Assembly: GCF_017963645.1 (NCBI RefSeq)
Contig: NZ_JAGMWN010000001.1
Location: 558,001 to 622,000, forward strand
Reading direction: 5' to 3'
DNA length: 64,000 nt
Source of the DNA: Marivibrio halodurans
GTDB lineage: Bacteria > Pseudomonadota > Alphaproteobacteria > UBA8366 > Aestuariispiraceae
The notes under the pieces are model-generated. The model did no database searches. It had not been told where the DNA came from and worked only from the letters and a program-made list of their open reading frames with translations. A program made the translations under genes and the position numbers. Of this stretch, positions 1 through 64,000 are shown in pieces (position 1 is the first letter of the stretch; every line of letters begins with the position of its first letter).

Positions 1-1
1 C

Positions 2-166
2 ATGGAAGCGGCCAAACGCAAGCTCCGCGCGGAGGACGGCGAATCCGACGCCGATCGGGACATCAAGGCCGGCGAACGCGCCCTGCGGGAGGTCGAACGC
101 GCGCTCGACAGCCTCGCGCCGGCACCGGCGGCCGGGCCGAGCGTGACGGTCGACCTTCTGGCCTGA
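2..166 (+). CDS. C-terminal end of an unidentified protein (cut by window edge)
   Basis: An open frame runs from the window edge to a TGA at 164-166 and gives 54 residues rich in Glu, Arg and Ala, ending SVTVDLLA. An ATG lies at position 2, but the codon choice and lack of visible upstream sequence make this more likely the tail of a longer gene. The charged helical stretch (RALREVERALDSL) could be a coiled coil. It is followed by a strong hairpin that could terminate its transcript. I do not recognise the family. The frame itself is fairly secure because of high-GC third positions; its identity is not. Confidence 0.5.
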   Translation: MEAAKRKLRAEDGESDADRDIKAGERALREVERALDSLAPAPAAGPSVTVDLLA

Positions 167-219
167 CGAACGGCTTCCCCCGCGCCACCGTCCAATAGGC
201 ACCCTCTCCACCGAAAACG

Positions 220-252
220 AAACCGCCCGGGCCGTTCGGCGCCGGGCGGTTT
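220..252. terminator. Bidirectional rho-independent terminator
   Basis: An 11 bp perfect stem (AAACCGCCCGG / CCGGGCGGTTT) with a 10-11 nt loop is followed by TTTT on the plus strand and by a T-rich run on the minus strand. It lies between the 3' ends of the partial plus-strand gene (ends 166) and rpoZ (minus strand, ends 294), so it can serve both convergent transcripts. Confidence 0.85.
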
Positions 253-293
253 TAAAACGATCGATTTCAAGGGGCGCGGCGCGCCCCGCGCCC

Positions 294-707
294 TCAATCC
301 TCGCGGTCGGAGGGGTCGACATCCTCGAACATCGCCTCGGCGGCGGCCTTGGCTTCGGCGGCATCGCCCTCGCCTTCCTCGCCTTCCGGACGGGACTGAC
401 CGGACGTGCCCTCGCTCTCCTCGCTCAACAGCGCGGCGGCGGCCATTTCCAGCATGTCCTCCTCCTCGGGTTCGTCCTGCTCGATATGCTTCTGCAGGCC
501 ACGCACGAGGGAATCCTTCAGATACTCGGTATCCAGCTTATCCTCGGCGATCTCGCGCAACGCGACGACCGGGTTCTTGTCGCGATCGCGGTCGACCTGC
601 AGTTCGCTGCCGTTGGCGATATCGCGGCTGCGTTGTCCGGCCATCAGGACAAGCTCGAACCGGTTCGGAACCTTCTCTACGCAATCCTCGACGGTAACGC
701 GTGCCAT
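294..707 (-). CDS. rpoZ: RNA polymerase omega subunit
   Basis: The 137-residue product begins [20 protein letters not shown] and contains [19 protein letters not shown], the conserved N-terminal core of omega. Omega chaperones the beta' subunit into RNA polymerase and in proteobacteria contributes to the ppGpp site. The C-terminal ~60 residues are an acidic, low-complexity tail ([17 protein letters not shown] and onward), common in alphaproteobacterial omegas. A longer frame exists upstream to 884, but the family start and the MARVT sequence place the start at 707. The gene ends just before a bidirectional terminator. It is read divergently from the NYN-domain gene at 1104. Confidence 0.95.
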
Positions 708-1103
708 GAACGGTCCTCTCAAGCGCTGCGGCGCGGCGGGCATCCGATGGGTTCCGGCCGATCCGTGTCCCCGGCCGTATCCATCGCTCCCGTCGCGCGA
801 TTCTTGGGTCTCCAGCCGGCGCGCGCGAAGCCGCGCATCACCCGGCAAGTGCCGGACTATAGGCAGGCCGCCCACCCGATGCAACCCCGCCGCGCCATCT
901 CCGACAGGCGGCTGGCCTCACGATTTCATGAAAATGGCGCTTTTCGGAACGTCTTGTGTCGCATCCCCCCGGCGTATAGAGATGCGCTTATCCGAAGCGG
1001 CGGCGGGGCTCGCCCACGGCAATTTGCTACTTTCACCTAATTTCCGTTTCAGCCCCGTTCGGATTACACGGAAATCGATCGCGCGTAAGGAGATCGCAGG
1101 CAT
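708..1103. other. Intergenic region between divergent rpoZ and NYN gene; no gene seen
   Basis: No frame here has convincing coding character; the ORFs that cross it are shadows. It must hold the divergent promoters for rpoZ and the NYN gene. A clear ribosome binding site (AAGGAG, 1087-1092) precedes the ATG at 1104 with an 11 nt gap. I could not assign -35/-10 boxes with confidence. Confidence 0.6.
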
Positions 1104-1829
1104 ATGAAGCTCGGCATTTACCAGTTCGAGAAGCTCGGAATATTCATCGACGGCTCGAACCTCTACTCCGCCGCGAAGAGCCTTGGTTTCGATATCGACT
1201 ATAAGAAACTCCTGGAACTATTTCGTGGCGAGGGTCGGCTGATCCGCGCCTTCTACTACACCGCGCTGTTCGAGGATCAGGAATATTCCCCGATCCGCCC
1301 GCTGGTCGATTGGCTCGACTATAACGGCTATACCATGGTCACCAAGCCGGCGAAGGAATTCACCGACGCCCAGGGCCGCCGCAAGGTCAAGGGCAACATG
1401 GACATGGAACTCGCCATCGACATGTTGCAGATGACGGACCATCTGGATCACGTCGTGCTTTTCTCCGGCGACGGTGATTTCCGCAGCCTGGTCGAGGCCG
1501 TGCAGCGCAAGGGCGTGCGCGTCTCGGTCGTCAGCACGATCAAGACCTCGCCGCCGATGATCGCCGACGAATTGCGCCGGCAGGCCGATAACTTCATCGA
1601 GCTTCAGACCCTCGCGGAAGCCATCGCCCGTCACTTCCACAATCAGCGCCCGCCCGTCCGCGCCACGGTCCGTGGCCGCCCGCCCACGGAAGAGATGGAC
1701 GAGGACGAGTATGACGAAGAGGATGAGGACGATTACGACGACGAGGACTATGACGACGAGGATTACGAGGACGATTACGACGACGAGGACAGCGAAGCCA
1801 TCGTCGAACGGACCCCGTCGAAGTCGTAA
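1104..1829 (+). CDS. NYN-domain (LabA/DUF88-type) putative RNase with acidic tail
   Basis: The 241-residue protein has the NYN/PIN-like fold signature: FIDGSNLYSAAKSLG near the N terminus (first catalytic Asp), KGNMDMELAIDML mid-domain, and VVLFSGDGDFRSLVEAV (second acidic cluster, SGDGDF). NYN proteins of the LabA group are predicted metal-dependent ribonucleases. Residues ~180-235 are an extreme Asp/Glu/Tyr tail (DEDEYDEEDEDDYDDEDY) built from short in-frame repeats. AAGGAG at 1087 supports the start. The gene sits between rpoZ and a uracil-DNA glycosylase. Family assignment is strong; substrate is unknown. The tail may mimic nucleic acid or bind cations, which is inference. Confidence 0.85.
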   Translation: MKLGIYQFEKLGIFIDGSNLYSAAKSLGFDIDYKKLLELFRGEGRLIRAFYYTALFEDQEYSPIRPLVDWLDYNGYTMVTKPAKEFTDAQGRRKVKGNMDMELAIDMLQMTDHLDHVVLFSGDGDFRSLVEAVQRKGVRVSVVSTIKTSPPMIADELRRQADNFIELQTLAEAIARHFHNQRPPVRATVRGRPPTEEMDEDEYDEEDEDDYDDEDYDDEDYEDDYDDEDSEAIVERTPSKS

Positions 1830-1870
1830 GACCGTGTTATCCGCCGTTCGATAACTTGCTGTTCGATAGG

Positions 1871-2530
1871 ATGTCCACCTCCTCAGCCGGTTTCGAGAAC
1901 CCGCCAAGCGATTGCCCCCTGTGTCCCCGCCTGGTCGAATTCCGGGCGGGGAACCAGGCCGCCCATCCCGATTTCCACAACGCCCCGGTCGCGAGTTTCG
2001 GACCGATCGACGCGCGTCTTCTGGTCCTGGGGCTGGCCCCTGGGCTGAAGGGCGCGAACGCGACCGGGCGTCCCTTCACCGGGGACTATGCGGGCGATCT
2101 GCTTTACGACACGCTGCTTCGCCACGGCTTCGCGCGCGGGACCTACGCCAAGCATGCCGGGGACGGTTTGACCCTGGTCGATTGCCGGATCGCCAATGCG
2201 GTCCGCTGCGTGCCGCCGCAGAACAAGCCGACGCCGAAGGAAATCGCCACCTGCCGGCCCTTCCTGGTGCGGGAGTTGTCGGCGATGACGGAACTTACCG
2301 CGATCCTCTGCCTCGGCCGGATCGCGCACGAGACGGCATTGCGCACGCTTGGCCACAAGCTGAAGGATCATCCCTTCGCCCATGGCGCCGGGCATGCGGT
2401 CATGCTGCCGACCGGCGCGCGGGTGACGCTGGTCGATAGCTATCACTGCTCGCGCTACAATACGAATACGGGCCGTTTGACGGTGGCGATGTTCGACGCG
2501 GTCTTCGAAAGGCTCAAGCAGGCGCTTTAG
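1871..2530 (+). CDS. Uracil-DNA glycosylase, family 5 (UdgB-like)
   Basis: The product (219 residues from the ATG at 1871; a TTG 15 bases upstream is possible) carries LVLGLAPGLKGANATGRPF followed by TGD, the motif-A region of family 5 UDGs, and SYHCSRYNTNTGRL near the C terminus as motif B. Cysteines arranged as CPLC near residue 16, then C-x(7)-C around DCRIANAVRC and a further Cys in the ATCRPF segment, fit the 4Fe-4S cluster of family 4/5 enzymes. These enzymes excise uracil and other deaminated bases from DNA. The TAG stop is the first three bases of the palindromic element that follows. The gene converges on smpB. Confidence 0.85.
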   Translation: MSTSSAGFENPPSDCPLCPRLVEFRAGNQAAHPDFHNAPVASFGPIDARLLVLGLAPGLKGANATGRPFTGDYAGDLLYDTLLRHGFARGTYAKHAGDGLTLVDCRIANAVRCVPPQNKPTPKEIATCRPFLVRELSAMTELTAILCLGRIAHETALRTLGHKLKDHPFAHGAGHAVMLPTGARVTLVDSYHCSRYNTNTGRLTVAMFDAVFERLKQAL

Positions 2531-2797
2531 AGCGTGTCGCGTTGATTTGGATCCGCCTGAGATCGGGTTTCCGGCCCACGGTCCCATGGGGAGAGGGAGC
2601 GCCGGCGATGCGGGGCATCGTCAAGCGCGCTCGACGCGGTCCGGGAGCCCGGAAAACCGACCGGAAGCGCCGCCTTCGGCTCCCTGATCGTCGTCGCGCC
2701 CCGCTTCCGATGCCCCGCATCGCCGCGCGAGCCGCTCCTAGTCCAAGAAACCGAATGCGGCGTCTCAGGTGATTCCAAATCAACGCGACACGCTCTA
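2528..2797. repeat. Nested palindromic element A between convergent genes
   Basis: The element has a perfect 24 bp outer inverted repeat (2528-2551 and 2774-2797; begins TAGAGCGTGTCGCGTTGA) that continues imperfectly inward. A perfect 17 bp inner inverted repeat (GGCGATGCGGGGCATCG at 2604-2620, complement at 2708-2724) lies inside it. No convincing coding capacity is present. The TAG at each tip is the stop codon of the flanking gene: UDG at 2528-2530 on plus, smpB at 2797-2795 on minus. The inner core is shared with a second element at 43822-44084. It looks like a non-autonomous, REP/MITE-like element that may also terminate both transcripts. Confidence 0.85.
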
Positions 2798-3280
2798 ACC
2801 GTATTCCTTCATGACCTGCGCCTTCTTGCGCTGCCAATCGCGCTGCTTGATCGTCTCGCGCTTGTCGACCTGACGCTTGCCCTTGCCGAGACCGAGGGCG
2901 AGCTTGCAGATCCCCCGATTGTTGAAATAGAGCCGCAGCGGTACGAGCGTATAGCCACCCTGCTTCGCCGCCCCCAGGAACTTGTCCCGCTCCCGCTTGT
3001 GCAGCAACAGCTTGCGCGCGCGTTTCGGCTCGTGCTGGAACTTCGCCGGGGCGTTCGGGTAATCCCCGATATGGACGTTGAAGAGATACATCTCCCCGTC
3101 CTTCGGCCCGGCATAGGCATCGGACAGATTCACCGTCCCCCGGCGAAGGCTCTTCACCTCCGTGCCGAGGAGTTGGAGGCCGGCCTCGACCTCCTCCTCG
3201 ATCTCGTAGTCGAACTTGGCCCGCCGATTGACCGAAATCGTGCCGGTCGAGGTCAGCGTGCTCCGTTTCTTCTGAGCCAT
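2795..3280 (-). CDS. smpB: SsrA (tmRNA)-binding protein SmpB
   Basis: The 161-residue product matches SmpB along its length: SVNRRAKFDYEIEEEVEAG, LLGTEVKSLRRGTVNLSDAY, and the basic C-terminal tail DKRETIKQRDWQRKK that inserts into the mRNA channel. SmpB delivers tmRNA to stalled ribosomes for trans-translation. It lies 46 bases downstream of dapA on the same strand, so the two are probably cotranscribed. The last codon before the stop is followed directly by the tip of palindromic element A, which provides the TAG. No ssrA gene is visible in the window. Confidence 0.97.
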   Translation of the reverse strand: MAQKKRSTLTSTGTISVNRRAKFDYEIEEEVEAGLQLLGTEVKSLRRGTVNLSDAYAGPKDGEMYLFNVHIGDYPNAPAKFQHEPKRARKLLLHKRERDKFLGAAKQGGYTLVPLRLYFNNRGICKLALGLGKGKRQVDKRETIKQRDWQRKKAQVMKEYG

Positions 3281-3326
3281 ATCGTCCTCCGGTCGCCCGC
3301 GCGGGCCCCGGCCGGGCGCGTGGGCG

Positions 3327-4214
3327 TCAGATCAGCGCGACCTGACGCAACGCGTCCTCGACCTGGCGCTTGCTGGCATCCGCGATCTCGGTAAGCGGCA
3401 GGCGCGTGCGGCGCGTCGCCTTGCCGAGCAGTTCGGCCGCGTATTTCACCGGCCCCGGCGAGCTTTCGCAGAACAGCGCCGTGTGCAACGGCAGCAGCTT
3501 GTCGCGAATTTCGACATAGGTTTCCATATCGTTCTGCCGCCACGCATTGTGAAGACGCGAGCAGAGATTGGGCGCGACATTGGACGTGACCGAGATGCAG
3601 CCATGCCCGCCCTGGCCAAGGAAGGCGCCGATCGTCGCATCCTCGCCCGAGAGCTGGGAGAACCCCGGCCCGATCGCGACCCGCGTCTTCAGCGGACGGG
3701 TCAGATCGTTGGTCGCGTCCTTCACGCCGACGATCGTGTCGAAATCCCGTGCCAGACGCGCCATCGTCTCGACCGACATGTCGATCACGCTGCGCCCGGG
3801 GATGTTGTAGATGATGATCGGAATATCGACCGCCTCCGCGATCGCCTTGTAGTGCTGATAGAGCCCTTCCTGCGTCGGCTTGTTATAATAGGGCGTGACG
3901 ATCAGCGCGGCGTCCGCGCCGGCGGTCTTGGCATGTTCGGTCAGCCAGATCGCTTCGCGGGTGGAGTTGGACCCCGTGCCGGCGATGACCGGCGCCTTGC
4001 CTTTCGCGACCTCGATGCACAGCTCCACCACGCGGCAATGTTCCGCGTGGCTGAGGGTCGGGGATTCGCCCGTGGTCCCGGTCGGGATCACGGCCTCCGT
4101 CCCCTCCTCGATCTGCCATTCGACGAATTTCTGGAAGGCGGCCTCGTCGACATTGCCTTCCTCGTCCATCGGCGTGATCAGGGCGGTCATCGAGCCCGTG
4201 AACATCGGTGTCAT
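3327..4214 (-). CDS. dapA: 4-hydroxy-tetrahydrodipicolinate synthase
   Basis: This 295-residue class I aldolase condenses pyruvate with aspartate semialdehyde in the lysine/diaminopimelate pathway. Visible family marks are PTGTTGESPTLSH (the TT pair of the proton relay), IIIYNIPGRSVIDM (Tyr of the triad) and IVGVKDAT (Schiff-base Lys). The frame extends to 4247, but ATG at 4214 gives the family-length start MTPMFTGSMTALITPM and is preceded by GGAGA at a good distance. The gene is divergent from the lytic transglycosylase gene at 4585 and upstream of smpB. Confidence 0.97.
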   Translation of the reverse strand: MTPMFTGSMTALITPMDEEGNVDEAAFQKFVEWQIEEGTEAVIPTGTTGESPTLSHAEHCRVVELCIEVAKGKAPVIAGTGSNSTREAIWLTEHAKTAGADAALIVTPYYNKPTQEGLYQHYKAIAEAVDIPIIIYNIPGRSVIDMSVETMARLARDFDTIVGVKDATNDLTRPLKTRVAIGPGFSQLSGEDATIGAFLGQGGHGCISVTSNVAPNLCSRLHNAWRQNDMETYVEIRDKLLPLHTALFCESSPGPVKYAAELLGKATRRTRLPLTEIADASKRQVEDALRQVALI

Positions 4215-4396
4215 CGCGAAGTCTCCATCGCCTAAATTATATCGCAAGGGCGGGTAGTCTTCTGGAATTAAGTGGTTCGTTGCGCGCCGGCGCCACGCGC
4301 CGGGCCGCCGCGACTCGCCCAGCGCGACAGGGCGCGGACTTTAATCGCCCGGTCCGCCCCGAACAAGCCGCTTTCCCGGGCGTTTGACGCTGTCCC

Positions 4397-4426
4397 TTGC
4401 ATATCGGCGCGATTGGTTCCTACACT
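4397..4426 (+). promoter_or_regulatory. Candidate sigma-70-like promoter for the lytic transglycosylase
   Basis: TTGCAT (4397-4402) and TACACT (4421-4426) are separated by 18 bp and point towards the gene at 4585, leaving a leader of about 150 nt. The match is moderate and read by eye; the rest of the 370 bp gap between dapA and this gene shows no gene. Confidence 0.3.
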
Positions 4427-4584
4427 GTCACACGATCCGGTCGATCAAGGATTCGATCGGAGGATTCCGAGGGGCAAGGAAAGTATCGGGCGGTCCTGGC
4501 CATGATGGCGCCTTCGCGCCGCGGCCGGTATCGTCCACCGTGCAAACCGCGACCATGTAACCGCGAACGCCTGGGCGAGAAGAA

Positions 4585-6579
4585 TTGACGCCACGACGAT
4601 TGCTCCCGACGTCGATCGCGACCGCCGCGCTCCTGCTCGTGCTCACCTTTATTGCCTCCGATCGGATCGCACGGGCCGACGCGCTGCCGGCCGCGCTGAC
4701 CGAGGATGACGCGGCGGAATACGAGCTGGCCTTCCGTGCCCTCGACCGCGGGCGGTGGGAGGCGGCGCTGCGCCATGCCGGGCGCGCCGAGGAGGATTTG
4801 CCGCGCCAGGCCGTGATCTGGCTCTGCCATCAAAGCCTCGATTGCCCGTCCAGTTTCGGTGAGATCACCCGTTTCGTCGAAACCCACCCGGCGTGGCCGC
4901 GCCTCGACCGGCTGCGCCGGCGGGCGGAGGAAGCACTAGGCCACGCCGTGCCGGACGCCCGTATCCTCGACTGGTTCGCGGCTTATCCGCCACTGACCAG
5001 CGTCGGCACGATCCATTATCTGCGCGCGCTCGAACGCACGGGCGACCGCCCGCGCCTGCGTCGGGAGGCGCGGGCGATCTGGCGCACCACCTTGATGGGC
5101 TATTCCGACGAGCATGAATTCCGCCAGCGCTATCGCGATTTGCTGAGCGATCAGGACGAGATCGACCGGCTGGAGTGGTTGCTCTGGGAAGGGCATGTCG
5201 AAAGCGCGACCCGGCAGGCACGCCGCGTGCCCCGCGCCTATCGCGACCTGGCGGAGGCGCGCATCCTCCTGCGCACCATGCGCGGCGGCGTCGATGCCGC
5301 GATCGCGCGCGTGGTGCCGGACCTCGCCGATCATCCGGGGCTGGTCTATGAACGGCTGCGATGGCGGCGGAAGAAGGGCCGCGACGAGGAGGCCGGCAAT
5401 CTGCTGCGCTGGCCGGAGATGCAGACGGTGCGCCCCGACCTCTGGTGGCAGGAACGCGCGATCCTGGCGCGCCGTGCCTTCTCCGACGGGGAAATCAGCC
5501 GTGCCTACCGGCTTGCCGCCGATCACGGCACCAACGACGGCGCCGACTTCGCGGAGGCTGAGTGGTTCGCCGGCTGGGTGGCCCTGCGGTTCCTGCGCGA
5601 CCCGGAGATGGCCTTCCCCCATTTCCGGCGCATGTTCGAGCGCGTCTCCTATCCCGTCAGCTTGAGCCGCGCCGCCTATTGGGCGGGCCGCGCGGCCGAG
5701 AACGGCGGCAAGCCGGAGGTCGCCCATCAATGGTACGCGGAGGCCGCCAAGCACAGTTCCAGTTTCTACGGCCAGATCGCGGCCCTGAAACTGCCCGCGG
5801 GGGAGCGTCCCGGTCTTCCGGTCGAGCCCAACCCAACGGCGACCCAGGTTCAAGCCTTCGAGTCCGGCCAGATGGTCAAGTTGATCCGGATGCTGCAACA
5901 GGTCGGCGCGGAGGACACGGTACGGGTCTTCATCGACCACATGTCGGAGAACCTGAACGACCCGATCAATTTCACGCTGCTGGCCGGGCTTGCCAGGGAT
6001 ATCGGACGGAACGACCTCGCCGTGCGGGTATCGCGGGAAGCGATCAAGGACGGGGTCATCCTCTCCGGCACGGGCTATCCCGCGCTCGACATGGATGGCA
6101 GTCAGATCGCCGATACGACCATCGTCCACGGCCTGATCCGGCAGGAAAGCGGCTTCGACATCGACGCCGAAAGTCATGCCGGCGCGCGCGGCCTGATGCA
6201 GCTGATGCCGGCGACGGCGCGCGTCGTCGCGCGGCGGGAGAACCTGCGTTACGAACGCGATAAGCTTACCGCCGAGCCGCAATTCAACCTACATCTCGGC
6301 ACGGCCTATCTGAAATCATTGCTGGAGCGGTTCGACGGTTATCTGCCGCTGGCGCTCGCGGCCTATAACGCCGGTCCCAACCGCGCGCGCCGCTGGGCGG
6401 AGGAATTCGGCGACCCGCGTGGCATGACGCTGGAGGATCAGATCGACTGGATCGAGAGCATCCCCTATCCGGAGACCCGCAATTACGTCCAGCGCGTGAT
6501 GGAGGGGATCACCGTCTATCGCCAACGTGCCGCCGGGCGGCATGTGGCGTTGCGCCTCACCTCGGCCGCGGGTTATTGA
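4585..6579 (+). CDS. Soluble lytic murein transglycosylase (Slt70 family)
   Basis: The 664-residue periplasmic enzyme cleaves peptidoglycan glycan strands to 1,6-anhydro-muropeptides. An N-terminal signal sequence (LLPTSIATAALLLVLTFIASD, then ARA-DA) is followed by a long helical superhelix region (residues ~40-480). The SLT catalytic domain follows at ~500-650: GLIRQESGFDIDAESHAGA with the catalytic Glu of the QES motif, then GLMQLMPATA, and LALAAYNAGPNRARRW. The start is TTG at 4585; no ATG lies closer to the signal peptide. The gene is divergent from dapA, a common arrangement in related alphaproteobacteria. It ends 12 bases before the convergent ABC-type gene. Confidence 0.93.
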   Translation: MTPRRLLPTSIATAALLLVLTFIASDRIARADALPAALTEDDAAEYELAFRALDRGRWEAALRHAGRAEEDLPRQAVIWLCHQSLDCPSSFGEITRFVETHPAWPRLDRLRRRAEEALGHAVPDARILDWFAAYPPLTSVGTIHYLRALERTGDRPRLRREARAIWRTTLMGYSDEHEFRQRYRDLLSDQDEIDRLEWLLWEGHVESATRQARRVPRAYRDLAEARILLRTMRGGVDAAIARVVPDLADHPGLVYERLRWRRKKGRDEEAGNLLRWPEMQTVRPDLWWQERAILARRAFSDGEISRAYRLAADHGTNDGADFAEAEWFAGWVALRFLRDPEMAFPHFRRMFERVSYPVSLSRAAYWAGRAAENGGKPEVAHQWYAEAAKHSSSFYGQIAALKLPAGERPGLPVEPNPTATQVQAFESGQMVKLIRMLQQVGAEDTVRVFIDHMSENLNDPINFTLLAGLARDIGRNDLAVRVSREAIKDGVILSGTGYPALDMDGSQIADTTIVHGLIRQESGFDIDAESHAGARGLMQLMPATARVVARRENLRYERDKLTAEPQFNLHLGTAYLKSLLERFDGYLPLALAAYNAGPNRARRWAEEFGDPRGMTLEDQIDWIESIPYPETRNYVQRVMEGITVYRQRAAGRHVALRLTSAAGY

Positions 6580-6591
6580 GGCGCGCCGTCC

Positions 6592-9500
6592 TCACGACCC
6601 TTTCAGCGTAGCCAGTTCGTCCCGCGTGGTGTTCAACTGATCCGTCGTCAGGATCAGGCGGCGCCCCAGATCGCGGGTCATCTCGAAGGAGAAATAAGGG
6701 TCCTGGCGCGCCAGTTCGGTGAAGACCTCGCGATTGAGGCGCAACGCCGTGGTCGGCCGCAGCGCCCGCACGGTGGCCGAGCGTTTGGCGTCGTTCAGCA
6801 GGGCCAATTCTCCGACCAGCCGGTTTTGATCAAGGGTGAAGAGCACCTTCTCCGTCGCCCCCTCCCCGACCAGGACTTCCGCCTCGCCCTCGAGGATGAC
6901 ATAGGCGGCGTCGCCGTCATCGCCCTCGCGCATCAGGATCTCGCCGGGTTCGTAATGCTTACGCTCGCTGGTGAAGGCCAGGAACTTGAGGCGCGTCGGA
7001 TCCAGATTGGCGAACAACGGCAAATGCTGGAGCGCGCGCGCCTCCACCGCCAGGGCCGCGTCCTCCCCACTCCCGTCCTCCCCACTCCCGTCCTCCGGGG
7101 AGGGCGTCTCGGCGGTCTCGGGGGCCGCCACCGGCGATGCCCCGCCCTCACCCCCGACGCGTTCCTCCGTCACGCGGCCGTTACGGATGCGCAGCACCTG
7201 CTCCACCTCGATCCCTTCCGGCGGGGCTCCGCCGACGGCGATCACGGTCGCGCCGCCCGCGGCCTCGCGCACGGCCGGCATGATGCGCGCGCGCGCCTCC
7301 GCGTCCAGCGCGCTCATCGGATCGCTCAGGATCAGGATCGCCGGACGCTTCACCAGATTGCGCACGAGATTGAGCTTCTGGCGCTGTGCGCCCGACAGAC
7401 GTCCCCCGCTGATTCCGACCTGGAAGTCGAAGGCCACGCGCACGATGGCGCGGCGCAGATCGAGATCGTCGCACAGCTCCGCCACCACCGCCTCGACCCG
7501 GTCGGTGGCGTCCGACCGGCCATGAACGATGCGGCCGAACAGAATATTGTCGAGGATAGTGAGCCCGCGATTATAGCGTGCGGGATCGAAGGGCTCGACC
7601 TTGCCGCCGGGCTTGAAGACCTCCGGGTTCTCCGCATGCAGGGTCCGGCGCAAGTCGACCAGGGTCGCCTGCATCGCCTCGTCGATCAGGCCGAGGCGAT
7701 GGCGCTGCACCACCAGCTTGAAGGGCAGGCCCGTGATCTGTCGCCGTTCCTCGTCGGATAGACCGCCCCCTTCGTATCCACCCTTCGCCTTGCGCACCAT
7801 GACCTTGAGGTCGGGCAGCAGATCCTCGTCGATGAAGCTGTATTGCTCGAAGAAGGGATGGCCGGGCGGCAGGTCCTTGAACAGCTCGACCATCAATTCC
7901 GCGCATTTTAGGCCGATCTCGTAGAATTTCGCGATCAGACCGTGACGCTCCAGCAGGTCGCGCACCACCGGGTTCTCGTGCAGCCGGTCGAAGGCCCATT
8001 CCGGCACCGTGGGACGCCCGAACAGGATGTTCCCGGCGACGGAGGAATAGGTGTTGTAGCGTCCCATGTCGTAGGTCTGGACCAGATCGTCGAAGCCGCG
8101 CTCCGCCAGCACCTCGCCGACGTGCCGGCGCGCGGTCATGACCCGTTCGGCAAGGTCCGCCCGTGCCTCCGGATCGATCGTCTGGCGCAGGCCGATGGAG
8201 TACATGTCCTCCTCCATCTCCACCACGCGCAGCAAATCGACCGCCCGCTCGGTCAACGCCTCCCGGTCACGCACGCCGGCCATGGCATAGTCGGTCCAAT
8301 CCCGCGTCGGATCGAACGGGCTGTTGCCGGAGGCTTCGGCCTCCTCGATCTCGCGGCGGCGGGTGTCGTCCTCGCGCTCCTCCTCCGGATCGGGCGGACG
8401 GCGCTGCAGGCCGATGAACATATTGGCCGCGATGGTGCCGTTGAAGAAGGCGGGCTCGCCCGTGGCATAACCGATGCGCGCGCCCGTCACCCCCTCATGC
8501 AGCGTGGCGATATCCCGGTCCCCCACCCTGATCCGGCCGGTGGAGGGAGTCAGCAACCGCGCCAGCAGCCGGCCGACTATTTCCCGGGCCATGCCGCTGG
8601 TGGCGATCACGGCCGTCGTGCCGCCGGCCTTCAGCGTGAAGCTGGCGCCGTCGATCACCCGCGTGCCGTCCTCATCCGCCCAGGTCAGGCTGGACGCCTG
8701 GATGTCGCCGTCCAGCGCCGGCTCCTCCGTCGGCCGGCCTTGCTGCAAGTCCTCTTCCAGCATGCCCGGCGGCGCGAACTGGCCGATCAACTGGTCGTAC
8801 TTGATGCGCGCGTCGGCGAGGCGCTGATAATAATCCAGCAATTCCTTCCAAGGCGCCGCCAGATCCTTGTAGGCCGCGAGCGCGGCCACCAGCGCGCCGA
8901 AACTCAACTCCCCCTGGATCACCAGATAGCCACCGATCGCATAGAAGAAGAAAGGGGTCAGTTGGTTGATGAAGTTGTTCAGGAACTTCATGAAGAACTT
9001 GCGCTGATAGATCTCGAAGCGCACGTCGAAGATCCGGCCGAGACGCCGCGAGATATCCGCCAGCACGTGGCCCACATGGTCGTGCGCGCGCACGTCCTGA
9101 ACCCCCAGCGCGATCTCCCCCACCCGGTTGGAGAGGGAGCGCACATGCTTCACCCGCTCCTTGCCGAGCAGGTTCACCTTGCGCTGCAATTTCGGAATGA
9201 CATAGCCCTGCACCGGAATCAGCGCGAAGGCGGCAAGGCCGAGATAGGGGTCCTGCGCGAACATGAAGGCCATGATCGTCAGGAAGGTGCCGCCCTGGAA
9301 CGCGATCAGCGCGAAGGCGTCGCCGAAGAAACCGCCCAACGGCTCGACCTCGGCCGTCACCATGGTGACGATCTCGCCGGACGATGTCTTCTGGAACTGC
9401 GGTAACGGAAAGCGCAGCGTGCGCGCGACCAGCACGAAGCGGAGCCGGCGCAGCAACCGCTCCGCCATCACCCCCTTATAGGTGTTGATGCGCATCTTGA

Positions 9501-9747
9501 AGAGCCCGTTGACGATGACGAGCCCGAGAAAGATACCGCACAACACGAAAAGGTACTGGACCTGCGTCAGCGTGACGCCCAGGAAGTCGATCGTCTCGCG
9601 GTCGGTATCGATCGCGCCGTTGATGATCGTCTTCGGCAGGTCGAAGGAATAATAGAGGAAAGGAAAGGATAGCAGCGTCAGCGCCAACGTGATGAGTTGC
9701 TGCGTCCGACTGTTCTGCCAGATGAAGCGGAACATGCTGCGATCCAT
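6592..9747 (-). CDS. ABC-exporter-like protein with degenerate split NBD and C-terminal cyclic-nucleotide-binding domain
   Basis: The protein has 1051 residues from ATG 9747, which is preceded by GGGGGAG; an in-frame start at 9837 lacks this. Residues ~1-320 resemble an exporter membrane domain with several hydrophobic helices. An NBD-like region begins near 350, but the Walker A position reads GGTTAVIATSGMAREIVG, without the GKS/T. About 370 residues containing three Q-loop-like motifs (FNGTIAANMFIG, YSSVAGNILFG, LTILDNILFG) separate it from a signature-like ISGGRLSGAQRQKLNL and a Walker B-like ILILSDPMSALD, where the usual DE is SD. The last ~140 residues form a cNMP-binding domain (YEPGEILMREGDDGDAAYVI, LVGELALLNDAKRSATV). 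ATP hydrolysis is doubtful. Transport substrate is unknown. Confidence 0.8.
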   Translation of the reverse strand: MDRSMFRFIWQNSRTQQLITLALTLLSFPFLYYSFDLPKTIINGAIDTDRETIDFLGVTLTQVQYLFVLCGIFLGLVIVNGLFKMRINTYKGVMAERLLRRLRFVLVARTLRFPLPQFQKTSSGEIVTMVTAEVEPLGGFFGDAFALIAFQGGTFLTIMAFMFAQDPYLGLAAFALIPVQGYVIPKLQRKVNLLGKERVKHVRSLSNRVGEIALGVQDVRAHDHVGHVLADISRRLGRIFDVRFEIYQRKFFMKFLNNFINQLTPFFFYAIGGYLVIQGELSFGALVAALAAYKDLAAPWKELLDYYQRLADARIKYDQLIGQFAPPGMLEEDLQQGRPTEEPALDGDIQASSLTWADEDGTRVIDGASFTLKAGGTTAVIATSGMAREIVGRLLARLLTPSTGRIRVGDRDIATLHEGVTGARIGYATGEPAFFNGTIAANMFIGLQRRPPDPEEEREDDTRRREIEEAEASGNSPFDPTRDWTDYAMAGVRDREALTERAVDLLRVVEMEEDMYSIGLRQTIDPEARADLAERVMTARRHVGEVLAERGFDDLVQTYDMGRYNTYSSVAGNILFGRPTVPEWAFDRLHENPVVRDLLERHGLIAKFYEIGLKCAELMVELFKDLPPGHPFFEQYSFIDEDLLPDLKVMVRKAKGGYEGGGLSDEERRQITGLPFKLVVQRHRLGLIDEAMQATLVDLRRTLHAENPEVFKPGGKVEPFDPARYNRGLTILDNILFGRIVHGRSDATDRVEAVVAELCDDLDLRRAIVRVAFDFQVGISGGRLSGAQRQKLNLVRNLVKRPAILILSDPMSALDAEARARIMPAVREAAGGATVIAVGGAPPEGIEVEQVLRIRNGRVTEERVGGEGGASPVAAPETAETPSPEDGSGEDGSGEDAALAVEARALQHLPLFANLDPTRLKFLAFTSERKHYEPGEILMREGDDGDAAYVILEGEAEVLVGEGATEKVLFTLDQNRLVGELALLNDAKRSATVRALRPTTALRLNREVFTELARQDPYFSFEMTRDLGRRLILTTDQLNTTRDELATLKGS

Positions 9748-9911
9748 CGCGGCGTCTCCCCCGAATTCAGCGCCGGCCGCCCTGCCCAAGGCGCCCTGCC
9801 CTAGCCACACCGCCCTAAGCCGCCCAGTCCCTGACAATGCCCCACCCCCGCCCCGCGATTTAAGCGAAGGCCGGGGGCCCTGTCATCCGGCATGCGCCGT
9901 GGTGGCATTCA

Positions 9912-10751
9912 TCACGCCGCGAACTGTTCCTTCAGGATGCGTTCCTCCAGATTATGCTCCGGATCGAACATGATCGTGGCCGCGATGCCGCGATCCTCGT
10001 GGATCGAGACATGGCGGACGTCGCGCACCTCGGTCGAATCCGCCACCGCGCTGACCGGGCGCTTCTGGGTGTTGCGAATCTCGAAATCCACATGCGCGCT
10101 CTGCGGCAGGAGGGCGCCGCGCCAGCGCCGGGGGCGGAAGGCGCTGATCGGGGTCAACGCCAGCACGCCCGCGCCCAGCGGCACGATCGGCCCGTGCGCG
10201 GAGAGATTATAGGCCGTGCTGCCGGCCGGCGTCGCCACCAGCGCGCCGTCGCACACCAACCCGTTGAGCCGCGCCACCCCGTCGACCCGGATGTCGATCT
10301 TGGCGGCCTGACGGGTTTCCCGGAAGACGGAGACTTCGTTGATCGCGATCGCCTCCTCGATCGTGCCGTCGACGCGGGTCGCGCGCATGCGCAAGGGGTA
10401 GAGCTTGAGCGCCTGGGCGCTGGCCAGCCGCTCCTCAAGCCCACCGGTGCGGTACTCGTTCATCAGGAAACCGACCGTGCCGCGATTCATGCCGTAGATC
10501 GGCTTGCCCGTGCCGATCAGCGCGCGCAGCGTATGCAGCATGAAGCCGTCCCCGCCCAGCGCGACGACGACATCCGCCTCCTCCGGCGTCTCCACGCCGT
10601 GATATTGCGACTTCAGCGCGCCCAGCGCCTGTTGCGCCTTTTCCGCCTCGGAGGAAACGAAGCAGATTCTGAGCGTCCCCACCCGTTCGCCCACCCGTTC
10701 GCCGGCCCGTTCGTCTGGCCTGTTGTCCGCGCTGTCCGGTCCCTCCGGCAT
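9912..10751 (-). CDS. nadK: NAD kinase
   Basis: The 279-residue cytosolic enzyme phosphorylates NAD to NADP. Diagnostic motifs are [15 protein letters not shown] (GGDG), [14 protein letters not shown], and [20 protein letters not shown]. The start at 10751 is chosen because AGGA lies at the right distance; the frame continues to 10841. The first ~25 residues are non-conserved and contain a short tandem repeat (GERVG repeated), encoded by 12 bp units near 10680-10703. The neighbouring gene on the other strand (10896) is divergent. There is no obvious operon partner. Confidence 0.95.
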
Positions 10752-10895
10752 CGTGACGATCCTTGCCTTTCGCCCCCGGCGCGCGCGACAGTCGATCCCG
10801 ACGCCGCCCGGAAGGCCGTGCGGTGACTGTACCCGGCACACATGGGCCCGGAAAGAGCGGAAGAAACGACGGATGAACGGATGGGAGGGTCGGCG

Positions 10896-11294
10896 ATGAG
10901 CCGCGAGGAAATCCTGTTCGCCAACGATGCCTTCTATCAGGCCTTCGCCGATGGCGACGAACGCGCGATGGAGGCCCTATGGGCGGAGGAGGCGCCGGTC
11001 GCCTGCCTGCATCCGGGATGGGAGCCCCTGATGGAGCGCGCCCATGTCATGGCGAGTTGGCGCGCCATCCTTCAGAACCCGCCGGCCGTGCGCTGCCTCG
11101 ACCCCCGGGTCTTCGACCAGGACGGCTGCGCCTTCGTGCTGTGCTGGGAGGCCGTGGGCGCGCAATATCTGGTCGCCACCAACATTTTCGTGCGCGAGGG
11201 CGGTCGCTGGCGCATGGTCCATCACCAATCCGGCCCGACCAACGGAAAACCTCCGAAGGCCGCCCAAGACACCGAAGCGCGCGTGATCAATTGA
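10896..11294 (+). CDS. SnoaL-like / NTF2-fold small protein
   Basis: The 132-residue protein has the pattern of the SnoaL_3/DUF4440 NTF2-like fold: an N-terminal helix ([17 protein letters not shown]), [16 protein letters not shown], and a C-terminal strand set ending [14 protein letters not shown]. Such proteins are small-molecule-binding or ketosteroid-isomerase-like; no specific reaction can be assigned. ATG at 10896 follows GGGAGG with a 7 nt gap, which decides against the frame start at 10842. It is divergent from nadK. The family is likely, the function unknown. Confidence 0.75.
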
Positions 11295-11339
11295 GGGGAA
11301 GGCGCCGCGCGACGACACACGCCGCGCCCTCCCGGCCCC

Positions 11340-11774
11340 CTATTCCGGCAGATCGTAGATCACGATGGTGACGCTTTTCGCGTCCGTCGTCTTGTCAGCC
11401 CCGTCGTGCCGGATCGCATAGGCATCGTCGGAAAGCCCGGGCAGATCGGCTTCCGCATCGTGTCCGCCGCCATGCGAGAACTTCTTCGTCTTGGATATAT
11501 TGACCTTTTCCACCTTCTTGGCGATGACGATTTCGTTGCGCGTCGCGGTGCGATAGATGCCGAAACTGCCGGTATTCGTCACCGAGGAGGCGCCCGGGTC
11601 GCCGATGGAGGCGACGATCCCGCTCTCTCCCGGCCCCAGCCGTTGCCCGGGAAAGGGCGGCGCATATTCGACATGGCCGTCCGGGAAATCCTGATCCTCG
11701 ATCGTGCCCTCGAAGCAGGCGATATAGAACGCCTTCCGGCCTTGGTTCTCCACATGGATATTCGTACGGCTCAT
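11340..11774 (-). CDS. Uncharacterised beta-rich protein
   Basis: I do not recognise this 144-residue protein. It begins MSRTNIHVENQGRKAFYIAC and has no signal peptide or membrane segment. It is rich in Gly, Thr, Asp and alternating hydrophobic residues, suggesting a beta-sandwich (VTNTGSFGIYRTATRNEIVIA, SVTIVIYDLPE). GGAGGGG lies just upstream of the ATG. Its upstream region (11775-11916) is clearly more AT-rich than the neighbourhood and its codons are less GC-biased, which hints at recent acquisition. It stands alone between a plus-strand NTF2-like gene and a minus-strand nucleotidyltransferase. Confidence 0.7.
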   Translation of the reverse strand: MSRTNIHVENQGRKAFYIACFEGTIEDQDFPDGHVEYAPPFPGQRLGPGESGIVASIGDPGASSVTNTGSFGIYRTATRNEIVIAKKVEKVNISKTKKFSHGGGHDAEADLPGLSDDAYAIRHDGADKTTDAKSVTIVIYDLPE

Positions 11775-11916
11775 GGTCGTCCCCTCCGTTTAAACCTTTC
11801 GTCCATAGTCCGGCACTAATCCGAAAGGCGTCAATCGGGGGGCGCACTTTTTACATGTTTTTCTATAAAACACCCCCAAAAAGGGACGAAACGGTAAACT
11901 CTTCGGGGATACCCCC

Positions 11917-12624
11917 TCACGCATAGGCCGTCACCACCTCCGCCAGCGTGGCGTCGGTGGGATCGGGAAGCCGGGCGATGGCGGCGCGGGCGCGGGCCAA
12001 ATCCTCCGGCGTATCGACGGCGATGGAAAGACCGCGATAGCGCGAATGGTTGGGGCTGATATTACGGATCTTGAAGTCCGCCGCATGCTCATAGGCCCAG
12101 GCGGTCACATGCTCGCGCCATTCAAGCGCCTGCGTCGCCGCGCAGATACGGGCCAGCGCCGGGCGGCTCACGGCCTCCGCGCTCGCCCCGATGGGATAGC
12201 CGCGCGGGAAAACGTTGGTCGCGATGTCGAGCGTCGGGTCGGCGAGATAGGCTTCCGCCACCGCGTCCGTCACCTCCGGATCGACGAAGGGACTATCTCC
12301 GCAGATGCGCACGAACCAGTCGAGCCCATGCGCCTCCATCGCGGCGAGGCAGCGCCCCGCCACATCCGACGCGTCGCCCCGGAAGCACCCGATCCCCTCC
12401 GCCCGCGCGAAGGCTTCCAGATCGTCATCCACCGCCCGGTCGGAGGTCGCCAGCAGCATCGCCGGCACCACCCGGCAACGTCGCAGCCGATCGATCGCGC
12501 GACCCAGCACCGGCCGTCCGGCAAGGTCCATCAGCCCCTTGCCCGGCAGGCGGCGGCTGTCGAGACGGGCGAGCAGGATCAACGCGGCGGGGCCCCGGGT
12601 GGTCGGGGCACTTGTGATGGTCAT
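11917..12624 (-). CDS. SpsF-type cytidylyltransferase-like nucleotidyltransferase
   Basis: The 235-residue protein opens with LILLARLDSRRLPGKGLMDLAGRP, the nucleotide-binding loop of the CMP-sugar/SpsF family (R-x-x-S/R-x-R-L-P-G-K). GRAIDRLRRCRVV and VRICGDSPFVDPEV (GDSPF, metal-binding Asp region) also fit. SpsF-like proteins activate sugars with CMP or act in polysaccharide synthesis; substrate specificity cannot be read. It is divergent from the HisA-like gene. No polysaccharide cluster surrounds it, although an epimerase/aminotransferase pair occurs at 44102-46388. Confidence 0.8.
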   Translation of the reverse strand: MTITSAPTTRGPAALILLARLDSRRLPGKGLMDLAGRPVLGRAIDRLRRCRVVPAMLLATSDRAVDDDLEAFARAEGIGCFRGDASDVAGRCLAAMEAHGLDWFVRICGDSPFVDPEVTDAVAEAYLADPTLDIATNVFPRGYPIGASAEAVSRPALARICAATQALEWREHVTAWAYEHAADFKIRNISPNHSRYRGLSIAVDTPEDLARARAAIARLPDPTDATLAEVVTAYA

Positions 12625-12876
12625 GCGCGGCGTTCCTCGGTCGTGCGGACTGGCGGACGATCAATCCACCCCGCACGGTATCACGGTGATCGAAGGCGGC
12701 GGCAAGCGGAAATCGGCGCCTCGGCCGCCCGGACGCTCGCGCCATGGGTGCCTTTTGTCGCCGAAACGCGCCAAGGCGTCGTGTCCATGCGAGGAAAAGG
12801 CGGCGCCCATGCTATTCTCGGTATCAGGCATCGGCGGCGAACGACCGATCAAGCCCAGGCGAAAGGGAGCGGCCCC

Positions 12877-13620
12877 ATGATCATCTATCCCGATATCGAG
12901 GTGAAGGACGGCAAATGCGTCATCCTGCGGCGCGGCAGTTTCGACGATCCCAAGGTCTATGACATCGAACCGCTGGCGGCGGCCAAGCGTTTCGAGGCGT
13001 CGGGCGCGGAATATCTCCACGTCGTCGATCTGGACGGCGTCCTGCAGGGCGGCCGCCACAATGCGGAAACCATCGTCGAGATCATCGAGACCGTCTCCAT
13101 CCCCGTCCAGGTCGGCGGCGGCATCCGCACCATGGCCACGGCCGATTGGTGGATGGAACACGGCGCGGCGCGCATCGTGCTCGGCACCGCGGCGATCAAG
13201 GACCGGACCTTCGTGCGCAATGCCTGCGCGCGCTATCCGGGGAAGGTCGTCGTCTCGCTCGACGCGCGCGACGGCTATGTCATGGTCGATGGCTGGCGCG
13301 AGCAGACCGGCTTCACCGCGAGCGAGATCGCGAAGGATCTGGCCGACAGCGGCGTGGCGGCGATCGTCTTCACCGATATCGACGCCCAGGAAGGACCGAA
13401 GGAAGCGACCTTCGCGGAGACCAGCGCGCTCGGCCAGGAGATAGCCATACCGCTGATCTCCTCCGGCTGCGTGCAGTCGCTGGACGATGTCTCGGTGCTG
13501 CGCCATATCCCCGGCATCCATGGCACGATCATCGGCTGGGCCTTCTATGAGCGCTGGGTGTCGGTCCGCGCGGCGCTGGCCGTCGCCCGGGAACCGGCGA
13601 CGGAGGCGGAGTTCATCTAG
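12877..13620 (+). CDS. HisA-family TIM-barrel paralogue
   Basis: The 247-residue protein has HisA/HisF architecture: EVKDGKCVILRRGSFDDPKV, VVDLDGVLQGG, the phosphate loop VQVGGGIRT, SLDARDGYVMVDGWRE, TDIDAQEGP and a second phosphate loop SSGCVQSLDDV. HisA isomerises ProFAR to PRFAR in histidine synthesis. At the N terminus the canonical A-I/L-D-L, with the catalytic Asp, reads D-I-E-V, so the Asp is Glu. The second phosphate loop has Cys in place of a Gly. No other his genes are near, so this may be a specialised paralogue and not the biosynthetic HisA. GGGAG precedes ATG 12877. Confidence 0.8.
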   Translation: MIIYPDIEVKDGKCVILRRGSFDDPKVYDIEPLAAAKRFEASGAEYLHVVDLDGVLQGGRHNAETIVEIIETVSIPVQVGGGIRTMATADWWMEHGAARIVLGTAAIKDRTFVRNACARYPGKVVVSLDARDGYVMVDGWREQTGFTASEIAKDLADSGVAAIVFTDIDAQEGPKEATFAETSALGQEIAIPLISSGCVQSLDDVSVLRHIPGIHGTIIGWAFYERWVSVRAALAVAREPATEAEFI

Positions 13621-13647
13621 GGGCGTTCAGGACCCTAGGCGGCCGAG

Positions 13648-14871
13648 CTATAAGGCTGCGGTCAGGGGCCGGGCGAGATCACCGTTCGGCGCGACCGATA
13701 CGTCGTCGAGGCCGAGCCACCCGGCCATCTCCCGCAGCGCGGGCGCCAGCCGTTCGGCAAGCGGACCCGTCGGCTCGCCCGCCTCCGCGAAGGCGCCTTG
13801 CACCAGCAGGCGCCGTCCCTCCCGGTCGGCCTTGAGGTCGAGACGCCCGGCCAGCCGGTCGTCGAGCGCGATGGGCAGGACGTAATAGCCGAAGGCCCGC
13901 TTGTGCGCGGGCGTGTAGATCTCCAGCCGATAGTGGAAATCGAACAGCCGCTCCGCCCGTGGCCGGAACCAGCAGACCGGGTCGAAGGGGACGAGCAACG
14001 TGCAGCCCTCAAGCCGCCGCTTGCCCGCGTCCGGCACCAGATAGGCCGGGTCCTTCCAGCCCTTCACCCGGGCGGGGATCAGCGCCCCCTCCTCCACCAG
14101 TTCGGCGACGCGCGCCCGGCTCTCCGCCGAGGGCAGGCGATAGAAATCGCGCAGATCCGGCTCCGTCGCGATGCCCAATGCGCCGGCCGCGCGGCGCAGC
14201 AGGGTGCGCTGCGCCTCCTCCCGGCTGGGGGTCGGGGTTTCGACGACGGCGCGGGGCAGCACACGTTCCGTCAGATCATAGATGCGGGTGAAACCGGCCG
14301 TCCGGCGCGTCGCCGTCGTGATCTCGCCGCCCCAGAACAGGAACTCCGCCGCCTCCTTCGCCTCGCTCCACCCCCACCAAGGGTCGGTCGGGCCGTTCGT
14401 CGTGCCGGTCAGTTCGGAGGCCGCGACGGGACCGCGGTCGGCGATCTCGTCGCGTACGCGTTGGATGGCTTTCGGATTCTCCCGCGCGAAACGGGCAAGG
14501 CGGCCATAGATTCCAATGCCCCGCGCCGCGTCCTCCATGCGCCAGCGGAAACAGGGCTGAAGCTCCACCGGCAGCAGGGAGCATTCATGGCCCCAATATT
14601 CGAACAGGCTGCGCCGTCGCCCGCCATAGGCTTCCTTCTCCAGCAGCGCATGGTCGTAAGCGCCCAGGCGGGAGAAAAGCGGCAGGAAATGCGCGCGCTC
14701 CAGCACATTGACGCTGTCCACCTGCAACACGCCCAGGGCGCGCGCGGTCTTGCGCACCTGCGCGGCGCTCACCGGCCCGTCCGGCCGGCGGCGGTGCAGC
14801 CCCAGATGCGCCAACGCGACGCGGCGCGCCTGAAGCGGCGTCAGCGTCTCACCCGCCAAACGTTTCGCCAT
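13648..14871 (-). CDS. ycaQ: YcaQ/AlkX-type DNA glycosylase (HTH_42 winged-helix family)
   Basis: The 407-residue protein matches the YcaQ family (former DUF1006), helix-turn-helix repeat glycosylases that unhook interstrand DNA crosslinks and remove N7-alkylpurines. Visible marks are LTPLQARRVALAHLGL, the Q-hydrophobic-D catalytic motif in GVLQVDSVNVLERAHF, and LFEYWGHECSLLP. The QVD motif suggests the YcaQ/AlkX group instead of the QxQ AlkZ group. The ATG is 9 bases downstream of the nitrilase stop, so the two genes are very probably one transcript. Confidence 0.88.
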   Translation of the reverse strand: MAKRLAGETLTPLQARRVALAHLGLHRRRPDGPVSAAQVRKTARALGVLQVDSVNVLERAHFLPLFSRLGAYDHALLEKEAYGGRRRSLFEYWGHECSLLPVELQPCFRWRMEDAARGIGIYGRLARFARENPKAIQRVRDEIADRGPVAASELTGTTNGPTDPWWGWSEAKEAAEFLFWGGEITTATRRTAGFTRIYDLTERVLPRAVVETPTPSREEAQRTLLRRAAGALGIATEPDLRDFYRLPSAESRARVAELVEEGALIPARVKGWKDPAYLVPDAGKRRLEGCTLLVPFDPVCWFRPRAERLFDFHYRLEIYTPAHKRAFGYYVLPIALDDRLAGRLDLKADREGRRLLVQGAFAEAGEPTGPLAERLAPALREMAGWLGLDDVSVAPNGDLARPLTAAL

Positions 14872-14880
14872 GACGCCCGG

Positions 14881-15816
14881 TCACCCCTGCGCGATGGAGA
14901 TCGCATCCGCGTCCCAGGAACCGGGCCAGACCTCAGCCCGCCCGGCGCTGCGCAGGTGCCGGATCATGCCGACCGGCACGTCCCGGGCGATCAGCAGGGG
15001 GCCATCGCCCTCTGCCTCCGGGCGCCCCGCCTCCTCCGCGAAGCGCCCGTCATAGCCGAGTTCCGCCTCGCACGGCAGGAAGACGGCCGCGCCGGAGAAA
15101 TTCGGGCGCGCGTTATTGGGCAGCGCGGAGCCGATGGAACCGACCGCGCAAACCGCCGTCTGCAATTCCACCGCCCGGGCCTTGGCGCAGCCGAAGACGC
15201 GGGAATAGCCGGACTCCTTCTCCGTCATCGAGGGGACGAGGATCAGGTCCAGGTCCGGCTCGCTGCGCGCGATCTTGGCGGAGAGCGCCGGCAACTCGAT
15301 GTCGAGGCAGATCAAGGTCGCGATGCGCAGCCCGTTCCACTCCACCATCTCCACCTTGCCGCCGGTAGCCAAGTGCCAGCCCCGTGGGTCCTTCTCTCCC
15401 GGCGTCAGACACAGCTTGTCCTGCGCCACGACCCGGCCGTCCGGCAGGATCAGATGGGCACGGTTGAGGTGCTTCGGCCCGTCGGAGTCCGGATCGGCGG
15501 CGGGGTCGGGCACGGGCACCGTGCCGGCCAGCAGGGCGATCCCCGCCTTCTCCACCAGCTTTGGCAATTCGGCCAGCGCCTTGCGCGCCTCGTCGGCCAT
15601 GAAGCCGATTTCCTCCATCGGCTTAAGCCCGCCGGGGGCATAGCCCAGCCATTGCTCGCTCGCATATTCGGGCAGGACCAGGATATCGGCGCCGCCCGCC
15701 TTCGCCTCGGCCAGTTTCGCCTCCACCTTGGCGAGCCAGGCGTCGATGCCGTTCAGCGGCTGTGCCATGTTGGTGGCCCAGAGCGCGACGGTGGCGAAAT
15801 CCTTGCGGACGGTCAT
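14881..15816 (-). CDS. Carbon-nitrogen hydrolase (nitrilase superfamily)
   Basis: The 311-residue enzyme carries the Glu-Lys-Cys triad of nitrilases: ILVLPEYASEQWLG (Glu), DKLCLTPGEKDPRGW (Lys) and IATLICLDIELPAL (Cys). Family members hydrolyse amides such as omega-amides, N-carbamoyl compounds or deaminated glutathione; the substrate cannot be chosen from sequence alone. ATG 15816 follows GAGGA and gives MTVRKDFATVALW; the frame runs further upstream without support. It is first in a two-gene unit with ycaQ and divergent from trpE(G). Confidence 0.85.
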   Translation of the reverse strand: MTVRKDFATVALWATNMAQPLNGIDAWLAKVEAKLAEAKAGGADILVLPEYASEQWLGYAPGGLKPMEEIGFMADEARKALAELPKLVEKAGIALLAGTVPVPDPAADPDSDGPKHLNRAHLILPDGRVVAQDKLCLTPGEKDPRGWHLATGGKVEMVEWNGLRIATLICLDIELPALSAKIARSEPDLDLILVPSMTEKESGYSRVFGCAKARAVELQTAVCAVGSIGSALPNNARPNFSGAAVFLPCEAELGYDGRFAEEAGRPEAEGDGPLLIARDVPVGMIRHLRSAGRAEVWPGSWDADAISIAQG

Positions 15817-15986
15817 GAAGCGATCCTCGTTCCGAATAAAGGATGGATGATGCACGAACGGGCCGATGCTAGCGGCTCTCCCCGGAAAGGACGAGCCCCT
15901 TACCGCTTGCACCGCGTGAGCGGAGCGAATACTGACGAGGCGAGCTTACCGAGCGCAACCCCAGAGATTTGGCCGATCGACCCGCG

Positions 15987-18137
15987 ATGAGCGATATCAG
16001 CTTCGAAACCGCCGGCGGCATAACCATCCGCCGCAGCGAGGAACCCGCCCCCTACGAAACCGCGATCGACGATGTGATCGAGCGGTTCGACGGCCGGCCG
16101 GGTGCCCTGTTCTCCTCGAACTACGAGTATCCGGGGCGCTATACGCGCTGGGACGCGGCGGTGGTGGACCCGCCGTTGATCATCGCATCGCGCGGACGGA
16201 CCATGCGGTTCGAACCGCAGAATGCGCGCGGGGCGCTGCTGGCCCGCATCATCGCCGGGGCGCTGGACGGCCACGGCGATATCGCCACCAGCGCATGGGA
16301 GGGCGAGACCTTCACGGTGAGCGTCGCGGAACCCTCGCGCCATTATGACGAGGAGGAGCGCTCCAAGGCCCCGACGGTCTTCTCCATCCTGCGCCGGGTG
16401 GTCGAGTTGTTCCGCACGGACGGGGACGACAATCTCGGCCTCTACGGCGCTTTCGGCTACGATCTGTGCTTCCAGTTCGACCCCATCGCCTTCAATCTGG
16501 AGCGCCCGGCGGACCAGCGCGACATGGTGCTGTTCCTACCCGACCAACTCGTCGTGGTCGACCATTACACGGTCAGCGCCAAGCGCTATCGCTACAGTTT
16601 CGAGATCGGCGGGGAGAGCACCGGCGATCTCGACGGCACCATCGCGGAAGCGCCGTTCGAGGCGGCGGAAACCGTGCCCAACCCCGGCGATCACGTGCCC
16701 GGCGAATACGCCAAGCTGGTCGAGCACGCGAAGGAAAGCTTCCGCGCCGGCGATCTGTTCGAGGTTGTGCCGGGCCAAGTCTTCCACGAGCGGTGCGAAA
16801 TGCCGCCCGCCGGCATTTTCCGTCATCTGCGCCAGATTAACCCCTCGCCCTATGGCTTCCTGATGAATCTGGGCCAGGGCGAGTATCTGGTCGGCGCCAG
16901 CCCGGAGATGTTCGTGCGCGTCACCGGCCGCCGGGTGGAAACCTGCCCGATCAGCGGCACCATCCGGCGCGGCGAGGACGCAATCGAGGATTCGCAGCAG
17001 ATCCTGAAGCTCCTCAACTCCAAGAAGGACGAGGCGGAGCTAACCATGTGCTCCGACGTCGACCGCAACGACAAGAGCCGGGTGTGCGAGCCGGGTTCCG
17101 TGCGTCTGATCGGACGGCGCCAGATCGAGATGTATTCGCGCCTGATCCACACGGTCGACCATATCGAGGGGCGCCTGCGCCCGGAGATGGACGGCTTCGA
17201 CGCCTTCCTGACCCATGCCTGGGCGGTGACGGTGACGGGGGCGCCCAAGCTGTGGGCCATGCGTTTCATCGAAAATCATGAGAAGAGCCCGCGCGCCTGG
17301 TATGGCGGCGCGGTCGGCATGGCGCATTTCAACGGCGACATGAACACCGGCCTGACGCTCCGCACGATCCATATCAAGGACGGCTATGCCCGCGTGCGCG
17401 CCGGGGCGACGCTGCTCTATGATTCGATTCCCGAGGAGGAGGAGAAGGAGACCGAGCTCAAGGCCTCCGCCCTGCGCGCCGCGATCAAGCGTCCGGCCAA
17501 TTCCGAGGGCGCGGATCTCGACCAGGAGGTGCGCAAGGTCGGCACCGGCAAGACCATCCTGCTGGTCGATCACGAGGACAGCTTCGTCCATACGCTCGCC
17601 AACTATTTCCGGCAGACCGGCGCGCGCGTGGTGACGGTGCGCACGCCGCTGGCCGACGATGTCTACGACCGGGTGAAGCCCGATCTCGTCGTCCTCTCCC
17701 CCGGGCCGGGGTCGCCGCGCGACTTCGATTGCGCGCGCACGATCGAGGGGGCGATGCAGCGCGACCTGCCGATATTCGGCGTCTGCCTGGGCCTGCAGGC
17801 GCTGGCGGAACAGGCGGGGGCCAGCCTCGATCGACTGGACGTGCCGATGCACGGCAAGCCCAGCCGCATCAAGGTGACGCAGGCGGGTCGCGTCTTCGCG
17901 CGGCTGTCGAATGAATTGACGGTCGGCCGCTACCACTCCCTCCACGTGCTGCCACGGACGCTGCCGGATAGCTTCAGGGTCACGGCGGTCACGGACGACG
18001 ACGTCGTCATGGCGATCGAGCATGCGGAGCGTCCGATCGCCGCCGTGCAGTTCCACCCGGAAAGCATCATGTCGCTCGGCAAGGCCGCCGGCATGCGGAT
18101 CGTGGAGAATGTGGTGGAGTCCCTGACGAAACGCTGA
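15987..18137 (+). CDS. trpE(G): Anthranilate synthase, fused TrpE-TrpG
   Basis: The 716-residue bifunctional enzyme makes anthranilate from chorismate and glutamine. Residues ~1-500 are TrpE ([72 protein letters not shown]). A short linker (~505-520) leads to TrpG with [29 protein letters not shown], the glutaminase Cys in [14 protein letters not shown], and the His-Glu pair in AVQFHPES. This TrpE(G) fusion is typical of several alphaproteobacteria. No Trp-codon-rich leader peptide or attenuator is evident in the 170 bp upstream. ATG 15987 is preferred over TTG 15969. Confidence 0.95.
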
Positions 18138-18171
18138 GGGATGGGGGCGGCTGCGGACGGGACGCCCCCTC

Positions 18172-19383
18172 CTATTCCGCCACCCCGTCCACCGCGGACA
18201 GATACGCGATCGCGGCGTCGAGCGCCCCCTGCCCCACCGGCAGCCCCGCCCGGCGCAGGACGAGGTCTATCACGGCGAGGCCGCCCAGCACCATCGGCTC
18301 GTTCACATCGCCCATATGCCCGATACGGAAGGACCGCGCGCCGAGCTGGCCCAGCCCCCGCGCGATGGCGACCGAATAGATATCGCGCGCGGGCGTGCGG
18401 ATACATTCCGGATCGAAATCATCGGGCAGCAGCACGGTGGTAACGCTGTTGGCGCGGCTTTCGGGCGCAAGCGCATTGAAGGCCACCGCGCCCCCCTCCG
18501 CCCAGACCGACACGGCGGCCCGAACCGCGCCGGCCAGGCGCGCGTGACGGGCAATCGCCCCCTCCAGCGTCTCCTCCGCGATCATCTTGAGCGCTTCGTC
18601 CAGACCGAAGATCAGCAATTCCGGCGCCGTGCCGCAAAACCGCTGATAGTGCTCCCCGCGATTGCGATCCACCCAATCCCAGTAGCGGCGCGGCGTCGCG
18701 ACCGTTCGTCCGATGGCCTGCGCCTTCTCGTTGGCGGCGACCATGGAGAGGCCCGGCGGCATCATCAGCCCCTTCTGGGAGGCCGCGATGGTCACGTCCA
18801 CGCCCCATTCGTCCATCCGGAACGCCGTCGTGCCGAGGGAGGCGATGGTATCCACCATCAACAAGGCCGGGTGCCCCGCCGCATCCATCGCCGCGCGCAG
18901 CCCCGCGATATCGCTGGTGATCGAGGCGGCGGTATCCGTGTGCACGGCCAGAACCGCCTTGATCTCCCCCTTCGTGTCCTGACGCAGCGCGTCCTCGACC
19001 CGGTCGGGATCGATCGGATGGCGCCAGTCGTTCGGCACCGTCCGGCATTCGACGCCGAGCGATTGGGCAAGGCCGCGCCACCCCTCCGAGAACTGCCCGA
19101 CCTCGGGGATCAGCACCGCGTCGCCGGGGGAAAGCGTGTTGGCCAGCGCCGCCTCCCACGCGCCGTGACCATTGGCGGTATAGAGGAAGACCTGCGCCTC
19201 GGTCTCGAACAACGCGCGCACCTCCTCGAACAACCGGTCGCTGAGGGCGATGAAATCCGGGCCGGAGAAATCAACCGGCTGACGGTTCATGGCGTTGAGG
19301 ATGCGCTGGGGAACCGGCGTGGGGCCGGGCACCATCAGGAACTCCCGTCCCCGTCTAACCGTCGTCATGCGAAACCGACCCAT
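18172..19383 (-). CDS. Class V aminotransferase, serine/alanine-glyoxylate type
   Basis: The 403-residue PLP enzyme has the family's opening LMVPGPTPVPQRILNAMNRQ, YTANGHGAWEAALANTL, VLAVHTDTAASITSDI, and the Lys region TIAASQKGLMMPPGLS, where SQKG holds the PLP lysine. This group includes serine-glyoxylate aminotransferase and purine catabolism enzymes; which one is not certain. Start could be 19383 or the ATG at 19368 (MTTVRRGREF); neither has a clear ribosome binding site. It lies downstream of the YbbA/YbbP-type pair on the same strand, 78 bases away. Confidence 0.87.
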   Translation of the reverse strand: MGRFRMTTVRRGREFLMVPGPTPVPQRILNAMNRQPVDFSGPDFIALSDRLFEEVRALFETEAQVFLYTANGHGAWEAALANTLSPGDAVLIPEVGQFSEGWRGLAQSLGVECRTVPNDWRHPIDPDRVEDALRQDTKGEIKAVLAVHTDTAASITSDIAGLRAAMDAAGHPALLMVDTIASLGTTAFRMDEWGVDVTIAASQKGLMMPPGLSMVAANEKAQAIGRTVATPRRYWDWVDRNRGEHYQRFCGTAPELLIFGLDEALKMIAEETLEGAIARHARLAGAVRAAVSVWAEGGAVAFNALAPESRANSVTTVLLPDDFDPECIRTPARDIYSVAIARGLGQLGARSFRIGHMGDVNEPMVLGGLAVIDLVLRRAGLPVGQGALDAAIAYLSAVDGVAE

Positions 19384-19461
19384 AGGTTACGGTGAATTAG
19401 GCGCGCATAAGTAGCCCAAATCGCCGGCGGGTCAACGCCGAGGCTTGGCCCGCGCGCGCCT

Positions 19462-22005
19462 CTATCCCGCCAAGTGCCGGGCCATCTGGCCCCGCCCACG
19501 CGGCAGCGCGCTCATCCCACCGGCGGCACCGGCACTGACGGCCGCCAATGCGCCCAGGACAACCGGCATGACGAAGGGCAGCCAGCCCGGCGCCCATGCG
19601 ACATGCAACCCCTCCGTCGTCAGCCACCATCCGCCGATCAGCCCCGCCGCGCCGCCGATCGCGGCCGCGATAGAGCCGAGCGTCAGCGCCTCCCCCAACC
19701 GGGCGAGCGCGATTTCCCGCCGCGAGGCGCCGACCAGCGCGAAGGCCAGTGCCTCCCGGCGGCGCGCATCGACATCGGCCGCCACGATCGCCGCGAGGCC
19801 CAGCGCCCCCGCCACCAGCAGAATACCCGCGATGCCGAGCGAGCCCAGCACCGCGCCGTCGATCACCTGACGGACCTGCGCGACGATCCGGCGCACGTCG
19901 ATGGCGGTGACATTGGGCGCGATGCGGCCCGTATCGGCGATCACGCGATCGATCGCCGCGCCGTCCGATCCCTGCAGGGTGAATATCCAGGAATGCGGCG
20001 CATCGCGGAACGGGTCCGCGGAGGCGAGCAGCAGATAATCCGGACGGAAGGTACGGTGATATTCCTTGCGGATCGCGACCACCTCGGAGGTGAAGGTCCG
20101 GCCGAGGACGCTATAGGTCACTTCGTCGCCGGGCTTGAGATCGAAGGCCTGCGCCAGATCCTCCTCCGGCGCGATCACGGGCGGGGCACCCCGGTCCGGC
20201 GTCCACCATTCCCCGGCGAGCAATTCCGACCCGGTCGGTCCCGCCGACCAGGAGAAACTGCGATCGCCCTCGATCACCCAGCTCTTGTCGGCGCGGACCA
20301 GCGCTTCCTCCGCCGGCACGCCGTTCACGCGCAGGATACTGGTGCGCATGAAGGGATCGGCCTGAAGCCCGCCGAGCGCCGGGTCCTCCGCGATCCGGTC
20401 CCGCAACGCCTCGACTTGATCGGGCTGGACGTCGATCATGACGAGGTCCGGCACCTTCGCCGGGATTTCCCCGCGCAGCGATCGTTCGAGGGAGCCTTGC
20501 GCCCCCAGCACCGCCGTGACCCCCGCGATGCCGATCCCGATGGCCAGCGCCTTCACCGCCGAGGCACCGGGTTGCGACAGCCCCTGGACGATCAACAACC
20601 CGACGAAGCCCTTTGGCCTACGCCGCGCGATCAGCCGTGCCGCCGCCCAACCACCGGCCGCCAACAGCGCGCAGGCAAGCACGAGCCCCACCGCCGCCAA
20701 CGCCGCCAGCATGGGGATCGGCAGGCTCGCCACCGCGAGCGCCAGGGCCAGAAGCGCCGCGCCGATGCCGATCGCGGCGTGACGGGGGCGCGGGCTCATC
20801 CCCGCTTCCCCGCTGCGCATCGCCTGTCCCGGCGGGGTGCGCGCGGCGGCGGAGAGCGCGGCCACGCCCGCGCCCGCTATGCCGATACTCAGCGTCGCCG
20901 CCGCCTGCAGCCCGGGCCAGAACAGCGCGCCCGCCGTCCAGTTCAGATGCAGTTGGGCCCCCACCAGATCCATCAACGGCACGGCCACCAGCGCCGACGC
21001 CCCGAAGCCGAGCGCCAACCCACCCAACGCGGCCAGCCCCAGGATCGTGCCATGCAGCGCGATCACCAGCGCGGGCGTCGCGCCGGACAGACGATAGAGC
21101 GCGATGGTCCGCGCCCGCCTGCCGACCCAGACGGTGGCCGCGGCCCAGGCACCGGCGAGCCCGATGGCGAGCGCGACGATCCCCGCCACGCCCAGGAAGG
21201 TGGTCGTCCGCGCCACCGTCCGCCGCACGCGGTCGCCGGCATCGCCGGGGGTTTCCATCTCCCACCCCCGTTCGGGCGTCAGGTCCGCGACCGCCGCGCG
21301 GAAATCCGTGCGATCCACATCCTCCGCCTTCGTCAGACGGTAGCGGAAATCGGCAAGCGCGCCGGGCCCCAGCAACTCGGTCCCGGGCAGTTCCTCAAGC
21401 GATATCAGAACCCTGGGACCGACCAGGAATCCACCGGCGGACAGCCGATCCGGCTCCGCCTCCAGGATCGCGCGAACCTCGAACTCCCGCTCCCCCACCC
21501 GGATGGGATCGCCCGGCGATATGGGCAGACGGGCGAGAAGCGTTTCCTCCACCACCGCGCCCGGCAGGCCGCCCCGCCGGGCCAGGGCCTCCTCCAGCGG
21601 CCGGTCGCCGGAAATCCCGATCCGGCCATAGAGCGGATAGGCGCCGTCCACCGCCTTCAGTTCGATCGGCGTCCGGGTTTCGCCGCCGCGCGCGGTGCTG
21701 CGCAATTCGACCACGCGGGAGACATCCGCCACCGCCGGTAACGCCGCCAGCCGGCCCACCAGATCGTCCTTGAGGGGCTGGTTCACCACGGTAATCGCGA
21801 GATCGCCGCCGAGGATCGCATAGCCATTACGTTCCAACGCCGTGGCGAGCGCATTGCCCAGCATCCAGACCGCCCCCAGCAACAGGGCCGCGATCGCGGT
21901 GCAGGCGATGAAGAGGCGCAGCCCCATGATGCCGCTGGCCGCCTCGGCACGCAGCAGGGTCCATAGGGTCGGCAGGTGGAGGTCGCGGTCGCGGAATGCC
22001 TTCAT
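19462..22005 (-). CDS. YbbP-type ABC transporter permease
   Basis: The 847-residue protein has the MacB/FtsX-type permease layout: a first membrane helix (~30-55, LRLFIACTAIAALLLGAVWM), a large extracytoplasmic domain, then three helices around 265-400, a further hydrophobic block, a second extracytoplasmic domain (~520-700) and a final helix set. This duplicated plan with about ten helices is typical of YbbP/LolC-like proteins thought to release lipids or proteins from the inner membrane. The ATPase gene begins upstream on the same strand, and its stop is only about 10 bases before this start, so the two form an operon. Confidence 0.87.
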   Translation of the reverse strand: MKAFRDRDLHLPTLWTLLRAEAASGIMGLRLFIACTAIAALLLGAVWMLGNALATALERNGYAILGGDLAITVVNQPLKDDLVGRLAALPAVADVSRVVELRSTARGGETRTPIELKAVDGAYPLYGRIGISGDRPLEEALARRGGLPGAVVEETLLARLPISPGDPIRVGEREFEVRAILEAEPDRLSAGGFLVGPRVLISLEELPGTELLGPGALADFRYRLTKAEDVDRTDFRAAVADLTPERGWEMETPGDAGDRVRRTVARTTTFLGVAGIVALAIGLAGAWAAATVWVGRRARTIALYRLSGATPALVIALHGTILGLAALGGLALGFGASALVAVPLMDLVGAQLHLNWTAGALFWPGLQAAATLSIGIAGAGVAALSAAARTPPGQAMRSGEAGMSPRPRHAAIGIGAALLALALAVASLPIPMLAALAAVGLVLACALLAAGGWAAARLIARRRPKGFVGLLIVQGLSQPGASAVKALAIGIGIAGVTAVLGAQGSLERSLRGEIPAKVPDLVMIDVQPDQVEALRDRIAEDPALGGLQADPFMRTSILRVNGVPAEEALVRADKSWVIEGDRSFSWSAGPTGSELLAGEWWTPDRGAPPVIAPEEDLAQAFDLKPGDEVTYSVLGRTFTSEVVAIRKEYHRTFRPDYLLLASADPFRDAPHSWIFTLQGSDGAAIDRVIADTGRIAPNVTAIDVRRIVAQVRQVIDGAVLGSLGIAGILLVAGALGLAAIVAADVDARRREALAFALVGASRREIALARLGEALTLGSIAAAIGGAAGLIGGWWLTTEGLHVAWAPGWLPFVMPVVLGALAAVSAGAAGGMSALPRGRGQMARHLAG

Positions 22006-22015
22006 CGTCGGCCGC

Positions 22016-22687
22016 TCACGCCGCGATCCGGCCGGAATCGATTTCCAGCCGTCGGTCGCATCGCGCCGCCAGCGCCGGGTCGTGCGTCACCAGCAACAGG
22101 GCCGCCCCGGTGCTCCGCGCCAGATCGAACATGACCTCCACGATGGCCGCGCCGGTCTTCTGGTCGAGATTGCCGGTCGGCTCGTCGGCCAGGATCAGGC
22201 GCGGCGCCGCGATGAAGGCACGGGCGATGGCCGCGCGCTGCTGTTCGCCGCCGGAGAGCGCCGTCGGCCGATGATCCAGCCGATGCCCCAGGCCGACCCG
22301 GTCAAGCATGGCCGCCGCGCGCTCCCGGGCGTCGGGTATCCCCGCCAGCACCAGGGGAAGCGCCACATTCTGCAACGCCGTCATGGCGGGCACCAGATGA
22401 TAGGCCTGGAATACGACGCCGATATCGCGGCGGCGCAAGCGCGTGCGCGTGGTCTCGTCGGCATGCGCCATATCCACGCCCATGACGTCGATGCGGCCGC
22501 CGGTCGGCCGCTCCAAGCCCCCCATCAGGGCGATCAGAGACGATTTGCCGGAGCCGGACGGCCCCGTGACGGCCAGGATCTCCCCGGCGGTCACGCGCAT
22601 ATCGATTCCGGCGAGGACCGATACCTCGCCGCCCGCGCCGGGATAGGCCAGGCGCGCATCCTCAAGTTCCGCGATGATTTCAGTCAA
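22016..22687 (-). CDS. YbbA-type ABC transporter ATPase
   Basis: This ~223-residue ATPase has Walker A AVTGPSGSGKSSLIALMGGL, Q-loop VFQAYHLVPAMTALQNV, signature ALSGGEQQRAAIARAF, Walker B LILADEPTGNLDQKTG and the H-loop LLVTHDPALA, all canonical. It is the partner of the YbbP-type permease. The TTG at 22687 (TEIIAELEDARLAYPG) is chosen because GGGAGA lies at ideal spacing; an in-frame ATG at 22708 has no ribosome binding site. An ORF extending to 23440 is a shadow over the divergent hydrolase gene. Confidence 0.9.
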   Translation of the reverse strand: MTEIIAELEDARLAYPGAGGEVSVLAGIDMRVTAGEILAVTGPSGSGKSSLIALMGGLERPTGGRIDVMGVDMAHADETTRTRLRRRDIGVVFQAYHLVPAMTALQNVALPLVLAGIPDARERAAAMLDRVGLGHRLDHRPTALSGGEQQRAAIARAFIAAPRLILADEPTGNLDQKTGAAIVEVMFDLARSTGAALLLVTHDPALAARCDRRLEIDSGRIAA

Positions 22688-22884
22688 GCGATCTCCCACC
22701 CTGGGCATCGTGCGTTGCGTTCCGGTTGACCATAAAGATTTGTGCATTGCCACATTTGACAACCCATGGCCGTCGATTTGGCATGCTGGGCGGAGATTTC
22801 GGCCATTCCGGGGCATTGCCGCCGCCCCGCGGCGCGGCCTACGATGCGCCGACGGATTTCGGGGCCCGGCATGAAGGAAAACGG

Positions 22885-23757
22885 ATGTTCGACGGGTTCG
22901 AGGACACGCGAATCGACACCGGCACGGTGACCCTGCACGTCCGCCATGGCGGCGAGGGGCCGCCGCTTCTGCTGCTGCATGGCTATCCGCAGACGGGCGC
23001 GATGTGGGCGCCGATCGCGAACGACCTTGCCAAGCGCTTCCATGTGGTGGTGCCGGACCTGCGCGGCTATGGCCGGTCGGACAAGCCGGCCTCCGACCCG
23101 CGTCACGTCTCCTATTCGAAGCGCGCGATGGCGGGCGATCTCGCCCGGCTGATGACGGCGCTCGGCCATGATACCTTCCAGGCCGCCGGGCACGATCGCG
23201 GCGGGCGCGTGCTGCATCGCCTGTGCCGCGACTATCCGGAGCGGGTGAGCCGCGCGGCCGTTCTCGACATCGTCCCGACCGCGACGGTGTTCGAGACGAC
23301 CGACAAGACCCTGGCCACCGCCTATTATCACTGGTTCTTCCTGATTCAGCCCGCCCCCTTCCCCGAAACCTTGATCGGCGGCGATCCGCTCTACTTCCTG
23401 CATCACACGCTGGGGGCCTGGGGCACGGGTCTATCGGCATACGATCCGGCGGCGCTCGCGGACTATGAGCGCGCCTTCGCCGACCCGGAGACGATCCGCG
23501 CGAGTTGCGAGGATTACCGCGCCGCGGCGACGATCGACCTGGAACACGACGCGGCCGACGCGGAACGGCGAATCGAGTGTCCGCTGCTGGTCCTGTGGGG
23601 GGCGAACGGATTGATGGCGCGAATCTACGATGTATTGGGCACGTGGCAGTCCAAGGCCAAACAGGTGCGGGGCCACCCGATCCCCGGCGGCCATTTCCTG
23701 GTCGAGGAAAGCCCCGAGGCGACGCTGGAGGCGTTCGATACCTTCTTTAGTAGCTAG
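22885..23757 (+). CDS. Haloacetate (fluoroacetate) dehalogenase-like alpha/beta hydrolase
   Basis: The 290-residue enzyme has the alpha/beta hydrolase frame LLLLHGYPQTGAMWAP, the nucleophile motif AGHDRGGRVLHRLC (Asp instead of Ser), DLRGYGRSDKP, and a C-terminal His in GGHFLVEESPE. The halide pocket of fluoroacetate dehalogenases seems present: HW in TAYYHWFFLI and Tyr in CEDYRAAATIDLEHD. These enzymes cleave C-F or C-Cl bonds of haloacetates; epoxide hydrolase activity is a less likely alternative. AAGGA precedes ATG 22885. The next gene, a class II aldolase, starts 18 bases downstream and may be cotranscribed. Confidence 0.8.
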   Translation: MFDGFEDTRIDTGTVTLHVRHGGEGPPLLLLHGYPQTGAMWAPIANDLAKRFHVVVPDLRGYGRSDKPASDPRHVSYSKRAMAGDLARLMTALGHDTFQAAGHDRGGRVLHRLCRDYPERVSRAAVLDIVPTATVFETTDKTLATAYYHWFFLIQPAPFPETLIGGDPLYFLHHTLGAWGTGLSAYDPAALADYERAFADPETIRASCEDYRAAATIDLEHDAADAERRIECPLLVLWGANGLMARIYDVLGTWQSKAKQVRGHPIPGGHFLVEESPEATLEAFDTFFSS

Positions 23758-23775
23758 ACGGAAAGAGACGAAAGC

Positions 23776-24612
23776 ATGATGGACGGCATCGACAAATCGG
23801 ACCGGCGCGGTGGCGGTGGCGACAGGCGCCGAAGTGACCGGCGCGCCGGTGACCGGCGAGAGGGCGATCGACGCGACGGGGCCTGCGCATCCACCGCCTT
23901 CCAGGCGGAGCGGGAGGATATGGCCGCCGCCTTTCGCTGGACCGCGCGCCACGGCATGCACGAGGGGATCGCGAACCATTTCAGCCTCGCGGTCTCGGAC
24001 GACGGCTCGCGCTTCCTGCTCAACCCTTACGGCGTGCATTTCAGCCGGATGAAGGCGAGCGACCTGCTGTTGCTCGACGCGCGGGAGGAGCCGGAGGGCA
24101 TGGGCGATGCCGTCGATCCGACCGCCTATGCCATCCACGGGGCGCTGCACCGGAATTTGCCGCAGGCGCGCTGCGTGCTGCATCTGCATCCGAAATACGC
24201 GACCGTGCTCGCCTCTCTCGCCGACAGCACAATCCCGCCGATCGACCAGAACAGCATGCGCTTCTACGAGCGCGTCGCGATCGACGAGGGCTATGACGGC
24301 ATGGGCCTCGGCGACGAGGCGGAGCGGCTTTCGCGCACGCTGGGCAATCGGTCGGTCCTGATGATGGGCAATCACGGCGTCATGGTGGTCGGCGAGACCG
24401 TCGCGCGCGCCTTCGACGAGATGGTCTATCTGGAGCGCGCCTGCGAGACCGTCGTCACCGCTTATATGACCGGCCAGCCGCTGCGCCGGGCAAGCCACGA
24501 GGTGGCCTCCAAGACCGCGCGACAATGGGCCGAATATCCCGCCTTCGGGGAAAAGCATTTCGCGGCGCTACGCGCCATCCTGGACGAGGAGGAGCCGGAT
24601 TATCGTCAGTAA
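23776..24612 (+). CDS. Class II aldolase/adducin-family protein
   Basis: The 278-residue protein has a class II aldolase domain from ~45: TARHGMHEGIANHFSLAVSD, NPYGVHFSRMKASDLLL, and the metal-binding VLHLHPKYATVL (His-x-His), with a later His in MMGNHGVMVVGE. Family members cleave sugar phosphates or act as decarboxylases; the substrate is unknown. Residues 1-40 form a low-complexity basic/acidic segment of DRR-x-G repeats encoded by 12 bp units (23810-23875), not part of the domain. It follows the dehalogenase-like gene by 18 bases. An alternative start after the repeat tract cannot be excluded. Confidence 0.85.
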   Translation: MMDGIDKSDRRGGGGDRRRSDRRAGDRREGDRRDGACASTAFQAEREDMAAAFRWTARHGMHEGIANHFSLAVSDDGSRFLLNPYGVHFSRMKASDLLLLDAREEPEGMGDAVDPTAYAIHGALHRNLPQARCVLHLHPKYATVLASLADSTIPPIDQNSMRFYERVAIDEGYDGMGLGDEAERLSRTLGNRSVLMMGNHGVMVVGETVARAFDEMVYLERACETVVTAYMTGQPLRRASHEVASKTARQWAEYPAFGEKHFAALRAILDEEEPDYRQ

Positions 24613-24754
24613 TCGAAGAACCGCCTTCCTTCCCGCTTGACGATGGCGAGGCCACGCGGTTCATGGCGCCCCACCGATCCGGGAGCCCGCGCGACAAACC
24701 CCACCTGGAGACCACGCCCAGGAAGGGGGTCGGACGAAAGGAAAGACCCAGCCC

Positions 24755-25330
24755 GTGCTTGGCAAATATCCCATGCCGCTCAACGTCAACGAGGACGAGG
24801 ACAAGGACAAGGACGGGCCGGTGGAGGTCGCGGGGCTCGACGTCGTGCGCCAGCCGGAACTTCGCGACCTCGCGGTCTATTGGATGAGCCTGCGCCAAGA
24901 GGGACGGCTGCCGACGCGCGCCATGATCGACCCCATCGATATTCCTTGGGCGCTCGACAGGCTCTATCTCGCGACGCGGGAGGAGACACCATCGCGCTGG
25001 CGCTATGTCCTGGCGGGTCAACAGATCGCGGACACATTCCAGCGCAACACACTGCGGGGGGTTGGCCTCGACGAAATCCTGTCGCCCGAGGGTCTAGCCA
25101 CCGTGGTGGACCGCTGGTCGCCGGTCGAACATGGCGACGTGATCTACATGGACGGCATGATCTATCGCGCGGCCGAGCGCTTCGTGCAGGGCGGCCGCCT
25201 TCTCCTGCCGCTCGGCGACGATGACGGCAATGTCGTCGCCCTGCTCGGCATGACGGTGACGGAGGCCCAACCCCGCCGCCTGGATCCATCGGAACAGGGC
25301 ACCTATCGCGTGTGGCGAATCCGGCCTTGA
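24755..25330 (+). CDS. PAS_5-family protein
   Basis: The 191-residue protein matches the alphaproteobacterial PAS_5 family: LRDLAVYWMSLRQEGRLPTR, a middle section WRYVLAGQQIADTFQRNTLR, and a C-terminal LLPLGDDDGNVVALLGMTV. The family is a stand-alone PAS-like sensor fold with no output domain; a few members affect cell-cycle or stress traits but no function can be claimed here. The start is GTG at 24755 with AAAGGAAAG upstream; ATG at 24773 is an alternative. Residues 10-20 are an Asp/Lys run (NEDEDKDKDG). Confidence 0.75.
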   Translation: MLGKYPMPLNVNEDEDKDKDGPVEVAGLDVVRQPELRDLAVYWMSLRQEGRLPTRAMIDPIDIPWALDRLYLATREETPSRWRYVLAGQQIADTFQRNTLRGVGLDEILSPEGLATVVDRWSPVEHGDVIYMDGMIYRAAERFVQGGRLLLPLGDDDGNVVALLGMTVTEAQPRRLDPSEQGTYRVWRIRP

Positions 25331-25391
25331 ATGCGTGCCCCCGTTCCCTTCCCCTTTCGCCATGCTTGGGAATTGGGCTAAACAAGCGCTC

Positions 25392-26534
25392 ATGAGTGCC
25401 CTGCCCGATTTCTCCCATTCCCCGACCGAGTTGATCGTCGATCTCGACGCGCTCGCCGATAATTGGCGCCTGCTGCGCGATCGCGCGGCCGGTGGCGGCG
25501 CCTTCGCCACCGCCGTGGTCAAGGCCGACGGCTATGGTCTCGGCATCGAACGGGTCGGACCAGCGCTGCACGCGGCCGGTTGCCGAACCTTCTTCACCGC
25601 CCATCTGGACGAGGCGATCGCGTTGCGCGCCCTGCTTCCGGACGCGGATGTGGAGATCGGGGCGCTGAACGGCCTGCTGGGGGACGAGGCGCCGGTCTAT
25701 CGCGCGCATCGGATCATGCCGACGCTGAACGATCTGGGACAGATCGAACGTTGGGCGGCCTTTTGCCAGGCCGTGGAGACACCGCTGCCGGCGGGCCTGC
25801 ATATCGACACCGGCATGTGCCGCCTGGGTCTGCCCTGGCAGGAGATCGACCGGCTGGCGGCGGAACCGGCGCACCTCGACGGATTCGAAATGCGCTATCT
25901 GATGAGCCATCTGGTCAGCGCCGACGCGCCTTCCGCCCCGATCAACCGGCAGCAAGCGGACCTCTTCGCCCGTCAGACCGCGCGCCTGCCGAAACCGACG
26001 GCGGGGCGGATGCTGGCCAACAGCTCGGGCTGCTTCCTCGGCCGCGACTGGCTGTTCGAGTGCGTGCGCCCGGGTGTCGCGATCTATGGCGTGGCACCGG
26101 ACACCACACGGCCCAATCCGATGAGACCGGTCGTGCGCCTTAGCGCGAAAATCCTGCAAATCCGGGACGTTGACGCCCCCCAGACCGTTGGATACGGTGC
26201 CGCCTACCCGGTCGCGAGGCCGAGCCGGGTGGCGACCGTCGCGGTCGGCTATGCCGACGGCTATCTGCGCACGGCCGGCGCCGGTCCCATCGCCGAGGAG
26301 GCGGTGGCCCATATCGGCCAGCGGGAGGTGCCGGTGATCGGGCGTATCTCCATGGATCTGACGACGCTCGACGTTACCGACGCGCCGGAGGCGACGGTCG
26401 GCACGGCGATCGACATGCTGGGCCCCCTCAATACGGTCGACCGGCTGGCATCGGCGGCCGGCACCATCGGATACGAAATCCTCACCTCGCTCGGCCGGCG
26501 CCATCGCCGCCGTTATGTAGGAGGGGACGCATGA
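25392..26534 (+). CDS. alr: Alanine racemase
   Basis: The 380-residue PLP enzyme interconverts L- and D-alanine for peptidoglycan. It has the PLP-lysine motif AVVKADGYGLGIERVG, HIDTGMCRLGL, and the second catalytic base in TVGYGAAYPV. ATG 25392 (MSALPDF) is preferred to GTG 25335 because it matches the family start. The TGA overlaps the ATG of the following Mla permease (ATGA), so translation is coupled. The pairing with a lipid-transport operon is a matter of the local gene order and not an obvious pathway link. Confidence 0.95.
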   Translation: MSALPDFSHSPTELIVDLDALADNWRLLRDRAAGGGAFATAVVKADGYGLGIERVGPALHAAGCRTFFTAHLDEAIALRALLPDADVEIGALNGLLGDEAPVYRAHRIMPTLNDLGQIERWAAFCQAVETPLPAGLHIDTGMCRLGLPWQEIDRLAAEPAHLDGFEMRYLMSHLVSADAPSAPINRQQADLFARQTARLPKPTAGRMLANSSGCFLGRDWLFECVRPGVAIYGVAPDTTRPNPMRPVVRLSAKILQIRDVDAPQTVGYGAAYPVARPSRVATVAVGYADGYLRTAGAGPIAEEAVAHIGQREVPVIGRISMDLTTLDVTDAPEATVGTAIDMLGPLNTVDRLASAAGTIGYEILTSLGRRHRRRYVGGDA

Positions 26535-27304
26535 ACCCGTTCCGGCCGGTCGGCCATGCCTTTCTCGCCTTCCTGGAGGCCACGGGCCGGCTTTTCCTCT
26601 TCGCCGTGATCGGCATCGGCCATTGCGTGCGGCCGCCGCTCTATCCCCGCCTGATAGGCCGGCAGATGATCGATATCGGCTATTATTCCCTGCCGGTCGT
26701 CGGGCTGACCACCTTATTCGCGGGTATGGTCTTGGCGCTGCAAAGCTATACCGGCTTCGCGCGCTTCTCGGCCGAGGACGCGATCCCCTCCGTCGTCGTG
26801 CTCTCCATCACGCGGGAACTTTCCCCGGTTCTGGCGGGCTTGATGATCGCCGGGCGGATCGGCGCGGCCATGGCGGCCGAACTCGGCACCATGCGGGTGA
26901 CGGAACAGATCGACGCGCTGGAGACGCTCTCCACCAACCCCTACAAGTATCTTGTCGCGCCGCGGCTGATCGCGGGCGTCACCATGATGCCGCTGCTGGT
27001 CCTGATCGGGGACGTGATGGGGATATTCGGCGGCTATGTGGTCAGTGTCTTCAAGCTCGGCTTCAACGCGCAGACCTATATCGTCAACACCTGGAATTTC
27101 GTGCAGGCGATGGACGTCGTCTCGGGACTCGTCAAGGCGGCGGTCTTCGGCTTTCTGGTGGCGCTGATGGGATGCTATCACGGCTATATGAGCCGCGGCG
27201 GCGCCCAGGGCGTGGGCCAGGCAACGACCAACGCGGTGGTCTCCGCCTCGATCCTGATCCTGATTTCCAACTACCTCATCACCGAGATGTTCTTCGCCCA
27301 ATGA
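26531..27304 (+). CDS. mlaE: MlaE-type lipid ABC transporter permease
   Basis: The 257-residue inner-membrane protein belongs to the MlaE/YrbE family: FAGMVLALQSYTGFARF, ELSPVLAGLMIAGRIGAAMA, ELGTMRVTEQIDALE (conserved cytoplasmic helix), TNPYKYLVAPRLIAG. With MlaF and an MCE protein it moves phospholipids between the inner membrane and the periplasmic carrier. It overlaps alr and mlaF by four bases each. The usual mlaD (MCE) gene is not adjacent, so it must lie elsewhere. Confidence 0.92.
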   Translation: MNPFRPVGHAFLAFLEATGRLFLFAVIGIGHCVRPPLYPRLIGRQMIDIGYYSLPVVGLTTLFAGMVLALQSYTGFARFSAEDAIPSVVVLSITRELSPVLAGLMIAGRIGAAMAAELGTMRVTEQIDALETLSTNPYKYLVAPRLIAGVTMMPLLVLIGDVMGIFGGYVVSVFKLGFNAQTYIVNTWNFVQAMDVVSGLVKAAVFGFLVALMGCYHGYMSRGGAQGVGQATTNAVVSASILILISNYLITEMFFAQ

Positions 27305-28089
27305 GCGACGCGACGCCAACCGTTCCCAAGATCAAGCTCGCCGGAGTCGAGAAGCATTTCGGCACCAAGACCGTGCTGAACGGCGTCGACCTGGAAGTCG
27401 CCCAGGGCGAATCCCTCGTCATCATCGGCGGATCCGGCACGGGCAAGTCGGTGATGCTGAAATGCATCCTGGGCCTGCTCACCCCCGACGCGGGCGAGAT
27501 CGAGATCGACGGCCGGCCGATCACCCGACTGTCCACGGCCGAACGGGAGGCCGTCAACGCGCGCATCGGCATGTTGTTCCAGAACGCGGCGCTCTTCGAT
27601 TCCCTGAGCGTCTGGGAGAATGTCGCCTTCGGCCTGATTCAGGGCAAGCGCATGAAGCGCGCGCGGGCGAAGGAAATCGCGATCCGCAAGCTCGCGGACG
27701 TCGGTCTCGACGCGGATGTCGGCGCCCTGTCGCCGGCGGAACTTTCCGGCGGCATGCGCAAACGTGTCGGCCTCGCCCGCGCCATCGCCGGCGATCCGGA
27801 GATCATCTTCTTCGATGAGCCGACGACCGGCCTCGACCCCATCATGGGCCATATCATCGACGAGTTGATCGTCCATTGCGTGCGCCAAGTGGGTGCCACC
27901 GCGATCTCGATCACCCACGACATGGCCAGCGCCCGGCGCATCGCCGACCGCATGGCGATGCTCTATCGGGGGGAAATCATCTGGAGCGGCCCGGCCGCCA
28001 GCATCGACGACAGCGGCAATGCCTATGTCGATCAGTTCGTGCATGGTGCCGCCGAGGGGCCGATCCGGATGGAACTGCGCAAGCTCTAA
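27301..28089 (+). CDS. mlaF: MlaF-type lipid ABC transporter ATPase
   Basis: This 262-residue ATPase has Walker A VIIGGSGTGKSVMLKCILGL, Q-loop MLFQNAALFDSLSVWENV, signature ELSGGMRKRVGLARAI, Walker B IIFFDEPTTGLDPIMG and the H-loop ISITHDMASAR. The GGMRKRV signature and TTGLDPI are hallmarks of MlaF. It energises the phospholipid transporter with the overlapping mlaE. Its ATG overlaps the mlaE stop. Confidence 0.94.
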   Translation: MSDATPTVPKIKLAGVEKHFGTKTVLNGVDLEVAQGESLVIIGGSGTGKSVMLKCILGLLTPDAGEIEIDGRPITRLSTAEREAVNARIGMLFQNAALFDSLSVWENVAFGLIQGKRMKRARAKEIAIRKLADVGLDADVGALSPAELSGGMRKRVGLARAIAGDPEIIFFDEPTTGLDPIMGHIIDELIVHCVRQVGATAISITHDMASARRIADRMAMLYRGEIIWSGPAASIDDSGNAYVDQFVHGAAEGPIRMELRKL

Positions 28090-28105
28090 CCCCCTTCCCT
28101 GATTG

Positions 28106-28120
28106 TTGACGTTCCGTCAA
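28106..28120. promoter_or_regulatory. Short inverted repeat upstream of the GST gene
   Basis: TTGACGTTCCGTCAA is a perfect 6-3-6 inverted repeat 17 bases after the mlaF stop and 110 bases before the GST start. It could be an operator; the TTGACG half could also be a -35 box. No T-run follows, so it is not an obvious terminator. Confidence 0.3.
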
Positions 28121-28229
28121 AAGATCGTGCGCCATCTTGCGATCGCCCGGGGTGGAGGCCAATTCGAGGCCTGAAGGTTCCCCCGACGGTTCCATTGGGT
28201 CACCCCCCGGATGAGAGGATGCAAAAAGC

Positions 28230-29108
28230 ATGAGCGACGCCGATCCTACCCCCAAGGACGAATACACGCCCCCCAAGGTCTGGACCTGGACCGACGAAAA
28301 CGGCGGCAAATTCTCGAAAACCAACCGGCCGATCGCCGGCGCGACGCACGAGAAAACGTTGCCGGTCGGCGAGCATCCGTTGCAGCTTCATTCGCTCGCC
28401 ACGCCAAACGGCGTCAAGGTGACGATCATGCTGGAGGAACTGCTGGAACGCGGCCATGACGGCGCGCAGTACGACGCCTACACGATCGATATCGGCGAAG
28501 GCGATCAGTTCGGCAGCGGCTTCGTCGAGATCAATCCGAATTCCAAGATTCCGGCCCTGGTCGACCGCAGCACGACCCCGCCGACGCGGGTGTTCGAATC
28601 CGGCTCCATCCTGCTTTACTTGGCGGAGAAGTTCGGCGATTTCCTGCCGACCGGACATAAGGCGCGCACGGAAGCCCTGAACTGGCTGTTCTGGCAGATG
28701 GGCAGCGCACCCTATATCGGCGGTGGATTCGGGCATTTCTATCATTATGCGCCCTATAGGATGAAATACCCGATCGACCGCTTCGCGATGGAGGCGAAGC
28801 GTCAACTCGACGTGCTCGACCGGCATCTGGCCGACAATCACTACATGGCGGGCGATGAATACAGCATCGCCGATATCGCCATCTGGCCGTGGTATGGCGT
28901 CCTGGCCCTCGGCAAGATCTACGAGGCGGGCGAGTTCCTCGACGTCCAGAGCTATGAAAACCTCCAGCGTTGGACGCGGGAGATCGGCACCCGACCGGCG
29001 GTCGAGCGCGGCCGCATGATCAACCGCAAATGGGGCGAGGACGGCGAACAGATGATCGAACGCCACGGCCCCGCCGATTACCAGGGTAAGACCGGCGTGA
29101 AGATCTGA
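28230..29108 (+). CDS. yghU: YghU-type glutathione S-transferase / disulfide-bond reductase
   Basis: The 292-residue protein matches the YghU/nu-class GSTs: N-terminal NRPIAGATHEKTLPVGEHPL, thioredoxin-fold LHSLATPNGVKVTIMLEELL, NPNSKIPALVDRS, FESGSILLYLAEKFG (glutathione gamma-Glu binding), and the helical domain with YHYAPYRMKYPIDRF. These enzymes reduce disulfides and organic peroxides with glutathione, binding two GSH molecules. It is single, followed by a strong hairpin at 29127-29153. Confidence 0.92.
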   Translation: MSDADPTPKDEYTPPKVWTWTDENGGKFSKTNRPIAGATHEKTLPVGEHPLQLHSLATPNGVKVTIMLEELLERGHDGAQYDAYTIDIGEGDQFGSGFVEINPNSKIPALVDRSTTPPTRVFESGSILLYLAEKFGDFLPTGHKARTEALNWLFWQMGSAPYIGGGFGHFYHYAPYRMKYPIDRFAMEAKRQLDVLDRHLADNHYMAGDEYSIADIAIWPWYGVLALGKIYEAGEFLDVQSYENLQRWTREIGTRPAVERGRMINRKWGEDGEQMIERHGPADYQGKTGVKI

Positions 29109-29126
29109 TCCGTCCGGGTACGGAAC

Positions 29127-29153
29127 GGCCGCCGCGCGCGAAGCGCGGCGGCC
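29127..29153. terminator. GC-rich hairpin after the GST gene
   Basis: A perfect 11 bp stem (GGCCGCCGCGC / GCGCGGCGGCC) with a 5 nt loop begins 19 bases after the stop codon. The downstream sequence is A/T-rich (ATATCTTCTTAAATTTAA) but lacks a clean T-run, so termination is probable but not textbook. Confidence 0.6.
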
Positions 29154-29169
29154 GGATATCTTCTTAAAT

Positions 29170-29188
29170 TTAATTGATAATCATTCGC
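29170..29188. promoter_or_regulatory. Fur-box-like site upstream of the FecI-type sigma gene
   Basis: The 19-mer TTAATTGATAATCATTCGC matches 13 of 19 positions of the classical Fur box by hand alignment, with the full central TGATAATCATT. It lies about 110 bp upstream of the sigma gene in an AT-rich patch. The site predicts iron repression of the locus by Fur. Confidence 0.65.
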
Positions 29189-29298
29189 AAAATCTCTAGC
29201 ATCCGCCCGGTTCCCCCGCACCGCGCGCCGACCGGCCTTCCGCGTCGACGGCACCGGCTTCGCCGTGCGGTCATGTCTGTCGATCGAACGGTGGCCGG

Positions 29299-29796
29299 AT
29301 GTCGGACTCGCGCCTTGTTCAGGCTTTTCGCGATTATGAGGCCGAACTGATCCAATTCCTGTCGGCGCGGCTGCGGTCCTCGACGCTCGCGCAGGATCTG
29401 ACCCAGGAACTCTATCTGAAGATTCGCGCGCTCGATGACGGCGCGGTGGTGCGAAACAGCCGGGCCTACCTGTTTCGCATGGCCTCCAACCTGGCCCTGG
29501 ACCATCTGCGCGGCGAGCGACGGCGGGCCGAGATTCTCGCCGAGGCGCGATCCTTCCTGGGCGAGGAGACCGACATGATAACCCCGGAACAAGCGCTGAT
29601 CGCGCGCGAGGAGTTGGCGCGCCTTCGCCTCGCGTTGGCGGATCTGCCCCCGATCAGCCGCAGGATATTCCGGATGAGCCGTTTCGACGGGCTGACCCAG
29701 CGCGAGATCGCCGAACGAGTCGGGCTTTCCCCTACCGCCGTCTTCAAGCATATCCGGAAGGTCATGGATCACCTCGCCACCGTGCGCGATCCCTGA
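29299..29796 (+). CDS. FecI-type ECF sigma factor
   Basis: The 165-residue product has sigma region 2 (ELIQFLSARLRSSTLAQDLTQ, LYLKIRALDD, NSRAYLFRMASNLALDHLRGE) and region 4 (LADLPPISRRIFRMSRFDG, LTQREIAERVGLSPTAVFKHI). This is the iron-starvation group of ECF sigmas that transcribe a TonB-dependent receptor operon. It is followed by its FecR-type regulator and the receptor gene, giving a standard cell-surface signalling cassette. A Fur-box-like site lies upstream. Confidence 0.93.
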   Translation: MSDSRLVQAFRDYEAELIQFLSARLRSSTLAQDLTQELYLKIRALDDGAVVRNSRAYLFRMASNLALDHLRGERRRAEILAEARSFLGEETDMITPEQALIAREELARLRLALADLPPISRRIFRMSRFDGLTQREIAERVGLSPTAVFKHIRKVMDHLATVRDP

Positions 29797-29940
29797 CAGA
29801 CCCGCGCGCGGCGGACGGGCATGGTGTGCATCCGGCCCGCGCGCCCGTCTTATAAGGAAAGGGCCCTCCGCGGTTGCCTGTCCGACATGCACCACGCCCA
29901 CCCCTTATGACGAAACCAAGAAGGCTACCCAGTTCCCCGC

Positions 29941-30993
29941 ATGCAAAACGCCGATCCGGAAAACCACCGCCCCGACGGCACGACCGATGACGACGAGGTC
30001 GTCATCGCCGCGCGCGACTGGGTCGTGCGCCTGGCTTCGAAGGACCTAACGGAGCGGGAGCTGCAGGCCTTCAAGGTCTGGCACGGGGCGTCCGAGGCGC
30101 ATCGCCGCGTCTTCGAGACGGAGCGTCGCTTCTGGCAGCGGCTGGGCCGGCTGGTCGCCGAGCCCGACACGGCGGAAACGGTGCCGGAAGCGGAACCACC
30201 CTCCCCCACCCGTCATATCCGGCCAATGCGCGGCCATGGGCGTCGCCCCGGCGCGGCGCCCGGCCGCCGCCGCAAGATTCTCGCCGGCAGTCTGGTGGCG
30301 GCGTGCCTCGCGCTTCTTGTCATGGTTGGCGATGACGGACTTCTTGGTCCCGCGCCCGATCATGCGACCGATGTCGGCGTTCAGCGCAGCGTGCGCCTGC
30401 CCGACGGCTCCATGGTGCATCTCAATACCGACAGCGCCATAGACCTTACCTATAACGACCGGGAACGCGCCGTGACGCTACTGCGCGGGGAGGCTCAATT
30501 CGACGTCCTGCCCGATTCCGCGCGCCCCTTCCGCGTGGCCGCCGAGGGGGGCATGGCGGAAGCGGTCGGTACCCGCTTCATCGTCCGGCTGGAGGATGGG
30601 AGCGTCCGTGTGACGGTCAGCGAGGGCAAGGTTCTCGTCTCCTCCCCGGCCGACGGCGACCCACCCCGAAGCCAATTGGTCGAGGCCGGACAGGCGAACC
30701 GATATGCGCCCGGCGGCCCCCCGGGGCCGGTTGAGGTCGCCGACCTTGCGAGCGTCACGGCGTGGCGGCGGGGCAAAATCCGGATCGACGGCCTGACGCT
30801 CGAACGGGCGCTGACGGAACTCGACCGCTATCTGCCCGGGACGATCCTGCTGATTGCGGCGTCGGAGGATGGCTTCGACGCGGTAAGCGGCGCGTTCGAT
30901 ATCGACCATGTTCCGGCGGCGGTCGATGGGCTCGCCGCCACGCACGGGCTGAGCGTCACGCGCATCGCCGGGCTGATCACGATCTTGCGCTAA
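29941..30993 (+). CDS. FecR-type anti-sigma regulator
   Basis: The 350-residue protein has a cytoplasmic DUF4880 domain (AARDWVVRLASKDLTERELQ, FKVWHGASEAHRRVFE), one membrane helix (~120-137, ILAGSLVAACLALLVMVG), a periplasmic FecR domain (RSVRLPDGSMVHLNTDSAI, VTLLRGEAQFDV, FRVAAEGGMAEAVGTRF) and a C-terminal DUF4974 domain. It passes the receptor's signal across the inner membrane to the sigma factor. It follows the sigma gene by 144 bases. Confidence 0.92.
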   Translation: MQNADPENHRPDGTTDDDEVVIAARDWVVRLASKDLTERELQAFKVWHGASEAHRRVFETERRFWQRLGRLVAEPDTAETVPEAEPPSPTRHIRPMRGHGRRPGAAPGRRRKILAGSLVAACLALLVMVGDDGLLGPAPDHATDVGVQRSVRLPDGSMVHLNTDSAIDLTYNDRERAVTLLRGEAQFDVLPDSARPFRVAAEGGMAEAVGTRFIVRLEDGSVRVTVSEGKVLVSSPADGDPPRSQLVEAGQANRYAPGGPPGPVEVADLASVTAWRRGKIRIDGLTLERALTELDRYLPGTILLIAASEDGFDAVSGAFDIDHVPAAVDGLAATHGLSVTRIAGLITILR

Positions 30994-31072
30994 GGAAAAT
31001 TCGAAAAAATCACATATCGCCGGTGAGCATGAAGCCGTCTCGCCCGTCATTCCAATGTAAATTCGATGGTAT

Positions 31073-31091
31073 GCGAGTGATTAGCATTCGC
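31073..31091. promoter_or_regulatory. Fur-box-like site upstream of the siderophore receptor
   Basis: GCGAGTGATTAGCATTCGC is a 7-5-7 inverted repeat with one mismatch between arms, and matches 12 of 19 Fur-box positions by hand. It shares CATTCGC at the same phase with the site at 29170. It is 59 bp from the receptor start. Confidence 0.6.
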
Positions 31092-31149
31092 GCAGCCGGC
31101 CGCGCTCCCTGGGGATAGGGCATCGGCCGGCAATCTCAGGAGGGGGAGT

Positions 31150-33622
31150 ATGATGCGGTACGATATGCGCGCTTATCAATCCACGGCAATCGCGCGACGC
31201 GGCGCGCGGAGCAGGGCGGGAACGGACGCGAAACGCCAATCTTTGCTTCACGGCGTGGCGTTCGGCGCCCTGATCGGCGCGACCCTGATCGCGCCGATCG
31301 CGGCGCGGGCCGATTCGGGCACCTCCCCCCAGGCAATCCAGCAAGCCCAAAGCGAGCCGGCGCGCGCCTTCGACATCGCCGCCCAACCCCTGGCGGACGC
31401 GCTGATCGCCTTCAACGAGCAGGCGGACCTTCAGGTCGCCTTCCGCACGGACGAGGTGGCGGGGCTGACATCGCGGCCCGTCGCCGGCAGCTACGCACCG
31501 GAAGCCGCGCTGCGCCTGTTGCTTGACGGCACGGGGCTTACCTTCAGCCGCAGCGCCGAACGGACGATCACCGTCGGCCGTTCGACGTCCGACGAAGGCA
31601 CGATGCAACTCGGCCCCATCCTGGTCGAGGGGTCGGGCGAGCGCGCCACGGGCCCGGTCGACGGCTATATCGCCAAGCGCAGCGCGACCGGCACGAAAAC
31701 CGACACACCGCTGATCGAAGTGCCGCAGTCGATCTCCGTCATCGGCGCCGAGCAGATCGAGCGGCAGAACGCGCGCACCGTCAGCGACGCGCTGCGCTAT
31801 ACCCCCGGCATCATCCAAACCCAGGGCTTCAACCGTACCAATGACGGTTTCTACAGCCGGGGATTCCAGCTCAACACGGATTCGATCTATCAGGACGGGC
31901 TGCGCAATCAGGCCAACATCTTCGACACGATAACCGAGCCCTACCTGCTGGAACGGATCGAGGTGCTGCACGGCCCCGCCTCGGTACTTTATGGGCAGGC
32001 GTCCCCCGGCGGCATGGTTTCGATGGTCAGTAAACAGCCGACCACCGAGCCGATCCATGAGATTCAGGTCCAGGCGGGCTCCTACGAGCACAAGCAGATC
32101 AACACGGATCACGCCGGCCGGCTGAACGAGGACGGGACCCTCACCTACCGCGTGACGGCGGTGGCCCGCGACGCCGAGACGATGATCGACTATATCGGCG
32201 ACGATAAGGCGGTTTTCGCCCCCTCGCTGACTTGGCAGCCGGACGACGCGACATCGCTGACCTTCCGGGCCAACTACACCGAAACCGATACGATGTATTA
32301 TTACGGCCTGCCGTTTTCCGGATCGGTTTCGGACAACCCGAATGGCCGCATCGCGCGCGAGCGCTTCATCGGCGAGCCCGGGTTCAACAACTGGGATCGC
32401 ACCGCCTACAATGTCGGCTATGCCTTCGAACATGAATTCGACAACGGCGTATCGATCTCGCAGAACCTGCAATTCTCCACTTACGACAACGACTATGCCG
32501 ATATCTGGTTTGGCAGTTTCCAGCCCGACCAGCGCACGATCAGCCGCGGCGCCTATGCCCGGACGGATGAATCCAGCGTCCTCTCGGTCGATACCCACGT
32601 CCAGGGAGAAATCGACACCGGACCCGTGGAGCACACCCTGCTGGGCGGCCTCGACTATAGCCAAACCAGCTTCTCGCGAATCCAATATAACGGAACGGTC
32701 GGCGCGCTGGACCTCTATAGCCCCAGCTATGGTGGGGCGGTCCTCCTGGGCGCCAATCCTGGAACGGAATCCTCGCAAAACCAGGATCAACTCGGCCTCT
32801 ATCTTCAGGATCAGATCGCGATCGGCGATCTGCGGGTCCTGCTGGGCGGGCGTCAGGACTGGGTCGCGAACAAGAGCGACAATCACCTGACCGGCGTCGG
32901 TACGGAGGAACGCCCCTCCGCCTTCACCGGCCGTGTCGGCGTGGTGTACCTGACGCCCTTCGGCCTGGCGCCCTATGCCAGCTACGCGGAATCCTTCCAG
33001 CCGCAGTCCGGCACCAATGCCGCCGGTCTGGCCTTCGACCCCACCACGGGAACGCAGTACGAGGCCGGCGTGAAGTACGAGCCCCCCGGCATCGACGGCT
33101 CGCTCACCCTCGCGGTCTATGAATTGACGCGCCAGTAAGGTGCTGACCACGGACCCGAATAATCGCGGCTTCCAGATCCAGGAGGGCGAGGTCCGCTCAC
33201 GCGGGGTCGAGGTGGAAGGCAAGGTGAGCCCGTTCGCCGGTCTGACGTTGCTCGCCAACTATACCTACACCGACGCGGAAGTGACCAAGAGCAACACCAA
33301 CACGCTCGGCAACACGCCCGAGAACACGCCGGAATGGATGGCTTCCCTGTGGGGCGAATACGCCTTCCAGCAGTCGGATCTCGACGGGCTCGTCCTCGGC
33401 GGCGGCATGCGCAGCGTCGGCCCCAGCGTCAATCTGGCCGACACGGTCGAAGTGCCGACCTATACCGTCTTCGATGCGATGATCGGTTATGAGCGGAACG
33501 GCTGGGAGGTCGCGCTCAACGCCACCAACCTGTTCGACAGGGAATATTTCGCCTCCTGCACCTATGGCTGCTTCTACGGCGATGCGCGCACGCTGATCGG
33601 CACCATCGGTTATGAGTGGTAG
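31150..33622 (+). pseudogene. TonB-dependent siderophore receptor with STN domain, broken by a frameshift
   Basis: Two frames together make one receptor of ~820 residues. The first (31150-33138) has a signal peptide (GVAFGALIGATLIAPIAARA), an STN domain (~71-145, AFDIAAQPLADALIAFNEQA), a plug (TPLIEVPQSISVIGAEQIER, ERIEVLHGPASVLYGQASPG) and most of the barrel, ending YELTRQ-stop at 33136-33138. The second (from ~33140) continues VLTTDPNNRGFQIQEGEVRS and ends with the family's C-terminal aromatic residue (GTIGYEW). A single extra base in TAAG at 33136-33139 explains the break. The STN domain marks it as the signal donor for the upstream sigma/anti-sigma pair. AGGAGGGGG precedes the start. Sequencing error is an alternative. 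Confidence 0.85.
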
Positions 33623-33932
33623 GTCGCGCGCCGGCTGGCCGGCGACGATCCGGGCGACGGGGCCGCTCCTGTCACGGATCGCCGCGGCGATCCTGGGCGG
33701 CTATGCGCTGTCCTGGTCGGTGGCGGCCCTGTTGGCCGCCACCTTACCCGCCACCCTCGCCCTTGACCGGGTCGAGGCCGTGCTGATCGGCGGTCTCGCG
33801 GCCTTTCCGATCCATGTCGGCGCGGCGATCTGGTGCTTCGCCAGCACCAGCGCCGCGCGGGCCTGGGCCGGCCTGACGCCGGCCCTGCCGCTAACCGGTC
33901 TCGCCTTCCTGTTGGTGCCCGCCGGATCGTGA
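33612..33932 (+). CDS. DUF3649-type small membrane protein of iron-uptake operons
   Basis: The 106-residue protein has three hydrophobic helices (ILGGYALSWSVAALLAATLP, AVLIGGLAAFPIHVGAAIW, LPLTGLAFLLVPAG) and matches DUF3649 proteins found beside siderophore receptors and PepSY proteins. Its ATG overlaps the receptor's stop (ATGAGTGGTAG), so it is translationally coupled to the receptor's downstream frame. The function is unknown; association with ferric-siderophore reduction or uptake is inferred from the neighbourhood. Confidence 0.75.
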   Translation: MSGRSRAGWPATIRATGPLLSRIAAAILGGYALSWSVAALLAATLPATLALDRVEAVLIGGLAAFPIHVGAAIWCFASTSAARAWAGLTPALPLTGLAFLLVPAGS

Positions 33933-33957
33933 AGCCGGACCTGGAGAGCACGCGCCC

Positions 33958-35490
33958 GTGAGCGGACGTTTCACCCAACGCATGGCGTGGCTGCATACAT
34001 GGGGCGGCCTCGTCTTCGGCTGGCTTCTGTTCGCGGTCTTCGTGACCGGGACTCTCAGCGTCTTCGATCGCGAGATCGACGGCTGGATGCGCCCGGAACT
34101 GGCCGGGGCCAAGCTGGACGGAAATATCGACGCGACGGTGGATGCGGCAGTGGACGCGGCGGAGGCGGCGCTGCGCGATCTCGCCCCCGAGGCCGGGCGG
34201 TGGCTGATCGAACTGCCGACGGATCGCCTGCCCGCGATGCGTCTGCTCTGGATCGACGGCGGCGTCCAGGAGCGCTATCTCGACCCGGCGACGCATCGGG
34301 TTCTCACTCCGCGCGCGACTCATGGCGGCTCCCATTTCGCGCAGTTCCACGCCCGCCTGCACGGCGGTGAAATCGGTATCTGGGTGGTGAGCCTCCTGGC
34401 CCTCGGCATGCTGGTCGCGATCGTCACCGGCATCGTGATCCACAAGCGCATCTTCCGCGATTTCTTCACCTTCCGCCCCGATGCCCGGCGTCAACGTTCC
34501 TGGCTGGAGGGGCATAATATGACGGCCGTCCTGGTCCTGCCCTTCCATCTGATGATCGCCTATAGCGGCCTCGTCATCGAACTGCCGCGCATCATGCCGG
34601 CGGGTATCGATGTGCTCTACGACGGGGATATCCGTGCCTATTGGCGGGAGTCCGAACCCGCCATCGACCGCGCGCCGACCGGGGAACAGGCACGGATGCT
34701 GCCACTTTCCAATATCCTGGCGCGTGGCCGGGAAGAATGGGGGCCCGGGGCAGTCGCGATGATGAATGTCTGGTTCCCGGACGATGGCGGCGCGGCGATC
34801 GACCTGATGCATGATCACGGGAACTGGCTGACGCGCCTCTATAATCCCCTTTCCTATAACGGTATCACCGGCGCGCTGCGATACGGCGCACCCGATCTGG
34901 GGCCCGTGCGCAACCTCACCGCCGCCGTGGAGGGCCTGCATCATGTGGAGTTCGGCGGGCCGGTCGTCCGATGGCTCTATTTCTTGTGCGGCGCGGCGGG
35001 CTCGGTCATGATCGCGACCGGCCTCGTCCTCTTCACGGTGAAGCGCCGCAAACGCCTTGCCGACCAAAGCCCCGGCGCCCAAAGGTTCCACGCGGTGACG
35101 GAACGGCTCAATGTCGGGGCGGTCGCGGGCATCCTCGTCGCCTGCGCGGCCTATTTCTGGGCGAACCGCCTGTTGCCGGTCCATCTGGAGGGGCGCGCGC
35201 TCATGGAAGTGCTGGTGTTCCTGGGGATCGTGCCGGTCGCGTTGCTGCACGGCCTACTGCGCCCACCTCGGCGCGGGTGGGTGGAGCAGATGGGGCTCGC
35301 CGGTCTGCTATGCCTGTTACTGCCCCTACTGAACGCGCTGACGAGCGAGGCGCATCTGGGAAACAGTCTCCCCGCCGGGACATGGCGCCTGGCGGGCGTC
35401 GATCTGACGGCGGCGGCCTGCGGCCTCGTCTTCCTGGCGATCGCGCACCGCATCGCGCGAAGGACCACCACGCCGGGGGCATCATGCTGA
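33958..35490 (+). CDS. PepSY-domain membrane protein (siderophore-reductase-like)
   Basis: The 510-residue protein begins (GTG start) with RMAWLHTWGGLVFGWLLFAV, the first helix of the PepSY-associated TM family. It has further helices at ~140-165 (VSLLALGMLVAIVTGIVIHK), ~190-205 and ~340-360, and a C-terminal set of four. Conserved His residues (LHTWGG, HFAQFHARLHGG, EGHNMTAVLVLPFHLM) are candidates for heme or metal binding. Family members such as PiuB and FoxB reduce or process ferric siderophores at the inner membrane. It overlaps the next gene by 7 bases. Confidence 0.87.
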   Translation: MSGRFTQRMAWLHTWGGLVFGWLLFAVFVTGTLSVFDREIDGWMRPELAGAKLDGNIDATVDAAVDAAEAALRDLAPEAGRWLIELPTDRLPAMRLLWIDGGVQERYLDPATHRVLTPRATHGGSHFAQFHARLHGGEIGIWVVSLLALGMLVAIVTGIVIHKRIFRDFFTFRPDARRQRSWLEGHNMTAVLVLPFHLMIAYSGLVIELPRIMPAGIDVLYDGDIRAYWRESEPAIDRAPTGEQARMLPLSNILARGREEWGPGAVAMMNVWFPDDGGAAIDLMHDHGNWLTRLYNPLSYNGITGALRYGAPDLGPVRNLTAAVEGLHHVEFGGPVVRWLYFLCGAAGSVMIATGLVLFTVKRRKRLADQSPGAQRFHAVTERLNVGAVAGILVACAAYFWANRLLPVHLEGRALMEVLVFLGIVPVALLHGLLRPPRRGWVEQMGLAGLLCLLLPLLNALTSEAHLGNSLPAGTWRLAGVDLTAAACGLVFLAIAHRIARRTTTPGASC

Positions 35491-35822
35491 TCGCCGCCGT
35501 CTTTTGCGCCGTCTATGCCGGATGGGCCGCGCTGGCCCTGGCAATGGATCGGCACGCGCGCGATATCGGCCGGACGCCGCCCCGCCCCGCGACGGTCATC
35601 GTGCTTCGCCTCGCGGGAACGGGCGTGCTGGCTGCCGCGCTCGCCGGCTGCGCGGCGCGTTGGGGTTGGGCGATCGGGCCGGTCGCGTGGCTGGGCATGC
35701 TCGGCGTGGGCGCGCTGCTCTTCACGCTGACGCTATCCGTCATACCGCGCGCCGCCGTCCCGGCAGCGGCGGCGTTGGCAATGGTCGGCACGATCTCGGC
35801 CGGCGCCAGTCTGCTTGGCTAA
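35484..35822 (+). CDS. DUF3325-type small membrane protein
   Basis: The 112-residue protein has three or four hydrophobic helices (LIAAVFCAVYAGWAALALAM, VLRLAGTGVLAAALAGCAAR, VAWLGMLGVGALLFTLTLSV) and fits DUF3325, a family that accompanies PepSY and DUF3649 genes. ATG 35484 lies inside the end of the PepSY gene, so translation is probably coupled. The longer frame from 34971 is a shadow of the PepSY gene. The function is unknown. Confidence 0.75.
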   Translation: MLIAAVFCAVYAGWAALALAMDRHARDIGRTPPRPATVIVLRLAGTGVLAAALAGCAARWGWAIGPVAWLGMLGVGALLFTLTLSVIPRAAVPAAAALAMVGTISAGASLLG

Positions 35823-35827
35823 GCTCC

Positions 35828-37342
35828 CTATTCGCCGCGCGGGAAGCGCTTATCCTCCTCCACCACGTTCAAATCCATGTGGTTGCGCATGAATTGCTGC
35901 GAGGCATCGCGCGCCGGTTGATGGTCCCAGGGGGTGTAGCGGCCCTGGCGCAAGGCGTCATAGACCACCCAGCGCCGCGCCTGGCTGGCCCGGACATCGG
36001 CGTCGAACCGCTCCAGATCCCAGCGCCGGTCGGCCTCGGCCCGGAATTCGGCCAGGACATCGGCCGCCGCCGGGTCCGCCGCGCGGTTCCGCATCTCGTG
36101 CGGATCGCTGGAGAGGTCGAAGAGCTGTTCCGGATCGAGCGGACAGCGGTTATATTTCCACGTCCCCCGGCGCAGCGAGACCAGCGGCGCATAGGATGCC
36201 TCGGCCGCGTATTCCATCGGCACGAAACGATCCGCCAGCGCGGTATCGTCCGCGATCGCGGGCAACAGGCTATCGCCCTGCACCCAGGGCCGCACGCTCT
36301 CCATATCCAGCCCCGCGATATCGCAAAGCGTCGGCGCGATATCGATCAACGAGGCCGGGGTCGAGACCCGGCCCGGCGCGATCCCCTCGCCCGCGATCAT
36401 CAACGGCACGCGGGACGAGCCCTCGAAGAAGGACATCTTGAACCACAAGCCCTTCTCGCCGAGCATATCGCCGTGATCGCCGGTGAAGACGATCACCGCC
36501 TCCTGACGCGTGCGCTCCAGCGTATCGAGAAGATCGCCCACCTGCTCGTCCAGATAGCTGAGATTGGCGAAATAGGCCCGGCGCGAGCGCGCGATATCGT
36601 CATCCGTGATATCGAAGTTACGCCAATCATTGGCATCGAAGATACGCTTCGAATGCGGATCGTGGTCGTCATAGGGGATCGAGGCGACCTCGGGCATCAG
36701 ATGCTCGCACCCCTCATAAAGGTCCCAATAGCGTCGCCGCGCGACATAGGGGTCGTGCGGATGGGTGAAGCTGACGGTCAGACACCAGGGGCGGCCGTCC
36801 TTGCCGCGCGCGAGGTCATAGAGCTTGCGCCGCGCCTGATAGGCGACGTCGTCGTCGAATTCCATCTGGTTGGATGTCTCGGCCACGCCGGAGCCGGTGA
36901 CGGAACCCATATTGTGATACCACCAGTCGATCCGCTCCCCCGGCTTGCGGTAATCGGGGGTCCAGCCGAAATCGGCCGGATAGATATCGGTGGTCAACCG
37001 TTCCTCGAAACCGTGAAGCTGATCCGGCCCGCAGAAATGCATCTTGCCGGACAGCGCCGTCTGATAGCCCGCTCGGCGCAGATGATGCGCGAAGGTCGGC
37101 ATGTCGGCCGGGAACAGGGCGGCGTTGTCGTAGATCCCCGTGCTGGACGGCAGCCGCCCGGTCATGAAGCCACCGCGCGCGGGCGTGCAGAGGGGCGAGG
37201 CGGTATAGCACGCATCGAACCGCGCCGAACGCTCCGCCAGGCGACGCAGGTTCGGCATATGCAGCCAGGCTTCCGGCCCGTCCGGAAACAGCGTGCCGGT
37301 CGCTTGGTCGAACATCAGGATCAGCAGGTTCGGTTGGGTCAT
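35828..37342 (-). CDS. betC: Choline-sulfatase
   Basis: The 504-residue sulfatase hydrolyses choline-O-sulfate to choline, feeding glycine betaine synthesis or growth. The formylglycine site is LCTPARGGFMTGRLPS (C-x-P-x-R). The segments ALSGKMHFCGPDQLHGFEER, TTDIYPADFGWTPDYRKPGE and DWWYHNMGSVTGSGVAE are close to BetC proteins. VIVFTGDHGDMLGEKGLWFK supplies metal ligands, and the C-terminal region is the choline-sulfatase extension. It stands alone here: no betA, betB or choline transporter is adjacent. It converges on the iron locus, with its stop 6 bases from the DUF3325 stop. Confidence 0.93.
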   Translation of the reverse strand: MTQPNLLILMFDQATGTLFPDGPEAWLHMPNLRRLAERSARFDACYTASPLCTPARGGFMTGRLPSSTGIYDNAALFPADMPTFAHHLRRAGYQTALSGKMHFCGPDQLHGFEERLTTDIYPADFGWTPDYRKPGERIDWWYHNMGSVTGSGVAETSNQMEFDDDVAYQARRKLYDLARGKDGRPWCLTVSFTHPHDPYVARRRYWDLYEGCEHLMPEVASIPYDDHDPHSKRIFDANDWRNFDITDDDIARSRRAYFANLSYLDEQVGDLLDTLERTRQEAVIVFTGDHGDMLGEKGLWFKMSFFEGSSRVPLMIAGEGIAPGRVSTPASLIDIAPTLCDIAGLDMESVRPWVQGDSLLPAIADDTALADRFVPMEYAAEASYAPLVSLRRGTWKYNRCPLDPEQLFDLSSDPHEMRNRAADPAAADVLAEFRAEADRRWDLERFDADVRASQARRWVVYDALRQGRYTPWDHQPARDASQQFMRNHMDLNVVEEDKRFPRGE

Positions 37343-37544
37343 GATCGCCTCGTCGAACGGAAGGATGGAAAGGCCCTCTCAGGGCCGTGCCTCACAAGAC
37401 GGCATCGCGTCCGTTCGGGCAAACGACGAATTCCGGGCCAATCTCTAAGTTGAGCTAATACTCTAAAAGGCCGCGCGGCGGCACTGGCCAGGGCCGCGAA
37501 TCTTCGGCATGGTCCGGCTCTTCCGACGAGGAGACGCCCCCTCC

Positions 37545-38975
<1,431 letters not shown>

Positions 38976-39049
38976 CCCGCCTCCCGGTTTCGCGGAGACC
39001 ATGACAGGCGCCGCCCGGCCCGACGGGCGGCATTGAAAAACGGAACGAG

Positions 39050-39763
39050 ATGCTCGAAGGGCTTCCCATCACCATCGTCGATTTGGTGGCCGTCGGCGGC
39101 GTTTTACTCTTCGCCGTGCTGGCCAGCTTCTGGGGGTTCATGGGGCTGGTCACGGGAATCGGCGCCTGGGTCGGCGCCGGCGCGGCCGCGATCCTCTATT
39201 ATCCGGAAGCGCAGGAAATCGCCCGGCGCTATATCGAGACTGACCTATTCGCCGATCTGGCCGCGGGCATCGGGCTCTTCGCGGGCAGTCTGATCCTGCT
39301 CCTGGTCGTCAGCGCGATACTTTCCCATATGGTGAAGGAAAGCGCGCTCGGATCGATCAACCGGGCGCTCGGCTTCGTGACGGGGCTCGCGCTCGGCTAT
39401 GTCATCCTGTGCGTCTTCCTGATCGGCGGCATCATGATCTTCAAGGAGGAGCGCCTGCCGCCGTCGGTGACCGAGGCGCGGCTCTACCCGGTGGTGCGCG
39501 CGGGCGGCAACGCGCTGCTCGACAATGTGCCGGAGTCGCTGAAGACCGACAGCATGCGCACCCTGCAGGAAACCCAGCGCCAGATGGACGACGTGCAGCG
39601 CGCGAAGGACCTCTATGATACGCTCAACAACCCCGTCCCCCGCGACGAGGGCACGAAGGACGGCGCCGGCGGCGATGCCGGAGAGGGCGGCGGCGATGGC
39701 AAGGGCTATGCGCCGGAGACGAACCAGGAACTCGAAAGCCTGATCAACGACTCGGACCGGTGA
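39050..39763 (+). CDS. cvpA: CvpA family membrane protein
   Basis: The 237-residue protein has about four membrane helices (TIVDLVAVGGVLLFAVLASF, LVTGIGAWVGAGAAAILYYP, LFAGSLILLLVVSAILSHM, ALGFVTGLALGYVILCVFLI) and a polar C-terminal tail. CvpA is linked to colicin V production and envelope homeostasis in enterobacteria. As in many proteobacteria it precedes purF. The tail carries a Gly/Asp-rich segment (GGDAGEGGGDGKGY). Confidence 0.9.
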   Translation: MLEGLPITIVDLVAVGGVLLFAVLASFWGFMGLVTGIGAWVGAGAAAILYYPEAQEIARRYIETDLFADLAAGIGLFAGSLILLLVVSAILSHMVKESALGSINRALGFVTGLALGYVILCVFLIGGIMIFKEERLPPSVTEARLYPVVRAGGNALLDNVPESLKTDSMRTLQETQRQMDDVQRAKDLYDTLNNPVPRDEGTKDGAGGDAGEGGGDGKGYAPETNQELESLINDSDR

Positions 39764-39812
39764 GACCGCGCGGCAGTCCGGCCGCCGGCCTTTTCCGATC
39801 GAACCCAGGACG

Positions 39813-41294
39813 ATGATGGCGATGGCAAGAGCCTATGCATTGACCACGAACCCGTTCGACGACGACAAACTGCGCGAGGAATGCGCGGTCTTCGGTATCC
39901 ACGGTACCGAGGACGCGGCCGCCCACGCCGCATTGGGGCTGCACGCGTTGCAGCACCGCGGCCAGGAGGCGAGCGGCATCGTCACCTATGACGGGGCGGA
40001 GTTCCGCGCGCACCGGGCGCTCGGCCAGGTCGGCGACGTCTTCGGCGAGCAACAGGTGATGGACCGGCTGAAGGGCAGCGCCGCCATCGGCCATAATCGT
40101 TATTCCACCACCGGCGACCCGATGGTGCGCAACACCCAGCCGCTTTTCGCCGATTTCGAATTCGGCGGCTTCGCGGTGGCGCATAACGGCAACCTGACCA
40201 ACGCGGTCCAGCTTCGCCGCGAACTGGTCCATGGCGGGTCGATCTTCCAGTCCACCACCGATACCGAGGTCATCGTCCATCTTCTGGCCCAGGCGAAGGG
40301 CGGCGTCACCGACCGGCTGACCGAGGCCTTGCGGCGTGTCGAGGGGGCCTATTCCCTGGTCTGCCTGACGCGCAAGAAGCTGATCGGCGTGCGCGACCCG
40401 CTCGGCGTGCGGCCGTTGGTGCTGGGTAAGCTGGGGGATGCGCATATCCTCGCCTCCGAGACATGCGCGCTGGACATCATCGGCGCGGAGAAGGTGCGCG
40501 ACGTCAAGGCGGGCGAGATGATCGTCATCGACGACAACGGCATCACCAGCACCTTCCCCTTCCCGCCCATGAAGACGCGCTTCTGCGTCTTCGAATATGT
40601 CTATTTCTCCCGCCCCGACAGCATCGTAGAGGGGCACAGCGTCTATGCCGCGCGCACCGCGATCGGGCGCGAACTGGCGGCGGAGCATCCGATCGAGGCC
40701 GACGTGATCGTGCCGATCCCGGATTCGGGCGTGCCCAGCGCCATCGGCTATGCGGAGGCCTCCGGCATCCCCTTCCAATACGGCATCATCCGCAACCACT
40801 ATGTCGGGCGAACCTTCATCGAGCCGACGGACGAGATTCGCAATCTCGGCGTCAAGCTGAAGCACAACGCCAACCGCGAGGTGATCGAGGGCAAGCGCAT
40901 CGTGCTGATCGACGATTCCATCGTGCGCGGCACGACCAGCCGCAAGATCGTCGAGATGATGCGCCATGCCGGCGCGACGGAGGTGCATATGTGCATCGCC
41001 AGCCCGCCGACGACGCATAGCTGCTTCTATGGCGTCGACACGCCGGAGCGGGACAAGCTCCTGGCCGCGCGCAACACGCTGGAGGAGATGCGCGCGCTGA
41101 TCGGCTGCGACAGCCTCGCCTTCATTTCGATGGACGGACTCTATCGCGCGGTCGGCCTGCCCGGCCGCGACCCGGACTCGCCGCAATATTGCGACGCCTG
41201 CTTCTCCGGCGATTATCCGATCCGGCTCACCGATCAGGAACAGCAGGGCGGCAAGACCTCGCAGCTCAGCCTCCTGCGCGAACAAGCGAGATAA
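39813..41294 (+). CDS. purF: Amidophosphoribosyltransferase
   Basis: The 493-residue enzyme makes phosphoribosylamine from PRPP and glutamine, the first step of purine synthesis. A propeptide-like N terminus leads to the nucleophile Cys in REECAVFGIHG. Glutaminase marks include HRGQEASGI and GHNRYSTTGD. The PRPP-binding loop is RIVLIDDSIVRGTTS, followed by HMCIASPPTTHSCFYG. Three ATGs cluster at 39813-39824; the first is used. The downstream SDR gene begins 5 bases after the stop. Confidence 0.97.
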   Translation: MMAMARAYALTTNPFDDDKLREECAVFGIHGTEDAAAHAALGLHALQHRGQEASGIVTYDGAEFRAHRALGQVGDVFGEQQVMDRLKGSAAIGHNRYSTTGDPMVRNTQPLFADFEFGGFAVAHNGNLTNAVQLRRELVHGGSIFQSTTDTEVIVHLLAQAKGGVTDRLTEALRRVEGAYSLVCLTRKKLIGVRDPLGVRPLVLGKLGDAHILASETCALDIIGAEKVRDVKAGEMIVIDDNGITSTFPFPPMKTRFCVFEYVYFSRPDSIVEGHSVYAARTAIGRELAAEHPIEADVIVPIPDSGVPSAIGYAEASGIPFQYGIIRNHYVGRTFIEPTDEIRNLGVKLKHNANREVIEGKRIVLIDDSIVRGTTSRKIVEMMRHAGATEVHMCIASPPTTHSCFYGVDTPERDKLLAARNTLEEMRALIGCDSLAFISMDGLYRAVGLPGRDPDSPQYCDACFSGDYPIRLTDQEQQGGKTSQLSLLREQAR

Positions 41295-41298
41295 CATC

Positions 41299-42015
41299 AT
41301 GACAGGACGGTTGGCGGGGCGGGTCGCGCTGGTCACGGGCGCGAGCCGGGGGATCGGACGCGCGGTCGCCGAGCGTTACGCGGCCGAGGGCGCGCATGTC
41401 ATCGCGCTGGCCCGCACCACGGGCGCGCTGGAGGAATTGGACGACACGGTCAAGGCCGCCGGCCATGGCGAGGGCGTGACCCTGGTGCCGGTCGATCTGA
41501 GCGAACTTGACAAGATCGACATGATCGCGGCCTCGATCCATCAGCGGTTCGGCCATATCGACGTGCTGGCGAGCATCGCCGGGCAGTTAGGGCAGTTGAG
41601 CCCGGTCGCCCATATCGCGCCCAAGACCTGGACGCAGACGATGACCCTCGACCTGACGGTCAATTTCCATCTGATCCGGGCCTTCGATCCGCTGCTGCGG
41701 CGGAGCGTGTCGGGCCGTGCCCTCTTCACCACCTGCGCGCGCGGGCGCGCGCCCAAGGCCTATTGGGCCGTCCACGCGGCGGCCAAGGCGGGTCTGCAGG
41801 CATTGGTCGAAAGCTATGCCGACGAATTGGGCAAGACCGAGGTCAAGGCGACCCTGATCGATCCCGGCCCCGCCGCGACCCGCCTGCGCCGCCAGGCCTT
41901 CCCCGGGGAGGCGGTGGACGCCCACCCCCCGCCCGAGGACCCGGCGATCACCGACCTCTATGTCCGCGCGGCGGAACCGGGCTGGTCGGAGAACGGCACG
42001 CTGCTGACGCGATAG
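41299..42015 (+). CDS. Short-chain dehydrogenase-family protein with altered catalytic residues
   Basis: The 238-residue Rossmann protein starts GRVALVTGASRGIGRAVAER, a canonical TGxxxGxG cofactor loop. The usual NNAG motif reads ASIAG, the catalytic Ser region reads LFTTCARGRAP, and the YxxxK motif reads YWAVHAAAKAGLQAL. Aligned on the WGxYAxSK pattern of relatives, Tyr is His. Lys is kept. It may bind NAD(P) yet have altered or no oxidoreductase activity. It follows purF by 4 bases, an arrangement seen in related alphaproteobacteria, and is surely cotranscribed. Its substrate is unknown. Confidence 0.85.
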   Translation: MTGRLAGRVALVTGASRGIGRAVAERYAAEGAHVIALARTTGALEELDDTVKAAGHGEGVTLVPVDLSELDKIDMIAASIHQRFGHIDVLASIAGQLGQLSPVAHIAPKTWTQTMTLDLTVNFHLIRAFDPLLRRSVSGRALFTTCARGRAPKAYWAVHAAAKAGLQALVESYADELGKTEVKATLIDPGPAATRLRRQAFPGEAVDAHPPPEDPAITDLYVRAAEPGWSENGTLLTR

Positions 42016-42115
42016 CGCCGACGCGACCCTCCCTCTTTGCCGCGCACGTCCCCATCTGCTATGGGAGCGTCGCCTGTCCCGTACGTCGCCGACATCAAGC
42101 AGCGGATTCCGATTC

Positions 42116-43822
42116 ATGAAGATCCTGATCACCAGCGCGCTTCCCTATATCAACGGAATCAAGCATCTGGGCAATCTGGTCGGCAGCATCCTGCCCTCGG
42201 ACGTCTATGCCCGCTTCAAGCGCCAGACCGGCGACGAGGTGCTGTTCATCTGCGCCACGGACGAGCACGGCACGCCGGCCGAGCTGGCCGCGCTGGAGGC
42301 GGGTCAGGACGTCGCCGATTTCTGCCGTGAGCAGTACGAGGTCCAGAAGGACATCTATGAGCGCTTCCACATCCGCTTCGACCATTTCGGCCGCAGTTCC
42401 TCGCCCGACAATCACGAACTGACCCAGCATTTCGCGCGCAAGCTCGACGAGAACGGCTTCCTGGAGGAGCGGGAGATCAATCAGGTCTATTCGCTCGACG
42501 ACGGTCGCTATCTGCCCGACCGCTATGTCGAGGGGGAATGCCCCAATTGCGGCTATGAGCGCGCGCGTGGCGACCAGTGCGAGAACTGCACGAAGCTGCT
42601 GGACCCGACGGACCTGATCAATCCGCGCTCCGCCGTCTCGGGCGGCACCAATATCGAGGTGCGCGCGACCAAGCATCTGTTCCTGCGCCAATCCGCCTTG
42701 ATCGACGAGGTGGAGACGTGGATCGACAGTCACCCGGACTGGCCGCATCTCGTCACCTCGATCGCCAAGAAATGGATCAAGGAGGGCGTGCGCGACCGCT
42801 GCATCACCCGCGACCTTTCCTGGGGCGTGCCGGTGCACAAGGCGGGCTTCGAGGGCAAGGTCTTCTATGTCTGGTTCGACGCGCCGATCGCCTATATCGC
42901 GACCACCAAGACATGGGGCGAGCTCGACCCCCGGAACCGCGACTGGAAGGCCTGGTGGACCGAGGGCGCGCACGTCAAATACGTCCAGTTCATGGCCAAG
43001 GACAACATCCCCTTCCACACCATCAGCTTCCCCGCCACCGAGATCGGCAGCCGGGAGCCATGGAAGAAGGTCGATCAGTTGAAGGGCTTCAACTGGCTGA
43101 CCTATTACGGTGGCAAGTTCTCGACCAGCAGCAAGCGCGGCATCTTCACCGATCAGGCGCTGGCGGAGGAACCGGCGGATTACTGGCGCTATTGGCTGAT
43201 GGCGAACGCGCCGGAGTCCGGCGACAGCGTCTTCACCATCGATCGCTTCGCGGAACAGTGCAACAAGGACCTGGCGCACACGCTCGGCAATTTCGTCAAT
43301 CGCGGCATGAAGTTCTGCGAGAAGCAGTTCGGCGCGGCCGTGCCGGAAGGCGGCGACTGGACCGAGGAGGAACGCGCCATGGCGACGGAGTTGGAAGGCC
43401 TCGTCGCCGACTATCGCGGCCACATGGAGGCGATCGACTTCCGCAAGGCGATGGCGAGCCTGCGGGCCATCTGGTCGCTCGGCAATAATTATCTGGCGAG
43501 CGCGGCGCCCTGGACCGCCATCAAGCAGGATCGCGAGCGCGCGGCCTGCATCATCCGCACGGGCCTGAACCTGACGCGGCTCTTCGCGACGCTCGCCTGG
43601 CCGGTGATCCCGGAAAGCGCGGAGAAGATCCTCGCAGCCTTCGACATGGCCCCGGCGGAGGGCGGCACCCCGCCCTGGCCCGGCACGGATATCGAGGCGG
43701 AGTTGACCGCCCTCGCCCCCGGGCGTCCCTTCACGACGATCCCGCCGCTCTTCAAGGTGATCGACTGGGATCGGGTGACCGAACTGACCCAGCGCTACGG
43801 CGGCGCGCCGGAGGAAGTCTGA
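42116..43822 (+). CDS. metG: Methionyl-tRNA synthetase
   Basis: The 568-residue class I synthetase has the N-terminal ITSALPYINGIKHLGNLVG (HIGH-type motif HLGN), CATDEHGTPAELAALEAGQD, a zinc knuckle (GECPNCGYERARGDQCENC), and the KMSKS-equivalent KFSTSSKRGIFTD. It lacks the C-terminal tRNA-binding (EMAP-like) domain of longer MetRS forms. The C terminus carries an extension that includes TTIPPLFKVIDWDRV. The stop abuts palindromic element B. The gene converges on the epimerase gene. Confidence 0.96.
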   Translation: MKILITSALPYINGIKHLGNLVGSILPSDVYARFKRQTGDEVLFICATDEHGTPAELAALEAGQDVADFCREQYEVQKDIYERFHIRFDHFGRSSSPDNHELTQHFARKLDENGFLEEREINQVYSLDDGRYLPDRYVEGECPNCGYERARGDQCENCTKLLDPTDLINPRSAVSGGTNIEVRATKHLFLRQSALIDEVETWIDSHPDWPHLVTSIAKKWIKEGVRDRCITRDLSWGVPVHKAGFEGKVFYVWFDAPIAYIATTKTWGELDPRNRDWKAWWTEGAHVKYVQFMAKDNIPFHTISFPATEIGSREPWKKVDQLKGFNWLTYYGGKFSTSSKRGIFTDQALAEEPADYWRYWLMANAPESGDSVFTIDRFAEQCNKDLAHTLGNFVNRGMKFCEKQFGAAVPEGGDWTEEERAMATELEGLVADYRGHMEAIDFRKAMASLRAIWSLGNNYLASAAPWTAIKQDRERAACIIRTGLNLTRLFATLAWPVIPESAEKILAAFDMAPAEGGTPPWPGTDIEAELTALAPGRPFTTIPPLFKVIDWDRVTELTQRYGGAPEEV

Positions 43823-44084
43823 TACCAAATCTTGTTGATCACGACCCATGCGGATCGCGTTCGGCTTTGGTCGGGTAGGAAGGGTGGCGCGGGCGATGCA
43901 GGGCATCGTCAAGCCGCGCTGACGCCCTCCGACGGAAGCCGAACGCGACCCGAAGGGCGCCCCTCCCGGGCCCTCGGACGGCGCCGCCCGCGCCTCGCGA
44001 TGCCCCGCATCGCCACGGCACGCGCTCCTGGCCGAGAACCCGGGAGGGACGTCCCCATGGGTCGTGATCAACAAGATTTGGTAT
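43822..44084. repeat. Nested palindromic element B between convergent genes
   Basis: A perfect 29 bp outer inverted repeat (43822-43850 and 44056-44084; begins ATACCAAATCTTGTTGAT) encloses an inner 17 bp inverted repeat with one mismatch (GGCGATGCAGGGCATCG at 43892-43908; CGATGCCCCGCATCGCC at 43998-44014). The inner core and its extension (CATCGTCAAGC then GCGCT) match element A, whereas the outer arms do not. It begins at the last base of the metG stop codon and ends 17 bases before the epimerase stop. No coding capacity is apparent. Confidence 0.85.
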
Positions 44085-44101
44085 GAGGTACCGACGGTGC
44101 C

Positions 44102-45199
44102 TCAGTTCCGCTCCAACTGCCGCTTCGCGCGCTCCCAGGCGTCGACATACCATTCGCAATAGCGGCGGTAGCCGGTCTCCAGCGGCCAATCGGGCTTGAA
44201 GCCCAGTTCGCGGCTCGCCCGCTCGATCGAGAGGGTGCCGCGGATCGGCTTGTCCATCGCGCGCGGCCGCTCCTCCAGGATGGCGCCGGGCACGACATCC
44301 TTCACGATGGCGGCCAGTTCCGCGATGGTGCGCGCATTGCCGAAGGTGATGTTGTAGGTGGAGGACTTCTCCGGCGCGTCGTGCAGCGCCAGCGCGCGCA
44401 CCATGCCCTGCACCAGATCCTCGATATAGGTGAAGTCCAGGCGGCCGTCCCCGCCCCCTTCCAGCAGCAGCGGCTTGCCGGTCAGCGCGTTCTCGACGAA
44501 GGCCTGACTGACGCGGCGGCTGATGCAACGCTCGCCATAGAGGGCGGAGGGGCGGATCACCGTCGTGCCGACGCCATATTGCGTGCGGTAGGTACGCACC
44601 AGCCGCTCGCCCATGAACTTGGCGTTGGCATAGATGCCTTCCGGCCGGGGGAAGGTGGTTTCGTCCACCGTGTCCCCCTCGAAATCGCCATAGACGGTGG
44701 AGGAGGACAGGAACATCACCTGATTGATCGCGTCGATGCGCGGGCGCACCAGCTCCAGCGCGTTGCGCAGCGTGATCAGCTGCAGGTCGAAGGTCAGGCC
44801 CGGCTCCTTCTTCGCATCGACGGCGGATGCGATGGCGGCCAGATGGACGACCTTGGTCGGGCGCACATCCTCGAACACCCGGCCGAGGTCGGCGAGGTGA
44901 CGCGCGTCGCAATTGATCAGTCGCACCCCGGCCTCGCGCAGCAACTCGAAACGCGACAGCAGGAAATGCTGATAGGCTTGGCGCTGCACCAGATCGCGTT
45001 TCGATTCGAAGGAATTCTCGATCAGGCTGTTGACCATCAGGTTATCGGCGATCGCCACCTCCGCCCCCATGGCGGAAAGGCCGAGGGCCAGATTGTGCCC
45101 GATGAAACCCGCCCCGCCGATCAGCAGGATGCGTTGCCCCGAAAGCTTCGGTTTCAGGCTGTCATAGGGGATATCGGTCACGGGCGGGGTATCGGTCAT
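44102..45199 (-). CDS. NAD-dependent epimerase/dehydratase (extended SDR)
   Basis: The 365-residue protein has the NAD loop RILLIGGAGFIGHNLALGLS, VVHLAAIASAVDAK, the Ser region MFLSSSTVYGDFEGD and the YxxxK motif in GIYANAKFMGERL, all intact. It belongs to the nucleotide-sugar epimerase/dehydratase family; the exact sugar is unknown. The DegT-type aminotransferase gene lies just upstream on the same strand (31 bases), suggesting that the pair makes an amino-sugar or similar precursor for surface polysaccharide. Confidence 0.88.
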   Translation of the reverse strand: MTDTPPVTDIPYDSLKPKLSGQRILLIGGAGFIGHNLALGLSAMGAEVAIADNLMVNSLIENSFESKRDLVQRQAYQHFLLSRFELLREAGVRLINCDARHLADLGRVFEDVRPTKVVHLAAIASAVDAKKEPGLTFDLQLITLRNALELVRPRIDAINQVMFLSSSTVYGDFEGDTVDETTFPRPEGIYANAKFMGERLVRTYRTQYGVGTTVIRPSALYGERCISRRVSQAFVENALTGKPLLLEGGGDGRLDFTYIEDLVQGMVRALALHDAPEKSSTYNITFGNARTIAELAAIVKDVVPGAILEERPRAMDKPIRGTLSIERASRELGFKPDWPLETGYRRYCEWYVDAWERAKRQLERN

Positions 45200-45230
45200 G
45201 GCGCTTCGATCCTTCCGATCGGTCTGTCCG

Positions 45231-46388
45231 TCAGGCCTTCTGGCCCTCGCGATAGGCTTCGGCGAAGGCGTCGGCTATCCTGCCCGCCCCATCCTCGCCG
45301 AGATGCGGTCCCACGGGCAGCGAGATGGTCTGGTCCGCCAACCATTCCGCCACCGGGAACATGCCGGGACGATAGCCGTATTTCGCTGAATAATAGGTAA
45401 AGAGCGGCACCGGCCCCGGATAGTGGATGGAGCTTCCGATGCCCCGCGCCTTGAGGCCGTCGACCACACGGTCGCGAACGACAGAGCCGTCGCGCGGCAG
45501 CACCGCGTTCAGGCAATAATGGCTGGAGCGCGCGCCCCCATGTTCCAGCGGAAAGACGGTCAGCCCGTCGAGCGCGCTCAAGCCCGCGTGCAATTCCCGG
45601 GCATTGGCCGCGCGCGCGGCCTGGAACGCGTCCATCCGGTCGAGCTGGGTCAGGCCGACGGCGGCCTCCACCTCGCTCATCCGGTAGTTGAAGCCGAGCG
45701 CGTCGACATCGTAGATCCCGGGCCGCGCGCGTTCCCCCAGCATGCGGTTATAGCCGAAGGCCCGGCGCTTGCGCAGTTGGGCGGCCAACTCCCCGTCATT
45801 GGTCGTGACCATGCCCCCCTCGATCGAGGTCATGTGCTTCACCGGATAGAAGGAGAAACTGCCGGCGAGGCCGAGCGTCCCCGCCTTCGCCCCGTCATAA
45901 GTCGCGTCGAGGGCGAGCGCGCAATCCTCCAGCACGAAGGCGTCCTTCTCCGCCGCGATCGCGCGGATGCGCGCCATGTCGCAGGGCAGGCCCAGATAAT
46001 GCACCGGCATGATCGCGGCGAGCGGCCCCTCCACCGCCGCCAGCGCCTCCGGGTCCATGTTGCCGGTCGCCGGATCGACATCGACGAAGACCGGCGCCGC
46101 CCCCTGAAGCTCCACCGAATGGGCGGTCGCGACATGGGTCATGGCCGGGACGGCCACCCGGTCGCCCGACCCGATCCCCTTGACGAACAGGGTCAGGTGC
46201 AGCCCGGCGGTGCAACTCGACACCGCCACGGCCTCGGCCGCGCCCGCGCGCTCGGCGAATGCGGCCTCGAAGGCGGGCGTCACCTGCCCATGGACCAGGA
46301 TGCCGCTCTCCAGCACGTCCGCCACGCGGCCGAACGCGGCCCGGTCCAGCATCGGCCGGCCGAAGGGAATGGGATCACCGCTGCTCAT
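45231..46388 (-). CDS. DegT/DnrJ/EryC1/StrS-type PLP aminotransferase
   Basis: The 385-residue protein has VSSCTAGLHLTLFVKGIGSG (phosphate-binding region), VPAMTHVATAHSVELQGA, VFVDVDPATGNMDPEAL, LEDCALALDATYDG and the PLP lysine in FSFYPVKHMTSIEGGMV. These enzymes aminate keto-sugars attached to nucleotides. ATG 46388 fits the family start (SSGDPIPFGRPML); a frame running to 46616 enters the CRISPR array and is false. It is first in a two-gene unit with the epimerase. Confidence 0.9.
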   Translation of the reverse strand: MSSGDPIPFGRPMLDRAAFGRVADVLESGILVHGQVTPAFEAAFAERAGAAEAVAVSSCTAGLHLTLFVKGIGSGDRVAVPAMTHVATAHSVELQGAAPVFVDVDPATGNMDPEALAAVEGPLAAIMPVHYLGLPCDMARIRAIAAEKDAFVLEDCALALDATYDGAKAGTLGLAGSFSFYPVKHMTSIEGGMVTTNDGELAAQLRKRRAFGYNRMLGERARPGIYDVDALGFNYRMSEVEAAVGLTQLDRMDAFQAARAANARELHAGLSALDGLTVFPLEHGGARSSHYCLNAVLPRDGSVVRDRVVDGLKARGIGSSIHYPGPVPLFTYYSAKYGYRPGMFPVAEWLADQTISLPVGPHLGEDGAGRIADAFAEAYREGQKA

Positions 46389-46507
46389 GCTTCGCGCTCC
46401 GGACAAACGAATTTCCTCGACGCCCACAGCCGAGCCCGAGTCGCGCGAAACTTGCAAGGATCGTACCGAACAGGCGGGATTTAGCCCCCCCGCCCAACAC
46501 TCCCGAG

Positions 46508-47675
46508 CTTCCAATCCACGCCCCTGCGTGAGGGACGACCCGGCGGCGGCGCGGTCTTGCCGATCGCGAGGTGGTTTCAATCCACGCCCCTGCGTGAGGG
46601 GCGACGAGCGGGTCAAGGCGGCCGAGCGCGCGGCGGCCGTTTCAATCCACGCCCCTGCGTGAGGGGCGACTTGTCATTGCGCGCGCTCCTCCCACTCAAA
46701 ATTCGCGTTTCAATCCACGCCCCTGCGTGAGGGGCGACGTGTAGCGGCCGTTCATCGCCAATTTGACGTTGTCGTTTCAATCCACGCCCCTGCGTGAGGG
46801 GCGACGAGCTATTCTGCGGTACGGCGGCGGTGACGTTGTCGTTTCAATCCACGCCCCTGCGTGAGGGGCGACTCGCCAACAAGGAAATCCATTTCGGCGA
46901 CAGCGACGTTTCAATCCACGCCCCTGCGTGAGGGGCGACTATATGCCTGCTCTCGGGTGTTGATGATTCCGTTGTTTCAATCCACGCCCCTGCGTGAGGG
47001 GCGACGGTGTAGGCCCGGGTCTCCGGGTTGTAGTTCGTCGGTTTCAATCCACGCCCCTGCGTGAGGGGCGACCCACCTTGCCGGTTGTTATGTTGCGGCG
47101 GTATCCGTTTCAATCCACGCCCCTGCGTGAGGGGCGACCGGCGATCAAGGGTCTGGCGCAGGCCCGGTTTGCCGTTTCAATCCACGCCCCTGCGTGAGGG
47201 GCGACCGTCGGATTGCCGTAGCGGTCGGCCAAAACCAGCCAGTTTCAATCCACGCCCCTGCGTGAGGGGCGACCCGCCGCGTCAGGCGTCGCAACGCGCT
47301 CCAACCGGTTTCAATCCACGCCCCTGCGTGAGGGGCGACCATGCGCCGGGTGATCGCATCGCCCAGCACATCGCCGTTTCAATCCACGCCCCTGCGTGAG
47401 GGGCGACACCGCGTCACGCGGGCCAGAGCTTCGCGTCCCCGCGTTTCAATCCACGCCCCTGCGTGAGGGGCGACCTCGCCGCCAATTCGTCCTTTAGCGC
47501 GTTGGCGGCGTTTCAATCCACGCCCCTGCGTGAGGGGCGACCCGGCCGCCCGCGCTGGATCGATCCGCGCCGGGACGTTTCAATCCACGCCCCTGCGTGA
47601 GGGGCGACCCCAGCCGCTCGGCATGGTCCTGCAGGCGGGTGAGGTTTCAATCCACGCCCCTGCGTGAGGGGCGAC
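46508..47675 (-). CRISPR. CRISPR array 1 (type I-C repeat, 18 repeats, 17 spacers)
   Basis: Eighteen 32 bp repeats at 46508, 46574, 46639, 46707, 46774, 46841, 46908, 46974, 47041, 47107, 47174, 47242, 47308, 47376, 47443, 47510, 47577 and 47644, with spacers of 33-36 bp. In the crRNA sense (minus strand) the repeat starts GTCGCCCCTCACGCAGGGGC and ends GTGGATTGAAAC, the I-C handle. The leftmost repeat has three changes (positions 5, 29, 32), marking the old, leader-distal end. The leader is therefore at the right, next to cas2. The perfect 7 bp stem has a T9-A15 closing pair. Confidence 0.98.
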
Positions 47676-47885
47676 GGCCCTAACGGTAACTCCATGGAAA
47701 AGAAGGGACAATATGGCGTAATTCGCGAACCGCGAGGGCCATGGCATCCGCGACATGGGATGTCTCCGTGCACGGGTCTATTTTCTAAACATGTACAATA
47801 AGTTATCCGAATCGCGAACCACCCGGGGAAATCCCGCGCGCTTGGGGTTCGCGCACCCGCACGAAAGGCGATGCGGGAGAAGGCG
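47676..47885 (-). promoter_or_regulatory. Leader of CRISPR array 1
   Basis: This ~210 bp gene-free region lies between the cas2 stop and the first repeat and is read leftward. It shares three blocks with the leader of array 2: a 41 bp palindromic block at 47813-47853 (38 of 41 bases identical, with CGCGAACC and GGTTCGCG arms), GGTTCGCG-rich sequence at 47721-47731, and TTACNNNTAGGGCC touching the first repeat (47676-47689). It should hold the array promoter and integration signals. Confidence 0.85.
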
Positions 47886-48176
47886 CTAGAGGATCAGCGG
47901 GCCCGACAAGTCGGTGGCGGGCTTGGCGCCGACATGTTCCACCCGGTCGCGCCCATTGGCGCCGAGGCGGTAGTAGCGGAGACTATCCTCCGCCGGGTCG
48001 ATCAGGTCTTCGAGCCGCGCCTTGAGGAGCACCCATTGCGCCGGATCGACCTCGATCTCGAACACGGAATACTGAACGCGCTGCCCGAAATCACGGCAGG
48101 CCTTGGCGATCCGCCTAAGGCGCCGGGCGCCGTCGCCCTTGTCCGTGCGCACATCGTAGGTGACAAGCATCAACAT
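47886..48176 (-). CDS. cas2: CRISPR adaptation protein Cas2
   Basis: The 96-residue protein has the Cas2 ferredoxin fold pattern: MLVTYDVRTDKGDGARRLRR (conserved Asp of the YDV motif), CRDFGQRVQYSVFEIEVD, and LIDPAEDSLRYYRLG. Cas2 normally bridges two Cas1 dimers during spacer integration. It is last in the minus-strand cas operon, 39 bases after the cas4/cas1 remnant, and followed by leader 1. With no intact cas1 in view, it has no visible partner. Confidence 0.95.
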   Translation of the reverse strand: MLMLVTYDVRTDKGDGARRLRRIAKACRDFGQRVQYSVFEIEVDPAQWVLLKARLEDLIDPAEDSLRYYRLGANGRDRVEHVGAKPATDLSGPLIL

Positions 48177-48215
48177 CGCGATCCTCCCACCGGCATCCCG
48201 TCCGGCCGCCCCGCC

Positions 48216-48689
48216 TCAACTCCAGAACCAGGGCGGATAGTCATCGATATCCCCGCGCAGATGGCGCGAGAGAAGCTGCGCCTGAAGATAGGGGACAAGC
48301 CCGAGGGGCGCCTTCTCCTCCAGGAAGTCGTGGCGCCGTTCCTCGGACTTCCAGTCCTGCCAGGCCGTCAGCACGGCGCGCTCGTCCCCCTCGGCGCCGG
48401 GGTCACCGCCGCCGGGCCCACCGCCACAGGGGATGAATTCGACCCGGTCCGCGACGCCGGTCAGATTCAGCGCGGCGCTGGCCAGCGGCAGCGCGGTGAC
48501 GACCCGGCAGCCGCCGCGCAACCGTTCGCCCGGCTGGTCCGATGCCTGATGCAGCACCCGCCCCTCGGCGGTCAGTCGGTTCTCCACCCAGACCCGTTCG
48601 AGATGGATCAACGCCGCCTGCCGCAGGCAATAGACCGCATGCTGCAGGGCCGAGATCGGGATCGGCGCGTCCCCCTGCTCCATCGCCAT
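48216..48689 (-). pseudogene. Cas4-Cas1 deletion fusion (remnant of both adaptation genes)
   Basis: The 157-residue ORF starts after GAGGAGG at 48689. Residues 1-87 are the N-terminal half of I-C Cas4 (ISALQHAVYCLRQAALIHLE, GRVLHQASDQPGE, NLTGVADRVEFIP), keeping the first Cys, the His and the Asp of the RecB-like site. After a Gly-rich junction (88-103) residues 104-157 are the C-terminal end of I-C Cas1 (VLTAWQDWKSEE, LGLVPYLQAQLLSRHLRGDI, DYPPWFWS). Lost are the Cas4 E-x-K motif, the Q motif and three C-terminal Cys, and all three Cas1 metal ligands. It occupies the exact place of cas4-cas1 between cas7 and cas2, so an in-frame deletion of roughly 1.2 kb is inferred. Confidence 0.88.
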
Positions 48690-48732
48690 GGGCCTCCTCC
48701 TCGGCACGGTGCCGCCGTCCGGCGCGGCCGCG

Positions 48733-49698
48733 TCAGGCCGGCTCTAGTATCTCCACCCCGTCGGGCAGGTCGGACCGGTCGACCTCCACGTCATAGTCGG
48801 CGTAGCGCCGCGCCGGGGGATAGTTGTTCAGACGTCCGTCGATCGGATGCACCTCGCCGTCGATCATGCGCCGGACCCGGACCCGATCGAAGAGGTCATG
48901 GGCCTTGGCGTTGCCCAGGGGGTTGTCATGCTTGAAGACGATCAGGCGCCGGCTCGTCATCTCGCCGCGCGCGGCGGAGCGGTCATGCTCGAACATGGTG
49001 CCGAGCGCCTCGAACAGCGTCGCCAGATCGTCGTCGGAGAAGCCGGTCCGTATCGCCAGCTTGGCCGAGATGAAGCCGTGCGCGCGATAGAGCCCGTAGG
49101 GCACGATATGCTTGCGCCCCATGGTGCGGTTGTCGTGCCGTTCGTCGGCGGCGTCGCCGTCGCCCCCCTCGCCGTCCCGGCGGGCCTTCTTCTCCTTCGC
49201 GGTGGTGGCCGCCATGCGGGTGATGGACACCTCCAACGGCACGATCGGTTCGGCCGAGGTGGCGAAGGAAAGCTGCACCGGCCCGCGAAGCTGGCCGCAA
49301 TTGATCCCGGTCCCCATGACCGCGCCGAAGGTGCGGATGTCGAAGTAGTTCCCGCACATCCATTTGGTAAGCTCGGCCGCCTCGTCGTCGGATTTCGGAC
49401 TCAGCTTCTCCGCCTTGGCGACCTTGTCGTCGTCCGGCCGCACGGCGGCATAGGCGCGACGATGCGCCTCGTTCAGGATCGCGCCCTCGCGGACATAGAT
49501 CGCATGCCCGGGGTCATCGCTCCGGGCGAGTTCGACATAGTTGCGGATCTTGCGCTTCAGGCTGACGTCGCTGACCAGGCCGCGATTGGTCTCGGGGTCG
49601 AGGCGCGGCAGGTTGCCCGCGTCCGGGTCGCCGTTCGGATTGCCGTTCACGACATCGAACAGAAGAACGAAATCATAGCGATGGGCGATGGCGGTCAT
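48733..49698 (-). CDS. cas7: Type I-C Cascade backbone protein Cas7 (Csd2)
   Basis: The 321-residue protein starts HRYDFVLLFDVVNGNPNGDP, the hallmark of Csd2/Cas7c, followed by TNRGLVSDVSLKRKIRNYVE, IRTFGAVMGTGINCGQLRGP and KHIVPYGLYRAHGFISAKLA. Several copies line the crRNA spacer in Cascade. It overlaps cas8c by 4 bases (ATGA). A Lys/Arg/Asp-rich loop (EKKARRDGEGGDGDAADERH) lies near residue 170. It appears intact. Confidence 0.96.
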   Translation of the reverse strand: MTAIAHRYDFVLLFDVVNGNPNGDPDAGNLPRLDPETNRGLVSDVSLKRKIRNYVELARSDDPGHAIYVREGAILNEAHRRAYAAVRPDDDKVAKAEKLSPKSDDEAAELTKWMCGNYFDIRTFGAVMGTGINCGQLRGPVQLSFATSAEPIVPLEVSITRMAATTAKEKKARRDGEGGDGDAADERHDNRTMGRKHIVPYGLYRAHGFISAKLAIRTGFSDDDLATLFEALGTMFEHDRSAARGEMTSRRLIVFKHDNPLGNAKAHDLFDRVRVRRMIDGEVHPIDGRLNNYPPARRYADYDVEVDRSDLPDGVEILEPA

Positions 49699-51497
49699 TG
49701 CGGGGCCTCCGTTTCGAGCGTCTCTTCCGGGGTTTCTTCCGCCCCGGAGGATTTATTGAAGAAGGCCTGCCGCTGGTGATAATAGCCCAGCGCGAACAGG
49801 CCCTGATCCGCCAGCGTCAGCGTGCGCGGAAAGGCATCGGGGCCGGGATCGATATTCTCCATGATCTCCCCGATCATGCGCTCCAGACGGTTCCGCCACC
49901 CGGCGTGTTTCTTGCCGAGCTTCGAGAGATGCGGCTGCACCCCCTTGTTGAGCAGCGGGAAGACCTTGCCCGGCTGCGCCGAGGCGGCGCCGTAGTAGCG
50001 GTCCTTGATGGTGGCGTTGAGCTTGCCGAGCGCATCGGTCTGGGCGCGCTCATAGACGGCGAACAGACGGCCGAGCAGATAGCCGATACTGGCGTTGTCG
50101 GGGTCCAGGGCCACGGGCACGTCCTCCTTTCCAAGGGTTCCGATCAGAACGGATTTCACCATGCCGGCGCGTTCGGCATTGACCACGCCGTCGGCCCGGA
50201 TGCGCATCAGGACCGCGGTCATCAGCGGCAGCGGATAGCGCGCGCCGGTCAGGATGGCGCGCATCCATGCCCCGGCCAGATTGGGCGGGATGTTCTCCGA
50301 CTTGCGCTGCACGGCGGTTTGGATCAGATAGCCGAAGAGGCCCGTATTGGGGTTGCGCGGACCGGGCTCGACGGCGATATCGCGCAGGAACCGGCCGTAA
50401 TTCGCGGCGATGGCGCCGAAATCATCCTCCACCCAGAAACGGACCGAGATGCGCCCGGCATTGGGCGCGAGGCCGAGCACGTGGAACCGCACGCCCGCGT
50501 CCAGGCCGGGCGCGAAGTCGGCGATCGGCCGGCCCGCGCGCAGACGCTCCAGGATCGGCGCGACCCGTTTCGCCTGGGTCGCGTCGTCGACCCCGGCGAC
50601 CATGACGCCGAAGGCCGCCTCCGCCAGGTCGGCGGCCTCCGCGTCCGATCCGTCGGCCCAGAACACGGTGGAGGCATCGCCGACCTGCAGCCGGTGGCGG
50701 GACCCCGTCTCCAGGAACTTGTTCAACACCGCGCCATAGGCGAAGGCCGCCCGCGCGCCGACCGGGGCGTTGCCGCCCTGCTCATGCCCATAGGAGGTGA
50801 AGGCGTCGAGATTGAAGGAGACCAGCGACGCCCCCGAACTCTGCGCGCCCCACACGCCCTTGACCACCGGGTGCAGGCGCGCCGCCGGCCCCTTCTCCCC
50901 GGTCACCAGACAGATCGCGCCCGAGTCATCCGTATTGGACGCGTCCGTATGGGGCGCATCCGCGCCGGCGATCCGGGAGGCCCAGAGATGGCGCGCCGCC
51001 GGCCGGTCGTGCAGGAAACGATCCAACCATTCCGACTCCAGGGCGAAGACGATGTTCTGGTCCAGCATCTCCTCCGGCCAGCTCCATCGCGCGAAGCAGT
51101 CCGGCGTCCACAGGTCGAGGAACAGCGACAGGGCGCGCAGCCCCTCGTCCTCCGTCGCGGCCAGGGCCTCCCGATGGAGCGTCTTGAACGCCTCGTGCTC
51201 CCGCTCCAACCGCTTGCCCGGCCCGGCGCTGACGCCCAGCGCATAGGCGGTCTTGTCCCACAGGAAGTTCGGGGCGATGCCGGAGGTCCGCTTACCGCCC
51301 GCCGGGACCGCCAACCGTCGCGGCTTCGGCTTCTTGCCCTGGAAATCCCGCAGGTCGCGCGGCGTCCCCGACGGCATGCCGTCGGGGCCCAGGATGACGG
51401 CATGGGAGATATTCTCGATCGAATAGCCGAAGGGCGGAACCAGCCCCCGTTCCTCCATGCGGCCATAGGCCCGCGTCAGGGCGGCCAGCACGCTCAT
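49695..51497 (-). CDS. cas8c: Type I-C Cascade large subunit Cas8c (Csd1)
   Basis: The 600-residue protein has the Csd1 N terminus (LAALTRAYGRMEERGLVPPF, GYSIENISHAVILGPDG), NFLWDKTAYALGVSAG, CLVTGEKGPAARLHPVVKGV and LVSFNLDAFTSYGHEQG, then RISVRFWVEDDFGAIAANYG. Cas8c recognises the PAM and starts R-loop formation. An internal start giving a Cas11c-like small subunit from the 3' end is known in I-C systems and may exist here but is not marked by an obvious strong ribosome binding site. It overlaps cas5 and cas7 by 4 bases. Confidence 0.95.
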   Translation of the reverse strand: MSVLAALTRAYGRMEERGLVPPFGYSIENISHAVILGPDGMPSGTPRDLRDFQGKKPKPRRLAVPAGGKRTSGIAPNFLWDKTAYALGVSAGPGKRLEREHEAFKTLHREALAATEDEGLRALSLFLDLWTPDCFARWSWPEEMLDQNIVFALESEWLDRFLHDRPAARHLWASRIAGADAPHTDASNTDDSGAICLVTGEKGPAARLHPVVKGVWGAQSSGASLVSFNLDAFTSYGHEQGGNAPVGARAAFAYGAVLNKFLETGSRHRLQVGDASTVFWADGSDAEAADLAEAAFGVMVAGVDDATQAKRVAPILERLRAGRPIADFAPGLDAGVRFHVLGLAPNAGRISVRFWVEDDFGAIAANYGRFLRDIAVEPGPRNPNTGLFGYLIQTAVQRKSENIPPNLAGAWMRAILTGARYPLPLMTAVLMRIRADGVVNAERAGMVKSVLIGTLGKEDVPVALDPDNASIGYLLGRLFAVYERAQTDALGKLNATIKDRYYGAASAQPGKVFPLLNKGVQPHLSKLGKKHAGWRNRLERMIGEIMENIDPGPDAFPRTLTLADQGLFALGYYHQRQAFFNKSSGAEETPEETLETEAPQ

Positions 51498-52177
51498 CGC
51501 AGGATCTCCGGCGCGCCGGGTTTCGGCACGTCGAGGATGCCGTCCCTCAACCGCGCGCGGAAGAACATCGGCGTCCGGCCGTTCGCATGGTCGATATCAT
51601 AGAGCATCAGGCCGAGGTCCCGATCCCCGACCCCGCCCGCGCCCCCGCCCTTGCCCGGCGGGACCGCCGCGTCGGGCGCCAGCAGGCTCACATTGGCCGG
51701 AAACTCCCGCGTGCCGAGATAGGGTTGATGGAAGCACTGCCCGCGCCGGGCGCGCCGGTTGAAGATGTCGAGATGCTTGCCTTCCGTCTCCTCCGGCCCG
51801 GCCGCGGGCGTCAGGTCGAAATGCGCCTCGATGACATAGGCGACATCGACCAGGATGGTCGCCGCGCGCTGCTGCCGGTCCTCCTCGACGCGCTGCTCCA
51901 GCCCGTCCAGCGACCCGGCCTTCATCGCGGCGCGCACCTTGCCCATCGGGACCTTGTGGCCGACCTCGTTGCGGCGGATGGTCTGGAAGCGGATCGGCTC
52001 CAGCACATGGATGCGGTCGATGGCCCAGGCGATCGCCGGCTTCCAGTGGATCGCCTCCAGGATTCCGCGCGCCGCCGACGGCGTCATCACGTCGTAGCTG
52101 ACCCGCTCCACCTTCAATTCCGGGCGGGTGAAGCAGGCGCGCGCGCCCGACACGTGAATCCTGACGCCGAATGCCAT
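51494..52177 (-). CDS. cas5c: Type I-C crRNA endonuclease Cas5c (Cas5d)
   Basis: The 227-residue protein begins GVRIHVSGARACFTRPELKV, followed by SYDVMTPSAARGILEAIHWK, AIDRIHVLEPIRFQTIRRNE and later CFHQPYLGTREFPANVSLL, all typical of Cas5d. In I-C systems Cas5 replaces Cas6: it cuts pre-crRNA within the repeat to leave the 11 nt handle ending ATTGAAAC and then stays in Cascade. It is the first gene of the core operon; GGGAGGGG lies upstream of the ATG. Array 2 and its leader separate it from cas3. Confidence 0.95.
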   Translation of the reverse strand: MAFGVRIHVSGARACFTRPELKVERVSYDVMTPSAARGILEAIHWKPAIAWAIDRIHVLEPIRFQTIRRNEVGHKVPMGKVRAAMKAGSLDGLEQRVEEDRQQRAATILVDVAYVIEAHFDLTPAAGPEETEGKHLDIFNRRARRGQCFHQPYLGTREFPANVSLLAPDAAVPPGKGGGAGGVGDRDLGLMLYDIDHANGRTPMFFRARLRDGILDVPKPGAPEILR

Positions 52178-52546
52178 CCGATAAAGCCCCTCCCATGCCC
52201 GTGACGAGGATGCTAGCCATTGCGTGCCTACCGGGCAAGGATCACGTTTCGGTTGCGGGCTCCAATGTCAATGCGTAAGGGGTGGCGCCGCCCCCTGCCC
52301 CTTGATTTCAATACCGGGATGAAGCCAGGATTGACGATGGGTGGGATGGGCAGGAAGGCCGCCCTCCGCGAACCCCAAGCGCGCGGCTTTTCGCCGGGTG
52401 GTTCGCGGAACACCGCAAGCTATTGGAAATCGTCAATAAAGCACCGGCATCCCCGCGCCGGCCGAGGCAAGGAGCCCCCTCGCCCGCCGAGGTTCGCGGA
52501 ATCCTCCGCATTGCGCCAACATTTTCATGGCCTTACAGATAGGGCC
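52178..52546 (+). promoter_or_regulatory. Leader of CRISPR array 2 and divergent cas5 promoter region
   Basis: This 369 bp gene-free stretch must drive cas5 leftward and array 2 rightward. A 41 bp palindromic block (52367-52407), GGTTCGCGGAAT (52491-52502) and TTACAGATAGGGCC directly before the first repeat (52533-52546) match leader 1. The first two blocks lie ~139 and ~44 bp from repeat 1, against ~137 and ~45 bp in leader 1. Confidence 0.85.
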
Positions 52547-54250
52547 GTCGCCCCCCACGCGGGGGCGTGGATTGAAACGGCCAAGCCGTCATCGCGGAGA
52601 AGTGGCTCGCCTGGTCGCCCCCCACGCGGGGGCGTGGATTGAAACCCCGACGCCACGGCCGACGATCTTTTGCGCCGGTGTCGCCCCCCACGCGGGGGCG
52701 TGGATTGAAACAGGACCCGTTCTGGCGCGATTGCGAGGCTGGGCGGGTCGCCCCCCACGCGGGGGCGTGGATTGAAACCGGCGCGGGCGGGATTTGGTCA
52801 CCACGGGCGACGGGTCGCCCCCCACGCGGGGGCGTGGATTGAAACGCCCAGGCTCCGAAAGGTGTCGGCCATCGTCCGGAGTCGCCCCCCACGCGGGGGC
52901 GTGGATTGAAACGGCCAAGCTGTCCGCCATGCTGGCGGAGGCGGGGGTCGCCCCCCACGCGGGGGCGTGGATTGAAACCCGGCGGCGGTTGCGCGATATC
53001 CGGACGCGCAAGATCGTCGCCCCCCACGCGGGGGCGTGGATTGAAACTGGCGATGCGTTCCAAGGACTCGCATATCCGCGCGGTCGCCCCCCACGCGGGG
53101 GCGTGGATTGAAACGATGAAGGCAAGGCGGAAGTTCAAGAGCGATACGGTCGCCCCCCACGCGGGGGCGTGGATTGAAACATGCGCACGATATTGCCAAA
53201 TGGGCAAATACATGGCGTCGCCCCCCACGCGGGGGCGTGGATTGAAACCGCGTGCCCGAGGCCAATCCCCGCGAGCGTGCCCGTCGCCCCCCACGCGGGG
53301 GCGTGGATTGAAACCGCGACCGCGCGCCCACGGTGCAGCTGCAATTTGTCGCCCCCCACGCGGGGGCGTGGATTGAAACAGGGGTATAGGAACCCTCCCC
53401 TATCGATCGGGAAAGGGCGTCGCCCCCCACGCGGGGGCGTGGATTGAAACCGACGGCACATTGGCCGCATAGTCAGGCGGGCTGGTCGCCCCCCACGCGG
53501 GGGCGTGGATTGAAACGTGCCCGCGTCGATGGCGCGCCGCCCGCGTTGCACGTCGCCCCCCACGCCGGGGCGTGGATTGAAACACCGCGAACGGGACGAA
53601 GGTGGGCGAAAGCATCCCGTCGCCCCCCACGCGGGGGCGTGGATTGAAACAAGGCAGACTTCCTGCGCCAGGAGAAACCACCGGGTCGCCCCCCACGCGG
53701 GGGCGTGGATTGAAACAAGATCCTGATCGCCTGCAACCAGCGTCCGGCGAGTCGCCCCCCACGCGGGGGCGTGGATTGAAACATTGAGTGGGTCGAGACG
53801 GCGGTCTGCGATCTCACGTCGCCCCCCACGCGGGGGCGTGGATTGAAACAGGCCCGCCTCCGCCGCGATATCGGCGGTGCGCAGGTCGCCCCCCACGCGG
53901 GGGCGTGGATTGAAACCGGATACGCGGCGTCGATTACGTCGTCGCGGCCCCGTCGCCCCCCACGCGGGGGCGTGGATTGAAACGCGGCAGGAGACGCCGC
54001 GCACATGGCAGGCATCCTGTCGCCCCCCACGCGGGGGCGTGGATTGAAACTATCAATGCACGAGCGCGGGCACGAGCGCGGCGGCGGTCGCCCCCCACGC
54101 GGGGGCGTGGATTGAAACAGTCGTTCCTTGGCCATGTCGATCTGGCCCTTCGCGTCGCCCCCCACGCGGGGGCGTGGATTGAAACCATCGAGTCCCCGCG
54201 AGCGTCCAGTATTACCAAGTCGCCCCCCACGCGGGGGCGTGGAGCCGATA
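52547..54250 (+). CRISPR. CRISPR array 2 (type I-C repeat variant, 26 repeats, 25 spacers)
   Basis: The 32 bp repeat starts GTCGCCCCCCACGCGGGGGC and ends GTGGATTGAAAC. Repeats start at 52547, 52614, 52680, 52747, 52814, 52881, 52947, 53016, 53083, 53149, 53217, 53283, 53348, 53419, 53485, 53552, 53619, 53685, 53751, 53818, 53885, 53952, 54019, 54087, 54154 and 54219. Spacers are 33-39 bp. The last repeat loses its final 7 bases (reads GGAGCCGATA), marking the leader-distal end, so transcription is on the plus strand. The repeat at 53552 has a single G-to-C change at position 15. The array lies between cas5 and cas3 and antisense to the cas operon. Confidence 0.98.
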
Positions 54251-54338
54251 AGCATGTCGCGGTCGGGCTCGACCGGGGTGATAAGGGGGATGGAAGCGCG
54301 GTTCGAGCCGGTGCCGGCATCGTAGGCGGCTTCCTGAC

Positions 54339-54370
54339 GGCGGCGGGGCACCCCGGCGCCGTTTTTTTTT
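54339..54370 (+). terminator. Terminator of CRISPR array 2
   Basis: An imperfect hairpin (GGCGGCGGGG / CCCCGGCGCC) is followed by nine T residues at 54362-54370, about 90 bases beyond the last repeat. It faces array 2 and lies 56 bases before the cas3 stop on the other strand, so it would stop array 2 transcription before it enters cas3 antisense. The rest of 54251-54425 shows nothing else. Confidence 0.7.
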
Positions 54371-54425
54371 GGGGACAGTCGCCGCCACCACCGCCCCGCA
54401 TGCGGCTGGGGCCGGGCGCGGGCAT

Positions 54426-56696
54426 TCACAGGATCGCGGAGAAGGCGCCGGGGTCGGCCTCCCAGATCAGGCCCGTCTCGCGCGTGTAAAGCGGTTCGGC
54501 GCGGGAGTCGTGGCACGTGGAGAGCACGGCGAACTGGTCCGCGCGCTCGCGGCCGCCGGCGAAATAGATGGCGCCAAGGTCGATGAGCCGTTGGCGCTCC
54601 CGTCCCGGCGGCTGGACGATCCAGGTTTGCAGCCGCCGGGCCAGCGCGCCGGACGAAATGCGCGGATTGTCGAGATCCGCCAGGATCTCGGCATTCGCCG
54701 GATCGGGGATGATGACCGGCGCGCCGGTATCCGCCACCATCCGGAAGTCCTCCGCCACGGACCGATAGGCGAAGGACGGGCCGCCGATATCGAGCTTGAA
54801 CCGATCGAGCAGGCCATGCCGGTCCAATGCCTCGGGACCGCGGGTCCAGTAGAGTTCGCGGAAATAACGCTCGACCGTCTCCGGCGCGGTCCAGTCGGCG
54901 CCGCCCTCGATAAGGCGCGCGAAGATCTCCGCGTTGCGTCGCAACTCGCGCGGCGCCGGGTGGTCGGGGGCCCGGAAGACGGTGACGATGCTGTCCCCGG
55001 CCGCGCGCTTGCCTTCGCGGTTGCAGCGTCCCGCCGCCTGGACGACCTGTTCCAGCCCCGCCTCCGCGCGCCAGACGTGGGGGAAATCGACATCGACCCC
55101 GGCCTCGACCAGGGAGGTGGCGACGACCCGGCAGGGGCGTTCGCCCTCCAGGCGCGCGCGCACCTCGGCCAGGATGGCGCGGCGATGGGCGGCGCATTGC
55201 CGGGTGGAGAGATGGATCAACCCGTCCAGCGCCGCCGCCCGCCCCGCCCGGTACAGGGCCAGCGCATGGGGCCGCGAATTGACGATGACCAGGCCCTGAT
55301 CGGTTTCGGCCAGGGCGTCGATCAGCGCCGCGTCGTCCATCGGCCCGGCATGGCGGAACCGGGTACGGCGCAGGCGCCGGGCAAGGTGCGCCGGGTCCGG
55401 GGCCAATTCCTTGCCCGCCGTCTCCAGGCCCATCAAGGGATCGGCGGTGAAATGCCCCCGGTCCAGGGCCGGTTGCGTCGCGGTGCACAGCACGAGGCTG
55501 GCACCATAGCTGCGGACCAGTTCGCGCAAGGCCGCGACGCCGGGTTTCAGCAGGCCGAGCGGCAGGGTCTGCGCCTCGTCCAGCACGATGACGGCCCCGG
55601 CCAGCGCCTGAAGCTTGCGGCAGCGCGCCGGGCGGGCGGCGAACAGGCTTTCGAACAGTTGGACATGGGTGGTGACGACGACCGGCGCGGCCCAATCCTC
55701 CATCGCCAGACGCAGCTTGTCGCGGGCGGCGCGGGCCTTCCAGCCCTGGCCGTCCTGCTCGATCGCGCAATGATGTTCCAGCACCACGTCCTCGCCCAGC
55801 ACTTCCTTGAAGATCGCGGCGGTCTGATCGATGATCGAGGTGAACGGAATGGCATAGACGATCCGCCGCAGCCCGTGGGCCCGGGCATGGTCGAGCGCGA
55901 AGCCGAGCGAGGTCAGCGTCTTGCCGCCGCCGGTCGGCACCGTCAGCGTGAAGCTGTCCGGCGGTCGGTCCGCCTGGGCCCGAACATGCTTCAGCACCTC
56001 GCGCCGCAAGTCGTCCACGGGCCTCTTCTCCCGCCCAACGGCTATCCCGGCCATATGGGCGTCGAAGCGCGCGCGCAGATCGGGCAGGATATCGCCCAGG
56101 GCCGGCCAGGCGCGATCGGGCGTCCGCCCCTCGATCGCGCTGTAATAGGCCTCCGTGTCCTTGAAATCGGCATCGACCAGGGCGGAGAAGAGCATGCGAC
56201 CGAGGAAGGCGAGCTCGAACGCCACGCGGTTCCGGCCGCTCGCGGTGAAGCCGCGCGGCGAAATGCCGGCGGTGTCCGGCGCGATCTCCTCCCGCCAGCT
56301 TGGGTCGAGACGATCCTCGACGGCATTCACGCGATCCCGCAACCCGCCGAGCGCCGCGTCCGTGTCGGGCAGCCCGGCATGATGCCCCGCCACCGCATGC
56401 GCCAGGAGCCGCGCGACGAGTTTCTCCTCGCCACTCCCCGCCGCATGCCAAAGCCACGCGGCGCCGGCGATCGCATGCTCCGGGCCCGGTCCCTGCCCAC
56501 GGATATAGGCCTGGAACGCCGGATCGTACTTACCCAGATCGTGGAGCAGGCCACCCAATGCCGCCGCCGTCTCGCCGCCGAATGGCCTGGCCAGATCGGC
56601 CGCGTGACGCGCCGTTCCCTCTAGATGCTCCCGCAAGCCGTGCCATGCCGCGTCCGGGTGGGACTTGGGCGGGGAATGGGCCGCGAATTCGGTCAT
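54426..56696 (-). CDS. cas3: CRISPR nuclease-helicase Cas3 (HD + helicase, type I-C)
   Basis: The 756-residue protein has an N-terminal HD nuclease (HLEGTARHAADLARPF, LGGLLHDLGKYDPAFQAYIR, HAVAGHHAGLPD) and a DExH-type helicase. The helicase has Walker A TVPTGGGKTLTSLGFALDHA, DEAQ in VIVLDEAQTLPLG, motif III-like LVLCTATQPAL, and motif VI VQAAGRCNREGKR. Cas3 degrades DNA bound by Cascade. The ATG at 56696 is used (TEFAAHSPPKSHPDAAWHGL follows); the longer frame start at 56783 has no support. It keeps the cas orientation but is separated from cas5 by array 2, so it needs its own promoter. Confidence 0.95.
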   Translation of the reverse strand: MTEFAAHSPPKSHPDAAWHGLREHLEGTARHAADLARPFGGETAAALGGLLHDLGKYDPAFQAYIRGQGPGPEHAIAGAAWLWHAAGSGEEKLVARLLAHAVAGHHAGLPDTDAALGGLRDRVNAVEDRLDPSWREEIAPDTAGISPRGFTASGRNRVAFELAFLGRMLFSALVDADFKDTEAYYSAIEGRTPDRAWPALGDILPDLRARFDAHMAGIAVGREKRPVDDLRREVLKHVRAQADRPPDSFTLTVPTGGGKTLTSLGFALDHARAHGLRRIVYAIPFTSIIDQTAAIFKEVLGEDVVLEHHCAIEQDGQGWKARAARDKLRLAMEDWAAPVVVTTHVQLFESLFAARPARCRKLQALAGAVIVLDEAQTLPLGLLKPGVAALRELVRSYGASLVLCTATQPALDRGHFTADPLMGLETAGKELAPDPAHLARRLRRTRFRHAGPMDDAALIDALAETDQGLVIVNSRPHALALYRAGRAAALDGLIHLSTRQCAAHRRAILAEVRARLEGERPCRVVATSLVEAGVDVDFPHVWRAEAGLEQVVQAAGRCNREGKRAAGDSIVTVFRAPDHPAPRELRRNAEIFARLIEGGADWTAPETVERYFRELYWTRGPEALDRHGLLDRFKLDIGGPSFAYRSVAEDFRMVADTGAPVIIPDPANAEILADLDNPRISSGALARRLQTWIVQPPGRERQRLIDLGAIYFAGGRERADQFAVLSTCHDSRAEPLYTRETGLIWEADPGAFSAIL

Positions 56697-56966
56697 CCGA
56701 TGGGCTCCGCCACGGCGGCGCGAGGGGAAAGCGACTGGTCCGCACGGTCCGTGATCGGCATGCCCCTTCGCCCCTGGCCCCAAGCGTTGCGTCCATCCCG
56801 ATCGGCGCGACCGTCAAGGTTCCGCCTATCGGCCCCTACGACCGCGCCCCGTCCGATCGACGGTCTCGGCTCGGATGAACTTTCCGGCCTTTTGAATATG
56901 AAGGCAAGCACTCCGGAAAAAACACCCGCGAGCCGTGTCCGTCGAATGGCGCGGCAGCGACCCTCT

Positions 56967-58061
56967 CTAATCGTCCGCGAATTCCCGGGCGATTTCGATG
57001 AAGCGGTCCTCGATATGGTCGAGGGCATCGACGAGACGAGGGTCGAAATGGCTACCCCGCCCCTCGCGGATGATGGACATCGCCTTCTCATGCGGGAAGG
57101 CGGGCTTGTAGACGCGCTTGGTGATCAGGGCGTCGTAGACGTCCGCGACGGCCATCAACCGGCCGGAAAGCGGAATGTCCGTGCCCTTCAGCCCGGCCGG
57201 ATAGCCGGAGCCGTCCCATTTCTCGTGATGGGTCTGGGCGATCTCGCGGGCATGGCGCAGGAAGGAAAGTTGGGAGGCGTCCAGCAACTCCTCCGCCGCC
57301 AGGATCGCTTCGGCGCCGAGGGTCGCATGGGTCTTCATGATCTCGAATTCCTCGGCCGTATGCGGGCCCGGCTTCAGGAGGATGTTGTCCGGGATGCCGA
57401 CCTTGCCGATGTCGTGAAGAGGCGCGGACTTATAGAGGAGGTCTATGGTTTCCGCGTCGAGCACGGCGGCGAAATCGGGATGGCCGCTCAGATGCTCGGC
57501 GAGCGCGCGAACATAGTTCTGGGTCCGCCGGATATGGTTGCCGGTCTCGTTGTCACGGGTCTCCGCGAGCGAGGCCATGGCGACGATGGTCGCTTCCTTG
57601 ATGCGCTGCACGTCGCGGGTCCGCGATTGCACCTCGCTTTCCAGCCAATCCGCCTTGTTGCGCAGGAAGTCCGCGTGACTTTTCAGGATCAGATGATTGT
57701 GAACGCGCGCGCGCACCAAGGGCGGGTTAACGGGCTTGGAGATGAAGTCCACGGCACCGAGTTCCAGACCCCGCCGCTCATCATCCGGATCGGTGCGCGC
57801 GGTCAGGAAGATCACCGGGATGTCGCGGGTGCGCCGGTCCTCCTTCAGCCGTCGGCAAACCTCGTACCCGTCCATGCCCGGCATCATGACATCCAGCATG
57901 ATCAGGTCCGGCCGGCTGTCCGCGCCCGCGATGCGAAGCGCGCTCTCGCCACTGGTCGCCACCTTCACGCGATAGGCATCGCGCAAGAGATCGCTCATGA
58001 TCGCGAGGTTATCCGGCGTATCGTCCACGACCAGCACCGTGGCCATTGCCTGATCACTCAT
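56967..58061 (-). CDS. Response regulator with HD-GYP output domain
   Basis: The 364-residue protein has a receiver domain ([20 protein letters not shown], phospho-acceptor Asp in [16 protein letters not shown], Lys in ISKPVNPP), a linker helix, and an HD-GYP domain ([61 protein letters not shown]). HD-GYP domains hydrolyse cyclic di-GMP, and both the HD and GYP signatures are complete. Its ATG lies inside the end of the hybrid kinase gene (8-base overlap), so the two form a coupled kinase-regulator pair. Confidence 0.93.
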
Positions 58062-61000
58062 GGTCACCCTTCTCTTGCGTTGCCACGGCCGATCCGCCGC
58101 TCGGACCGGCGGACCGAATGAGGGCCAGTGCCTCCTCGAACTCGAAACGTTGCGCGTGCGCGACCACGGCCATGCCCCGCTCCTTGCCGAGAATGGCACA
58201 CAGGGCCGGTTTGCATGTCGTGCTGAATTCCACGGCTTCGGCATCGTCATCGGCCAGAAGCCTAGCCAGACGGGCCAGAGCCTCGCGATTATCCGCATCC
58301 GACAGGTCGCCGCGTAACGATCCGCCGTCATCAGCGGCCACGTCATTCCCATCCGGCTCTTCGGGCATCTGGCTGCGGATCGATGAGACCAGCGCATCCG
58401 TCTCCCCGATAAGCGCGACGACGTCGTCCTCGATCTGCAGGACGGATGCGCCGGCACGAACCCGCTCCTCAAGCGCGCCCGCACGCCGCGCCAGCCCGAC
58501 GGAACCGATCGTCGCCGCCAGCCCCTTCAAGGTATGCGCTTCCCGTTCAAGGGGCAGCGTATCCGCATTGCCCAAGGCGGCGCGGATATTCATTTCCATG
58601 CGTGGCCAACCGTCGCAGAAACGCCGCAGAACCATGCGGTAGCGGTCGGCGCGACCGGCAACGTTCGCGATCCCCCTGCGGGTGTCGAGATCGCGGACAT
58701 TGATTTCCGCCGCGCCGGAGACCGCGCCGGGCCGGTTGCCTGACGGCTCGACGAAAGCGCCCTCGCGATCGCTCAAGCGCGCCAGCGTCTCGTAGAACTG
58801 CTTGACGTCGATGGGTTTGCCGATGTGCTCGGTCATGCCGGCCTCGATGAAGCGCTGCCGGTCGCCCGCCATGACATTCGCCGTCATCGCGATGATCGGC
58901 AGGGTTCGGAACCGATCGTCCCGACGCAATTCGCGCGTGGCGGCGACACCGTCCAGGATCGGCATATGCACATCCATCAGCACGACATCGAACGGCGACG
59001 TCGATAGTTGGTCGACGGCCTGCCGGCCGTTGGCGACCACGGTGACCGTCGCCCCGGTCTCGTGAAGAAGTTCCGTCGCGATTTCCTGATTGGTGTCATT
59101 GTCTTCGGCCAGCAGTATTCGCATGCCGGAGAGATCGGGAATCTGTGGCAGGGGCTCCGGCTCGTCGAAGGACCGCAGGTCCTCCAGGCTCTCTCCGTCC
59201 AGAAGCCTAACGACCAGATCGAACAGAACCGAGGCGCTGGCCGGTTTCGACAGGACCGCCAGGATATCGCAATCTTCCGCGGCCTCGTGCAGGTTCTCCT
59301 GGCCGTAGGCGGTAATCATCACCAGGGCCGGCCCCTCCTCCTGCCGCCCTTCCGCGGCTCCCTCACCCTGACGCGTCATGGCGCGGATGTTTCGGGCCAC
59401 CTCGCACCCGTCCATCTCCGGCATCTGCCAATCGATGAAGACGAGGCTGTAGGGGGTGCCGCCCTTGCGTCTCTCCTCCACCAGTTCGAGCGCGCGGGGC
59501 CCGCTCCCCGCCTCATCGACCGAGAGGCCCATATCCCGCAGCATGCCGACCAGGATCGTGCGCGCGCTTTCATTGTCGTCGACGACCAGGGCCCGCGCGT
59601 CCAACGCGCGCGGCGGCATCGCGCTTCGCGTTTCGGCATTGTCGTCCTTGGCGAAATCGCCCTCGAACCAGAAGGTACTCCCCTCGCCCTCCCGGCTCTC
59701 GACGCCGACATCGCCCCCCATCAGCTCCGCCAAGCGCTTGGTGATGGACAGGCCGAGGCCCGTACCGCCGAAGCGTCGCGTCGTCGTGGCGTCGGCCTGC
59801 TGAAAGGACTGGAACAGCTTCGACTGCTGGTCGTCGGCTATTCCGATGCCGGTATCCCGCACCGCCATTCTGAGCCGCACCCTGGTATCGTCCTGCGACA
59901 GGACACGAACGGAAACGACCACCTCGCCGCTTTCCGTGAACTTCACGGCATTGTTGGCGTAGTTGGTCAGGATCTGGGAGACGCGCAGCGGGTCCCCGAT
60001 CAGCGAATGGGGTACATCCGAGCCGACCTCCTGCAGGAACTCCAGGTTCTTGGCCGCCGCACGCTGGGCGACGACGGCGGTGACGTCCTGCAGCACCTTC
60101 TCGATGTCGAAGGGAATATGCTCGATCTCCAGCTTGCCGGCTTCGATCTTCGAGGAATCGAGAATGTCGTTGACGATGGCGAGCAGGCTGCGGCTCGCCG
60201 TACGGATCTTCTCGGTGAAGCCTGCCTGCCGCTCCGTCAGATCGGTCGTGCGCAGCAGATGCGTCACCCCGATGATCGCGTTGAGCGGGGTGCGGATCTC
60301 ATGGCTCATATTCGCCAGGAAGGCGGACTTCGCCTCGTTCGCGGCGTCCGCCAATTGGCGCGCCTCGATCAGTTCCCGCTCCGCTTCCTTACGCTGGGAG
60401 ATGTCGCGCACGACACCGGTGAAGAAGCTCTCATTCCCCACGACGGCCTCTCCGACGGAAAGCTCGACGGGAAACTGTTCCCCATTACGGCGCCGGGCCA
60501 CGACCTCGCGCCCGATATTGATGATACGGGCCTCGCCGGTTCGCCGATATCGATCGATGAAACCGTCATGCTCGGCGGACGAGATGCCGTGGGTCAGCAT
60601 CGCGACGTTACGCCCGACGACCTCTTCGACGGGGTAGCCGAACATACGCTCGGCGCTCTGGCTCCATTTACGGATGATGCCGTCGACATCGATCACAATG
60701 ATCGCCTCGGCGGCCGTGTCGAAGATCGCCTGAAGCCGCGCCTGATCCGCGCGGGCCGCCTCCTCCGCCGCCTTGCGCTGCTGTGCTTCCTCGGCCAGGA
60801 CGCGGGCCGTCTCCTTCAGGCGGGCCGCGAAGGACGCCGCGACGACCCCGACGGCAAGGACGAGCGTGCCCAGACTCACGAACAGGGCGAGGATGCCCTG
60901 GGACAGATCGTCGGTGAAAGGCTCCGCCCCGCTGATCGGATAGAACACGGCCGCCTGCATGGCGACATAGTGCATCGTCGCCACGGCGCACCCGAGGATG

Positions 61001-61602
61001 ACCGCCGCGACATACTGCCGAAGCTTGGAAAACCCGGCCTCTTCCCGCCGGTAGCTCGCCACCAGCAGCGCGATCAGCGACAACGCGACCGCCGCCACGA
61101 CCGACAAGGCGACCAGAACCGGATCATACAGCAGCACCGCCGGCAGCCGCATCGCGGCCATGCCGGTATAATGCATCGTCCCGATACCGGCTCCCATCAG
61201 AACCGCGCCGATCACCAGACGCGTCCCGAAACCGAAATCCGTGCGTCCGATCACGATAAGGGCGGTCAGGCTGGCGAGAATTCCGGGAGCGATGGAAATC
61301 GCCGTGGTTATAAAGTCGTAGGAAATCCCGCAGGGGAGCGAGAAGGCCAACATCCCGACGAAATGCATGCCCCAGATCGAGCCACCGAACCCAAGCGCGC
61401 CGGCGACCTTCCACAGAAGGACGGTCCTGGGATTGCCCGCCGCCAGGCTTTCCGCCTGGGACAGGCTCGCCAATCCCGACCATGCCCCGACGATCGCGAT
61501 CGCGACGGACAGCGCTACGAGATCGAACCGGAAATCACCGACCAGCGGTAGCGCGCTGCCCTGATATTCGATGAATTGAGTGAACGTATCGTTCAGGAAC
61601 AT
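58054..61602 (-). CDS. Hybrid histidine kinase: MHYT-PAS-HisKA-HATPase-REC-REC-Hpt
   Basis: The ~1182-residue membrane kinase has a seven-helix MHYT sensor (~25-260) with the repeated motif at [20 protein letters not shown] and [10 protein letters not shown], thought to bind copper and sense oxygen, CO or NO. A PAS domain follows (~295-410, [18 protein letters not shown]), then the H-box ([17 protein letters not shown]), the ATPase ([20 protein letters not shown]), two receivers ([31 protein letters not shown]) and an Hpt domain ([17 protein letters not shown]). All phosphorelay residues are present. Start may be ATG 61602 or GTG 61611. It should feed the overlapping HD-GYP regulator. Confidence 0.94.
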
Positions 61603-62302
61603 ACGGACCACGCATCTCGTGCCAATCCGCGTTCCGAAACCCCGTCGCGGATGGGGCGTTCTGCCGCGTCGACGTCCAGGCCAAAGTCGAACCGACGGCG
61701 TGCCCCTGTTACGTCAGACCGACTCCGTCGCGGTTTCGGGCCCGAACCCCGCGGCGCTTCGCTCGATCCCCGTTCGTCAGGACAATCCCGACAAAGACCG
61801 GACGATGCATTCGTTCCCGCTGCATCGTTCAAACCTCATACTACTCGCGACTATACAAAAGCGGTGATTGTTAACAACCGGCATTCCATGAGCGCCCCCC
61901 GTTTCCCCGCCGTTTAATGAAAAACTTCACGCGACGGCGCATGTTGAAAACGTATTTTAAGAAAAGAACAATCAATAAGCGCGCAAAATATTCGCTCGTG
62001 AACCGTTCGGCCTCGAACAAATGTCATTCTGGTTCGCTATCAACGACGGCGAAGGCCGGATGCGGGACGGACGCGGCGTCGATATCCCGCAGATGGTCAA
62101 GACGCCAAGAACCGTGGGCACGGAGCGGCATGCGGCCGCCGAACCGCGAAGTATCCAACGGGAGCGGCTTGAAGGTGTCTACCACTCAAACGGCCCGATC
62201 TGACGATACCGCCAAGGCGTTGATTTGCGCGGGGAAAGATGGTGCGCCATCCCAAAGGGATGTCGAACCAAAACTGGAGCGCCAGTTCGACGTCAGGAGA
62301 AA
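61603..62302. other. Intergenic region, no gene supported
   Basis: Apart from the kinase's upstream signals nothing can be named. The stretch 61840-62030 is much more AT-rich than the surroundings (for example GAAAACGTATTTTAAG). A plus-strand frame from 61917 crosses the tRNA gene and is rejected as coding. It may be an old insertion scar or a regulatory region. Confidence 0.5.
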
Positions 62303-62378
62303 TGGTGCCCAGGGGAGGAATCGAACCACCGACACTGCGATTTTCAGTCGCATGCTCTACCAACTGAGCTACCTGGGC
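62303..62378 (-). tRNA. tRNA-Phe (GAA)
   Basis: The minus strand reads GCCCAGGTAGCTCAGTTGG at the 5' end, has anticodon loop CTGAAAATC with anticodon GAA, T-arm GGTTCGATTCC, an acceptor stem pairing GCCCAGG with CCTGGGC, and encoded CCA at 62303-62305. Length is 76 nt including CCA. All arms fold normally. Confidence 0.97.
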
Positions 62379-62760
62379 GTGCCCGGATTGGAGGACGTTT
62401 CGAGTGCCCCCCGCGAGCGGCGCTATCTGTAGAAAATCGGATCGGCCCTGTCCAGACCATATTTCGAAAGAAATTCATTCCGGCGTCGACGGCCGACACC
62501 GCCCCACTCGCCCACCGGCCACTCGACGCACGGGCAACATTCGCCGGAGGAGCGAATTTTGTTAGATTTCCATTATGCTTATAGGGATACTTACAGGATG
62601 GGCGGAGGGGGAATATGATCGATGCCGGGGCCCACGCGCCCCCTGGCCCACCATCACCGCACGCGCCGGCGAAAAGTGGCGCGCGCCTACCGTTACCCCC
62701 ACCCATCGCGGGCATGGGGATAGCGGGCGCGGGCGGGTCGAGGCATGACATGAACGGGGA
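62379..62760. other. Intergenic region between tRNA-Phe and the chemotaxis gene; no gene seen
   Basis: The region is divergent between the tRNA (leftward) and the MCP gene (rightward) and must contain both promoters. A less GC-rich part (62555-62600, GAATTTTGTTAGATTTCC) is the likeliest promoter site, but I could not assign boxes with proper spacing. Confidence 0.5.
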
Positions 62761-64000
62761 ATGAAACGTATGAAGGCACCGCTTCTCGGCTGGTTCAAGG
62801 ACGCCAGGATTCGCGTAAAATTGATGATAATGGCGGGGGTCATCCTCGTCCTGCTCGCGGTCAACGCGGGCATCGGGCTTTACCAATTGAACGAGATCGG
62901 ACGGGACCTGGACGTTCTCACCACCGATCAGCTACCGGCCACGACGCTGACCAGCGAATTGACGGTGACACAGCTCGAACGCGCGCAGATATTCAACCGG
63001 TTCGTGACACTGGCCAACAGCTCCCAACGCAATGAAACGCTGGAGAAAACGCTCCGCGAGGAATTCGTCGCGCAGGGGGAGGCCGTTTCGTCCCTCCATA
63101 CGCGCCTGGTCGAGGGCGCGGCGGCGGACACGGACCGTGCCGCCACGCTTTCCCGGATCGGCGAGCTTATCGGGACATACGAGAGCCAGGCGGAGGAGGT
63201 TTTCGACGGACTGTCGGGGGGCAACCTCTTCACCATCGCCAGTTCGATCAACGATGCGCGCACATCGCAGGCGGATCTGCGCAACATGTTGACCGATCTG
63301 CTCGAACGAACGAAGGCGGCCATCACGGCCAAGGTCGGCGACACCCGCGCCACCAGCGACACAGCGATCATTCTGATCGCGGCTACATCCGCCGCCGCCC
63401 TACTCATCGGCGTGCTGTTGTCCTTCAGCCTAGCCGCCTTGATCACGCGGCCGCTCTCACGCGCCATAGAAACGATGGAAGCACTGTCCAAGGGCGATAC
63501 CTCCATCGAGCTCAAGGTCGCTTCGAAGGACGAGGTCGGCACCCTGGCCCGGGTGATCGAAATCTTCCGGGAGAACAAAATCCACTCGGACGAATTGGCT
63601 GAACAGCAAAAGCTGGAAGAGGAGCGCCGCCGCGAGGAGGAGCATAAGCAGAAGGAACGCGCCAAGCGGGTCGCGGAACTGACCGAACGTTTCGAGAAGG
63701 AAGTCGCGAGCGTTCTCGAAGCGGTATCGAGCGGCAGTTCGCAGATGCTGGCCACGTCCGAGACGATGTCCTCCGTCGCGGAGGAAACGAGCACTCAAGC
63801 TTCCACCGTCGCGGCCGCGTCGGAACAGGCCACGACGAACGTACAGACCGTCTCCTCCGCCGCGGAGGAACTCTCCAACGCCATCAACGAAATCGCCGGC
63901 CAGATCGCGACCGCCAGCAGCACGGCCCGCGAAGCCGTGGACACCGCCCGAGCCACCAACGAGGACGTACGCGAGTTGACCGGCGCGGCGGACCGGATCG
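62761..64000 (+). CDS. Methyl-accepting chemotaxis protein (5' part, cut by window edge)
   Basis: An open frame from ATG 62761 (or ATG 62770, better spaced from GGGGA) runs to the window end, 413 residues so far. The first membrane helix is VKLMIMAGVILVLLAVNAGI; a ~170-residue four-helix-bundle sensor follows with DQLPATTLTSELTVTQLERA. The second helix is AIILIAATSAAALLIGVLLS. A HAMP domain (ITRPLSRAIETMEALSKGDT), a charged coiled coil (EQQKLEEERRREEEHKQKER) and the start of the signalling domain (VAEETSTQASTVAAASEQAT, AAEELSNAINEIAGQIATAS) complete what is visible. It binds CheA/CheW in motile bacteria; its ligand is unknown. Confidence 0.92.
   Translation, partial: MKRMKAPLLGWFKDARIRVKLMIMAGVILVLLAVNAGIGLYQLNEIGRDLDVLTTDQLPATTLTSELTVTQLERAQIFNRFVTLANSSQRNETLEKTLREEFVAQGEAVSSLHTRLVEGAAADTDRAATLSRIGELIGTYESQAEEVFDGLSGGNLFTIASSINDARTSQADLRNMLTDLLERTKAAITAKVGDTRATSDTAIILIAATSAAALLIGVLLSFSLAALITRPLSRAIETMEALSKGDTSIELKVASKDEVGTLARVIEIFRENKIHSDELAEQQKLEEERRREEEHKQKERAKRVAELTERFEKEVASVLEAVSSGSSQMLATSETMSSVAEETSTQASTVAAASEQATTNVQTVSSAAEELSNAINEIAGQIATASSTAREAVDTARATNEDVRELTGAADRI

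Follow-up and report, generated by a model that had tools for sequence, protein, structure and literature searches.

The type I-C CRISPR-Cas locus described here lies in a 64,000-nucleotide stretch of the Marivibrio halodurans genome (contig NZ_JAGMWN010000001.1, positions 558,001 to 622,000), referred to below as the window, and retains cas2 at full length as well as cas4 and cas1 in the form of fragments only. The best explanation, in which we place considerable confidence, is that a single deletion of ~1.2 kb produced a I-C locus without its own spacer acquisition and with interference kept. In a standard operon of the order cas3-5-8c-7-4-1-2, such an event would have taken out the second (3') half of cas4 together with roughly 290 codons from the start of cas1. 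What is left is read as one ORF; the ExK motif and the three C-terminal cysteines of Cas4 are missing from it, and so is the catalytic region of Cas1. Lacking these elements, the locus should be unable to acquire spacers by means of its own proteins; crRNA processing and interference should work, since Cas3, Cas5, Cas8c, Cas7, the arrays and the leaders are all present. The remnant is most likely dead, and the I-C system most likely disabled for adaptation and, by prediction, competent for interference.

The remnant ORF (48216 to 48707, minus strand) is flanked by cas7c and cas2, contains no frameshifts and no stops, and encodes 163 aa from a GTG at 48707 or 157 aa from an ATG at 48689. The latter start was used in the initial annotation, and the ribosome binding site reported there as kept is indeed present, as GAGGAGG immediately 5' of this ATG. 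The same annotation described half of Cas4 joined to the ~54 C-terminal residues of Cas1 and proposed looking for Cas1 homology in the tail as a check; both NCBIfam and PDB comparisons place the last 53 residues of Cas1c there. Residues 110-162 of the remnant correspond to positions 288-340 of the 340-position profile TIGR03640 (cas1_DVULG; E 2.4e-18, 66.4 bits), and residues 16-91 to positions 1-77 of the 180 positions of TIGR00372 (cas4; E 2.8e-7, 30.5 bits). These scores fall far under the whole-protein cut-offs of 385 bits for TIGR03640 and 65 bits for TIGR00372 as is to be expected of fragments. Pfam returned a sub-threshold Cas4 match (E 0.12) and no Cas1 match to the remnant. The best two PDB sequences were the Cas4 and Cas1 chains of a single structure, 8d3l: the Cas4 chain (8d3l_I) matched at E 5.7e-16 over a stretch running to Cas4 residue 104, and the Cas1 chain (8d3l_A) at E 5e-13, with remnant residues 110-162 on chain residues 290-342 of 343. 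In DNA-level alignments, the Cas4-derived part (48429 to 48680, minus strand; also TIGR00372) aligned to residues 10-93 of Zymomonas Cas4 and the Cas1c-derived tail (48222 to 48380, minus strand; also TIGR03640) to residues 291-343 of Zymomonas Cas1c. The Gly-rich junction, on the same strand, therefore falls at about 48381-48428, in agreement with the ~48378-48430 given earlier. The break point is ambiguous inside it: the Cas4 loop there differs in length among relatives, and no position could be assigned to a micro-homology at the break.

The extent of the missing segment was judged against 16 loci from plasmids and genomes (L011-L014, L062-L073). In 15 of these, long cas4, cas1 and cas2 matches were found in the order cas7-cas4-cas1-cas2, and in one (L072) none of the three. 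A seventeenth locus (L074, from G387), left out of this count, has just a weak cas7c match and a Cas1 divided between two frames (2852-3888). Measured between the same anchors, the Rhizobium sp. Q54 and Zymomonas loci each carry 1,214 nt more than the window and the G148 locus 1,218 nt more; L063 carries 1,280 nt extra, a figure measured with different anchors. ExK is the nuclease motif of Cas4, and the C-terminal Cys cluster is likewise a Cas4 feature; in the alignments, the relatives' Cas4 proteins have their VEYK motif and three C-terminal cysteines past the break. The active-site residues named for the B. halodurans I-C system in the available part of that report, Cas4 K110 and Cas1 H234 (PMC6519985), fall outside the stretches matched by the remnant (Cas4 to 104; Cas1 290-342). 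The earlier statement that the Cas4 E-x-K, its Cys cluster and the Cas1 catalytic residues are gone thus holds, all of these lying in the missing part by alignment to relatives. Its description of the deletion as in-frame calls for caution: cas4 and cas1 are in different frames in Rhizobium and Zymomonas and in the same frame in G148, and the single open frame of the fusion may thus have arisen by a chance of one in three.

The remainder of the locus is largely complete. Profile matches from NCBIfam ran almost end to end and over the cut-offs for cas2 (47886 to 48176, minus strand; full length, with its own ribosome binding site), cas7c (csd2; 48733 to 49698, minus strand; TIGR02589, 360.5 bits against a cut-off of 182.25), cas8c (csd1; 49695 to 51497, minus strand; TIGR01863, 540.5 against 218.65) and cas5c (51494 to 52177, minus strand; TIGR01876, 170.9 against 85). 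The cas3 gene (54426 to 56783, minus strand) encodes HD and helicase domains, the former over its cut-off (TIGR01596, 105.4 bits against 43.45) and the helicase core under its own (TIGR01587, 87.8 against 102.45); alignments of the window Cas3 to those of relatives span up to residues 17-784. CRISPR array 1 (46508 to 47675, minus strand) lies 3' of cas2 and comprises 18 repeats and 17 spacers, its distal repeat (46508-46539) being degenerate, and leader 1 (47676 to 47885, minus strand) occupies the interval from cas2 to this array. CRISPR array 2 (52547 to 54250, plus strand) comprises 25 spacers and 26 repeats, one of the latter (near 53552) being a variant and the last (from 54219) being degenerate, and is separated from the start of cas5 by leader 2 (52178 to 52546, plus strand). 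The two leaders, which both end in TAGGGCC, have in common a 41-nt block (38 positions identical) that lies 178 nt from the first repeat in one and 180 nt in the other. A core of this block, GCGAACCYCAAGC, recurs in 8 of the 25 further loci scanned, always within about 50 nt downstream of cas2, and both leaders therefore look like real I-C leaders. Together with the profile matches, the shared block upholds the earlier claim that cas2, two leaders and the interference genes persist.

The initial annotation did not mention the placement of array 2, which lies between cas3 and cas5 and runs antiparallel to the cas genes. The aligned ends of cas3 and cas5 are 2,248 nt apart here; across 20 other loci in which these two genes are neighbours, the distance never exceeds 423 nt. 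Repeats are uniform within each array, except for the end repeat of each and the one variant in array 2. Two positions distinguish the array 1 repeat (T/A) from that of array 2 (C/G), and on visual inspection they would be partners in the repeat hairpin.

Retention of interference is expected from results on the I-C system of Xanthomonas oryzae. According to the available portion of that study, no influence of Cas1 and Cas2 on pre-crRNA processing could be detected, and depletion of Cas4 or of Cas1/2 apparently blocked neither crRNA processing nor target degradation, in a passage that is oddly worded (PMC8406640). Two points count against it: the sub-cut-off score of the Cas3 helicase core, and a spacer that nearly matches a resident prophage-like gene, which is also what an inactive or inhibited system might show. 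This spacer, 1.17 (46540 to 46573, minus strand), matches a tail-fibre-like gene (L101 near 8192-8225; G000 C17:113190-113224) with 2 mismatches of 34, at positions 4 and 10, and the target is flanked on its 5' side by TTC, which is the reported I-C motif in the parts of two papers at hand (PMC7913775, PMC8406640). It is leader-distal in array 1 and thus presumably the oldest spacer there. The prophage-like region may coexist with the system through the early mismatch, through an inhibitor or because interference is inactive. The match has the form of seed-blunted self-targeting (position 4) or of an escape variant. Among the 40 of 110 candidate places in the genome that were scored for each array, spacer 1.17 gave the only match for array 1, and array 2 gave none outside the arrays beyond E 9e-4 (29-30 nt, 93%). 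Direct comparison of the spacers with L101 and with the type II locus L008, in which array 2 was represented by 23 stretches (one of them double) with the last one left out, yielded one further near-match, with 8 mismatches. The leader-proximal spacers 1.1 and 2.1, two of the 42, had no exact match in viral contigs.

The frequency of this state was estimated from two evenly drawn samples of Pseudomonadota, one at class and one at phylum level, searched with the cas7c (TIGR02589) and Cas1c (TIGR03640) profiles. Over the cut-offs, cas7c was found in 13 of 385 genomes and Cas1c in 11 of 385 in the class sample, and in 29 and 24 of 398, respectively, in the phylum sample; these counts are uncorrected for relatedness. 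The window's genome and G148 occur in both cas7c lists, giving a union of 40 genomes that includes every genome with Cas1c over the cut-off (G650 was scored as positive, though its match spans positions 1-279 only). No Cas1c over the cut-off was found in six of the 40 (the window's genome, G203, G566, G439, G476 and G500), or in 5 of 39 if G439, whose contig stops right after cas7, is set aside. In the stretches fetched from G203 and G476, cas4, cas1 and cas2 were not seen; the G476 contig stops 3.4 kb past cas7, and cas3 was not seen in it either. The cas7 gene of G566 precedes a Cas1 piece (residues 200-344) and a cas2 with a frameshift. In G500, cas4 breaks off after its first ~39 codons and continues out of frame as cas1 from about residue 96-115, so a deletion join between cas4 and cas1 is not unique to the window. 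A Cas1 tail with cas2, or part of it, was also found in G692 and on a Paracoccus plasmid, with no cas7c in the stretch seen. These proportions indicate that loss of I-C adaptation is recurrent and are at odds with the initial annotation's view of the state as uncommon. Other subtypes without adaptation modules are named in the available text of PMC12669027, which does not include I-C loss.

The age of the deletion was approached through the rate of change of what is left. A tree of nine loci (the window and eight relatives) was built with its topology taken from cas5, cas7, cas8 and cas2 (987 sites). The window branch contributes 0.092 of the tree length for these genes and 0.079 for the remnant (121 sites), or 0.067 for its Cas4 part and 0.085 for its Cas1 part; on segments this short, the test excludes only long unconstrained drift. 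The 15 relatives agree completely at 11 columns of the Cas4 part, all of which the remnant keeps, and at 11 columns of the Cas1 part, where it departs from them twice, once at the junction and once by an R to W change; other rows show 0 or 1 such changes, save the divergent L071 with 4 of 13. The two Cas1-tail changes reflect mild relaxation or chance. Since the remnant is not accelerated, either the deletion is recent or the remnant is still under constraint; on these sequence comparisons a recent deletion looks like the plain reading, and a constrained protein would give the same picture. The earlier suggestion of a recent knock-out is therefore consistent with the branch-length test but finds no sister strain carrying the locus, a direct before-and-after comparison being limited by the fact that, of 14 family genomes, the window's is the only one with cas8c.

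The initial annotation also offered the reading that the fused ORF is a small protein kept for a role of its own, for example as a Cas2-binding or regulatory stub, which we regard as improbable. The open frame and strong ribosome binding site of the remnant agree with it, as do the lack of acceleration, the unaltered invariant Cas4 columns and the recurrence in other loci of Cas1 tails with some cas2, but a young deletion accounts equally well for the facts cited. A homologue of the same architecture was not found: of 98 genomes, the three that match are the window's own and G075 and G087, in which the two parts are separate, the 13 other genus and family genomes have no match to the fusion protein, and none of 40 plasmid records matching the remnant covers 80% of it. 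The one relative found in a scan of genome contigs is a planctomycete Cas4, and none was found in viral contigs. The analogous deletion in G500 is out of frame, and a low-confidence AlphaFold2 model of the remnant gave a pLDDT of 58.6 and a pTM of 0.31, from an 11-row alignment too shallow to say much. No positive evidence for another role emerged.

Four other loci have likewise lost the 5' portion of cas1 and keep the C-terminal part of Cas1 beside a complete or partial cas2 (L091 9875-10614; L092 9602-10752; L095 9959-10508; L016 8896-9417). A broader form of the retention idea is that a Cas1 tail and cas2 are left repeatedly when I-C adaptation is lost because the tail is useful, whether as a stub that binds Cas2 or as a leader that couples translation to cas2, the window ORF then being a streamlined and still translated form. 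The instances that may be cited for it are the window, G566, G500, the orphan pairs of G692 and Paracoccus, and the published B. fragilis I-B loci. Matches to the N-terminal part of Cas1 alone also occur (e.g., G448 C24 and G731 C97), and we attach as little weight to this proposal as to the preceding one.

No further Cas4 was found in the genome and no I-C Cas1 outside the window; the only other cas1 is of type II, on contig 17 (TIGR03639, 235 bits), beside cas2 and a Cas9 of 1,182 aa, in a system that is II-C-like by gene content (L008 / L001, G000 contig 17). The check for a second cas1 proposed earlier thus turned up no I-C copy, in line with the locus being frozen, but it brought out a type II Cas1-Cas2 pair that the initial annotation had missed, and the cell as a whole is therefore not necessarily frozen. 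Continued in-trans acquisition by the I-C arrays with the help of this pair is nonetheless very unlikely. The array accompanying it on contig 17 has a constant period of 66 nt, which implies 30-nt spacers if the repeat is 36 nt, as II-C repeats usually are, and the I-C spacers measure 33-39 nt, leader-proximal ones included. The sole protospacer found has the I-C flank TTC, a point that says nothing of recent gain because its spacer is leader-distal. On the other side, the accessible text on Flavobacterium columnare describes a VI-B array that acquires spacers with the II-C Cas1 although the leaders and repeats differ (PMC8092290), and P. aeruginosa I-C lineages with a common frameshifted cas1 have dissimilar spacers, for which the authors, in the part of the paper at hand, invoke an unknown mechanism (PMC7913775). 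An assembly artefact, in which intact cas4 and cas1 exist in the genome and 1.2 kb was dropped by the assembler, is equally hard to credit: the junction is GC-rich, and a collapse between repeats would leave one copy in the window, so that the window alone is no test of it, but the junction is interior to a 998-kb contig, no further I-C cas1 or cas4 piece was found on other contigs, a similar deletion is present in a second genome (G500), and in six relatives (the window's own lost sequence being unseen) exact direct stretches shared by cas4 and cas1 reach at most 10-11 nt overall and 6-8 nt near the break, so short that collapse between repeats is unlikely.

By the count of five in 39 informative Pseudomonadota genomes, a I-C system that is armed but has ceased to learn looks like a regular occurrence, and this overall count outweighs the single case in importance. 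The locus itself offers a natural case of an adaptation-disabled I-C system, with its two leaders and its interference genes in place, in a cell that also contains a nameable target; it is of use for studying the lifetime of stored immunity without updating and takeover by a co-resident type II Cas1.

The closest known systems are the I-C loci of Zymomonas mobilis pZA1002, a Rhizobium sp. Q54 plasmid and G148, which share the gene order of the window and 67-75% protein identity to it in cas2 and cas7 (lowest 66.9%). The N-terminal part of their Cas4 and the C-terminal part of their Cas1 align with the remnant; unlike the window, they have complete cas4 and cas1 genes, and their cas3-cas5 gap is under 390 nt, which leaves no room for a long array there. 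On the Rhizobium sp. Q54 plasmid 7 (L011 2893-7999), cas3 and cas8c are each annotated in two pieces, which suggests that its interference genes are frameshifted while cas1 and cas2 are apparently complete, a mirror image of the window. The G500 I-C-like locus (L092) resembles the window in its cas4/cas1 deletion join and retained cas2, and differs in that the join is out of frame and far more of Cas1 is kept. In the type I-G Cas4-Cas1 fusion (PDB 7mi4; NF049935), which we take to be full-length and catalytic, Cas4 is N-terminal to Cas1 in one chain, as in the remnant; the remnant scored 37.2 bits against NF049935 (Cas4g/Cas1g) over positions 2-83, far from the 560-bit cut-off of this 546-position model. 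Searches of the openly accessible literature, supplements apart, brought up no description of a Cas4-N/Cas1-C deletion fusion in a I-C system.

Among published cases, some lineages with the pKLC102-borne I-C system of P. aeruginosa likewise have, in the available text, an inactivated cas1 (Leon et al. 2021, PMC7913775), the result of a frameshift and not of a cas4-cas1 deletion fusion as in the window. An anti-phage function is reported there for a P. aeruginosa I-C system, and the same portion of text does not link it to the cas1-frameshifted strain (PMC7913775). The truncated loci of B. fragilis, as far as the accessible account goes, have lost cas4 and kept cas2 together with 252 of the 1014 bp of cas1, without its 5' end; they are of type I-B and, unlike the window, have lost cas3, cas7 and cas8 as well (PMC5704556). 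Set beside these systems, the locus is an adaptation-disabled I-C locus of a kind already known, and its fused remnant is probably non-functional.
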